Shown here: piece after piece, positions 1 through 38,351 of the stretch
Numbering within the stretch: the first letter of the stretch is position 1
How the letters are laid out: every line of letters begins with the position of its first letter
Source: Acetobacteraceae bacterium
Lineage (GTDB): Bacteria > Pseudomonadota > Alphaproteobacteria > Acetobacterales > Acetobacteraceae
Length of the DNA: 38,351 nucleotides
Direction: 5' to 3'
Assembly: GCA_947474705.1 (NCBI GenBank)
Contig: CANJJS010000047.1
Span: 1 to 38,351, forward strand
Translations under genes and position numbers: made by a program
Notes under the pieces: model-generated
Seen by the model: the letters and a program-made list of their open reading frames with translations, nothing else
Told to the model about the DNA's origin: nothing
The model's database searches: none

Positions 1-90
1 GACCGCATTACCCACCACTGCGACATCCTGGAAACCGGGAACGATTCCTTCCGCTTCAAGCAGCGCAAAAAACAAACGAAATCGGGCTGA
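1..90 (+). CDS. istB: IS21 transposition helper ATPase IstB, C-terminal fragment
   Basis: The first 30 codons read DRITHHCDILETGNDSFRF and on to a TGA at 88-90. The block RxTHHxxIxETGNDSxRF is the highly conserved C-terminus of IstB, the AAA+ ATPase that partners the IstA transposase in target choice and strand transfer. The AAA+ core (Walker A and B) lies upstream of the window. The gene may be intact beyond the edge; the visible part has no defect. The end of istB lies about 55 bp inside the element end, as usual for the family. Confidence 0.85.
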   Translation, partial: DRITHHCDILETGNDSFRFKQRKKQTKSG

Positions 91-145
91 CCAACTGGAA
101 ACTTTTGGGCGCTGTGACCTGGAAACTATTCAACGCTGATTGACA
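1..145 (+). mobile_element. IS21-family insertion sequence, right-end remnant
   Basis: The window opens inside an IS21-type element. It holds the last 29 codons of istB, then about 55 bp of terminal sequence ending in gattgaca at 138-145, the reverse complement of the TGTCAATC-type tip typical of this family. Two related blocks, ctggaaactttt (from 95) and ctggaaactatt (from 119), look like the repeated transposase-binding motifs that IS21 elements carry inside their ends. The rest of the element (istA, most of istB, the left end) lies outside the window, so the target duplication cannot be checked. Confidence 0.82.
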
Positions 146-458
146 GTCTACCTTCCGCGGCGCGCTTTCGACGGATGTGTCGCGGGGGGCAATACCAACT
201 GACGGAACCTGTGACTCTCCGGCAGCCAAAACCGTCACGATCGGCGGAGGCCGGCCATCCACGATTTTCGCGCTGAAACAAAGCCATGGACGGCGCGCTC
301 GCGGGCACCATGACGTGGTATGTCCGCCGATGCGGCTTTGGGGCGACGGTCCCCCGATCGCGTCCGTGCAAGTGTCCTGCATTCTGGCGGCGTGGCGTAC
401 CCTCGCGGGTTCGCGGATGGATCGATCAGCCAGCCCGGCCCCGGACAGCGCCGGCCCC
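146..458. other. Intergenic stretch between the IS21 end and livF; no gene seen
   Basis: About 310 bp follow the IS right end and precede the 3' end of livF. Open frames here, such as an 81-codon frame on the minus strand, show no recognisable protein motif, and the longer ones are extensions of shadow frames of livF. No hairpin with a T-run was found behind livF. The stretch is probably the original chromosomal flank of the insertion. Confidence 0.5.
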
Positions 459-1208
459 TCACGCCCCCATGTAAAGTTCGCGGATGATATCGTTGTTGTT
501 CAGTTCTTCGGCCGACCCGCCCTCGAACTCGATGTGGCCGTGGACGATGACATAGCCCCGGTCGGCGATGCGGATCGCCTGGGTGAAGTTTTGTTCCGCC
601 ATCAGCACCGAAAGCTGGAACCCGTCTTTCAGGGTTTTGATACTGTCGATCGTCCGGGCCACCAGCAGCGGCGCGAGTCCGACGCTGGGTTCGTCGATGA
701 GGAGCATTTTCGGGGCGGACATCAGCGCCCGCGCCAGCGCGACCATCTGCTGCTCGCCGCCGCTCATGGACCCGGCGAGCTGCTTGCGGCGTTCCGCGAG
801 CCGGGGAAATACCTCGAAGCAGAAGGCCAGGTTCCGCTCGATCTGGGAGCGGGCGGCGATGCGGAAGGCGCCCATTAAGAGATTTTCGTTCACCGTCAGG
901 CGGGGGAACAGGCGGCGTCCCTCTGGCACGAAGCCAATGCCCAGATTGACGATCTCCTCGGTGGTCATGCCCACCAGGTTGGTTTTGACGCCGTCGATCT
1001 CGACCTCGATGGTGCCGGCGGAGGGCCGGATCATCCCCATGACGCATTTCATCAGGGTGGATTTGCCGTTGCCGTTGGTGCCCAGCAGCGCGACGGTTTC
1101 GCCTTCGCGCACGTCCAGCGACACGCCATGCAGTACGCTGACGGCGCCGTATCCGGCATCCAGGCCGGAAATGCGAAGACTAGCTGCCAAGGTAGGCCGC
1201 CACGACAT
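459..1208 (-). CDS. livF: Branched-chain amino-acid ABC transporter ATPase LivF
   Basis: One of the two cytoplasmic ATPases that drive a LIV-type (HAAT family) importer for branched-chain amino acids or related amides. It has Walker A GTNGNGKST near residue 43, an intact signature SGGEQQM, Walker B MLLIDEP followed by SVGLAP, and the H-loop region replaced by the LivF-typical MAEQN. The length (249 aa) is normal. It is the last gene of livHMGF. The ATG at 1208 gives a 29-bp overlap with livG; a TTG at 1190 would shorten that to 11 bp, and neither has a clear ribosome-binding site, so the start is uncertain. The real substrate cannot be told, since LIV-type systems also carry urea, amides and aromatic acids. 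Confidence 0.9.
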   Translation of the reverse strand: MSWRPTLAASLRISGLDAGYGAVSVLHGVSLDVREGETVALLGTNGNGKSTLMKCVMGMIRPSAGTIEVEIDGVKTNLVGMTTEEIVNLGIGFVPEGRRLFPRLTVNENLLMGAFRIAARSQIERNLAFCFEVFPRLAERRKQLAGSMSGGEQQMVALARALMSAPKMLLIDEPSVGLAPLLVARTIDSIKTLKDGFQLSVLMAEQNFTQAIRIADRGYVIVHGHIEFEGGSAEELNNNDIIRELYMGA

Positions 1209-1920
1209 CGTCCTGGCGCACCACGTCGCGGGGATCGCCGTCGGCGATTTTCCGTCCCGCGACCAGCACCACGAGTCTCTGAGAGAATGACAGAACCGCG
1301 CGCATGATATGCTCGATCAAGATGATGGTGATGCCCTGTTCCTCGTTCAGTTTCACGAGCAGGGCCAGGATGTCGTCGACTTCCTGATTGGACAGGCCCG
1401 CCATCGACTCGTCCGCGATCAGCAGTTTGGGTTCGGCCGCCATGGCGCGGGCGAGTTCCAGTTTCCGCATTTCGATCTGGGTCAGATCTTTGGGCAGGCG
1501 GGTGGCTTTTTCGTGCAGGCCGACCATGCGCAGCAGGTCCATGCAGCGTTTGTCGATCGCCGCTTCCGGCATCGAGTCGCGTGTCTGGACGGCGTAGAGC
1601 AATGGGATCCGCAGGTTTTCGGCCAGGGTCAGGGTGCCGAAGGGGCGTGGCAACTGGAAGCTGCGGGCCATACCCAGGCGTGTGCGCTGGTGGGCGGCGA
1701 GTCCGTCCATGGGCTGGCCCTGGAAGCGCACCGTTCCGCTTTCATTGCGGAGCGTGCCGCAGAGGCAGTTGACCAGCGTGCTTTTGCCCGAGCCGTTGGG
1801 CCCGATCAGGCCGAGCCGCTCGCCCGCCTTCACTTCGAGTTCGATATCCGCGAGGGCGACGAAGCCGCCGAAGCGTTTGCTCAGGCCGGAGACCTGAAGG
1901 ATGGGTTGCGCGCCGCTCAT
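1180..1920 (-). CDS. livG: Branched-chain amino-acid ABC transporter ATPase LivG
   Basis: Second ATPase of the LIV-type importer, about 246 aa. Walker A is GPNGSGKST and the H-loop is IEHIM. The ABC signature is unusual: where LivG proteins mostly have an LSxGQ-like motif this one reads DLTQIEMRKLELARAM, and Walker B reads LLIADES where LLLDEP is common. The catalytic Glu after the Asp is kept. LivF in the same operon has the normal signature, so the transporter may have one degenerate ATP site. The ATG at 1920 overlaps the livM stop as ATGA, which favours it over an ATG 12 bp upstream. The order livH-livM-livG-livF is canonical. Confidence 0.9.
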   Translation of the reverse strand: MSGAQPILQVSGLSKRFGGFVALADIELEVKAGERLGLIGPNGSGKSTLVNCLCGTLRNESGTVRFQGQPMDGLAAHQRTRLGMARSFQLPRPFGTLTLAENLRIPLLYAVQTRDSMPEAAIDKRCMDLLRMVGLHEKATRLPKDLTQIEMRKLELARAMAAEPKLLIADESMAGLSNQEVDDILALLVKLNEEQGITIILIEHIMRAVLSFSQRLVVLVAGRKIADGDPRDVVRQDDVVAAYLGS

Positions 1921-2843
1921 TTCTGGAACCACCCGAGGATGCCCTTCGGGGCCACGATGACGAAGAAGACCAGCAGCACGCCGACGATCAGCAGCGACAC
2001 GGCCGAGGAGATCGTGACGGTCGCCACTTGTTGCAGTGTTCCCAGTAGGATGGCGCCCAGGATGGGGCCGAGCCAGCTCGAGGTGCCGCCGATCAATGGC
2101 ATGGCGATGGTGTTGACCGCGTAGGAGAGGCTGAAGGTGGAGGCGGGATCGAGGTAGGTCACGTAGTAGGGCAGTGGCGAGCCGGCCATGCCCATGAAGC
2201 CGCCGGACAGGCCGCAGGCGATCAGTTTCAGTTTCAGGGTTGGCACGCCGGAGGCTTCGGCGGCCAGTTCGTCGTCTCGGATGGTGGCGAAGCCAAAGCC
2301 CAGGCGGGATTTTTCGATGGCGCGGGCGGTGGCGACGGCGAAGATGCTGAGGCCGAGCATGATCAGGAACAAATATTCGATGTAGTTGATACCGAGATAC
2401 TGCACCGTCGCGGGCCGGATGATGTAGGCGCCGCGGGAGCCGCCGACGAAGTCCCAGTTGGTGACCAGTGTTTGCATCACGACGGCCATGGCGAGGGTGG
2501 CGATCGAGAAGAAGGTGCCTCTCAGGCGCAGGGTCAGGTAGCCGGTTCCGACTCCCAGCAGCGCCGACAGCGCGCCGCCGATGGCGATCATGGCGACCAG
2601 CGGCAGGCTGGTGGTTTTGTGGAGGACGACGGTGCTGTAGGCGCCGACCGCGATGAACGCCGGGATGCCGAAGTTCACGTAGCCGGTGTAGCCGCCAAGG
2701 ATGTTCCAGGCCGTCGAGAGCACGATGTATTGCAGCACGACGTAGCCGGCGAAGTAGAAATAGGCGTTATCGACGAGGCGGGCGAGCCCGAAGGTCAGTG
2801 CCGCCGCGACGATCAGCCACAGAATGAAAAGTGGGTTCTTCAT
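1917..2843 (-). CDS. livM: Branched-chain amino-acid ABC transporter permease LivM
   Basis: Inner-membrane permease of the LIV-type importer, 308 aa with many hydrophobic segments throughout. The block NILGGYTGYVNFGIPAF near residue 49 is the LivM signature that follows the first transmembrane helices. The cytoplasmic coupling region AIEKSRLGFGFATIRDDELA near residue 175 matches the EAA-like loop that contacts the ATPases. The start codon follows the livH stop directly (TGAATG), which implies translational coupling. Together with LivH it would form the heterodimeric channel. Confidence 0.92.
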   Translation of the reverse strand: MKNPLFILWLIVAAALTFGLARLVDNAYFYFAGYVVLQYIVLSTAWNILGGYTGYVNFGIPAFIAVGAYSTVVLHKTTSLPLVAMIAIGGALSALLGVGTGYLTLRLRGTFFSIATLAMAVVMQTLVTNWDFVGGSRGAYIIRPATVQYLGINYIEYLFLIMLGLSIFAVATARAIEKSRLGFGFATIRDDELAAEASGVPTLKLKLIACGLSGGFMGMAGSPLPYYVTYLDPASTFSLSYAVNTIAMPLIGGTSSWLGPILGAILLGTLQQVATVTISSAVSLLIVGVLLVFFVIVAPKGILGWFQK

Positions 2844-3722
2844 TCACGCGCGTCCGAAAATGCCGCTGGGGCGGAACGCCAGTGTCAGCAGCAGGAAGCC
2901 GAAGGCCACGGCGGGCGCCCAGGAGGGGCCGAAGAAGGTGGCGGTGATGTTTTCCATGACGCCAAGGATGATCGCGGCGACCAGTGTGCCGGCGAAACTG
3001 CCCAGTCCGCCCAGCACGCAGATGGCGAAGATGCGGCCGATATATTCTCGGCCGATCGAGGGTTCGACGGGTTGGATGATGATCAGCACCGCGCCGGCCA
3101 GGGAGGCCGTGGCGATCGACAATCCGAAGGCGATGCGTTTGATCCGGCTGGGGTCGGCGGCCATCAGCCGCAGGGCCAGCGGGTCCTGGGCCACGGCCTG
3201 CACCGCGCGGCCGATGAAGGTGCGCGACAGATACAGATGCAGGCAGACCATCAGCGCGACGGAGACCAGCGCGGGCACAAGCAGCCGCAGCGGCAGGTCG
3301 ATCACGCCGAAATGCAAAGTGGGGCCGATATAGACCGCCTCGACCAGCCGGTAATCGACGCCGAAGACCAGGGTCAACGCCACTTCGGTGATGAACAGCA
3401 GGCCGAAGAAGAAGGACAGGCCGCGCAGGGCGGTGTCGCCTCTTCGTTCGAAGGAGACATCGTAGATGTGATAGATCGCCACCCCCAGGGCGTAGAACGC
3501 GGGCATGGCGACGATCGCGGTGAGGATCGGGTCGAAGCCGAAATTGGCGTTCATGATGTAGGCGATGTACGAGCCCAGCAGGATGAACGCGGGGTGGGCG
3601 ATGTTGACGATGTCGAGCATGCCGAAGGAGATCGAGATCCCGATCGTCACGGCGGCGTAGAAGCCTCCGAGCAGCAGACCGGAGACCAGGGCGTTGCCCA
3701 GAAGGTCGAAGGATATATCCAT
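2844..3722 (-). CDS. livH: Branched-chain amino-acid ABC transporter permease LivH
   Basis: Permease partner of LivM, 292 aa and strongly hydrophobic. The N-terminal GGFYAAVTIGISISFGMLDI and the following NIAHPAF correspond to the conserved LivH block usually written LGLxFGxxGVVNxAHG. The coupling loop is RTFIGRAVQAVAQDPLALRL near residue 187. It is the first gene of livHMGF. The 106 bp before it separate it from an aldolase gene on the same strand, so the operon may start here or be read through from upstream. No solute-binding protein gene is adjacent, which is unusual since livJ/K-type genes commonly sit next to the permeases. Confidence 0.92.
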   Translation of the reverse strand: MDISFDLLGNALVSGLLLGGFYAAVTIGISISFGMLDIVNIAHPAFILLGSYIAYIMNANFGFDPILTAIVAMPAFYALGVAIYHIYDVSFERRGDTALRGLSFFFGLLFITEVALTLVFGVDYRLVEAVYIGPTLHFGVIDLPLRLLVPALVSVALMVCLHLYLSRTFIGRAVQAVAQDPLALRLMAADPSRIKRIAFGLSIATASLAGAVLIIIQPVEPSIGREYIGRIFAICVLGGLGSFAGTLVAAIILGVMENITATFFGPSWAPAVAFGFLLLTLAFRPSGIFGRA

Positions 3723-3828
3723 GATTCGTGCTTATGACGTTTCCCTGAAGCCGCACTGTGGCCGATGCCGCGGCGGTTGGCCAGAGGGAACACGGCGGAA
3801 AACGAACGTCGTTCGCGCCGGGACGGGA

Positions 3829-4590
3829 TCAGGACGGACGGCCCGCCAGAAAGGAACGCGCGCCGGGCCCGAGCACTTTCGGTAAATGGGTGTAGATGTA
3901 ACGGCATCCGCTGGTCAGGACCTCGGCCAGGGTATCCTCGGCCGCGGGCATGCCTGGCGCGTGGCCGGCGTCGCGGATAATGGCCAGTGTGTCCGCGATG
4001 GCCTTGGCGACCGGCGGGGCTTTTGGGTTGCCGGGGAAGCCCATGGACTGCGACAGGTCCGACGGGCCGACGAAAAACACATCGATGTCCGGCACCGCGA
4101 CGATCGCATGGGCGTTACGAACCGCGGTTTCCGATTCCAGTTGCACGCAGACCAGCGAGCGGGCGTTCGCCTGTGCGACGAAATCCGGCATTTTCGCGCC
4201 GAGCCCCCAGCGGTCGGGGCGCGTTCCCGCGGCGAGGCCGCGGCCCGCGCCCGGTCCGAATTTCACCGCCGCGACGGCGCGCGCGGCGTCCTCGGCGGTG
4301 TCGATGTGGGGGATCTGCACGCCGGCGACACCGCGATCCAGGACCGACTGAATATCGGCGGCGGCATTGCTCCGGGGGCGGGCGATGGCGGTTATGCCGG
4401 CCGCGTCGGCCGCCATCGCCATGATCTCGACGTCGGCGAGCGAGAGGGAGCCGTGCTCGCAGTCCAGCAGCACCCAGTCGAACCCGGCATGGGCCAGCAT
4501 TTCCACGAGTTGCGGCGCGGGGAACATCAGCGAGCAGCCCAAGGCGGGCCGGCCGGCGTGGATCAGGGCCTTCATCCGGTTGTCGCGCAT
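3829..4590 (-). CDS. HpcH/HpaI-family aldolase (class II, 2-oxo acid type)
   Basis: A pyruvate-dependent class II aldolase, the family of 4-hydroxy-2-oxoheptanedioate aldolase (HpaI/HpcH) and 2-dehydro-3-deoxyglucarate aldolase, which split a 2-oxo-4-hydroxy acid into pyruvate and an aldehyde. Family residues are visible: DCEHG (catalytic His46), ARPR (Arg 71-73, pyruvate binding), VQLESE (metal Glu152) and GPSDLSQSMG (metal Asp178). The length, 253 aa, is normal. A second ATG five codons in (4575) is possible. It starts 3 bp after the upstream phosphoesterase gene, so the two are likely co-transcribed. The true substrate is unknown; no other homoprotocatechuate pathway gene is next to it. 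Confidence 0.88.
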   Translation of the reverse strand: MRDNRMKALIHAGRPALGCSLMFPAPQLVEMLAHAGFDWVLLDCEHGSLSLADVEIMAMAADAAGITAIARPRSNAAADIQSVLDRGVAGVQIPHIDTAEDAARAVAAVKFGPGAGRGLAAGTRPDRWGLGAKMPDFVAQANARSLVCVQLESETAVRNAHAIVAVPDIDVFFVGPSDLSQSMGFPGNPKAPPVAKAIADTLAIIRDAGHAPGMPAAEDTLAEVLTSGCRYIYTHLPKVLGPGARSFLAGRPS

Positions 4591-4593
4591 GGA

Positions 4594-5331
4594 TCAGACC
4601 GCCGCGCCGGTCGCGAGGGCGGAGGCCCAGTTGGCGAAGCCGGTGGCGCGGGCCTGAGATGCCGCGCGGTCCCAGTCGTATTCCAGCGCGAAAAGCTCCG
4701 CCCCCCAGCGGCCGTTGCGCCGGGTGAGGATCGCGTAGCGCGCGTGCGGCGAGCGGAATTCCAGGCCGTTGGCGCCGGGCGCGTCGGCGAAGACCGGGCA
4801 GCCGACCGTGCCGGGGTTCAGGATGAGCGGGCCGCCCGCCACCTGCGTCACGCTCTGGCGGTGGCTGTGCCCGCACAACACCACGGCCCGGCCCATCGCG
4901 GCGCCGAGACGCTCGATCAGCAATTCGCGCGGTGCCGGCGCCAGGCGGCCGGACAGCGGCTCTTCGGTGAGGTAGGTGCTGTCGTTGGCGGGCGTGCCGT
5001 GGACCGCCAGCACGTTGCCGTCCAGGTTGATCGTCGCGGGCAGATCGAAGAGGGCCTGGCGCTGGGCCTCGGTCAATAAGGGGTGAACGAAACGATCGAC
5101 CAACGGCTGCCGGTCCAGCGGGCGGCCGTTCAAATAGCGGTCGTGGTTGCCTCGCACGGTGGGGAGGCGGAGCGACGTCAGAAGCTCCCAGGTTTCGCGC
5201 GGCCAGAGCGGGCCGGCCACGCAGTCGCCGAGATTGACGGTGGAATCCACGGAGCGCGCGCGGATATCGGCGAGAACGGCCTCCAGCGCGGGCAGATTGG
5301 CGTGAATGTCGGAAATGACGGCGAGGCGCAT
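4594..5331 (-). CDS. Calcineurin-like metallophosphoesterase, YfcE/MJ0936 type
   Basis: A dinuclear-metal phosphoesterase of 245 aa. All superfamily motifs are in order: SDIHAN (Asp8, His10), NLGD, RGNHD, VHGTP and CGHSH near residue 150, which ends in the metal-binding GHSH. LNPGTVG follows, as in the Metallophos_2 subgroup that includes phosphodiesterases such as YfcE. There is no signal peptide, so it acts in the cytoplasm. It sits 3 bp upstream of the aldolase gene on the same strand. Its substrate cannot be named. Confidence 0.87.
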   Translation of the reverse strand: MRLAVISDIHANLPALEAVLADIRARSVDSTVNLGDCVAGPLWPRETWELLTSLRLPTVRGNHDRYLNGRPLDRQPLVDRFVHPLLTEAQRQALFDLPATINLDGNVLAVHGTPANDSTYLTEEPLSGRLAPAPRELLIERLGAAMGRAVVLCGHSHRQSVTQVAGGPLILNPGTVGCPVFADAPGANGLEFRSPHARYAILTRRNGRWGAELFALEYDWDRAASQARATGFANWASALATGAAV

Positions 5332-5404
5332 GGCGGTCCCCTTGACGATGCCTGGTTCCCGCTTTTAGCCGGTTTTCAGGGGGGGGCGAGTCCCATGCGG
5401 GGTG

Positions 5405-5614
5405 TCAGGCCGTGACGTCGGCCAGGCCCAGGCGCCGGTTCGCGTGTTCGACGTCGCCGCCAAGACGGTCGATCCGGCGCGAAATCGAGGCCTGGCCCGC
5501 TTCCAACAGGCCGAGGCGCTCCTTCACCTCAACCATATCGGTCTTGAGGTGTCCAAGATCGCCGCGGATCGCGCGGAGCATTTCGAGCACGAGATCGGTG
5601 GGCGCGGTTGTCAT
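5405..5614 (-). CDS. Small coiled-coil protein of unknown function
   Basis: A protein of about 69 aa starting MTTAPTDLVLEMLRAI. Nearly all of it has the heptad pattern of a coiled coil (EMLRAIRGDLGHLKTDMVEVKE, then ERLGLLEAGQASISRRIDRL split by a short turn). Small proteins of this kind, alternating LxxxLxTDxxEVKxRL and SxSRRxDRxxxD, recur in Alphaproteobacteria as conserved hypotheticals. The ATG at 5614 is preferred, with GGGAA about 10 bp upstream; an in-frame ATG at 5674 would add 20 unlikely residues. It lies 73 bp upstream of the phosphoesterase gene on the same strand. Confidence 0.65.
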   Translation of the reverse strand: MTTAPTDLVLEMLRAIRGDLGHLKTDMVEVKERLGLLEAGQASISRRIDRLGGDVEHANRRLGLADVTA

Positions 5615-5675
5615 GAGACCATTTCCCAATGTGGCGTCCCGGACATTGTAACCCATGTCCGGGAGGCGTGTCATT

Positions 5676-5786
5676 GAAATCCCGCTTTGGGGAAATCCCG
5701 CTTTGGGGAAATCCCGCTTTGGGGAAATCCCGCTTTGGGGAAATCCCGCTTTGGGGAAATCCCGCTTTGGGGAAATCCCGCTTTGG
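5676..5786. repeat. 16-bp tandem repeat, about 7 copies
   Basis: The unit gaaatcccgctttggg repeats at 5676, 5692, 5708, 5724, 5740, 5756 and 5772, with only the last copy incomplete at its end. The copies show no other differences. Because 16 is not a multiple of three, the array reads differently in successive copies and is very unlikely to be coding. There are no spacers, so it is not a CRISPR array. It starts about 60 bp upstream of the start of the small coiled-coil gene. Confidence 0.95.
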
Positions 5787-5820
5787 ACCGACGGTAGTGG
5801 TTTTGGTCAGGCCGGTTTTT

Positions 5821-5915
5821 TTCCGTCGTTCCCCGGCTCGATCGGGGGGCGGGCGTGCCAGAAAAGCGGCGGCGTGCCGCTCCCGGTCCCCCGATCGAGC
5901 CGGGGAACGACGGAA
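5821..5915. repeat. 28-bp perfect inverted repeat with 39-bp spacer
   Basis: The arms at 5821-5848 and 5888-5915 are exact reverse complements (ttccgtcgttccccggctcg... and its mirror). The 39-bp loop is GC-rich. The structure sits just beyond the 3' end of nusG and can form a very stable hairpin in RNA from either strand. It could end nusG transcription, although no T-run follows the arm on the nusG side, or it may be a member of a dispersed palindromic repeat family. Confidence 0.9.
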
Positions 5916-5955
5916 AGGGGCAATGAAAGCCCGACGGAAAGAAGCAATGAAAACC
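5908..5955. repeat. 24-bp direct repeat, two copies
   Basis: Units cgacggaaaggggcaatgaa.. (5908-5931) and cgacggaaagaagcaatgaa.. (5932-5955) are adjacent and differ at 3 of 24 positions. The first unit overlaps the right arm of the 28-bp inverted repeat. The array ends 7 bp from the nusG stop codon. Confidence 0.85.
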
Positions 5956-5962
5956 GGTGGCC

Positions 5963-6493
5963 TCAGACCTTCTCGACCTGCCCATATTCCAGTTCGACCG
6001 GCGTCGATCTTCCGAAAATCGAGACGCTGACCTTGAGGCGGCCTTTGTCCTCGTCGACTTCCTCGACGGTGCCGTTGAAGCTGGTGAAGGGACCGTCGGC
6101 GACGCGCACCTGCTCGCCGATTTCGAACAGCACCGCGGGGCGTGTGCGTTCCACGCCTTCCTGGTTTTGCTTCAGGATGCGCAGCGCCTCGGCCTCGCTG
6201 ATCGGGCTGGGCTTTGTCTTGGAGCCAAGGAAGCCGGTGACCTTGGGGGTGTTCTTGACCAGATGCCAGGCGTCGTCGGTCAGGTCCATCTTCACCAGGA
6301 CGTAGCCCGGGAAGAATTTATGCTCGGTGGCGATCTTCTGGCCGCGGCGCATCTCGGTGACCTGTTCGGTCGGCACCAGCACTTCCTCGAACTGCTCGCC
6401 CAGACCGTTCTGCGCCGCCTGTTCCTTGATTTGCTGCGCGATTTTTTTCTCGAAGCCCGAGTAAACGTGAACGACGTACCAGCGTTTGGCCAT
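5963..6493 (-). CDS. nusG: Transcription termination/antitermination factor NusG
   Basis: Essential transcription factor that binds the RNA polymerase clamp, prevents pausing and links polymerase to Rho or ribosomal S10. The 176-aa protein has the NGN domain (WYVVHVYSGFEKKIAQQI at the start, FFPGYVLVKMDL near residue 60) and a C-terminal KOW domain (GEQVRVADGPFTSFNGTV near residue 126). The length is normal. GGGA lies upstream of the ATG. It follows secE by 15 bp. In most bacteria nusG leads straight into rplK-rplA; here only repeats and unrelated genes follow. Confidence 0.97.
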   Translation of the reverse strand: MAKRWYVVHVYSGFEKKIAQQIKEQAAQNGLGEQFEEVLVPTEQVTEMRRGQKIATEHKFFPGYVLVKMDLTDDAWHLVKNTPKVTGFLGSKTKPSPISEAEALRILKQNQEGVERTRPAVLFEIGEQVRVADGPFTSFNGTVEEVDEDKGRLKVSVSIFGRSTPVELEYGQVEKV

Positions 6494-6508
6494 GAGTCAG
6501 GGTCCCTT

Positions 6509-6709
6509 TCAGAGATGCACGCCGAAAATCGCGCGCACGCTCAGGCCGATCGCCTGATCGACGACGAAGAAAAATATCGAGCTCACCGCCGCCATCGCGA
6601 ACACCAGCAGCGTGGTGACCATCGTCTCCTTACGGGAGGGCCATGTGACCTTGGTCACCTCGGCCCGCACTTCCCGCGCGAATTTCGCCGGTTCGAACGC
6701 CACGCTCAC
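6509..6709 (-). CDS. secE: Preprotein translocase subunit SecE
   Basis: Small inner-membrane subunit that clamps SecY in the SecYEG channel. Of short proteobacterial type: an amphipathic stretch (KFAREVRAEVTKVTWPSRKE, with the family hallmark TWPSRKE) followed by one transmembrane helix (TLLVFAMAAVSSIFFFVVDQ). A GTG at 6709 with GGGAG just upstream gives about 66 aa. A second GTG two codons in has the better spacing, and a distal ATG at 6736 would add 9 non-conserved residues. The gene order tRNA-Trp, secE, nusG is classical. Confidence 0.92.
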   Translation of the reverse strand: MSVAFEPAKFAREVRAEVTKVTWPSRKETMVTTLLVFAMAAVSSIFFFVVDQAIGLSVRAIFGVHL

Positions 6710-6731
6710 GAAACTCCCATCAAAAAGAAAA

Positions 6732-6771
6732 CCCACTCCGGCGTCGTCGTCCCCACTCTGGCGTCGTCGCC
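6732..6771. repeat. 20-bp tandem duplication between tRNA-Trp and secE
   Basis: Two adjacent 20-bp units, cccactccggcgtcgtcgtc and cccactctggcgtcgtcgcc, match at 18 of 20 positions. They lie in the leader between the tRNA and the secE start. Confidence 0.8.
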
Positions 6772-6792
6772 ATGGAGACTGGCGGAGGGACC

Positions 6793-6869
6793 TGGCAGGG
6801 GTGGAGGGTCTCGAACCCCCAACCTCCGGTTTTGGAGACCGGCGCTCTAGCCAATTGAGCTACACCCCT
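6793..6869 (-). tRNA. trnW: tRNA-Trp (anticodon CCA)
   Basis: On the minus strand the sequence begins AGGGGTGTAGCTCAATTGG and folds as a normal cloverleaf. The 7-bp acceptor stem AGGGGTG pairs with CACCCCT, the anticodon loop is CTCCAAA with anticodon CCA, and the T arm carries GGTTCGAGACC. The 3' CCA is encoded (6793-6795), with discriminator G at 6796. Its place upstream of secE-nusG supports the identity. Confidence 0.97.
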
Positions 6870-6976
6870 AACGGCCCCTGCCACAGACGGTCCGAATGAA
6901 CCGCGGTGCGACCCCGGTGACCCCCCATATGGGTGGCCGCCGGCGGGGTTCCACCGAACGACACGGCAGGGGGCGC

Positions 6977-6998
6977 AAAAAAGGGCGGGCGGGCCCGG
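6977..6998 (-). terminator. Possible intrinsic terminator after eipB
   Basis: On the minus strand, about 30 bp beyond the eipB stop codon, a GC-rich run able to form a short stem (cgggcccgcccg) is followed by ccc and six Ts. The stem is short, so the call is tentative. Without it, transcription would run into the tRNA-Trp gene. Confidence 0.4.
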
Positions 6999-7025
6999 AA
7001 GTCAAGGGGTACATCGCGACCGGGA

Positions 7026-7916
7026 TCAACAACGCCGGGGAATCGGACTCAATTCCGTGAGGGTCGCCCGCATCGCGAAGTCGCCGAAGTCCATTTGCAT
7101 GTCGTCCGCCACGCCGTTTTCCCAGTAGCGCATTCCGACTTCGTAGGACGGGACGATGCCGCCCGCCGAACGGTCGAAAAACGCCAGCCTGACACGGGTA
7201 TTGGCCAGCGGTGTCAGCAAGGAATGTTTTGTTGGGAACGGCGGTTTCCAATCGACGATGGCGGCCGAGCTGTCCTCGAATCCTTTTTCGTCGGTGCCGT
7301 CGAACAGCGGCAGGGCGATGAATTTCCGTCCTTCCCGCGCGGCCGCCAAAATCGCCGCCGTGTGGGCCATTGGGAACAAGGTCCCGGCCGGCAGGGCGAC
7401 TTTCAGGTCCTTGGGCACGCGATACCGTGCTTCGCCCGCGCCGCCGGCCCGGGTGAGGCGCGCGCCGCCCTCTGTCTGGCTGGTGACCGTCGAATCGGTT
7501 TTCTGCACCATGTGGAAACGGAAATTCGTCCCGTCTTTCGATTCCCAGGTGACGTAGTCCGATTCCATTTCGGTGTCCTGGCCCTCGCCGCTGGAAATCG
7601 TCATCCGCAGGCGTTGGCGGGAGGCCCATCCGTCGCAGGTATCGGTGACCTCGTAGCCCATGGTGCCATGGGCGGCCGCCACCTGGCGGTTGCCACGGGT
7701 GGCGTCCAGCGCGAGCCGGTACAGCGCCCGGTGCGCCGCGAGCGGGACGGCCGGGCGGGCCGGCAAGGGCGGGGTGGCGGCGGGCAGGACACCGGCGGCA
7801 TCGGCTGTGGACGGTCCTCCATGGGGCAAAGCCCAGGCGGCGGCGAGGCCGAGAATGAGGACGAGGCCGGTTGCCGCGGACGACGGCAAGGCCGCCAGGC
7901 GGGCGGGAAGACGCAT
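7026..7916 (-). CDS. eipB: Cell-envelope integrity protein EipB (DUF1849)
   Basis: Periplasmic protein of the alphaproteobacterial EipB family, needed in Brucella for envelope integrity and shown there to fold as a beta-spiral with a disulfide. Family blocks are AAHRALYRLAL, GYEVTDTCDGWASRQRL, DYVTWESKDGTNFRFHM and SYEVGMRYWENGVADDMQMDF. An N-terminal signal or anchor segment (LPSSAATGLVLILGLAAAWA) indicates export. One Cys lies in DTCDGW; the only other is the last residue, so the usual disulfide partner seems displaced to the very end. The ATG at 7916 has GGAG 8 bp upstream; a longer frame to 8033 lacks support. Length is about 296 aa. Confidence 0.88.
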   Translation of the reverse strand: MRLPARLAALPSSAATGLVLILGLAAAWALPHGGPSTADAAGVLPAATPPLPARPAVPLAAHRALYRLALDATRGNRQVAAAHGTMGYEVTDTCDGWASRQRLRMTISSGEGQDTEMESDYVTWESKDGTNFRFHMVQKTDSTVTSQTEGGARLTRAGGAGEARYRVPKDLKVALPAGTLFPMAHTAAILAAAREGRKFIALPLFDGTDEKGFEDSSAAIVDWKPPFPTKHSLLTPLANTRVRLAFFDRSAGGIVPSYEVGMRYWENGVADDMQMDFGDFAMRATLTELSPIPRRC

Positions 7917-8012
7917 TCGAAGGACTCCGTGAAACTCCGGCGAACCGCACGATACCGGGACCGTCCGCCGCGCGCCAGCGATCCGCGCGGCGCGTCTCCA
8001 AAGCGCGCGCGG

Positions 8013-8055
8013 CCGGAGGGCCGGCTGCCCCAACCGCCGGAGGGCCGGCTACCCC
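8013..8055. repeat. 19-bp direct repeat, 24-bp period, at the 3' end of the Hint gene
   Basis: ccggagggccggctgcccc at 8013 recurs at 8037 as ccggagggccggctacccc, one base different. The second copy includes the stop codon of the Hint-domain gene; the substituted base is what makes that stop (TAG). Confidence 0.8.
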
Positions 8056-8675
8056 GCCGCGTGGGGGTGGCGCCGGCGCCGGCGGGTGGACACGGCGTCC
8101 AGGCGGCGTATCGCGGCGTCCAGGTCCGCCCCGTCCCGCGTCACCGGCGCGCAGGCGGTTCCCCATGGGCGGGACTCGAAATCGGGATGCAGCGCGATCG
8201 CGGTCCCGCCATTGCCGAACAGGGTTCGGTCGCCGGCGGGGAAAAACGATTCGACCGGCAGCCCATTCGCCAGGATCACGTCGTGGCGGGTGAGTTCGAT
8301 GTGGAAATACGCGATGCGTTCCGTCAGCACCCGGCGGACCGAACGTCCGTTCGCCAGCAGCCCGGCGGGGATCAGCGACCCGCCGAAATACACCGCGTGG
8401 CCAGGCGAAAGGACAAGATCGTTGGCGGGCATGCCGCGGCCGAAAGCGTTCGCGGCGACACGGATCGGCCAGACCTTATGCGGCGCGGGGTGACGGGCGC
8501 AGTCGACGGTCCGCCGTCCCGTCCAGACAACCCGCGCGGTGTCGCCGCCCAGCAGCGTGCAAACCCGGTCGCCGGGATGGAGGGAGGCCAGCGGCACGGC
8601 CCCTCGGGCGGTCGAGATCGCGGTATGCGTGGCGAGTCGGTCGTCCCGGTCTCCATTGGGCGGCGGCGAAGGCAT
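8049..8675 (-). CDS. Hint-domain protein (Hint_2 type), nucleophile Cys apparently missing
   Basis: About 208 aa with the pattern of Hint_2 (Hedgehog/intein-like) domains found in many alphaproteobacterial surface proteins. Matching blocks are PLASLHPGDRV, VVWTGRRTVD, ANDLVLSPGHAVYFGGSLIP, LLANGRSV, YFHIELTRHDVILANGLPVES. In the family the domain starts C-x-x-x-G-T-x-I-x-T; here the aligned residues read RLATHTAIST, so the usual Cys1 nucleophile is Arg. If so, self-cleavage by the standard route would fail. The ATG at 8675 is chosen because a perfect hairpin (8700-8735) sits upstream; a GTG at 8822 would extend the frame through it. No clear ribosome-binding site is seen. It lies between eipB and gshB on the same strand. 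Confidence 0.7.
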   Translation of the reverse strand: MPSPPPNGDRDDRLATHTAISTARGAVPLASLHPGDRVCTLLGGDTARVVWTGRRTVDCARHPAPHKVWPIRVAANAFGRGMPANDLVLSPGHAVYFGGSLIPAGLLANGRSVRRVLTERIAYFHIELTRHDVILANGLPVESFFPAGDRTLFGNGGTAIALHPDFESRPWGTACAPVTRDGADLDAAIRRLDAVSTRRRRRHPHAAG

Positions 8676-8699
8676 GGTGGCGTGGTTCCGCGAAGTGAG

Positions 8700-8735
8700 G
8701 GCGGAGGCGCGTTCCGCCGGGAACGCGCCTCCGCC
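8700..8735 (-). terminator. Perfect 16-bp hairpin between gshB and the Hint gene
   Basis: Arms ggcggaggcgcgttcc (8700-8715) and its exact complement (8720-8735) enclose a 4-base loop. It lies about 170 bp after the gshB stop on the minus strand and 25 bp before the chosen Hint start. There is no T-run, so it may act as a Rho-type or processing hairpin rather than an intrinsic terminator. Confidence 0.5.
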
Positions 8736-8904
8736 AACAGTTTCGCGGACCGCCGGTGACGAAAAAGTTACGGTCCGTTGCGCCGGACCGCCGGCCTCGC
8801 GGCGTCTCTTCCACATCGGCACGCGCCGGCCGCCGTGCCGCGCCCGGTGGCCCAGGCATGACGCGCGGAGAGCGAGGGAGAGGCAGGCGCGGCGCTGACC
8901 GGTC

Positions 8905-9888
8905 TTATTTGCGGGTTTTCGCCTCGATGTTGTCCCAGATCGCTTTTTCGATGTGAACGCCGTCGAATCGCGCGATCTCCTGCAACCCCGTGGGCGAGGT
9001 CACGTTGATCTCGGTCAGGTAATCGCCGATCACGTCGATCCCGACGAAGATCATGCCTTGCTCGCGCAGCAGCGGCCCGATCGCCGCGCAAATCTCCCGG
9101 TCGCGGGCGGTCAGGGGCGATTTCTCGGGCCGGCCGCCGACATGCATGTTCGACCGGGCCTCGCCCGCGGCGGGGACGCGGTTGACGGCGCCCATCGGTT
9201 CGCCGTCGACCAGGATCACGCGCTTGTCGCCCTGGCGGACAGAGGCCTCGTAACGTTGGATCATCAGCGGCTCGCGCGAACGGGCGAAGTGCATTTCCAG
9301 CAGCGAGGCGAGGTTCTCATCGTCGGGCTTGATCCGGAACACGCCCGCGCCGCCATTGCCGAACAGCGGCTTGACGATGATGTCCTTGTACTCGGCCCGA
9401 AACGAACGGATCGCCTCGATATCCCAGGTGATCAGCGTCGGCGGCATCAAATCCGGAAAATGCGTGACCAGCAGCTTTTCGGGCGCGTTCCGCACGGCGG
9501 CCGGATTGTTCACGATCAACGTGCCCGGCTGGATATGCTCGAGCAGATGGGTCGCGGTGATGTATGCCATGTCGAAGGGCGGGTCCTGGCGCATCAGCAC
9601 CACATCCATCGACCCGAGATCGAGCTGCACCGGCTCCCCAAACGTATAATGCGCCCCCCTGACCCGTTCCACCGTCACCGGCCGTGCCTGGGCGAACAAC
9701 CGCTCCTCCCGCTTGCCGCCATGCGGTTTGGACACGCCTTCGCGGAGCGCCATGTGCCGGACCTCGTAATGCCACATCGCATGGCCGCGGGCCTGCGCCT
9801 CCAGCATCAACGCGAAGGTGGAATCGCCATCGATGTTGACGGTATCCATCGGGTCCATCTGGACCGCCACTTTCAACGCGCGCGTCAT
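8905..9888 (-). CDS. gshB: Glutathione synthase GshB
   Basis: ATP-grasp ligase that joins gamma-glutamylcysteine and glycine in the last step of glutathione synthesis. The 327-aa length and the blocks match the prokaryotic family: [20 protein letters not shown] at the N-terminus, [44 protein letters not shown] (ATP-grasp glycine loop), NMHVGG and the metal-binding [21 protein letters not shown]. The ATG at 9888 has AGAGG 9 bp upstream, better than an ATG three codons earlier. The cytoplasmic enzyme is commonly a stand-alone gene in Alphaproteobacteria, as here. Its promoter region contains a 310-bp palindromic repeat starting 88 bp upstream. Confidence 0.96.
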
Positions 9889-9975
9889 GCCATCCATCCT
9901 CTTCGCCGAAGCCTGTCGTTGTCCCACTGACAGAGCCGCCTTCCGAGGCCCGGTCAAGTCCCCCGAAAGGCGGGC

Positions 9976-10285
9976 CTCTGGGTTGGGGGCGTGTCTTGTG
10001 GAAGTCCCGGGGCGCCGCCCCGGACCCCGCGAGGGCTTCGCCCCTCGACCCCACCAGGGCGGGGGCCCCCCGCCTTCGCAGGGGCAAGCCTGGACCCGTT
10101 TCATTGGGGGAGATGAAGAAGGGGGCCAACAGCGGCGGTTCAACGGCCTCGGATGGCCCCCTTCTTCATCTCCCCCAAACAAGACGGCATCCAAGGCCCT
10201 GCCTTGGCGGGGTCGAGGGGCAGAGCCCCCGTGGGGTCTGGGGCAACGCCCCAGCGCTTCCACAAGACACGCCCCCAACCCAGAG
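9976..10285. repeat. 310-bp near-palindromic intergenic element
   Basis: The outer arms 9976-10004 and 10257-10285 are perfect 29-bp inverted repeats (ctctgggttgggggcgtgtc...). The inner arms 10104-10128 and 10154-10178 are perfect 25-bp inverted repeats (ttgggggagatgaagaaggg...) around a 25-bp centre. Between them the two halves remain similar but not identical (ccccggaccccgcgagggct on one side, ccccagaccccacgggggct on the other). So the whole element is two inverted copies of one unit of about 140 bp. It fills the divergent gap between gshB and the SDR gene. Both strands show similar short frames, but no start or family supports coding. Confidence 0.9.
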
Positions 10286-10350
10286 CGTGCCCCTCTGGCT
10301 TTCCGGCGCCTCCGCTGTCATGTTCCGGCCGCCGAAAGGGAGGAAGACGC

Positions 10351-11157
10351 GTGCTGAGCATGAAGGGGAAGGTGGCGATCGTCACCGGTGCCGGGTCTGT
10401 CGGGCCGGGCTGGGGCAACGGCAAGGCGACGGCGACGTTGCTGGCGCGCCAGGGGGCCTCGGTGTTTCTGGTCGATATCAACCTCGACGCCGCGCGCGAG
10501 ACGCAAAAGATCATCGAGAAAGAGGGCGGCACCGCCGCGATCCATCGCGCCGACATGATGGCCGCGGCCGATGTTCGGGAGATGGTGCAGGCCTGCGTCA
10601 CCCGCTTCAAACGCATAGATATCCTGGTGAACAATGTCGGCGGCTCCGCGCCGGGCGATCCCGTCGCCATGGCGGAAGAGATCTGGGACCTGCAAATCGA
10701 CTTTAACCTGAAAACGGCGTTTTTGGGCTGCAAATACGCGATCCCCGTCATGCTGGAGCAAGGCAAGGGCGCAATCGTCAACATCGCCTCGGTCGCGGGG
10801 ATGCGTAACGATTTCACCTCGGGCCGGTCGCATGTCGGCTACAGCGCCTCCAAGGCCGGTGTGATCCAGTTGTCGAAGTCGGTCGCGGGGACCTACGCGA
10901 AGAAGAACATCCGCGTGAACACCGTCGTGCCGGGGCTGATGCACACGCCGCTGGTGGAGACCCGGCTGGCGCGGACCGTCGGCGGCAACGACCTTCAGAA
11001 ACTGATCGACGCCCGGAACGCCGCCGTGCCCATGGGGCATATGGGCGACGCCTGGGATGTCGCGCACGCCGTGCTGTTCCTCGCCTCCGACGAGGCGAAG
11101 TTCATCACCGGCACTCAGATCGTCGTCGATGGCGGTTCCACCGCCGCGATGCCGTGA
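10351..11157 (+). CDS. Short-chain dehydrogenase/reductase (SDR family)
   Basis: A classical-type NAD(P)-dependent oxidoreductase of about 268 aa. It has the cofactor motif after KVAIVTGAGS, the Asp of LVDIN near residue 39 that usually favours NAD(H), NNVGG, the catalytic Ser in NIASVAG, YSASK (Tyr and Lys), and the C-terminal ITGTQIVVDGG. The glycine loop is lengthened: TGAGSVGPGWGNG instead of TGxxxGIG. The GTG at 10351 has AGGGAGG 7 bp upstream and is preferred over the ATG at 10360. It is followed 25 bp later by a CMD-family gene, so the two likely form an operon. The substrate is unknown. Confidence 0.92.
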   Translation: MLSMKGKVAIVTGAGSVGPGWGNGKATATLLARQGASVFLVDINLDAARETQKIIEKEGGTAAIHRADMMAAADVREMVQACVTRFKRIDILVNNVGGSAPGDPVAMAEEIWDLQIDFNLKTAFLGCKYAIPVMLEQGKGAIVNIASVAGMRNDFTSGRSHVGYSASKAGVIQLSKSVAGTYAKKNIRVNTVVPGLMHTPLVETRLARTVGGNDLQKLIDARNAAVPMGHMGDAWDVAHAVLFLASDEAKFITGTQIVVDGGSTAAMP

Positions 11158-11182
11158 TTCCCTGTCAATCGAGGAGATACCC

Positions 11183-11746
11183 ATGACCGAACAGCGTTTT
11201 CCGGAACTGTCCCCGGACTCCCTGACCGACGAGCAACGCCAGGTCGCCGACGCCATCCAGGCCGGCCCGCGCGGCGGCGGACTCCGCGGCCCCTTCAATG
11301 CGCTGATGCGTAGCCCGCAACTCTGCGACCTGGTGCAGCGCGTCGGCGCTTACGTGCGCTTCGGCAGTTCCATCCCCGCCGCGTTGAACGAACTGGCCAT
11401 TTGCATGGCGGGCCGGAAATGGGGCGCGCAGTACGAGTTCTATGCCCACCGCAAGCTGGGCATCGACGCGGGTCTGTCCCCGGCGATTCTGGATTCCGTC
11501 GCCAATGGCCGCCGCCCAGAGAACATGTCGGCCGACGAGACGTTGGTTTACGAGTTCACGATGTCGCTGCTGGGCACGGGCCAGGTGCCGGACGGGCGGT
11601 ATCAGGCCGTGATCGACCGGTTCGGCGAGCGTGGCGTGATGGATCTGGTGGGCGCCGTTGGTTACTACAGCCTGGTGTCGATGGTTCTGAATGTGGCGCA
11701 GGTGCAGTTGCCGGAAGGCGTTGAGCCGCCGCTAAAGCCTTTGTGA
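11183..11746 (+). CDS. Carboxymuconolactone decarboxylase-family protein
   Basis: A 187-aa all-helical protein of the CMD/AhpD superfamily. The core block is AALNELAICMAGRKWGAQYEFYAHRKLGIDAGLS near residues 66-100, the position where AhpD-type members have CxxC and CMD-type members have WEAHAP-like sequences. Here there is no CxxC, so peroxidase activity of AhpD type is unlikely. The ATG has GAGGAG 7 bp upstream. It is probably co-transcribed with the preceding SDR gene. Relatives are often labelled 4-carboxymuconolactone decarboxylase, but the real reaction is rarely known. Confidence 0.85.
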   Translation: MTEQRFPELSPDSLTDEQRQVADAIQAGPRGGGLRGPFNALMRSPQLCDLVQRVGAYVRFGSSIPAALNELAICMAGRKWGAQYEFYAHRKLGIDAGLSPAILDSVANGRRPENMSADETLVYEFTMSLLGTGQVPDGRYQAVIDRFGERGVMDLVGAVGYYSLVSMVLNVAQVQLPEGVEPPLKPL

Positions 11747-11751
11747 TCGTC

Positions 11752-11782
11752 GCTCCTCCTCCGGCCGCGCCGGGGGAGGAGC
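11752..11782 (+). terminator. Hairpin terminator after the SDR-CMD pair
   Basis: Arms gctcctcctccgg (11752-11764) and ccgggggaggagc (11770-11782) pair with one T-G wobble around a 5-base loop, starting 5 bp after the CMD stop codon. No long T-run follows (ttccgc), so it may be a weak or Rho-assisted terminator. Confidence 0.5.
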
Positions 11783-11999
11783 TTCCGCGGTCATGGGCCG
11801 GACGTTCCGGCGATGCCCAGGGTCCCGGTGGGAACCGCGGATTCGTCCCGGATCGATCGGAAAAATTCTAATGGCGCCCGCGATGGTTTTTGCCGCTCGG
11901 TGCTCTTGTTCGGAAATCAGGGCGCGCAATGCCGCGAGGCAGGCGGTGCCTCTCGCATGCGTCACCGGCGGGGTTGGCAATGCCTCCGGTCGGCGAATG
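11783..11999. other. Intergenic stretch upstream of the first PEP-CTERM gene; no gene seen
   Basis: With the regulatory sites that follow it, this is part of a gap of about 390 bp between the CMD gene and the PEP-CTERM gene. Short frames are present but lack motifs or ribosome-binding sites. The functional signals lie in the last 140 bp and are listed separately. Confidence 0.5.
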
Positions 12000-12017
12000 T
12001 GTCGGAGTTTCTTACAC
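12000..12017 (+). promoter_or_regulatory. Candidate enhancer site shared by both PEP-CTERM promoters (site 1)
   Basis: The 18-bp sequence TGTCGGA-N5-TTACAC recurs with identical spacing at 16342-16359 ahead of the other PEP-CTERM gene. Here it ends 52 bp before the GG of the sigma-54 element; there the distance is 62 bp, one helical turn more. It has weak dyad symmetry (TGTCGGA against TGTAAGA). A near-perfect 20-bp palindrome (12011-12030, cttacacccgcgggggtaag, one mismatched pair) overlaps its right half. It is inferred to bind an activator of sigma-54, possibly PrsR-like. Confidence 0.6.
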
Positions 12018-12067
12018 CCGCGGGGGTAAGGCGAAATTTACCCCAATCATTTCAATAACCTACAATC

Positions 12068-12082
12068 CGGCATAAAAATTGC
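12068..12082 (+). promoter_or_regulatory. Sigma-54 (RpoN) promoter of the first PEP-CTERM gene
   Basis: CGGCATAAAAATTGC matches the -24/-12 consensus TGGCAC-N5-TTGC, with the obligatory GG and GC exactly 10 bases apart. It lies 56 bp upstream of the ATG at 12139. A partial IHF-like match (aatcatttcaata, 12045-12057) lies between it and the upstream site. Confidence 0.7.
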
Positions 12083-12138
12083 GTAGAGAGCCCGCAACAG
12101 GCCCGGCCATGTTTGGCTCAGGAAATAAGGACGCAACA

Positions 12139-12870
12139 ATGCCACAGCCCATCCGCCTTGCCATGCTGGCCTCTGTCGCGATTGCCGGTGCGCTGCTGAC
12201 GTCCCCCGCGCACGCCGTTCTCTTCGACCTCGCGGCGAACTGGAGTACCGTCGATAACGGCACCAACGGTAACCCATGGACCTACCGGGGCGCGACCAGC
12301 GCGCTGCCCGCGCAATCCGACCTGACGATCATGTCCTTTCCCTTCACGCAACCCGGCTGGGCGCCGAGCAACAGTCCTGGGTCCTTTCTGCCGCTTTGGT
12401 TCAAGGCCGTGGGCAATCCGGGCCTTGGCGGCATCGACATCGTGACTGGCGATATCGTTACCCATAGCTGGGACGGGCCAAATGGCGGATCGAGCGGACA
12501 ATCCAATATCCTCTTCACCGCGCCAATCTCCGGCACCGCCACGATCAGCGGTTCGGCGTTTAATTCCCGCGATCTCAACCGGGCCGAACGCTGGGATGTC
12601 TATGTCAACAATGTGCAACAGGCCGGAGACACGCTGCCAGGCGATGGGAGCGACAACCGCGCTTCGGCCGATACGTTCAACCTGGCGAATATCGTGCTGG
12701 ACGCCGGCGACACCGTCGAACTGCGGATCACGACGTTGGGTTCGGCTGGCGATTTCGTGACGGTCGGCATGTCCATCGACCTAACACCGGCGCCCGAACC
12801 CACGTCGCTCGCCCTGCTCGCCTCGGGGCTTGCCGCCGTCGCTCTGCGCCGCCGCTCCCGCCGCCGTTGA
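12139..12870 (+). CDS. PEP-CTERM sorting domain protein (first of two)
   Basis: An exported protein of 243 aa. It has a Sec signal peptide (RLAMLASVAIAGALLTSPAHA), a middle region rich in Gly, Asn, Ser and Thr with beta character, and a C-terminal PEP-CTERM tripartite signal: APEPTSLALLASGLAAVAL followed by RRRSRRR. Exosortase is known to recognise PEP and remove this tail during export. The ATG has AAGGA 8 bp upstream and follows a sigma-54 promoter. The middle part shows no enzyme motif, and the C-terminal half (ERWDVYVNNVQ, DAGDTVELRITTLG) resembles beta-sandwich adhesive domains. Role unknown; PEP-CTERM proteins are linked to exopolysaccharide and floc or biofilm formation in other bacteria. 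The exosortase gene is not in the window. Confidence 0.88.
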   Translation: MPQPIRLAMLASVAIAGALLTSPAHAVLFDLAANWSTVDNGTNGNPWTYRGATSALPAQSDLTIMSFPFTQPGWAPSNSPGSFLPLWFKAVGNPGLGGIDIVTGDIVTHSWDGPNGGSSGQSNILFTAPISGTATISGSAFNSRDLNRAERWDVYVNNVQQAGDTLPGDGSDNRASADTFNLANIVLDAGDTVELRITTLGSAGDFVTVGMSIDLTPAPEPTSLALLASGLAAVALRRRSRRR

Positions 12871-12955
12871 AGCCTTTGCGATTTTATAAGCCGTTCCCTT
12901 TCCGGGCGCGATCTTTGGGAATGCGCGATCGGCGCTCTGGTTTGGGGACACCTCC

Positions 12956-14062
12956 ATGGCCTCGCCATTGTCTTTGGCGCAAATCGACGGGCTGAATTTC
13001 ATCGCGCGCCATCGTTGGGTCTCCGACACAACATCCCAGGCGGCGGCCGTTCCCGTTTCGGTGCATTTTCCGGATGTCGCGACGATTTCCATTGGAGGCG
13101 AGGCGTTTCCGCTCGACGGTGTGACGTGGCCGGATCTGGAGATCGAGAACGTCGCGCATCGCAAGACATTCGCCGTTGTCCATGGTCCCTGGCAGACCAG
13201 CCGGTTTCGTCTGTACAATCCCCTGATTTACTTCGCCGCGTTCGGCGCGCCGGAGATCTTCGATTGTTTGGAAATCGCGATTGGTTCGCTGTTCGCGTTC
13301 GGCGGCTTCGACGGCACGGTTCGCGTGCTCTGCGATGGACAAAATATGGGGTTTGCCGAACGTTTCCCCCCGGCGATCCGGTCGCGCGTGCGGATGTCGC
13401 CGGTGGCGTGCGGCGACACGCTGGATTACACGTTGGCGCGGTACCGGCTGTCCGCCGTCGATCCGGCGGGTTTGTTTCAGCCGATCCTGTATCTGGATAC
13501 GGATGTGGTTTGCGACGCGCCGTTACAAGACCTGCTCATCCGGCTTTTGAAAAGCGAGGCGATCCAGTTTTGCGCCGAACACCCGCTGACGATCAACGAG
13601 CATTGGTATGGCACGACGTTACTGACACATGACAATTACCGTCCGGCGCCGGACGAGCGGGGATTTTCGACGGGCTTGATCGGGTTTCGCGATGCCGCCC
13701 AGGCCGCGGAATCTTTCGCGACGATTGTCGAGTCCTGCCTGCGGATGGCGTCAATGACGGAGAATCGCGATTTGTTCGATACCTACGATCAGCCTTTCGC
13801 GAATTACATCATGCGCAAGCTGGGCGGTTACGCGACGGACCTGCTGACACCGCGCTGCGCCGCGCCCGCGCCGCCCGCCGATCCGGAGGAGCGGCCGGGA
13901 TTCGTGCATTTCGCGGGCGGTGTCGGCAATGCGGGGCCGAAGTTGGCGCGGATGCGGGACTATGTCGCGCGCCTGCGCGCGGCGGGCGGAGACGGTCTCT
14001 GGAATGTGGAGAAGTCAGCCGAAGCCGTGGTAACCCAGACCCCCGTCCTTCCCCGCCAATGA
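12956..14062 (+). CDS. Glycosyltransferase, GT8-like (GT-A fold)
   Basis: A 368-aa protein with the hallmarks of a retaining GT-A glycosyltransferase of the GT8 kind. LFQPILYLDTDVVCD near residue 173 carries the metal-binding DxD (Asp181, Asp183), GFSTGLIGFRD follows at about 234, and a C-terminal VHFAGGVGNAGPK corresponds to the HFxGxxKPW block. There is no signal peptide. A GGGGA lies 8 bp before the ATG. It starts 85 bp after the PEP-CTERM gene on the same strand, so it may be read from the same sigma-54 promoter. A role in making the glycan with which the PEP-CTERM protein associates is possible but not shown. The N-terminal 75 residues are not recognised. Confidence 0.75.
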   Translation: MASPLSLAQIDGLNFIARHRWVSDTTSQAAAVPVSVHFPDVATISIGGEAFPLDGVTWPDLEIENVAHRKTFAVVHGPWQTSRFRLYNPLIYFAAFGAPEIFDCLEIAIGSLFAFGGFDGTVRVLCDGQNMGFAERFPPAIRSRVRMSPVACGDTLDYTLARYRLSAVDPAGLFQPILYLDTDVVCDAPLQDLLIRLLKSEAIQFCAEHPLTINEHWYGTTLLTHDNYRPAPDERGFSTGLIGFRDAAQAAESFATIVESCLRMASMTENRDLFDTYDQPFANYIMRKLGGYATDLLTPRCAAPAPPADPEERPGFVHFAGGVGNAGPKLARMRDYVARLRAAGGDGLWNVEKSAEAVVTQTPVLPRQ

Positions 14063-14147
14063 CGGGCTGTCACGCCCCCAACCTTCCTTGCGCCTCCCAA
14101 TCCCCCGGCGCTACCGTCGCCCCGACCGAACCGGAGGACCTCCACCA

Positions 14148-15203
14148 ATGGCCGAAATTCTCGGACTGGGCGTCACGCATTCCCCGCTGCTGCTCGGCAC
14201 CGACGAACGCATGGCCGGGATCACCGAACGAGTCCTGAAAAGCCCCACGATCCCAGACTCCATGCGCCAGCCAACCGCCTGGCCCGACGAAATGCGCCGG
14301 GAATGGGACGCACACCGCGCCGGACGCGCCGCGCCCGCCCATCGCGCCCGTTCCATCGCGGGCTTCCGCGCCGCCCGCGCCGCGCTCGACGCCTTCGCGC
14401 CCGATTTCGTGCTGATCTTCGGCGACGACCAATACGAAAACTTTCGCGAGGACGGCGTCGCCCCCTTCTGCGTCTTCGCCACCGGCGACATCGACTCCCG
14501 GCCCTACACCCGCGCCGGCATCCATAACGCCTGGGCGGAACCCGCCGACACCGTCGTCCGCACCAAAGGCCACCCCGCCGGCGGCCGCTACCTCGCCAAA
14601 GCCCTCTCCGAACAAAACTTCGACATCTCCTGGGCGTACAAAATGCGCTACGAGAACGGCCTCCCACACGCCTTCATGAACGCCCTGCTGCTACTCGACT
14701 ACGACCGCGCCGGCCTGCCCTGGCCCGTCGTGCCGTTCCATGTGAACTGCTACGGATCGTCCACGATTTCGAAACAAGGCGCCTTCGCCCATATCGACGG
14801 CGCCACCGCCGAGCCCGATCCGCCCGGACCCACGCCCGCCCGCTGCTTCGACATCGGCGCCGCCATCGGTCAGGCCTTCGCCGCCTCGCCCTGGCGAGTC
14901 GCGCTGATCGCCTCGTCGAGCTGGTCGCATTCCTTCCTGACCGGCAAAAATCACTACCTCTACCCCGACCTCGCCTCCGACCGCGCCCGCTTCGCCGAAA
15001 TGCGCGCGGGCAACCTTGGGGCCTGGCGGACCCTGACCACGGCGGCAATCGAGGACGCGGGCCAGCAAGAACTGCTGAACTGGGTCTGCCTCGCCGGCGC
15101 CATGCACGCCCTGAAGCGGAAACCGGACTGGACCGACATGGTCGAAACCCACATCTACGTCGCGCCCAAAGTGTTCGCGATCTTCAACCCGCCCGGCGCC
15201 TGA
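14148..15203 (+). CDS. Class III extradiol dioxygenase-like protein (LigB family)
   Basis: A 351-aa protein of the LigB superfamily, non-haem Fe(II) enzymes that open catechol-type rings. MAEILGLGVTHSPLLL starts the domain, with the first metal-type His at residue 11. FVLIFGDDQYENFRED and SSSWSHSFLTGKNHY carry further family blocks. The usual GDxH is GDDQ here, so the metal site differs from LigB itself, as in many members of this subgroup. The ATG has GGAGG about 11 bp upstream; an in-frame codon at 14088 would add 20 residues. It converges with the RraA-family gene with no gap at all (ends at 15203 and 15204). The substrate is not known. Confidence 0.8.
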   Translation: MAEILGLGVTHSPLLLGTDERMAGITERVLKSPTIPDSMRQPTAWPDEMRREWDAHRAGRAAPAHRARSIAGFRAARAALDAFAPDFVLIFGDDQYENFREDGVAPFCVFATGDIDSRPYTRAGIHNAWAEPADTVVRTKGHPAGGRYLAKALSEQNFDISWAYKMRYENGLPHAFMNALLLLDYDRAGLPWPVVPFHVNCYGSSTISKQGAFAHIDGATAEPDPPGPTPARCFDIGAAIGQAFAASPWRVALIASSSWSHSFLTGKNHYLYPDLASDRARFAEMRAGNLGAWRTLTTAAIEDAGQQELLNWVCLAGAMHALKRKPDWTDMVETHIYVAPKVFAIFNPPGA

Positions 15204-15887
15204 TCACCACACGATTTTCGCCTGCTCGATCAACTTCCGCGCGCTCTCCGTCATCGTCGCGCCCGCGAGCACCCGTTCCACCGCAAGCAACTCCGCCTGC
15301 TGAACCCGGCGCAACCGCTCCAGCACCAGCTCCAGCCGCTGCGCGGGCACCACGACCACCCCATCCGCGTCGCCCACGACCAGATCGCCGGGGTTTACAT
15401 GCACCCCACCCAGATCGATCGCCGCGCCCACCACGGCCGGCCCGTTCATCGCCGGCGAGTTCGGCTGAATGCCCGCGCTGAACAACGGTAACCCCGCCGC
15501 CACGATCCCCGCCTTGTCGCGCGACAACCCATCCGTCACGAACGCCGCCACCCCCGCGTTCTTCATCATCCCCGCGGCCAGATCGCCAATCACCGCCGTC
15601 TTCGTGAACCCATCGTTGGCGCAAACAATCACATCGCCCGCCCGCGCCTCCGACAACGCCGCGAACACCGCGAGCACATCGGCCGGATACGCGAAACAGG
15701 TCAGCGCCGGCCCCACGAAACTCGCGTTCGCGGGATCGGCCGGCTTGATCCGGTAATCCAGCGCCCCGCGCCCATCCATCGCGTCCGCCAGATGCGAGGT
15801 CTGGGCGCCGCGAAATTCCTCGATCAACGCCGCGTCGGGACGTTTGAAGCCGCGATGGATCGTCACGAGCGGGGGATTGTCGAGCAT
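15204..15887 (-). CDS. RraA-family aldolase / oxaloacetate decarboxylase-like protein
   Basis: A 227-aa protein of the RraA/HMG-CHA aldolase family, trimeric divalent-metal enzymes that split 4-carboxy-4-hydroxy-2-oxoadipate or related acids, alongside inhibitors of RNase E. TSHLADAMDGRGALD, ARAGDVIVCANDG, GDLAAGMMKNAGVAAFVTDGLSRDKAGI (with the conserved Arg-Asp) and NPGDLVVGDADGVVVVP match the family. The ATG at 15887 has GGAGA 9 bp upstream; the frame is open to 16046 but without support. The CHA aldolase acts in the protocatechuate 4,5-cleavage pathway, consistent with the convergent LigB-type neighbour, but a generic function is also possible. Confidence 0.85.
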   Translation of the reverse strand: MLDNPPLVTIHRGFKRPDAALIEEFRGAQTSHLADAMDGRGALDYRIKPADPANASFVGPALTCFAYPADVLAVFAALSEARAGDVIVCANDGFTKTAVIGDLAAGMMKNAGVAAFVTDGLSRDKAGIVAAGLPLFSAGIQPNSPAMNGPAVVGAAIDLGGVHVNPGDLVVGDADGVVVVPAQRLELVLERLRRVQQAELLAVERVLAGATMTESARKLIEQAKIVW

Positions 15888-16341
15888 GCGAGGATGTCTC
15901 CGATTCCTGGTCGATGTCTGGGTTGAAAAGGACCCTACCAGACCGTCCACCGCTTTTCCACGCGAACCCAGGCCACGCGCCTGAACCGATCCGGCATGCC
16001 GCTTTTCGTCATCGCCCGGCGGGCGCGAAACGGAATCGCGGGACAAGGGACGCTTCGTCCCGGACCGCGCCTTGCCTGACCCATCGGCGTCCGGCGGGAG
16101 CGCCGTTCATGCGGCCATAGGGACAGCGACGGAAAACTTTACACCCCGGCCCGCATTCTCAGCGTGCTTCGGAGGCGGCGCGCGGATACCTGGCGAATGA
16201 TAAATAAACAGGCGCCAACACCACCCCTCGCGGCGGGCGAAAATATCTTTTCGTAAACCCTAACGTTCTCCGGCCCGGAAAATTGCCCCCCGCGCGGTTT
16301 TGTCCGGAGAGGTTCGTTGTTCGCACTGACAATTGTCAAAA
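15888..16341. other. Intergenic stretch between the RraA gene and the second PEP-CTERM promoter; no gene seen
   Basis: About 450 bp with no recognisable protein frame. Base composition shifts toward A/T after about 16190, as expected close to a regulated promoter. A perfect 12-bp palindrome TGACAATTGTCA (16327-16338) sits directly before the shared 18-bp motif and may be an operator. Confidence 0.5.
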
Positions 16342-16359
16342 TGTCGGATAAATTTACAC
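16342..16359 (+). promoter_or_regulatory. Candidate enhancer site shared by both PEP-CTERM promoters (site 2)
   Basis: TGTCGGA-N5-TTACAC, identical in its 13 fixed bases and in spacing to the site at 12000-12017. It ends 62 bp upstream of the GG of the sigma-54 element. It follows the palindrome at 16327-16338. Confidence 0.6.
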
Positions 16360-16388
16360 AAGCGATGGCGGCGCGGCGGGGAGGCGCT

Positions 16389-16401
16389 CAATCGATTGAT
16401 T
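16389..16401 (+). promoter_or_regulatory. Candidate IHF-binding site
   Basis: CAATCGATTGATT is a full match to YAANNNNTTGATW, the reverse complement of the IHF consensus. It lies between the shared upstream motif and the -24/-12 element, the usual place for IHF to bend DNA so that a distant activator can reach sigma-54 polymerase. Confidence 0.5.
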
Positions 16402-16419
16402 TTCCGGTGGTTTTTATTC

Positions 16420-16434
16420 TGGCCTGAAAATTGC
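16420..16434 (+). promoter_or_regulatory. Sigma-54 (RpoN) promoter of the second PEP-CTERM gene
   Basis: TGGCCTGAAAATTGC fits TGGCAC-N5-TTGC closely, with GG and GC 10 bases apart. It lies 80 bp upstream of the ATG at 16515. Confidence 0.75.
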
Positions 16435-16514
16435 TGAGTGCTGGATGAAACCATTCGCCCTCGGAATTTCATTGTGAGATGAGAGCGATCGCCCAAACCA
16501 GGGGAATAAAACAC

Positions 16515-17255
16515 ATGAAAATATTGTTTTCCGGCGCGCTTTCCGCGCTCGCTCTGATCGCTTTGGCGGGGCCGGCGCGGTCGGCCGTCACATACGACGC
16601 CGCCTTGTCGCCGCCCGGAACCTACTTTGGTACCGGCAACACGAACGACCATTGGGTCGTCGAAACCGCGACGCAGGTGGAACTCGGACTTGGCGTCAAG
16701 ATCCGCTTTCTTAATACGGTAACGCCAACAAGCACCAATGTGTACGACGTGGCGCCTGGCGACACGACGGTTCCCGGCAAATCCGGATCGCTGTGGGGCT
16801 TTACCTTTTCCGCCCGCGCTTTGACCGGATTGCTCTCCGGCCTGACGCTGTCCATGAGCATCACCGATTACGCCCATGGCACGACGGTGACCTTCGATCC
16901 GAACCTACTCCCCGACAATGCCGGTACCGATGGCACCCTGACCGTGGGCGGCGGCAACGGCTGCTTCGGCGACACAAGCGCCGCCTGTGTCGCGGGGACG
17001 CGCACCGGCCTACAGAACGCGGAGGCCCTGTCGTTCGTCAGCGGCGTGGCGAACGGTTTCGATCCGCATTACGAGTCTGGCGCGAACAATACCTGGGAGA
17101 TCACGCTTTCGGCCTCAGTGGGCAATGTCCCCGTGGCGTCGGTCACCGAATTCGTGAACGCCGGCATCGGGTCGCCGCTTCCCGAACCCGCGTCGCTGGC
17201 GGTGCTCGGGATCGGCCTCCTCGGGCTGGGCTTCGGACGCCGCCGGTGCGGCTGA
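16515..17255 (+). CDS. PEP-CTERM sorting domain protein (second of two)
   Basis: An exported protein of 246 aa with a signal peptide (KILFSGALSALALIALAGPARS), a Gly/Thr/Asn-rich middle of beta character and the PEP-CTERM end LPEPASLAVLGIGLLGLGF followed by GRRR. The middle contains two Cys (GCFGDTSAACVAG) spaced for a possible disulfide. GGGGAA stands about 9 bp before the ATG, which is preferred over a codon at 16479. It sits behind its own sigma-54 promoter. Its sequence is only loosely like the first PEP-CTERM protein, so they are not a recent duplicate. Exosortase would cut at PEP during export; role unknown. Confidence 0.88.
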   Translation: MKILFSGALSALALIALAGPARSAVTYDAALSPPGTYFGTGNTNDHWVVETATQVELGLGVKIRFLNTVTPTSTNVYDVAPGDTTVPGKSGSLWGFTFSARALTGLLSGLTLSMSITDYAHGTTVTFDPNLLPDNAGTDGTLTVGGGNGCFGDTSAACVAGTRTGLQNAEALSFVSGVANGFDPHYESGANNTWEITLSASVGNVPVASVTEFVNAGIGSPLPEPASLAVLGIGLLGLGFGRRRCG

Positions 17256-17264
17256 CCGGCGCTA

Positions 17265-17295
17265 CGGCCCGGCGGTGCTCCGCGCCACCGGGCCG
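17265..17295 (+). terminator. Hairpin after the second PEP-CTERM gene
   Basis: Arms cggcccggcggtg (17265-17277) and cgccaccgggccg (17283-17295) pair at 12 of 13 positions around ctccg, 10 bp after the stop codon. No T-run follows. Confidence 0.45.
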
Positions 17296-17617
17296 CCACC
17301 GCGGATAGCCTCCGGCGCTCCGCCATCGCATCGCATGTCGCGCGGCGGGCCCCCAGAGGACCAAATCCGATCCCGGCCGCGATCGCGTGAGCCGGGCGGT
17401 CCGCCATTGTCTCGCGAAGCGCCGGGCCTGGCCCCAGGGATTCCGCCCTCACCGGCCGAAATCCGATCGCTCCGGTATGTTCCAGTCGGGCACTTCGAAT
17501 CTTTCACCCACTCAGACGAAAAATTTCCAGAATCGGCGGAGGCGTTTACCTTTTATTCGCGATTAGGGTTCATGAACGGGGTCTCAGGTTGAACCTTCGC
17601 CACGACGAGGCCCCCCG
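17296..17617. other. Leader region of the chemotaxis operon; no gene seen
   Basis: About 320 bp with no recognisable protein. It becomes A/T-richer from about 17500, so the cheA promoter probably lies there, but no clear -35/-10 or sigma-28 pair stands out, and the motif shared by the PEP-CTERM promoters is absent. Confidence 0.4.
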
Positions 17618-20288
17618 ATGGACGAACTACTCGCCGACTTTCTGACTGAAACGAACGAGAACCTCGCCGAACTCGACGTCGCGCTGCTGACGTTGGAACG
17701 CGCCCCGGACGACGCCAACACACTCTCGTTAATCTTCCGGATGGTGCACACCATCAAGGGTACTTGCGGCTTCCTTGGCCTGCCACGGCTGGAACGTGTC
17801 GCGCACGCGGGCGAGAATGTTCTGGGCCGGTTGCGCGACGGCGCGCTCGTCGCCTCGCCAGAGATCGTGACGCTGATCCTGGCCGCGCTGGACCGGATCA
17901 AGTCGATCCTGTCGGACCTTGGCGCGAACGGCACCGAACCGGCGGGCGACGATACCGGCCTGATCGCGTCGTTGAACGCGATGGCGCAGGGTCAGACACC
18001 GCCCCCGGCCGCCGCCCCCCCCCCCTGCCGCCGCCCCACTGGCCGCACCCGCCCCCGTCGCGGCCCCGCCCGTCCTGGCCGCCGCCGAACCCGCCGCGCC
18101 CGAACCCGCGCCGCCGCCGGTCAAGGCCGAGGAACCACCCCCGCCCCCCCCACGCGCCGCGCCCGAACCCACGGCGGATCACGCGGGCGACGACCCGGAC
18201 GTCCGCGCCGGTGCCAATGCCCCGGCGGCCGCCGCGCAGCAGACGATCCGCGTCACCGTCGATGTCCTTGAAGATCTGATGACCCTGGTCTCGGAACTCG
18301 TGTTGACCCGGAACCAGCTCCTGCAACTCGCCCGCAGCCAGGAAAACAGCGACTTCACCGCGCCCCTGCAACGCCTGTCGCACATCACCTCCGACCTTCA
18401 GGAAGGCGTGATGAAGACGCGGATGCAGCCGATCGGCAACGCCTGGAACAAACTGCCGCGCCTCGTGCGCGACCTCGCCCGCGATCTGAACAAGAAGATC
18501 GAACTGACGATGCTCGGCGCCGACACCGAACTCGACCGCCAGATCCTGGAACTGATCAAGGACCCGCTCACCCACATGGTCCGCAACAGCGGCGATCACG
18601 GGCTGGAAATGCCCGCCGAGCGCCGCGCCGCCGGCAAGTCCGAAACCGGACGCATCGTGCTGAACGCCTTCCACGAGGGCGGCCATATCATCATCGAGAT
18701 CTCCGACGACGGCAAAGGCCTCGCCGCCGACCGGATCCGGGCCAAGGCGATCGCCAACGGCCTCGCCACCGAGGCCGAACTGGCCGCGATGCCGGAAGCG
18801 CAGATCCAGCGCTTCATCTTCCGCGCCGGGTTCTCCACGGCGGCGCAGGTCACGGCGGTCTCGGGCCGCGGCGTCGGCATGGATGTGGTGAAAACCAACA
18901 TCGAGAAGATCGGCGGCACGATCGACCTCAAAAGCACCGCCGGGCAGGGCACGACCTTCACCATTAAAATCCCGCTGACCCTGGCCATCGTCTCCGCGCT
19001 GATCGTCGAATCCGCGAAAGAACGCTTCGCCATCCCGCAGATCAGCGTTGTCGAACTGGTCCGCGCCCGCCGCGCCGGCACCAACGCGCGCGGCGACGGC
19101 GAGGAAAACACGATCGAACTGATCAACGACACGCCCGTCCTCCGCCTGCGCGACCGGCTGCTGCCGCTGGTCTCGCTCAGCGAATTGCTGGGTCTGGAAC
19201 CGGCCGATACCTCCGACGGCGGCGCGCATATCGTGGTCACGCAGGTCGGGTCCAGCCTGCTGGGCATCATCGTCGACCGGGTCTTCGATACCGAGGAAAT
19301 CGTCGTCAAACCGGTCGCGCCCATTCTGCGCCACATCACCATGTTCAGCGGCAACACCATTCTCGGCGACGGCTCCGTGATCATGATCCTCGACCCCGCC
19401 GGCATCGCGCGGGCCACCGGTGTCGGCGCGGGCGCGGACAACAAGCTCATGAAACCGGAAACGGTCGACGAAACCGGCTCCACCGACTCGCTGGCGCTGC
19501 TGCTGTTCCGCGCCAACGACACCGAACGCATGGCGGTGCCGCTCAACCTCGTGGCCCGCCTGGAAAACATCCCGCGCGACAAGATCGAGTATTCGTCCGG
19601 CGCCTACGTCACCCAGTATCGCGGCAAGCTGATGCCGCTGCTGTCGATCTCGGCGAACCCGGACGTCTCCGCGCCGATGCAATCCCTGCTGGTCTTCGCC
19701 GATGGCGAGCACTCGATGGGCCTGATGGTCGACGAGATCATCGACGTGGTCGAGGACCGGCTGGAAATCGAACTGGCCTCGGCGCGGGAGGGGTCGCTGG
19801 GCACCGCGATCATTGGCGGGCAGGCGACAGACGTGCTGGACACCGGCTACTGGCTGGCGCGGGCCTCGCGGGACTGGTTCGACGGCGGGGCGGCCGATTC
19901 GGGCGCGCGGAAGAAGCGCGTGCTGATCGTCGAGGACAGCGCATTCTTCCGGAACCTGTTGATGCCGTCGCTGACCGCCGCGGGTTTCAAGGTCACCGCC
20001 GCGCCAGGCGCCGCCGCGGCACTGCGGCTGCGCGACGCGGGCCAGATGTTCGACGCCGTCGTGTCCGATATCGAAATGCCGGACATGGACGGGCTCGACT
20101 TCGCCCGCGCGCTCCGCGCCTCCGGTCCCTGGCGCGACCTGCCGCTGATCGCCTTGTCGAGCCACGCCGATGCCGGCGACGTGGAGGCGGGCCGCGACGC
20201 CGGATTCACCGACTACGTGACCAAGTCCCAGCGCGAGCACCTGATTGGATCGCTACGCCAATGCCTCGCCAACATGGCGGCTCTCTAA
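17618..20288 (+). CDS. cheA: Chemotaxis hybrid histidine kinase CheA with C-terminal receiver domain, frameshifted
   Basis: Central kinase of chemotaxis. With one base removed from the C-run at 18015-18025 it reads as an 889-aa protein. Domains in order: HPt (residues 1-105, phosphoacceptor His44 in RMVHTIKGTCGF); a Pro/Ala linker (about 115-205); dimerisation domain (from TIRVTVDVLEDLMTLVSELV); HATPase (N-box HMVRNSGDHGLE near 319, then SDDGKGL and GRGVGMDVV); a CheW-like domain; a second CheW-like domain (from SLALLLFRANDTERMAVPLN); and a receiver (KKRVLIVEDSAFFRN, VVSDIEMPDMDG). As sequenced, the upstream frame (from 17618) runs to 18271 and the downstream frame is open with an ATG at 18279. 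No P2 domain is seen. GAGG lies 7 bp before the ATG. It leads the cheAWYBR cluster. Confidence 0.9.
18015..18025 (+). repeat. 11-base poly-C tract at the cheA frameshift
   Basis: A run of 11 Cs lies in the Pro/Ala linker of cheA. Ten (or thirteen) Cs would keep the whole gene in one frame and give a continuous Ala/Pro linker (AAPPPAAAPLAAPAP) leading into the dimerisation domain. This may be a real slippage site or a sequencing error in a homopolymer. Confidence 0.85.
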
Positions 20289-20307
20289 GACCGCGGAGGA
20301 ACCGGAA

Positions 20308-20781
20308 ATGACAACAGCCACTTTGGAACGCCCCGAAACCGTGTCGCATGGCGGCGAGGTTTACGTCACGCTCTCGGTCGCCGGTCAGCTCTGCGGCGTG
20401 CCCGTGCTCGGCGTCCGCGACATCCTGGCGGAACAGCCGATCACCCGCATCCCGCTGTCGCCGCCCGATATCGCCGGCAGCCTCAATCTGCGCGGCCGCA
20501 TCGTGACCGCGATCGATCTTCGGACCCGGCTGACCCTGCCGCCCTGCGAGGACGGGTCGAAACGCATGTCGGTCGTCGTCGAGCAAAGCGGCGAGCTTTA
20601 CGCCCTGCTGGTCGACCAAGTTGCGGAAATTATGAGTTTAGACGGCGATCTGTTCGAACGCAACCCGCCCACGCTGGAGCAGCACTGGGCCAGATTCAGC
20701 AGCGGCATCTACCGGCTCGACGGGCGGCTGCTGGTCATTCTCGACATCGCCCGTTTGCTCGACTTCTCGAACGCGAACTGA
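20308..20781 (+). CDS. cheW: Chemotaxis coupling protein CheW
   Basis: Adaptor that joins chemoreceptors to CheA. The 157-aa CheW domain starts at about residue 16 (VYVTLSVAGQLCGVPVLGVRDIL), followed by ITRIPLSPPDIAGSLNLRGRIVTAIDLR, the most conserved family block, and ALLVDQVAEIMSLD. The ATG at 20308 has GGAGGAA 8 bp upstream, 19 bp after cheA. Length is normal. Together with the two CheW-like domains of CheA it gives the operon three such modules. Confidence 0.95.
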   Translation: MTTATLERPETVSHGGEVYVTLSVAGQLCGVPVLGVRDILAEQPITRIPLSPPDIAGSLNLRGRIVTAIDLRTRLTLPPCEDGSKRMSVVVEQSGELYALLVDQVAEIMSLDGDLFERNPPTLEQHWARFSSGIYRLDGRLLVILDIARLLDFSNAN

Positions 20782-20792
20782 GGAGAACCGGC

Positions 20793-21161
20793 ATGGCCCG
20801 CAATTGCCTTGTGGTCGATGACAGCCGCGTTGTGCGGAAGGTCGCGCGGCGAATTCTCGAATCGAACGGATGCGCGGTGATCGAAGCCGCCGACGGCCAG
20901 CAGGCGATGGACGCCTGCCGCGCCGGCATGCCGGATTTTATCCTGCTGGACTGGAACATGCCGGTCATGGACGGGATCACCTTTCTGCGCACCCTGCGCG
21001 GCGAGTTCGGCCCGGAAAACCCCCCGGTGGTGTTCTGCACCACGGAAAACGACATGGACCATATCGAAATGGCCATTTCGAGCGGCGCGCAGGAATACAT
21101 CATGAAGCCGTTCGACGAAGATATCCTTATCGGGAAGCTCGGTCAGGCCGGTTTGCTGTGA
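20793..21161 (+). CDS. cheY: Chemotaxis response regulator CheY
   Basis: Single receiver domain of 122 aa. It has the acidic pair Asp9-Asp10 (VVDDSRVVRK), the phosphorylation site Asp53 (LLDWNMPVMDG), Thr84 (FCTTEND) and Lys105 (IMKPFDED). There is no output domain, so it acts by protein binding, in motile bacteria at the flagellar motor. GAGGAG lies upstream of the ATG, 11 bp after cheW. Its stop codon overlaps the cheB start. Confidence 0.95.
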   Translation: MARNCLVVDDSRVVRKVARRILESNGCAVIEAADGQQAMDACRAGMPDFILLDWNMPVMDGITFLRTLRGEFGPENPPVVFCTTENDMDHIEMAISSGAQEYIMKPFDEDILIGKLGQAGLL

Positions 21162-22267
21162 GTGTCGCGACAAGAACAGTCCCGCCACCGCCACGATCCC
21201 TGACACCGGCCGCCCCGGCGGCGGACGCGAGGGTCATGATCTGCGACGATTCGGCGGCCATCCGCGGCGCCATCGCGCGCATGCTGGACGCCGAGCCGGG
21301 CATCCAGGTCGTCGCCAAGGTCGCGAACGGCCAGCAGGCGATCGACGAACTGAAGCGCAGCAGGGTCGACGTGCTGGTGCTGGACATCGAAATGCCCGTC
21401 ATGGACGGTCTCGCGGCCCTTCCACTGCTGCTGAAAGCCGATCCGGGCCTGCGCGTCGTCATGGCCTCGACCCTGACGACGCGCGGGGCGGAGATCGCGA
21501 TGCGGGCATTGCGGCTGGGCGCGGCGGATTATGTGCCGAAGCCCACGTCCTTGAGCCAAAACAACGACGACGCGTTCCGGCGGGATCTGATTGGCAAGGT
21601 CAAGGGCCTGTTCCGGCTGCGCCATCGCGCCGCCAACCCGGCGCCCGCCCGTCCCCCCGCCACCACCCGCGGCCTGCCGGTGCTGGCGCCGAAAATTCTG
21701 GCCATCGGCAGTTCCACCGGCGGGCCGCAGGCCTTGTTCGCGGTCGTTCCGGGTCTTGGCAAAGCGCTGCCGGTGCCCGTCGTATTGACACAGCACATGC
21801 CGCCGACCTTCACCCCGATCCTGGCGGATCACATCGCCCGTCTCGGCGGGATGCCCTGCGCCGAGGCCAAGGATGGGGAACCGTTGCTGGACGGCCGGAT
21901 TTATCTCGCGCCCGGCGACCGGCATTTGTTGATCGAAGGCGAGGCGGGCGCGTATCGCGCGCGTCTGTCCACCGATCCGCCGGAAAATTTCTGCCGTCCC
22001 AGTGTCGATCCGATGTTGCGGTCCGCGGTCCGCGCGACGGGTGGGCGGGTCCTGATCGCGATGCTGACGGGCATGGGGCAGGACGGTTTGGCCGGCACGC
22101 GCCTCGCGATCGAACAGGGTGGCGCGGCGATCGCCCAGGATGAGGCGACGAGCGTGGTGTGGGGGATGCCGGGGGCGATTGCTTCGGCGGGCCTTTGCCA
22201 CGCGGTGCTGCCGCTACCGAAAATAGCCCCGAAAATTCTGGAAATTTTGCGAGTGCAGGCGCGATGA
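21158..22267 (+). CDS. cheB: Chemotaxis protein-glutamate methylesterase CheB
   Basis: Removes methyl groups from receptors to reset sensitivity. The 369-aa protein has an N-terminal receiver (MICDDSAAIRG, Asp76 in LVLDIEMPVMDG, PKP near 128), a short Pro-rich linker, and the methylesterase domain with catalytic Ser186 (GSSTGGPQA), His213 (TQHMPP) and Asp309 (MLTGMGQDG). The GTG at 21158 overlaps the cheY stop as GTGA; the frame extends upstream within cheY without meaning. Its stop overlaps the cheR start as ATGA, so cheY-cheB-cheR are translationally coupled. A CheD deamidase gene is not present. Confidence 0.95.
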   Translation: MSVATRTVPPPPRSLTPAAPAADARVMICDDSAAIRGAIARMLDAEPGIQVVAKVANGQQAIDELKRSRVDVLVLDIEMPVMDGLAALPLLLKADPGLRVVMASTLTTRGAEIAMRALRLGAADYVPKPTSLSQNNDDAFRRDLIGKVKGLFRLRHRAANPAPARPPATTRGLPVLAPKILAIGSSTGGPQALFAVVPGLGKALPVPVVLTQHMPPTFTPILADHIARLGGMPCAEAKDGEPLLDGRIYLAPGDRHLLIEGEAGAYRARLSTDPPENFCRPSVDPMLRSAVRATGGRVLIAMLTGMGQDGLAGTRLAIEQGGAAIAQDEATSVVWGMPGAIASAGLCHAVLPLPKIAPKILEILRVQAR

Positions 22268-23160
22268 TCAACCCCGCGACGAAAAGTCCCGCGATCGCGG
22301 CGCCCCTGAGCGGTGCCGCCTTCGCCACCCTTGCGACATTGCTGAAAACCCGGTCCGGCCTGATCGTCGGCCAGGACAAGATTTACCTGCTGGAAACCCG
22401 GCTGGTGAATATTCTGCGCAAGGAGAAGCTCGCCGATCTGAACGCTCTGGCGGAACGGTTGAACCGGCCCGGCGCCGATGCCCTGGCCCGCGACGTGGTC
22501 GAGGCGATGACCACCAACGAAAGTTTCTTCTTCCGCGACGATAAGCCGTTCCAGCATTTCAGGACCGACGCGATGCCGCGCCTTGTCGCCGCGCGGCCGC
22601 CCGGCGCGACGCTGCGCATCTGGTCGGCGGCGGCGTCGTCCGGTCAGGAAGCCTATTCGCTGGCGATGATCCTGGCCGAAAACAAGCTCGCCGCCGGGGA
22701 CCGGCGGTTCGAGATCGTTGGGACCGACATCGCCCGCGATCCGCTGGCCCGCGCGCGGGAGGGGGTGTACACGCAGTTCGAGGTGCAGCGCGGATTGCCG
22801 GTGCAGTTGCTGATGAAATACTTTAAAAAAGAAGACACGAGCTGGCGTATCTCCCAGACCATCCGGCAGATGGCGCAGTTCCGGGAGTTCAATCTGCTGG
22901 GCGATTTGCGGCCGCTGGGGCGTTTCGATGTCGTGTTTTGCCGCAACGTGTTGATCTACTTCGACCAGGCGACCAAGACCAAGGTCCTGGAAGCGATGGC
23001 GGCGCAAATGGCGCCGGACGGTTTGTTGTATCTTGGCGGCGCGGAAACCGTGCTGGGCATCACCTCGCGCTTCGCGCCGCTGCCCGGCGAGCGTGGGGTT
23101 TACGGGGTGGCTACTGTGGGGAACGAAAACCGCGCGGCGTTACCGCTGCGTTCGGCCTGA
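22264..23160 (+). CDS. cheR: Chemotaxis protein methyltransferase CheR
   Basis: S-adenosylmethionine-dependent enzyme that methylates receptor glutamates. The 298-aa protein has an N-terminal helical domain (FATLATLLKTRSGLIVGQDK), then MTTNESFFFRDDKPF, the SAM-binding block IWSAAASSGQEAYSLAM and FDVVFCRNVLIYFD, all hallmarks of CheR. The ATG at 22264 overlaps the cheB stop. It ends the recognisable che cluster; no receptor, cheD, cheZ or flagellar gene follows. Confidence 0.95.
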   Translation: MINPATKSPAIAAPLSGAAFATLATLLKTRSGLIVGQDKIYLLETRLVNILRKEKLADLNALAERLNRPGADALARDVVEAMTTNESFFFRDDKPFQHFRTDAMPRLVAARPPGATLRIWSAAASSGQEAYSLAMILAENKLAAGDRRFEIVGTDIARDPLARAREGVYTQFEVQRGLPVQLLMKYFKKEDTSWRISQTIRQMAQFREFNLLGDLRPLGRFDVVFCRNVLIYFDQATKTKVLEAMAAQMAPDGLLYLGGAETVLGITSRFAPLPGERGVYGVATVGNENRAALPLRSA

Positions 23161-23262
23161 CCGGCTTACGTGCCAACGGGCGTACCTCCCAACCGGGGGG
23201 GCGGAGAAATCCCCATCTCCGCCCTTGCCTGAAACCCCGTCCGCCTGATAGCCGGTTGGCCC

Positions 23263-24012
23263 ATGATCGAGCTGTCCCCCGCCCCCGCCAGCCTGCCGCC
23301 CGGCCGCCGCGTCTATGCCATCGGCGACATCCATGGTTGCGCCATCCAACTGGCCAACCTGCACGCGAAGATCGAGGAAGACCTCGCCGCGCGCCCGATT
23401 GCCTCCGCCTTGCTGCTGCATGTCGGCGATTACGTGGACCGCGGCGTCGACACCAAGGGCGTGATCGACCGCCTGGCCGGCGCATCGCCGGTGCCGGGCA
23501 CCGAGATGGTGAACCTCATGGGCAACCACGAGAACACCATGATCGACGCCCTGTCCGGAGAGCGCGCGGCCGCGACCGACTGGCTGTTCGCCGGCGGGCG
23601 GCCGTCGCTGACCAGCTACGGCGGCGATCCCGACAGCCCCCGCGAAACCTGGCGCGCGCATGTGCCGGACTCGCACATGGCGTTTCTGAAAAACCTGAAA
23701 CTGATGCACCGCGAAGGCGGCTACGCCTTCGTCCATGGCGGCGTCCGGCCCGGCGTCCCGCTGGAGGAACAGGCGCGCGACGACCTGCTGCGGATGCGCC
23801 AGCCCTTTCTTTACTCCGAAATGAACTTCGGCGCGGTGGTGGTGCACGGCCACTCCCCCGTGAAAGCCCCCGTCATCCGCCATAACCGGATCGCGATCGA
23901 CACCGGCGCGGTCTTCGGCGGCGAGATGACCTGCCTGGTGCTGGAAGCCGACCAACTCGGCTTCCTGACATCGGCGCCCGTGGGCGAGCCCGTCTCGATC
24001 GCGCACCGCTGA
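23263..24012 (+). CDS. PPP-family serine/threonine protein phosphatase
   Basis: A 249-aa calcineurin-type phosphatase with the three PPP signature motifs: GDIHG near 21, GDYVDRG near 55, and GNHE near 87, followed by FVHGGVRP and VVHGHSP. These provide the two-metal site. Bacterial relatives dephosphorylate proteins or act as diadenosine tetraphosphatases; the sequence cannot tell which. There is no signal peptide. It starts 102 bp after cheR on the same strand and ends 4 bp before the BenE-type gene, so those two probably form a unit. Confidence 0.87.
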   Translation: MIELSPAPASLPPGRRVYAIGDIHGCAIQLANLHAKIEEDLAARPIASALLLHVGDYVDRGVDTKGVIDRLAGASPVPGTEMVNLMGNHENTMIDALSGERAAATDWLFAGGRPSLTSYGGDPDSPRETWRAHVPDSHMAFLKNLKLMHREGGYAFVHGGVRPGVPLEEQARDDLLRMRQPFLYSEMNFGAVVVHGHSPVKAPVIRHNRIAIDTGAVFGGEMTCLVLEADQLGFLTSAPVGEPVSIAHR

Positions 24013-24016
24013 CCGC

Positions 24017-25174
24017 GTGACCCGCCACGCGCTGGCCGCCGGGCTGCTGGCGGCTTTCGTCGGGTTCGCCTCGTCCTTCGCCGTGGTGCTGAAAGGCCTG
24101 ACCGGCATGGGCGCTTCGCCGGCGCAGGCGGCCTCGGGCCTGATGGCGCTGTCGGTGGCGATGGGACTTTGCGCGATCGTCCTCAGCCTGTGGCGGCGCA
24201 TGCCCATCAGCGTCGCCTGGTCGACGCCGGGCGCGGCGCTGCTGGCCTCGTCGTCGGTGCCCGAGGGCGGCTTTCCCGTGGCCGTCGGCGCGTTCCTGAC
24301 CAGCGGCACCCTGATCGTTCTCGCGGGGGCCTGGCGCCCCTTGGGCCGCGCGGTCGCGGCGATCCCCACCTCGCTCGCCAACGCGATGCTGGCGGGCGTG
24401 CTGCTGAATTTGTGTCTGGCGCCGATGCGCGCCATCGCCGCGATGCCGGCCCTGGCCATGCCGGTCGTGCTGGTCTGGGCCGTCGTCTGGCGAGTCCGGC
24501 GTCTTTACGCCGTGCCCGCCGCGGTCGCGGCGATGGCGGGCGTCCTGATCCTGCACGGCGGCGGCGGCGCACCGCCGCAATGGTTCGCCGAACCGGTCTG
24601 GGTCGCGCCCGTGTGGACGCTGCCCGCGACGATCGGCCTCGCGCTCCCGCTGTTCCTGGCCACCATGGCCTCGCAAAACATCCCCGGCATGGCCGTGCTG
24701 GCGGCGAACGGATACACCCCGCCCGCCGGTCCGCTGTTCCGGGTCACCGGGGTTTTCACGCTGTTGGCGGCGCCGTTTGGCGGCCACGCGGTCAACCTCG
24801 CCGCGATCACCGCCGCGCTCTGCGCCGGTCCCGATGCCGACCCCGATCCGGCGAAACGCTACTGGGCCGCCGTCGTCGCGGGCGGCGCTTATATCGCGTT
24901 CGGCCTGCTGGCGGGCGCGGCGACCGGCCTGATCGCCATCTCGCCCCCCCTCCTCATCGAAGCCATCGCCGGTCTCGCATTGCTCGGTTCCCTGGGTGGG
25001 GCCCTCATGGGCGCCATGCGGGACGCCGAAGAGCGCGAGGCCGCCCTGATCGCCTTTCTCACCACGGCATCCGGCCTGACCTTTTTCGGGATCGGCGGCG
25101 CGTTCTGGGGCCTGCTGGCGGGCGTCGCGATGCGGGCCTTGACGAAATGGCGGATCGGCCTGCCCGCGCCGTGA
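24017..25174 (+). CDS. benE: BenE-family membrane transporter (benzoate/H+ type)
   Basis: An integral membrane protein of 385 aa with about 10-12 hydrophobic segments. GFASSFAVVLKGLTGMGASPAQAASGLMAL at the N-terminus, ISVAWSTPGAALL near 69, and FLATMASQNIPGMAVLAANGY near 219 are the BenE landmarks; the family includes the Acinetobacter benzoate-proton symporter. GTG start at 24017, 4 bp after the phosphatase. The name is a family label only: no benABC or catechol gene is present, and BenE-like proteins carry other solutes. Confidence 0.87.
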   Translation: MTRHALAAGLLAAFVGFASSFAVVLKGLTGMGASPAQAASGLMALSVAMGLCAIVLSLWRRMPISVAWSTPGAALLASSSVPEGGFPVAVGAFLTSGTLIVLAGAWRPLGRAVAAIPTSLANAMLAGVLLNLCLAPMRAIAAMPALAMPVVLVWAVVWRVRRLYAVPAAVAAMAGVLILHGGGGAPPQWFAEPVWVAPVWTLPATIGLALPLFLATMASQNIPGMAVLAANGYTPPAGPLFRVTGVFTLLAAPFGGHAVNLAAITAALCAGPDADPDPAKRYWAAVVAGGAYIAFGLLAGAATGLIAISPPLLIEAIAGLALLGSLGGALMGAMRDAEEREAALIAFLTTASGLTFFGIGGAFWGLLAGVAMRALTKWRIGLPAP

Positions 25175-25180
25175 CCGCGA

Positions 25181-25807
25181 TCAGGCGGACTCCGCCGCAT
25201 CGGGCGCCGGCAACGCGGCCGGTTCCTCCGGGATTTGCCGCTTCAGCGCCCTGGCCGCCGCGGCAACCCGCGGGTCGCCGGGATCGCCCATGATCAGCGG
25301 CTTCCCGCCATGCCCGAACGCGAAATCGATCTCCCAGGTATCCGCGTTCACGGTCCCGAAAATCGGCTCGATCTTCGCGAAATCGCGATGCGGCGCGATC
25401 CCGTTGCCACGCGCCCAGACCACCAGATCGCGCAGCAGCTTGCGGGCATAAGCGGGCTCGGCGGGCACCATCCGCGAACTGACGGACATATGCCGGAGAT
25501 ACTCCGCGAACTCGCCGCCAGCGATCGGCCGGAAAAAAACGTCCTTCACACCCAGCGCGAACGTGTCGAGCAGAAAGGTCGCCATGTAAACGGAAGCAGT
25601 GGTCTCGCCCCGCGCCAGCACGACCATGCCCATGCCGTTCTCGAACAACCCTTCCGACACCAAACAATGCTGAATCGGAAAAGCCAGGGTTTGCCGAACC
25701 CGGCCGGCGGCGGTGTTGGCCTCCACCTCGGCCTTGCGCTTTTCGGCGACCACCGCCTTGCGCTTCTGGTTCTTGGCGGCGCGGCGGGCGCCAATGTTGA
25801 TGGCCAT
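25181..25807 (-). CDS. Conserved hypothetical protein, function unknown
   Basis: A protein of about 208 aa. It opens with a basic stretch (MAINIGARRAAKNQKRKAVV) rich in Lys, Arg and Ala likely to be helical. Then comes a globular part with PIQHCLVSEGLFENGMGMVVLA and ATFLLDTFALGVKDVFF, which I recall as typical of a conserved hypothetical group without a defined activity. The end is a Pro/Ala tail. ATG at 25807 with GGAG 8 bp upstream; the open frame to 26083 crosses a GC repeat. It converges with the BenE-type gene with 6 bp between. No catalytic motif is visible. Confidence 0.75.
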   Translation of the reverse strand: MAINIGARRAAKNQKRKAVVAEKRKAEVEANTAAGRVRQTLAFPIQHCLVSEGLFENGMGMVVLARGETTASVYMATFLLDTFALGVKDVFFRPIAGGEFAEYLRHMSVSSRMVPAEPAYARKLLRDLVVWARGNGIAPHRDFAKIEPIFGTVNADTWEIDFAFGHGGKPLIMGDPGDPRVAAAARALKRQIPEEPAALPAPDAAESA

Positions 25808-25899
25808 GGCGGCGACTCCAGAGGGTAAGTCCGATCCGATCGATATCTTGTATCCCGGTCCGCTGTCCAGCCACCGGATCGGCCATCGGCCTGGCGTAA

Positions 25900-26030
25900 G
25901 CCCTGGGGCTCTGCCCCAGACCCCGCGAGGGCTTTGCTCTTCGAACCCACCAAGGCCCTGCCTTGGCGGGGTCCCAAAGGTCCATTGGGGGGCAGCGCCC
26001 CCGTGGGGTCCGGGCCAAAGCCCCGGTGCC
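25900..26030. repeat. 131-bp inverted GC repeat, second copy of the family
   Basis: Two inverted copies of a unit beginning ccctggggctctgccccaga; the right half read on the minus strand begins ggcaccggggctttggcccg. It shares the exact 24-base stretch beginning ccaaggccctgccttgg with the 310-bp element (10191 there, 25950 here), which forms a 7-bp hairpin. It lies between the divergent hypothetical gene and the haloacid dehalogenase gene. Confidence 0.85.
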
Positions 26031-26076
26031 TGCCCCGCACATGGCGGCGCGGTGGGGAATCTTGTATCGTCTGGGG

Positions 26077-26751
26077 ATGACACAGATACGCGCGGTGATT
26101 TTCGACGCCTATGGCACCTTGCTGGACATCCACGCGGCCATGGCGAAGCACGCGGCCCGGATCGGGCCGGACTGGCCCGCGATCAGCGCCGACTGGCGCG
26201 CGAAGCAACTGGAATACAGTTGGGTGCGCAGCCTCATGGGCCCCGCCCACCACCGCGATTTCTGGCGCCTCACAGAGGACGCCCTCGCCTGGGCCGCCGC
26301 CCGTCACCATGTCGCCGACGCCGCGGTCCTGGCGGATGTGCTGATGGCCTACCGCCACCTCGACCCATACCCGGAGGTCCCGATCGTGCTGCGGCAAATC
26401 CGCGATCTCGGCCTGCCCCGCGCCATCCTGTCGAACGGCGAACCCGGCATGCTGGCGGACGCCACGAAATCCGCCGGCCTCGACCATTTGCTGGACGATG
26501 TTCTGAGTATCGAGGCGGCGGGCGTCTTCAAACCCGACCCGAGGGTGTATCGCCTCGCCGGACAACGCTTCGGCCTGGCGGGGAGCCAGATGGCGTTCGT
26601 GTCCTCGAACCCCTGGGATGCCTATGGCGCGCATGCCTTCGGCTTCCAGGTGTTTTGGGTGAACCGCGGCGGCCAACCGGCCGAATACGGATTGCGCCAG
26701 TTCGTCACGGAACTGCCCGACCTGGCCCGCCTGCCGGGAGCGCTCCATTGA
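26077..26751 (+). CDS. Haloacid dehalogenase, type II (HAD superfamily)
   Basis: A 224-aa HAD hydrolase of the L-2-haloacid dehalogenase type. AVIFDAYGTLLD holds the nucleophilic Asp with Tyr in the following DAYGT, a mark of the dehalogenase group. AILSNGEPGML is motif II, VFKPDPRVY holds the Lys of motif III, and FVSSNPWDAYGAHAFGF with VNRGG is the C-terminal block typical of type II enzymes. The cap domain lies at about 15-90. Start at ATG 26077 follows homology; an in-frame ATG at 26041 is possible. The stop overlaps the TTG start of the next gene. A dehalogenase may act on other 2-substituted acids. Confidence 0.88.
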   Translation: MTQIRAVIFDAYGTLLDIHAAMAKHAARIGPDWPAISADWRAKQLEYSWVRSLMGPAHHRDFWRLTEDALAWAAARHHVADAAVLADVLMAYRHLDPYPEVPIVLRQIRDLGLPRAILSNGEPGMLADATKSAGLDHLLDDVLSIEAAGVFKPDPRVYRLAGQRFGLAGSQMAFVSSNPWDAYGAHAFGFQVFWVNRGGQPAEYGLRQFVTELPDLARLPGALH

Positions 26752-28166
26752 CCCCCTCCGCGCGGATCGAGGCGGCGATCGCGCTGCTCGACGCCATCGA
26801 GGCGGCGCCGAAACGCCCCGCCGACGCCGTCGCCAACGATTTCTTCCGGGAACGGCGCTACATCGGCTCCGGCGACCGGCGCGCGGTGTCGGATCGGGTC
26901 TGGCGGGTCCTGCGAAGCTGGCGCCGTCTGTCCTGGTGGACCGGCAAGGACGCGCCCCGCCTGATGGTGGCGGCCTCTTTGCTGACGGAGGGCTGGACCC
27001 TCTCCGGCGTCGCCGATTCCTATTCCGGCGGCCGCTTCGCCCCCGCGGGCCTGGAACGCGGCGAATACAACGCCCTGCGCCGGGTCGAGGGCCATACGCT
27101 CGACCATCCCGACATGCCGCCGCCGGTCCGGTTCGAACTGCCGGACTGGCTGTATCCGCGCCTGGAAGCCCGCTTCGGCGACCGGCTCGCGGAGGAAATG
27201 GCCGCCCTGTCCGAACCGGCCCCGCTCGACCTGCGCGCGAACCTTCTGAAGGGCACCCGCGACGAGGCGCGCGCCGCCCTGGCCGCCGAGGGCTGGGAGG
27301 CGAAACCCACCCCGATCTCCCCCTGGGGGCTCCGCATCGAAGGCCGCCGTCCCGTCACGACCGGTCCGGCGTTCCAGTCCGGCCTGGTGGAAATCCAGGA
27401 CGAGGGCAGCCAGATCATCGCCGCCTTGACGGACGCGCGGCCCGGCATGCGCGTGGTCGACTGGTGCGCGGGCGCCGGCGGCAAAACCCTGGCGCTGGCG
27501 GCGGCGATGAAAAACCGCGGCCAGATCGTGGCCTGCGATGTCTCGGGCTCGCGGCTGGACGGGGCGGTGCGGCGGTTGCGGCGCGCGGGCGTCAACAACG
27601 TGGAACGCCATCTGGTCGTGCCCGGCGACAAATGGGCGAAACGGCGGGAAGCCGCCTTCGACCGGGTCCTGGTCGATGCCCCCTGCACGGGCACCGGCAC
27701 CTGGCGGCGCAACCCGGACGCGCGGACCCGCCTGGCCGAGAACGACCTCTTGGAATTGACGCGGAAACAGGCCAGCATCCTCGATACCGCCAGCACGCTG
27801 GTCTGTCCGGGGGGACGCCTGATCTACGGAACCTGCTCCCTCCTGGCCGAGGAGAACGAAGAACAAGTGTCGGCCTTCTTGTCCCGTCACGCCGATTTCG
27901 CCCTGATCCCACTGTCCAAGGCCTGGACCGTGGAGGGCGGCACCTGCCCGGACGGCGAGATGCTGTCGCTGACCCCCGCGCGGAACGGCACCGACGGCTT
28001 CTTCGCGGCGGTCCTCGAGCGAGCCGGACCAAAGCCGCCTGGGCCGGCGCGCCCCGGGCCAGAGCAGGCCGGGCCAGAGCAGGCCGTGCCAGAGCAGGCC
28101 GGGCCAGAGCAGGCCGGGCCAGAGCAGGCCGGGCCAGAACACGCCAGGCAGGGGCGGGCCGGGTGA
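26748..28166 (+). CDS. RsmB/NOL1-NOP2-type RNA m5C methyltransferase with repeat tail
   Basis: SAM-dependent RNA cytosine-5 methyltransferase, 472 aa. The SAM site is VVDWCAGAGGKTLALAAA near 238, the motif IV Cys is in LVDAPCTGTGTWRRNPD near 312, and the catalytic motif VI Cys is in YGTCSLLAEENEEQ near 363. The N-terminal part (from about residue 8) resembles the NusB-like or RsmB N-domain in part. TTG start at 26748 with GGGAG 7 bp upstream and TTGA overlap with the dehalogenase stop. The last 40 residues hold six PEQA-type repeats not expected in this family. A long open frame reaches back to 25713 but only as a shadow. Confidence 0.88.
   Translation: MTPSARIEAAIALLDAIEAAPKRPADAVANDFFRERRYIGSGDRRAVSDRVWRVLRSWRRLSWWTGKDAPRLMVAASLLTEGWTLSGVADSYSGGRFAPAGLERGEYNALRRVEGHTLDHPDMPPPVRFELPDWLYPRLEARFGDRLAEEMAALSEPAPLDLRANLLKGTRDEARAALAAEGWEAKPTPISPWGLRIEGRRPVTTGPAFQSGLVEIQDEGSQIIAALTDARPGMRVVDWCAGAGGKTLALAAAMKNRGQIVACDVSGSRLDGAVRRLRRAGVNNVERHLVVPGDKWAKRREAAFDRVLVDAPCTGTGTWRRNPDARTRLAENDLLELTRKQASILDTASTLVCPGGRLIYGTCSLLAEENEEQVSAFLSRHADFALIPLSKAWTVEGGTCPDGEMLSLTPARNGTDGFFAAVLERAGPKPPGPARPGPEQAGPEQAVPEQAGPEQAGPEQAGPEHARQGRAG
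28055..28144 (+). repeat. 15-bp in-frame tandem repeat in the methyltransferase C-terminus
   Basis: The unit gggccagagcaggcc is present six times from 28055 (third unit with g to t, last unit degenerate). Each unit encodes GPEQA (VPEQA for the third, GPEHA for the last). Confidence 0.93.
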
Positions 28167-28735
28167 TCGCGGTCCGGAAAGCCCGGATCGCCGACGCCGT
28201 CGCGATCGCCGCGGTGCATGTCGCGGCCTGGCGCAACACATACCCGGGCATTCTGCCAGATACCTATCTCGCGAACCTCTCCGTCTCCCGGCAGGCGATC
28301 TACTACGACCAGGCGATCCGAGGCGGCACCGGCGTGGTCGTCGCGATCGCCTCTGGCGCCGATGTCGTGCCCGGAACCTCCGCGCGAATCGTCGGTTTCG
28401 CCACCGCCGCGAAAGCCCGTCAGCGCGAACTGGGCGGCCGTCCGCTCGGCGATGGCGAGGTCGAGACGCTCTACGTCCTCGACGACTGGCGCGAACGCGG
28501 CGTCGGGCGGCGCCTGTTGCGCGCGGCGGCCAATCATTTGGCGAATGTGGGGTGCCGCTCCGTCTATTTGTGGGTGCTGCGCGACAATCCTTCCCGCTGG
28601 TTTTACGAGCGTCTGGGCGGGCGCGCGGCGGCCGAGGCGACGATCCAGTTCGCCGGCCGCGATGTGGCGCAGACAGCGTTCGTATGGGACCCGATTTTGC
28701 CGTTGTTGCTGCCGCTGACGCCCGGCACGTCCTGA
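28163..28735 (+). CDS. GNAT-family N-acetyltransferase
   Basis: A 190-aa acetyltransferase. VRKARIADAVAIAAVHVAAWRNTYPGI is the typical start of this GNAT group, VETLYVLDDWRERGVGRRLLRAA near 105-127 is the acetyl-CoA binding motif A (R-x-x-G-x-G/A-type RGVGRRL), and SVYLWVLRDNPSRWFYERLGG is motif B. GTG start at 28163 overlaps the upstream stop as GTGA, with AGGGG 8 bp before it. It is the last gene of the dehalogenase-methyltransferase-GNAT group. The substrate is unknown. Confidence 0.87.
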   Translation: MIAVRKARIADAVAIAAVHVAAWRNTYPGILPDTYLANLSVSRQAIYYDQAIRGGTGVVVAIASGADVVPGTSARIVGFATAAKARQRELGGRPLGDGEVETLYVLDDWRERGVGRRLLRAAANHLANVGCRSVYLWVLRDNPSRWFYERLGGRAAAEATIQFAGRDVAQTAFVWDPILPLLLPLTPGTS

Positions 28736-28740
28736 ACGGA

Positions 28741-30651
28741 TCAGGCGGCGGTTTCGCCGAAGAGGCGCTTACCGGCCCGCCGCAGATCGCCCCGCCGCGC
28801 CGTCACGCCGCGCCGGTCGAAATACTCCAGCACCTGAATCGCCAGTTGCCGCCCGCTGCCGGTCCGGTCCCGGAACGCGGTCGCGGGAAACCAGCCCCCC
28901 TCGCTCTCCGCCGACAGCGCATGCGCGATCGCCGCCATCTCCGCCGCCGCCTCGCGCGTGAAAAACCGGTCCGGGGCCATCTCCACCACCAACCCCAACC
29001 GGGCGAGTCCCTTGCAGGCCCGGCGCAACGGCACATCCGGCAAACCCAACGCCGCCGCCGCCTCGCGCGACAATGGCGGGCGGAACGGCGTTTCCGCCAG
29101 CAGGGGCCGCAGCCGGTCCCAAACCCGCGCCGCCTCGCCCGCCAACCCGCCGCGATGCCGGGGCGACCGGATAAGATGGCCTTCCGCCACCACGGCTCCC
29201 GCGCCTAACGCATGCGCCAGCACCGCCGCGAAAGCCTCGCGCGGCAGGCGGATCGGCAGCGCGAGGCGCAGGGCTTCCCCCGTCATGCCGGGCACGCCGG
29301 GATCGCTTGCATGAAAAACCTCCAGGCCGGCCGCGATGGCGGCGAGAAGACGCGACAGACCCTCCGGCCCGGCGGCGAACGCGCCGATGGGTATCGCATC
29401 CGGAAGCCAGGCGGCGAGCCCGTCTTCGGTCAGGCCCCAATCGGCGCGGAGCGTCTCCCGATGCGCCAGATACGGCGGGTGCGACAGCATCGCGAGGATC
29501 GCCGCGCGCGGGTTCGCCGCCGCCAAATCGCGTAGCACCGCCAAACGCGCCGGCCGCCGCCGATGCCGCGGCGGCGGCCTCGGGTCCAGCGCGACCCCGC
29601 CGGCCAGCGTGCGCGTGGCGGAAATATCTCGCAGAATCAGCCGGTCGCCCCACCGGACCGGCAGCGCGCGATCCAGGATCAGGTGCGCCAGCCCCTCGCC
29701 GCCCGGCGCCAATGCCGGGGGATCGAGCATCAGCACGCGCGCCGCCGTCTGCCCGGCGCCGTGATGCGCCAGAACCGGGGTGCCGGATTTCAGCGCCGCG
29801 CGCTCGCCCGCCAACAGGCGCAAAACGATGTCGCAACGTTGGGTCGCGGAGTCGCGCTCCGGGCTCAGCACCCAGCCGCCACGCCCGATCGTGTCCTTGC
29901 GGATCCCCGGCCCCGCGAGGTTCAAGGCACAGCGTTGCCCCGCCGTGGCGGTGGCCGCCGCCTGGTTGGCGGCGTGAATCCCGCGGACACGGGCACGCGC
30001 CCCGGCGGGCCAGAGCTGGACCGTGTCGCCAACAGCGATCGCGCCGGTGGCGACCGATCCGGTGACGACCGTGCCAGCCCCGGCCAGCGAAAAACTCCGA
30101 TCGACGGACAGGCGGAACGCGAACGCCGCGCCGGGCTCCGGCGCGGCGGCTCGCGCGGCCTCTTCCAGCAGGCTGTCGCGCAGGGCCGCGATACCTTCGC
30201 CTGAAACGGTGGAAACCGGGAAAATACTGGCCCCGGCGAACGCCGTCCCCTCCAGTAGGGCTTCCACCTCCAACTCGGCGTCGAGCGCCCGGTCCGGCCC
30301 GATCAGGTCGATCTTGGTCAAGGCGACGACGGCGCGGGTCACACCCAAAAGCGTCAATATTTGTAGATGCTCCCGCGTCTGCGGCATGACGCCGTCGTCC
30401 GCCGCCACGACCAGCAACGCCATCTCAATGCTGGTGGCGCCCGCGATCATCGTGTGGACGAGGCGCTCGTGCCCCGGGACATCGACGAACCCAAGGACCC
30501 CGCCGCCCGCCACCGGCACATAGGCGAAGCCGAGATCGAGCGTGATCCCGCGCGCTTTTTCCTCTGGCAGGCGATCGGTGTCGATGCCGGTGAGCGCGCG
30601 GATCAGGCTGGTTTTGCCATGGTCGATATGCCCGGCGGTGCCAACGATCAT
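28741..30651 (-). CDS. selB: Selenocysteine-specific translation elongation factor SelB
   Basis: GTPase that delivers selenocysteyl-tRNA to UGA codons marked by a SECIS hairpin. The 636-aa protein has G1 GHIDHGKT (residues 7-14), G2 RGIT, G3 DVPGHE near 57, G4 TKID near 112, then EF-Tu-like beta-barrel domains and, from about 400, the winged-helix repeats that bind the SECIS ([36 protein letters not shown]). Length is normal. The ATG at 30651 lacks a ribosome-binding site. It converges with the GNAT gene with 5 bp between. No selA, selD, tRNA-Sec or selenoprotein was recognised in the window. Confidence 0.95.
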
Positions 30652-30679
30652 GGCGCGAACCGGGCGGCGGCGGGCCGTG

Positions 30680-30751
30680 TCACGACGCCGCTCTCGCCGC
30701 GCGGCGGACCGGTGGAATGTGGTGCCTGGGTGCTGGACGTGCCGCGGTCAT
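30680..30751 (-). CDS. Possible 23-aa leader ORF upstream of selB
   Basis: A short frame starting [17 protein letters not shown] and ending 28 bp before the selB ATG. Its ATG has a strong GGGGAGG 5 bp upstream, whereas selB itself has none, so translation of the leader could be coupled to selB or the leader may mark an unrecognised start. It has no family resemblance. Low confidence. Confidence 0.3.
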
Positions 30752-30883
30752 GGTGTCCTCCCCCCGGGTAGGCCGGGCGGCACGATCGCCGCCGGGACCG
30801 GCATGCCATCCCGCGCCGTGCCGGGAAAGAGCCGGGGCAAGCTTCGGATGGCCGCGCCGGTGCCGAAGCGGCAAGATGGCGGC

Positions 30884-31948
30884 ATGAACGACATGACCCC
30901 TCCCGACCACGCGCCGGACGAGACTCTCTGGCAAACGGTCCTCAACCGCCAGCCTGGCGATTTCCTTTACGCAGTCGTCACGATGGGGGTGTATTGCCGT
31001 CCCATCTGCCCCTCTCCGCGGCCGCTGCGCAAAAACACCCGCTTCTTCGACATACCGGACCAGGCGGAGGCGGCGGGGTTCCGGGCCTGTAAGCGCTGCG
31101 ATCCGAAGGGGGAGCGGGAGCGGCTGGCCCAGGAGGTGGTGCGGGACGCGTGCGGGTTTGTGGAGGCGGCGGAGACGATGCCGTCGCTGGACACGCTGGC
31201 GGCGCGCTCTGGCTATTCCAAATTTCATTTCCTGCGGATGTTCCGCGACCACACCGGCGTCACACCGCGCAGCTATGCCGAGGGCGTGCGCGCCCGCCGG
31301 TTGCAGGCGGCGCTGGCGGGCGGGGCACGGGTGGCCGACGCGGTCGCGGACGCGGGGTTTGGCTCGGAGAGCCGGGTCTACGAACAGACCGGGCGGCTGC
31401 TGGGGATGACGCCGGGCGCGGCGCGGCGCGGCGGGCTGGGCGAGACGATCCGAACCGCCATGGCCGATTGTCCGTTCGGGCGCCTGCTTGTGGGCGCGAC
31501 GGACGCCGGCGTCTGTTTCCTGGGGTTCGCCGAACCGGACGACGCGCTGATGGGCGATCTGCGGCGGCGGTTCCCCAAAGCGAACATCGCCGCGGACGAC
31601 GAGGGTCTGCGGGAGACCGTGCGCGCGGTGCTGGATTTCCTCCACGAACCGAAACAGGCGCTGGACCTGCCGCTGGACCTGCGCGGCACCGCGTTTCAAC
31701 AACGGGTCTGGCAAACGCTCCGCCAAATCCCGCCGGGCGAAACCCGGACCTATGGCGAGGTCGCGCGGATGATGGCGGAACCGAAGGCCACCCGGGCCGT
31801 GGCGCGATCCTGCGCGCTGAACCCGGTGTCGCTGGCCGTGCCGTGCCATCGGGTGATCGGCCAGGACGGGGATCTGACGGGGTACCGCTGGGGGATTCCG
31901 CGCAAGAAGGCGCTGCTGGAGAAGGAACGGGCGGCGGCGCTTTCCTGA
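30884..31948 (+). CDS. ada: Ada: bifunctional methylphosphotriester/O6-methylguanine-DNA methyltransferase and activator
   Basis: DNA repair protein and regulator of the adaptive response to alkylation. The 354-aa protein has zinc cysteines at exactly 38, 42, 69 and 72 ([17 protein letters not shown]); in E. coli Ada Cys38 accepts the methyl and also switches the protein on. Then come an AraC-type helix-turn-helix region ([20 protein letters not shown] and [13 protein letters not shown]) and the alkyltransferase domain with acceptor Cys321 (VPCHRVIG). Length and all five positions equal those of E. coli Ada, which fixes the start at 30884. It is divergent from selB. An Ada box was not identified. 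Confidence 0.95.
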
Positions 31949-32041
31949 CGAGGCACCTCTCCGGGACTGGCCTCTCCGCGAATCGGGGGCATCCGCGGCA
32001 TGATCCGCCGATGAACGCGCTTTCGACATGGCGAAGACGGC

Positions 32042-33175
32042 ATGCGTAGCCTGGAACTCTTCGCCGGCTGCGGCGGACTCGCCATGGGCCTCGCCTGGGC
32101 GGGCTTCCACCACGAACTGCTGGTCGAACGCGACGCCGACGCGGTGGCGACATTGCGCTTCAACCGGGACCGCGGCATCGCGCACGTCCGGGACTGGCCA
32201 ATCGAGGATCGCGACGTCCGGAGCATGGACTGGCGGCCCTACCGCGGCCGGCTCGATCTGATCTCCGGCGGCCCGCCCTGCCAGCCCTTCGGCATCGGCG
32301 GCAAAAAACGCGGCCCCGAGGACGGCCGCGACATGTGGCCCGAAGCCGTCCGCGCGATCCGCGAGGCTCGGCCGAGATCGTTTCTGTTCGAAAATGTCAG
32401 GAACCTGGCCTCGCCGACGTTCCGGCCTTACCTGAACTGGGTCGTCGCCTGCCTCCGCCACCCGGATTTGCCGCGGCGGGAGGGAGAAAGCCACCTCGCG
32501 CACCTCGAACGCCTCGAAACGGCACAGGCCGCGCCAGCCTACGAAGTCGTCTGGCAGGTGGCGAACGCGGCCGATCACGGCGCCCCGCAGAGTCGCCATC
32601 GCGTCATCGTCCAGGGAATCGCCACCGATCTGGGCGTCCGGCCGGAGCCCCTGACGCCGTCCCATGGACAGGACCGGTTATTGTGGGACCAGTATGTGAC
32701 CGGCGAATACTGGTCGCGGCACGGACTGCCGCCAGCGGCCATGCGAGGGCCGCACGCGGCGCGTGTCGCCACCCTCGAAGCCGCCGGTAAACCTCCGGCC
32801 CTGAAGCCCTGGACGACTTTGCGCGACGCGATCGCCGATCTCGGCGAGCCCAATGGGAAATCCGGACATACGCACCGCGCCGGCGCCCGGGCCTACGCGG
32901 GCCATACCGGAAGCCCGCTCGATCTGCCGGCCAAGGCGTTGAAGGCCGGAGATCATGGCGTGCCCGGCGGGGAGAACATGATCAGGTTCGAAGATGGCGC
33001 GGTGCGATATTTGACCGCGCGGGAGGCGGCGCGGCTGGCCGGGCTGCCCGACGACTATGAATTTCCGCGATCCTGGAGCGAAACGATGCGCCAACTCGGC
33101 AATGCCGTGCCCGCGGCTTTGGGAAAAGCCGCCGGAGCCCATCTCCGGCGGCGGCTTGAAACGGCCAGGGCGTAG
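32042..33175 (+). CDS. Orphan DNA (cytosine-5) methyltransferase
   Basis: A type II-style C5 DNA methyltransferase of 377 aa. Motifs in order: I LELFAGCGGLAMG, IV GGPPCQPFG with catalytic Cys80, VI FENVRNL, VIII QSRHRV, and the C-terminal X-type RQLGNAVPAALG, with the target-recognition region at about 205-310. The ATG at 32042 has a weak ribosome-binding site. The neighbours, ada and a transporter binding protein, do not include a restriction enzyme or a Vsr nuclease, so it looks solitary. The recognition sequence cannot be deduced. Confidence 0.92.
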   Translation: MRSLELFAGCGGLAMGLAWAGFHHELLVERDADAVATLRFNRDRGIAHVRDWPIEDRDVRSMDWRPYRGRLDLISGGPPCQPFGIGGKKRGPEDGRDMWPEAVRAIREARPRSFLFENVRNLASPTFRPYLNWVVACLRHPDLPRREGESHLAHLERLETAQAAPAYEVVWQVANAADHGAPQSRHRVIVQGIATDLGVRPEPLTPSHGQDRLLWDQYVTGEYWSRHGLPPAAMRGPHAARVATLEAAGKPPALKPWTTLRDAIADLGEPNGKSGHTHRAGARAYAGHTGSPLDLPAKALKAGDHGVPGGENMIRFEDGAVRYLTAREAARLAGLPDDYEFPRSWSETMRQLGNAVPAALGKAAGAHLRRRLETARA

Positions 33176-33178
33176 ACG

Positions 33179-34387
33179 TCAGGTCGCGTCGCCCGCCAGC
33201 ACATCCCCAAACAAATCCCAGCTTTTGCCCGACCAGCGCATCATCTGCACCTGTCCGATCGTATGGTAATTCGTCGGGCTGGTATTCAGCTTAATTCCTG
33301 GCAGCAGCGTCGGAATTTCCACGTTCTTCAGGTTCGTGGCCTGTTTAAGAAGGTTCTCGCGCGAAAAATCGTTGCCGCATTGTTTCAGCGTCGCGATCAT
33401 CGACAGCACCGCGCCGGAGCCATAGACGTAAAACGCGTCGTTCAGATCCGCGCCCGGCAAATATTTCGTCATCACCGCGCGCCACTGGACAATGCCCGGA
33501 TCGTCCTTCCAGCGCGGATCGGACGGGTCCTTGTAATACGTATTGCTGATCATGCCGATGGATTTGTCCGCCCCGGCCGGTTCGATCACCGCGCCGACCG
33601 ACGTCGAAACATTGCTGAGGAGGTGCTGAACCTTCCACTGCATATCGACCAGTTTGCGGATCACCTGCACCGCGAATTTCGGCGTCGCGGCGGTGAGAAG
33701 CGCGTCCGGTTTCGCCGCGTGCAGCGTGATCATCTGGCTGTCGATGGTGGCGTCGGTGACTTCGTAGGACACCGGTTTGACCTGTTTTTCGAACCGGTCC
33801 TTGAAGACGTCCTTGAACCCGTTCAGGTAATCCTTACCGAAATCGTCGTTCTGATACAAAATTCCGATTTTCGCGTCGGGTTTGTCCTTCAGAATGAATT
33901 TCGCGAAAATCTGGGCTTCCACGCGGTAGCTCGGCTGCCAGCCCAGTGTCCAGGGGAAGTTCTTGGGGTCCTGGAATTTGTCGGCGCCGGAGCCGACGAA
34001 GAGGTGAGGGATCTTCTTCTGGTTCACGTATTTCATGAAGCCGGAGTTCGCCGCGGTGCCCAGCGTGTTGCAGAGGCAGGCGACCTCGTCTTCCTCGACC
34101 AGGCGGCGCACCTGTTCGATCGCTTTCGACGGCGTATAGGCGTCGTCGTAGGACAGGAATTTCACTTTTCGCCCGGCGATGCCGCCCTGGTCGTTGAACC
34201 ACTGCCAGGTCGCGGCGTGCGCGCGCCCGATCGCGCCATAGGCGGAGGCCGGGCCGCTATAGGCCGCCGTGCTGCCGATGCGAATTTCGGTGTCGGTCAC
34301 GCCATTCGTGGCCGCGCGAACAATGGCGGGCATGGCGGGAACGAAGGCCGCCGAGGCGGCGGTTTGAAGCAAATGGCGGCGACGCAT
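33179..34387 (-). CDS. Branched-chain amino-acid-type ABC transporter substrate-binding protein
   Basis: Exported solute-binding protein of 402 aa (LivJ/K type, HAAT family). It has an N-terminal signal with twin or triple arginine (MRRRHLLQTAASAAFVPAMP) ending in AIVRA, which could be a Tat signal. DTEIRIGSTAAYSGPASAYG is the family opening, and FVSGADKF-type VGSGADKFQDPKNFPWTLG and ILYQNDDFGKDYLNG belong to its type I periplasmic fold. It converges with the methyltransferase with 3 bp between. livHMGF at the other end of the window lacks a binding protein, so this might serve it, but 29 kb and other genes separate them. The ligand is unknown. Confidence 0.9.
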   Translation of the reverse strand: MRRRHLLQTAASAAFVPAMPAIVRAATNGVTDTEIRIGSTAAYSGPASAYGAIGRAHAATWQWFNDQGGIAGRKVKFLSYDDAYTPSKAIEQVRRLVEEDEVACLCNTLGTAANSGFMKYVNQKKIPHLFVGSGADKFQDPKNFPWTLGWQPSYRVEAQIFAKFILKDKPDAKIGILYQNDDFGKDYLNGFKDVFKDRFEKQVKPVSYEVTDATIDSQMITLHAAKPDALLTAATPKFAVQVIRKLVDMQWKVQHLLSNVSTSVGAVIEPAGADKSIGMISNTYYKDPSDPRWKDDPGIVQWRAVMTKYLPGADLNDAFYVYGSGAVLSMIATLKQCGNDFSRENLLKQATNLKNVEIPTLLPGIKLNTSPTNYHTIGQVQMMRWSGKSWDLFGDVLAGDAT

Positions 34388-34473
34388 GGTAAGGGGGATC
34401 TCCGTGGCTTGTCCGGGCCGCCGTCATACGTCCGGACCCGCGCGGAAACCACCCCTGGACTACCTCTTGGGTG

Positions 34474-34866
34474 CTACCCGGCCACGGCCTCGTCCAGGTC
34501 CTGGCCCCACATTTTCTCCAGCGCGTAGGTTTCGCGCGCGTCGGGCATGAACAGGTGCACGACGATATCGCCGGCGTCGATCAGCACCCAGTCGGATCCG
34601 CCGAGTCCTTCGATCTGCACGCGTTTCTGTCCGGCGGCGTGGAGTTTTTCCTTCAGATGCTGCGCCATGGCGGCGATCTGCCGGTCGGCCATGCCGGATG
34701 CGATCACCATGCGGTCGCAGAACATCGCCTTGCCCGTCAGGTCCAGGCTGACAACGTCCACCGCCTTATCGTCTTCCAGGCTGGCGACGATCAGTTTCTG
34801 GATCGCGTCGGTGCGGGAGGGTTCGGCCGCCTTGACCTTGCGCGCGCGTGGGGCGGCCTTTTTCAC
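34474..34866 (-). CDS. rsfS: Ribosomal silencing factor RsfS
   Basis: Binds ribosomal protein L14 and blocks subunit joining when nutrients are low. The core begins at about residue 20: IQKLIVASLEDDKAVDVVSLDLTG, then MVIASGMADRQIAAMAQHLKEKL, GGSDWVLIDAGDIVVHLFMPDAR and YALEKMWG, all family blocks. The GTG at 34866 gives 130 aa. Forty-seven further in-frame codons upstream are open (rich in Pro, Ala, Lys and Arg) but hold no ATG, GTG or TTG. It follows nadD, the usual order in Alphaproteobacteria; rlmH, which commonly comes next, is absent. Confidence 0.92.
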   Translation of the reverse strand: MKKAAPRARKVKAAEPSRTDAIQKLIVASLEDDKAVDVVSLDLTGKAMFCDRMVIASGMADRQIAAMAQHLKEKLHAAGQKRVQIEGLGGSDWVLIDAGDIVVHLFMPDARETYALEKMWGQDLDEAVAG

Positions 34867-35003
34867 CTCTTCCGAGGGGCCGGCGGCGATGGTCTTCTTG
34901 CGCGGCGAGCCCAGGGCCGGTGCCGCCGCCTTGGGTTTCGCGGCGCTTTTCCGGGGTTTGGGCGAATGACGCGCGGGCGAGGCCGGCGGTTTGGGCGTGG
35001 CGG

Positions 35004-35618
35004 CTATGATACGGCTCCCAGTTGGTTGGCCGCGCGGAGGGCGGTCGCGGACATGGCGTTTTCCGGCGCGGGCAAAAAAGCCCAGGAGGTGGTGGCGCGC
35101 GCGAGAAGAAGTGCTTCATGCGCCGGACGGCGCCTTCCGCGCAAGCACCGCGCCGCCTGACCCACCAGCGCGGCCCTTGTATACCCTGGTCTGGGCAGTA
35201 CCGCGAAGGACATTTTCCGGACGATCTCCCGCCAGCGCCGCCAGGCCGGGAGTTGCGTGAGAAGGTCCGCGCCCATGATCCAGACGAAGGCGACGCGGGG
35301 AAAGCGCCGCCGCAGCATGCGGAGCGTATCGACGGAATAGCGTGTTCCGAACGCGGCCTCGATCGCCGTCGCCACGATCCGCCGCCCATCGCCGATCGCC
35401 GCCGCGCTCGCCAGCCGTTCTGGCAAGGGTGCCATGCCCGCGCGGGGCTTCAGCGGGTTGCCGGGCGAGACCATCAGCCAGACCTGGTCCAGGCCCAGAC
35501 GCCGCAGCGCGAGATCGGCGACGTGGCGATGGCCCGCGTGCGCGGGGTTGAAGGACCCGCCCAACAGACCGACGCGCGTGCGGCGGCGGTCGCCGAAGCG
35601 GGGGAGGGGATCAGGCAC
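35004..35618 (-). CDS. nadD: Nicotinate-nucleotide adenylyltransferase NadD
   Basis: Joins nicotinate mononucleotide and ATP to make deamido-NAD, a key step of NAD synthesis. The 204-aa protein shows [26 protein letters not shown] at residues 17-42 with the nucleotide-binding HxGH-type motif (HAGH), MVSPGNPLK, and [19 protein letters not shown]. The end has SATALR, the equivalent of ISSTxIR. The GTG at 35618 overlaps the proA stop by 8 bp, so the genes are translationally coupled. Confidence 0.95.
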
Positions 35619-36870
35619 GCACCTGGCCGGTGCCGCGGATGGTGTAGCGGTAGGTCGTCAGTTGCTCCAGCCCGACGGGTCCGCGGGCATGGATACGGCC
35701 GGTGGCGATGCCGATTTCCGCGCCGAAGCCGAATTCGCCGCCGTCGCAGAATTGTGTCGAGGCGTTCCACAGCGACACCGCGCTGTCGACCTTGGTCAGG
35801 AAGTGCTCGGCGGTGGCGGTGTCTTCGGTGACGATCGCGTCGGTATGGGAACTGCCGTGCCGCGCGATATGGGCCAGCGCCGAATCGACCCCGTCGACGA
35901 CCCCGACGGAAATGACCGCGTCCAGCCATTCCGTGTCGAAATCCGTGTCGTTGGCCGCGGTCAGCTCCGGCACGATGGCGCGGGCGGCGGCGTCGGCGCG
36001 GAAGTCGCACCCCAGCGCCTTCAGATCGGCGACGATCGGCGGCAATTGCGTGGCGGCGATGGCGCGGTCGATGAGCAGGGTTTCCGTCGCCCCGCAAATC
36101 CCGGTGCGGCGCATTTTCGCATTGGCGACGATGGCGCGCGCCATGGAAGGATCGGCGGCCGCGTGGACATAGGTGTGGCAGAGCCCCTCGGCATGGGCCA
36201 GCACCGGCACGCGGGCCTCGCGCTGCACCCGCTCGACCAGCGACCTGCCGCCGCGGGGGATGATCAGGTCGATCAGGCCGGAGGCGGCGAGCATGGCGGC
36301 GACATAAGCGCGGTCGGCGTTGGGCGCGACCTGGATGCAGGCGGCGGGCAGGCCGGCGGCCTCGAGTCCCTTCACCAGCGCCGCGTTAATCGCCGCCGCC
36401 GAGTTCACGCTGTCGGACCCGCCCCGCAGGATGACGGCGTTGCCGGATTTCAGACACAAGGCCGAGGCATCCGCCCCGACATTCGGCCGGCTTTCGTAGA
36501 TCATCCCGATCACCCCGATCGGGGTGGCGACGCGGCGGATGTTCAGCCCGTTCGGCCGGTCCCAGTCCGCCAGCACTTTGCCGAGGGGGTCCGGCAGTGC
36601 CGCGACCTCCTCAAGCCCCTTGGCCATCGCTTCGACGCGCGCCGGGTTCAGCGTCAGCCGGTCGCGGAAGGCGCCCGAACCGTCGAACTTTTCGACGTCG
36701 ATGGCGTTGGCGGCCAGGATCTCCGGTTGCCGTTCGCGTAGCGACGCCGCCATGACGCGCAGCGCGCTATTTCGCGCCTTGGCGCCGGTGTTGGCGAGGA
36801 TGCGGGACGCCTCGCGCGCCGCATGGGCCGCGCTTTGGAGGTGTTCGGTCGCTTCGATCTCGTGGGTCAT
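35611..36870 (-). CDS. proA: Gamma-glutamyl phosphate reductase ProA
   Basis: NADPH-dependent enzyme of proline synthesis, an aldehyde dehydrogenase-fold protein of 419 aa. [37 protein letters not shown] near residue 115 is the cofactor region, [13 protein letters not shown], and [15 protein letters not shown] near 258 contains the catalytic Cys. The C-terminal [31 protein letters not shown] matches the family. The ATG at 36870 has no clear ribosome-binding site; a frame to 37047 is not supported. Its partner proB, which often precedes it, is absent; a LysR gene is upstream. Confidence 0.96.
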
Positions 36871-36932
36871 GTGTGGCAATGTGCCGTGTTCGGGGGGAGG
36901 TTTCCAGGGGGAAGCCCGGCGGATTCGGCGAG

Positions 36933-37847
36933 TCAGCCTCCCGCGTCCCGCAATCCGCGCATGTCGGCTTCGGCTTCGGCCAAAGCCCAATTTCGAAATG
37001 TGACGATTTTCGGCAGCGCGGCGGCGGCCCGGGGGCAAACGATCCAATACGCGTAGGGCACGGGCAGGGCCAAAAGCGAGGGCCGGATCAGCCGTCCCGC
37101 CAGCAGATCGCGCGCCGCCAGCGTGGTCCGCGCCAGCGCCACGCCCTGGCCGTCCACCGCCGCGTCGATCGCCATGTTGTCCTGATCCAGTACCAGCCCG
37201 CGCATGGGACGCGCGTCCGGCAGGCCCGCCGCCTGAAACCAGCTCATCCAGTCCTGCCGGTTGTTCAGGTGCAGCAGTGGCATGTCCGCGATGTCCCGCG
37301 CGTGCAACGGCCGCGCGCGGTCTCCCAACAGCCGGGGACTACAGACCGGGAATCGCTCCTCGGCGCAAAGGCGCGCGACGTGCAATCCATTCGCCGTCCC
37401 GTCGCCGTGCCGAATCGCGAGATCGACGTCCTCCCGCGCGAAATCGACGTGATGCAGGGAGGCCGTGACGCGCAACTCGATCTCCGGATGCGCCGCCTGG
37501 AATCGGCCGAGCCGGTGGATCAGCCATTTGGTCGCGAAGTTTGGCGAGGTGCTGACGGTCAGCGCGCCGCTGGTCTGACGTTGCAGCAGCCGCGCGGTGC
37601 CTTCGGCGATCAGGTCCAGCGCGTCGCGCGCGACGTCCCGGTAGAATCGGCCCGAGTCCGTCAGGGTCAGGCGTTGGTGTTCCCGATTGAAAAGTTTCAG
37701 GCTGAGTTCGTCCTCCAGCGCCTTCACCTGGTGGCTGACGGCGCCCTGCGTGACGTGCAACTCGGCGGCGGCGCGAGTGAAACTTTCGTGCCGCGCGGCG
37801 GCCTCGAAGGCGCGCAGCGCGTTCAGGGCGGGGAGAAGGCGGGGCAT
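36933..37847 (-). CDS. LysR-family transcriptional regulator, GcvA-like
   Basis: DNA-binding regulator of 304 aa. The N-terminal winged helix-turn-helix ([46 protein letters not shown]) is typical of the GcvA branch. The effector domain carries [37 protein letters not shown] and [21 protein letters not shown], all close to GcvA-type proteins, which in E. coli control glycine cleavage. ATG at 37847 with a short purine run upstream. It is divergent from the DUF1127 gene with 128 bp between, and such pairs are frequent in Alphaproteobacteria, so it may control that neighbour and itself. The ligand is not known. Confidence 0.9.
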
Positions 37848-37934
37848 GGGGATCCCGGGGTCATGAGAAATTCTTGGGCAAGGTGGAGAAAGGATGCTTT
37901 GAACGCAAGGTCCATGGGCGCCTATCGATCGAGA

Positions 37935-37960
37935 CGGCGGCGAGGCCAATTTCGCCGCCG
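37935..37960 (+). promoter_or_regulatory. Hairpin in the leader of the DUF1127 gene
   Basis: cggcggcga (37935-37943) and tcgccgccg (37952-37960) form a perfect 9-bp stem with an 8-base loop, ending 5 bp before the GGAGG ribosome-binding site. It could influence translation or be part of the operator shared with the divergent LysR gene. Confidence 0.45.
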
Positions 37961-37975
37961 CCCCTGGAGGTGGCC

Positions 37976-38182
37976 ATGTCGGATCTGGTTTGCTCGCGCG
38001 TGTGTGTTCGGAGACAAAACGCCTTACAGAGCACGGCATTTTTCACGCTCGTCCGGCTTTGGGCGGCACGCCGGCGGGAACGCCTTGCCTTGTGCCAGTT
38101 GGACGCGCGGATGCTGCGCGATATCGGCGCCGGTGGGGCGGAGGCGGCGCGCGAGGCGGCGAAACCGTTCTGGAGCGCATGA
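37976..38182 (+). CDS. DUF1127 (YjiS-like) small protein
   Basis: A 68-aa Arg-rich protein. The C-terminal part (LWAARRRERLALCQLDARMLRDIGAGGAEAAREAAKPFW) has the DUF1127 hallmark pattern LxxLDDRMLRDIGL. The ATG at 37976 has GGAGG 5 bp upstream; the frame is open to 37874 without support. Proteins of this kind are reported in Alphaproteobacteria to affect phosphate, RNA and stress regulation. It is divergent from a GcvA-like LysR gene. Confidence 0.85.
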   Translation: MSDLVCSRVCVRRQNALQSTAFFTLVRLWAARRRERLALCQLDARMLRDIGAGGAEAAREAAKPFWSA

Positions 38183-38189
38183 GGGAAAG

Positions 38190-38300
38190 TGCTGGGGCTT
38201 TGCCCCCGAGAGCCGCGAAGCGGATCGCGCCCATGAGGGGCTTTGCCCCTTCAAACCCCACCAGGGGAACGTCCCCTGGACCGCGATCGATTTGGAGTGC
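38190..38300. repeat. Third GC repeat of the family, with internal hairpins
   Basis: The stretch starts gtgctggggctttgcccccg like the other copies. It contains the hairpins aggggc-ttt-gcccct (38236-38250) and ccagggga-acg-tcccctgg (38261-38279, perfect 8-bp stem) and diverges from the other copies in the middle. Confidence 0.7.
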
Positions 38301-38303
38301 CGT

Positions 38304-38351
38304 GAGAGAGGGTGGGGCATGACCGGAAATGGTCATGCCCCACCCTCTCTC
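38304..38351. repeat. Perfect 21-bp hairpin at the window end
   Basis: Arms gagagagggtggggcatgacc (38304-38324) and its exact complement (38331-38351) enclose the 6-base loop ggaaat. The right arm ends on the last base of the window. Preceding gt at 38302-38303 suggests the palindrome may extend outside. Confidence 0.9.

What the first reader, a model, noticed from the sequence alone, without database searches (positions are those of the whole stretch)
12000..16434. Two PEP-CTERM genes share a sigma-54 promoter plus an identical upstream motif at helical-turn spacing
Both genes have a -24/-12 element (GG-N10-GC at 12068-12082 and 16420-16434). Both have TGTCGGA-N5-TTACAC upstream, identical in 13 fixed bases and spacing. 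The distances to the -24 GG are 52 and 62 bp, a difference of one helical turn, so the bound protein would face the same side. RpoN and PrsK/PrsR are known to control PEP-CTERM genes in other proteobacteria. This looks like a small regulon in an alphaproteobacterium, with the binding site readable directly.
Basis: partly seen in the sequence, partly recalled or inferred. Interest (0 to 1): 0.75.

Follow-up and report, generated by a model that had tools for sequence, protein, structure and literature searches.

The report
PEP-CTERM genes with known PrsR boxes
Two genes for secreted, membrane-anchored proteins carry a regulatory switch that was already described in 2006; here the switch sites look intact, but the genes for the regulator that should use them look damaged.

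Summary
TGTCGGA-N5-TTACAC lies at 12000 and 16342, followed 51 and 61 nt later by a -24/-12 (sigma-54) element and a PEP-CTERM gene. It is not new: Haft et al. 2006 described this box, its spacer, the sigma-54 element and the regulators PrsK/PrsR. In the window's own genome 9 of 10 boxes with at most one mismatch precede PEP-CTERM genes; the tenth runs off a contig. rpoN, prsR, a split prsK and exosortase A are present. Across 200 family genomes boxes track PrsR: 25 of 29 box genomes have it, against 26 of 171 without a box. Two points go beyond the finding. The box has one orientation and sits on one face of the helix: all 45 spacings of 30-100 nt fall at 42, 49-52, 61-65, 73-75 or 84 nt. And in this assembly prsR runs into an IS1595-type element before its DNA-binding end, prsK is split between frames, and prsT is cut beside an IS21-type fragment. 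The boxes may be orphaned here; the fragmented assembly makes that likely, not shown.

The parts
12000..12017 (+). Box 1 (PrsR box, Haft motif 1): TGTCGGA-N5-TTACAC
   Evidence: Exact match; resembles the 17-nt motif ending TTTACA of Haft 2006
12069..12082 (+). Sigma-54 -24/-12 element GG-N10-GC, 51 nt after box 1
   Evidence: Sequence; score 11.1 of 12.4 and best position within 5-149 nt of the box
12139..12870 (+). PEP-CTERM protein gene (243 aa)
   Evidence: TIGR02595 22.1 bits, cut-off 16; PF07589 24.6 bits
16127..16144 (+). Possible second, weaker box (2 mismatches) 215 nt upstream of box 2
   Evidence: two-mismatch matches are near background in the genome, so uncertain
16342..16359 (+). 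Box 2 (PrsR box): TGTCGGA-N5-TTACAC
   Evidence: Exact match
16421..16434 (+). Sigma-54 -24/-12 element GG-N10-GC, 61 nt after box 2
   Evidence: Sequence; score 11.4 of 12.4 and best position within 5-149 nt of the box
16515..17255 (+). PEP-CTERM protein gene (246 aa)
   Evidence: TIGR02595 18.5 bits, cut-off 16; PF07589 21.5 bits

Best explanation
The two sites are box-plus-promoter units of the known PEP-CTERM/exosortase A regulon. RNA polymerase with sigma-54 sits closed on the -24/-12 element. The response regulator PrsR, phosphorylated by PrsK, binds TGTCGGA-N5-TTACAC with its helix-turn-helix, and its AAA+ domain opens the promoter. Because the box is directional and stays on one face of the helix, PrsR probably reaches the promoter across a short, fixed arc of DNA. 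The PEP-CTERM proteins then pass to exosortase A. In the sequenced genome this switch is probably unserved at present, because prsR ends in an IS1595-type element before its DNA-binding part, prsK is split between frames and prsT is cut. Shown here: sites, domains, co-occurrence, spacing, broken reading frames. Inferred: binding, phosphorylation, transcription, and loss of function.
For: 9 of 10 boxes with at most one mismatch precede PEP-CTERM genes over the cut-off; the tenth runs off its contig. Single rpoN, PrsR 597 bits against a cut-off of 502.6, PrsK piece 320 bits against 300, exosortase A 279 bits against 208. Box excess over reversed control 65 to 3 and 65 to 7. PrsR in 25 of 29 box genomes against 26 of 171 others, Fisher p 7e-14, not corrected for relatedness. 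49 of 68 boxes have a strong sigma-54 element downstream, against 1 of 68 on the other strand, 1 of 71 upstream, 5 of 65 and 1 of 63 further on, and 2 of 72 for a flipped box. 36 of 46 first genes after such pairs match TIGR02595 at E up to 1. Literature seen as passages: enrichment of five predicted PEP-CTERM targets by the Desulfovibrio regulator, RpoN1-dependent pepA in Aquincola.
Against: No binding or transcription data. 23 of 72 boxes have no strong sigma-54 element within 199 nt (some lie at contig ends or are upstream copies). Four box genomes have no PrsR at E up to 1e-150: G046, G077, G150, G169. 26 genomes with PrsR have no exact box. 10 of 46 first genes had no TIGR02595 match. PrsT in this genome scores 276.7, below the cut-off of 312.2.
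Confidence: 0.85

Rival explanations
1. The regulon works normally in this strain; the breaks in prsR, prsK and prsT are faults or limits of a fragmented assembly, and the missing middle piece (end of prsR, start of prsT) lies on a contig too short to be kept.
For: 205 contigs; contig 200 is 3395 bases, so pieces of 1-2 kb may have been dropped. cheA in the window is also split, at a run of C. All three breaks lie at contig ends or at a repeat.
Against: Contig C148 runs from prsR straight into an element end that recurs at 15 places with 100% identity, 13 of them at contig ends by known lengths, as expected of a real insertion of a multi-copy element. Two different elements cut prsR and prsT.
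Confidence: 0.35
2. The box is bound by another sigma-54 activator and not by PrsR.
For: Three other NtrC-type regulators are encoded (335-362 bits against the PrsR model, below its cut-off). 26 genomes with PrsR lack an exact box and 4 box genomes lack PrsR in the calls made. In Desulfovibrio two activators share a motif (passages).
Against: Boxes follow PrsR across 200 genomes, as in the 2006 phylogenetic profile; target enrichment by a PrsR-type regulator was reported for Desulfovibrio (passages).
Confidence: 0.08
3. The matching boxes are a chance likeness.
For: Short motifs; matches with up to two mismatches are near background in the genome (48 against 38).
Against: 0.21 expected in the window against 3 found; excess over reversed controls in genus and family; position before PEP-CTERM genes.
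Confidence: 0.01

Closest known systems
PEP-CTERM cis-regulatory site with PrsK/PrsR/PrsT (Haft et al. 2006, PMC1569441; passages, section 7 read whole)
   Same: Motif ending TTTACA, sometimes repeated, about 63 nt before a -24/-12 element, upstream of single PEP-CTERM genes; PrsK and PrsR encoded together near polysaccharide genes. Rhodospirillum rubrum (an alphaproteobacterium, recalled) is in their set.
   Different: Their text gives mean, SD and range of the spacer, no phasing. Here prsR, prsK and prsT look damaged. Their motif logo is a figure and was not seen.
RpoN1-dependent pepA of Aquincola tertiaricarbonis (PMC9850573; passages)
   Same: PEP-CTERM gene with a mapped -24/-12 promoter that needs RpoN; a predicted enhancer sequence lies upstream.
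   Different: Experimental, different organism; its box letters were not seen.
DVUA0057 regulon of Desulfovibrio vulgaris (PMC3333781, passages; PMC4641369, passages)
   Same: Sigma-54 response regulator; all five predicted PEP-CTERM targets were enriched in the DNA-affinity assay; a regulon of 6 operons.
   Different: Plasmid-borne regulator in another class (recalled); its motif letters were not seen.

Membership tests
PEP-CTERM/PrsR sigma-54 regulatory site (Haft 2006) | Conserved box ending in (T)TTACA upstream of PEP-CTERM genes | tested here: met
   12000 has CTTACAC and 16342 has TTTACAC
PEP-CTERM/PrsR sigma-54 regulatory site (Haft 2006) | -24(GG)/-12(GC) element 32-92 nt after the box | tested here: met
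   51 and 61 nt
PEP-CTERM/PrsR sigma-54 regulatory site (Haft 2006) | PrsR, PrsK and PrsT encoded in the genome | tested here: inconclusive
   PrsR and part of PrsK over cut-off, but PrsR lacks its HTH end, PrsK is in two frames and PrsT is partial and below cut-off
PEP-CTERM/PrsR sigma-54 regulatory site (Haft 2006) | Exosortase and sigma-54 encoded in the genome | tested here: met
PEP-CTERM/PrsR sigma-54 regulatory site (Haft 2006) | PrsR binds the box and activates transcription with sigma-54 | not testable with these tools
   Needs binding and transcription assays; target enrichment was reported in Desulfovibrio (passages)

The most novel reading that the evidence does not exclude
A sigma-54 regulon caught just after losing its activator: mobile elements and a frame break have disabled PrsR, PrsT and PrsK in this lineage while boxes and promoters are still near-perfect. 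Across Acetobacteraceae the PrsR box is not a free-distance enhancer: it has one orientation and sits at helical-turn steps (about 42, 50, 62, 74, 84 nt), which implies a stereospecific contact between PrsR and the promoter complex.
Probability: 0.5. Interest if true: 0.5.

Novelty: new member of a known kind. Interest (0 to 1): 0.35.

Why it matters
The finding restates a known regulatory site in another species, so the discovery itself is ordinary. The family-wide spacing and orientation rule could sharpen prediction of PrsR targets and gives a simple test of how a sigma-54 activator reaches its promoter at short range. If the damage to prsR and prsK is real, the genome is a natural case for watching binding sites decay after their regulator is lost.

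Tried and rejected
Chance was rejected. Two-mismatch boxes are not a useful genome-wide signal (48 against 38). One weak sigma-70-type match lies in each upstream region (9 of 12) and was not pursued. No Rfam family reached its threshold in 11700-17300. The PrsT family search is dominated by weaker TPR matches. The regex count of PEP-CTERM ends (19 of 41 sites) was crude and was replaced by the NCBIfam scan (36 of 46). Of the 49 box-promoter pairs, three were left out there: one gene too short at a contig end (L010), one open at a contig end (L229), one duplicate of the same gene (L233). The spacing clusters were drawn after seeing the data. The test at period 10.5 used 16 off-peak promoters (0 of 20,000 uniform draws as high) and allows for common descent only by collapsing similar spacers, 45 to 44; the best period is nearer 11.5 than 10.5. 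The pairs come only from loci that the tools returned, not from all sites found: 72 distinct boxes, 9 own genome, 33 genus, 28 family, 2 in prsR loci. I saw no report of this phasing in the searches (listings), but most subscription journals are not in that library. One search also fetched stretches around 17 two-mismatch sites; these were not analysed further.

Full report
What is there. The box TGTCGGA-N5-TTACAC lies at 12000-12017 and 16342-16359, each followed by GG-N10-GC (12069-12082; 16421-16434) with 51 and 61 bases between. The genes 12139-12870 and 16515-17255 encode PEP-CTERM proteins over the curated cut-offs. A weaker box at 16127 (2 mismatches) may be a second copy. The window expects 0.21 matches with up to two mismatches and has three.

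It is known. Haft et al. 2006 (PMC1569441; passages, section 7 read whole) found a 17-nt motif ending in TTTACA, sometimes repeated, a spacer averaging 62.8 nt (SD 10.6, range 32-92) and a -24/-12 motif, upstream of 99 of 167 proteobacterial PEP-CTERM genes, and by phylogenetic profile named PrsK, PrsR and PrsT. Rhodospirillum rubrum was in their set. Later work, seen as passages only, showed RpoN1 dependence and a mapped start for pepA in Aquincola (PMC9850573), control of floc-related PEP-CTERM genes by PrsK-PrsR in Zoogloea as cited in PMC9012009, and enrichment of five predicted PEP-CTERM targets by the Desulfovibrio regulator DVUA0057 (PMC3333781).

Own genome. The window is contig C47 of a 5.48-Mb, 205-contig assembly with 10 boxes of at most one mismatch. 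Nine lie before PEP-CTERM genes over the cut-off, eight genes in all because one on C31 has two boxes; the tenth (C110) runs off the contig. Of 52 TIGR02595 matches, 51 over the cut-off, these eight plus about three with weaker boxes (10 of 13) but good sigma-54 elements (C57, C18, C39) look regulated (a score without calibrated chance level). The rest showed no convincing pair; C63, C167 and C141 have little or no upstream sequence. RpoN, PrsR, PrsK in two pieces and exosortase A are encoded. Beside prsK lie a polyprenyl sugar transferase (best model TIGR03013, just under its cut-off; TIGR03025 over) and two XrtA-system polysaccharide genes. The 80 kept relatives of PrsR (of 165) are mainly labelled Acetobacteraceae, Rhodopila, Roseomonas and kin or Rhodospirillales, up to 90% identical; a few carry other labels.

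Relatives. Exact boxes occur in 25 of 33 genomes of the genus, 65 sites against 3 for the reversed control, and in 29 of 200 genomes of the family, 65 against 7 (four genomes shared). PrsR over its cut-off occurs in 51 of 200 (E up to 1e-150): 25 of the 29 box genomes and 26 of the 171 others (Fisher p 7e-14, not corrected for relatedness). The exceptions are G046, G077, G150 and G169; none of the seven genomes with a control hit has PrsR.

Orientation and helical face. I took 72 distinct boxes ([TC]GTCGGA-N5-TTACA[CG]) from loci at hand and scored every position 5-199 nt downstream for a sigma-54 element, preferring no distance. 49 score at least 11 of 12.4. Of the 68 boxes with enough sequence 49 do so, against 1 of 68 on the other strand of the same stretch, 1 of 71 upstream, 5 of 65 and 1 of 63 further downstream, and 2 of 72 for a promoter facing away on the far side. 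45 of the 49 have spacings of 30-100 nt: 42 (1), 49-52 (8), 61-65 (29), 73-75 (6), 84 (1). The other four are 115, 127, 136 and 173 nt; the promoter at 115 has a second box at 61. The pattern appears separately in the genus and in the other loci. For 16 off-peak promoters the agreement with the main peak at period 10.5 exceeded all 20,000 uniform draws; the fit is better near 11.5. 23 boxes have no such element; several lie at contig ends or upstream of a second box. 36 of 46 first genes match TIGR02595 at E up to 1.

Damage to the regulators. The prsR frame ends after 424 codons. Pfam at E up to 0.001 shows receiver and sigma-54 domains and no HTH family (relatives were not scanned that way). 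The profile match stops at 419 of 445, while the other 50 hits reach 443-444. Of 80 named relatives 70 show the HTH by a regex and 9 more by eye; one (L182) stops early. The end of contig C148 codes for the C-terminus of an IS1595-family transposase, and 126-140 of its 140 bases recur at 100% identity in 15 places (40 of 95 candidates scored); 13 of these are at contig ends by known lengths (and earlier listings), and the lengths of C13 and C66 were not seen. The missing PrsR end was not found elsewhere in the assembly. prsK is split between two frames at a short tandem repeat. prsT keeps its second half at the end of C34 beside an IS21 istB fragment. A relative, L170, has all three genes whole and in a row. 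A short contig holding the missing middle could have been dropped: contig 200 has 3395 bases. I take loss of the regulator as probable, with assembly limits as the main rival.

Verdict. The spacing rule and the damaged regulator are modest additions that need experiments.

Noticed in passing
17618-20288: cheA is split: Hpt part 17618-18271 in one frame, the rest (18279-20288) in another, with the break at a run of C near 18015-18026; a sequencing error or a real frame break.
   Followed up: partly
L111:2462-2846 and L136:1501-1847: A box-like site plus a sigma-54 element 62 nt on precedes a small protein (78 and 82 aa, ending FGHC, 30% identical, E 2e-5) in the own genome and in G028; no NCBIfam match. 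Possibly a regulon member that is not PEP-CTERM.
   Followed up: partly
L110:1-140 (contig C148): An IS1595-type element end found at 15 places in the genome with 100% identity, 13 of them at contig ends by known lengths: a multi-copy, probably recently active element.
   Followed up: partly
28741-30651: A SelB-type selenocysteine elongation factor is encoded. Selenoprotein genes were not looked for; the neighbouring ORF 30680-32665 had no Pfam match.
   Followed up: no
L233, L238, L125, L135, L001: Several promoters have two boxes in tandem, 54 to 293 nt apart, as Haft 2006 noted for repeated motifs.
   Followed up: partly
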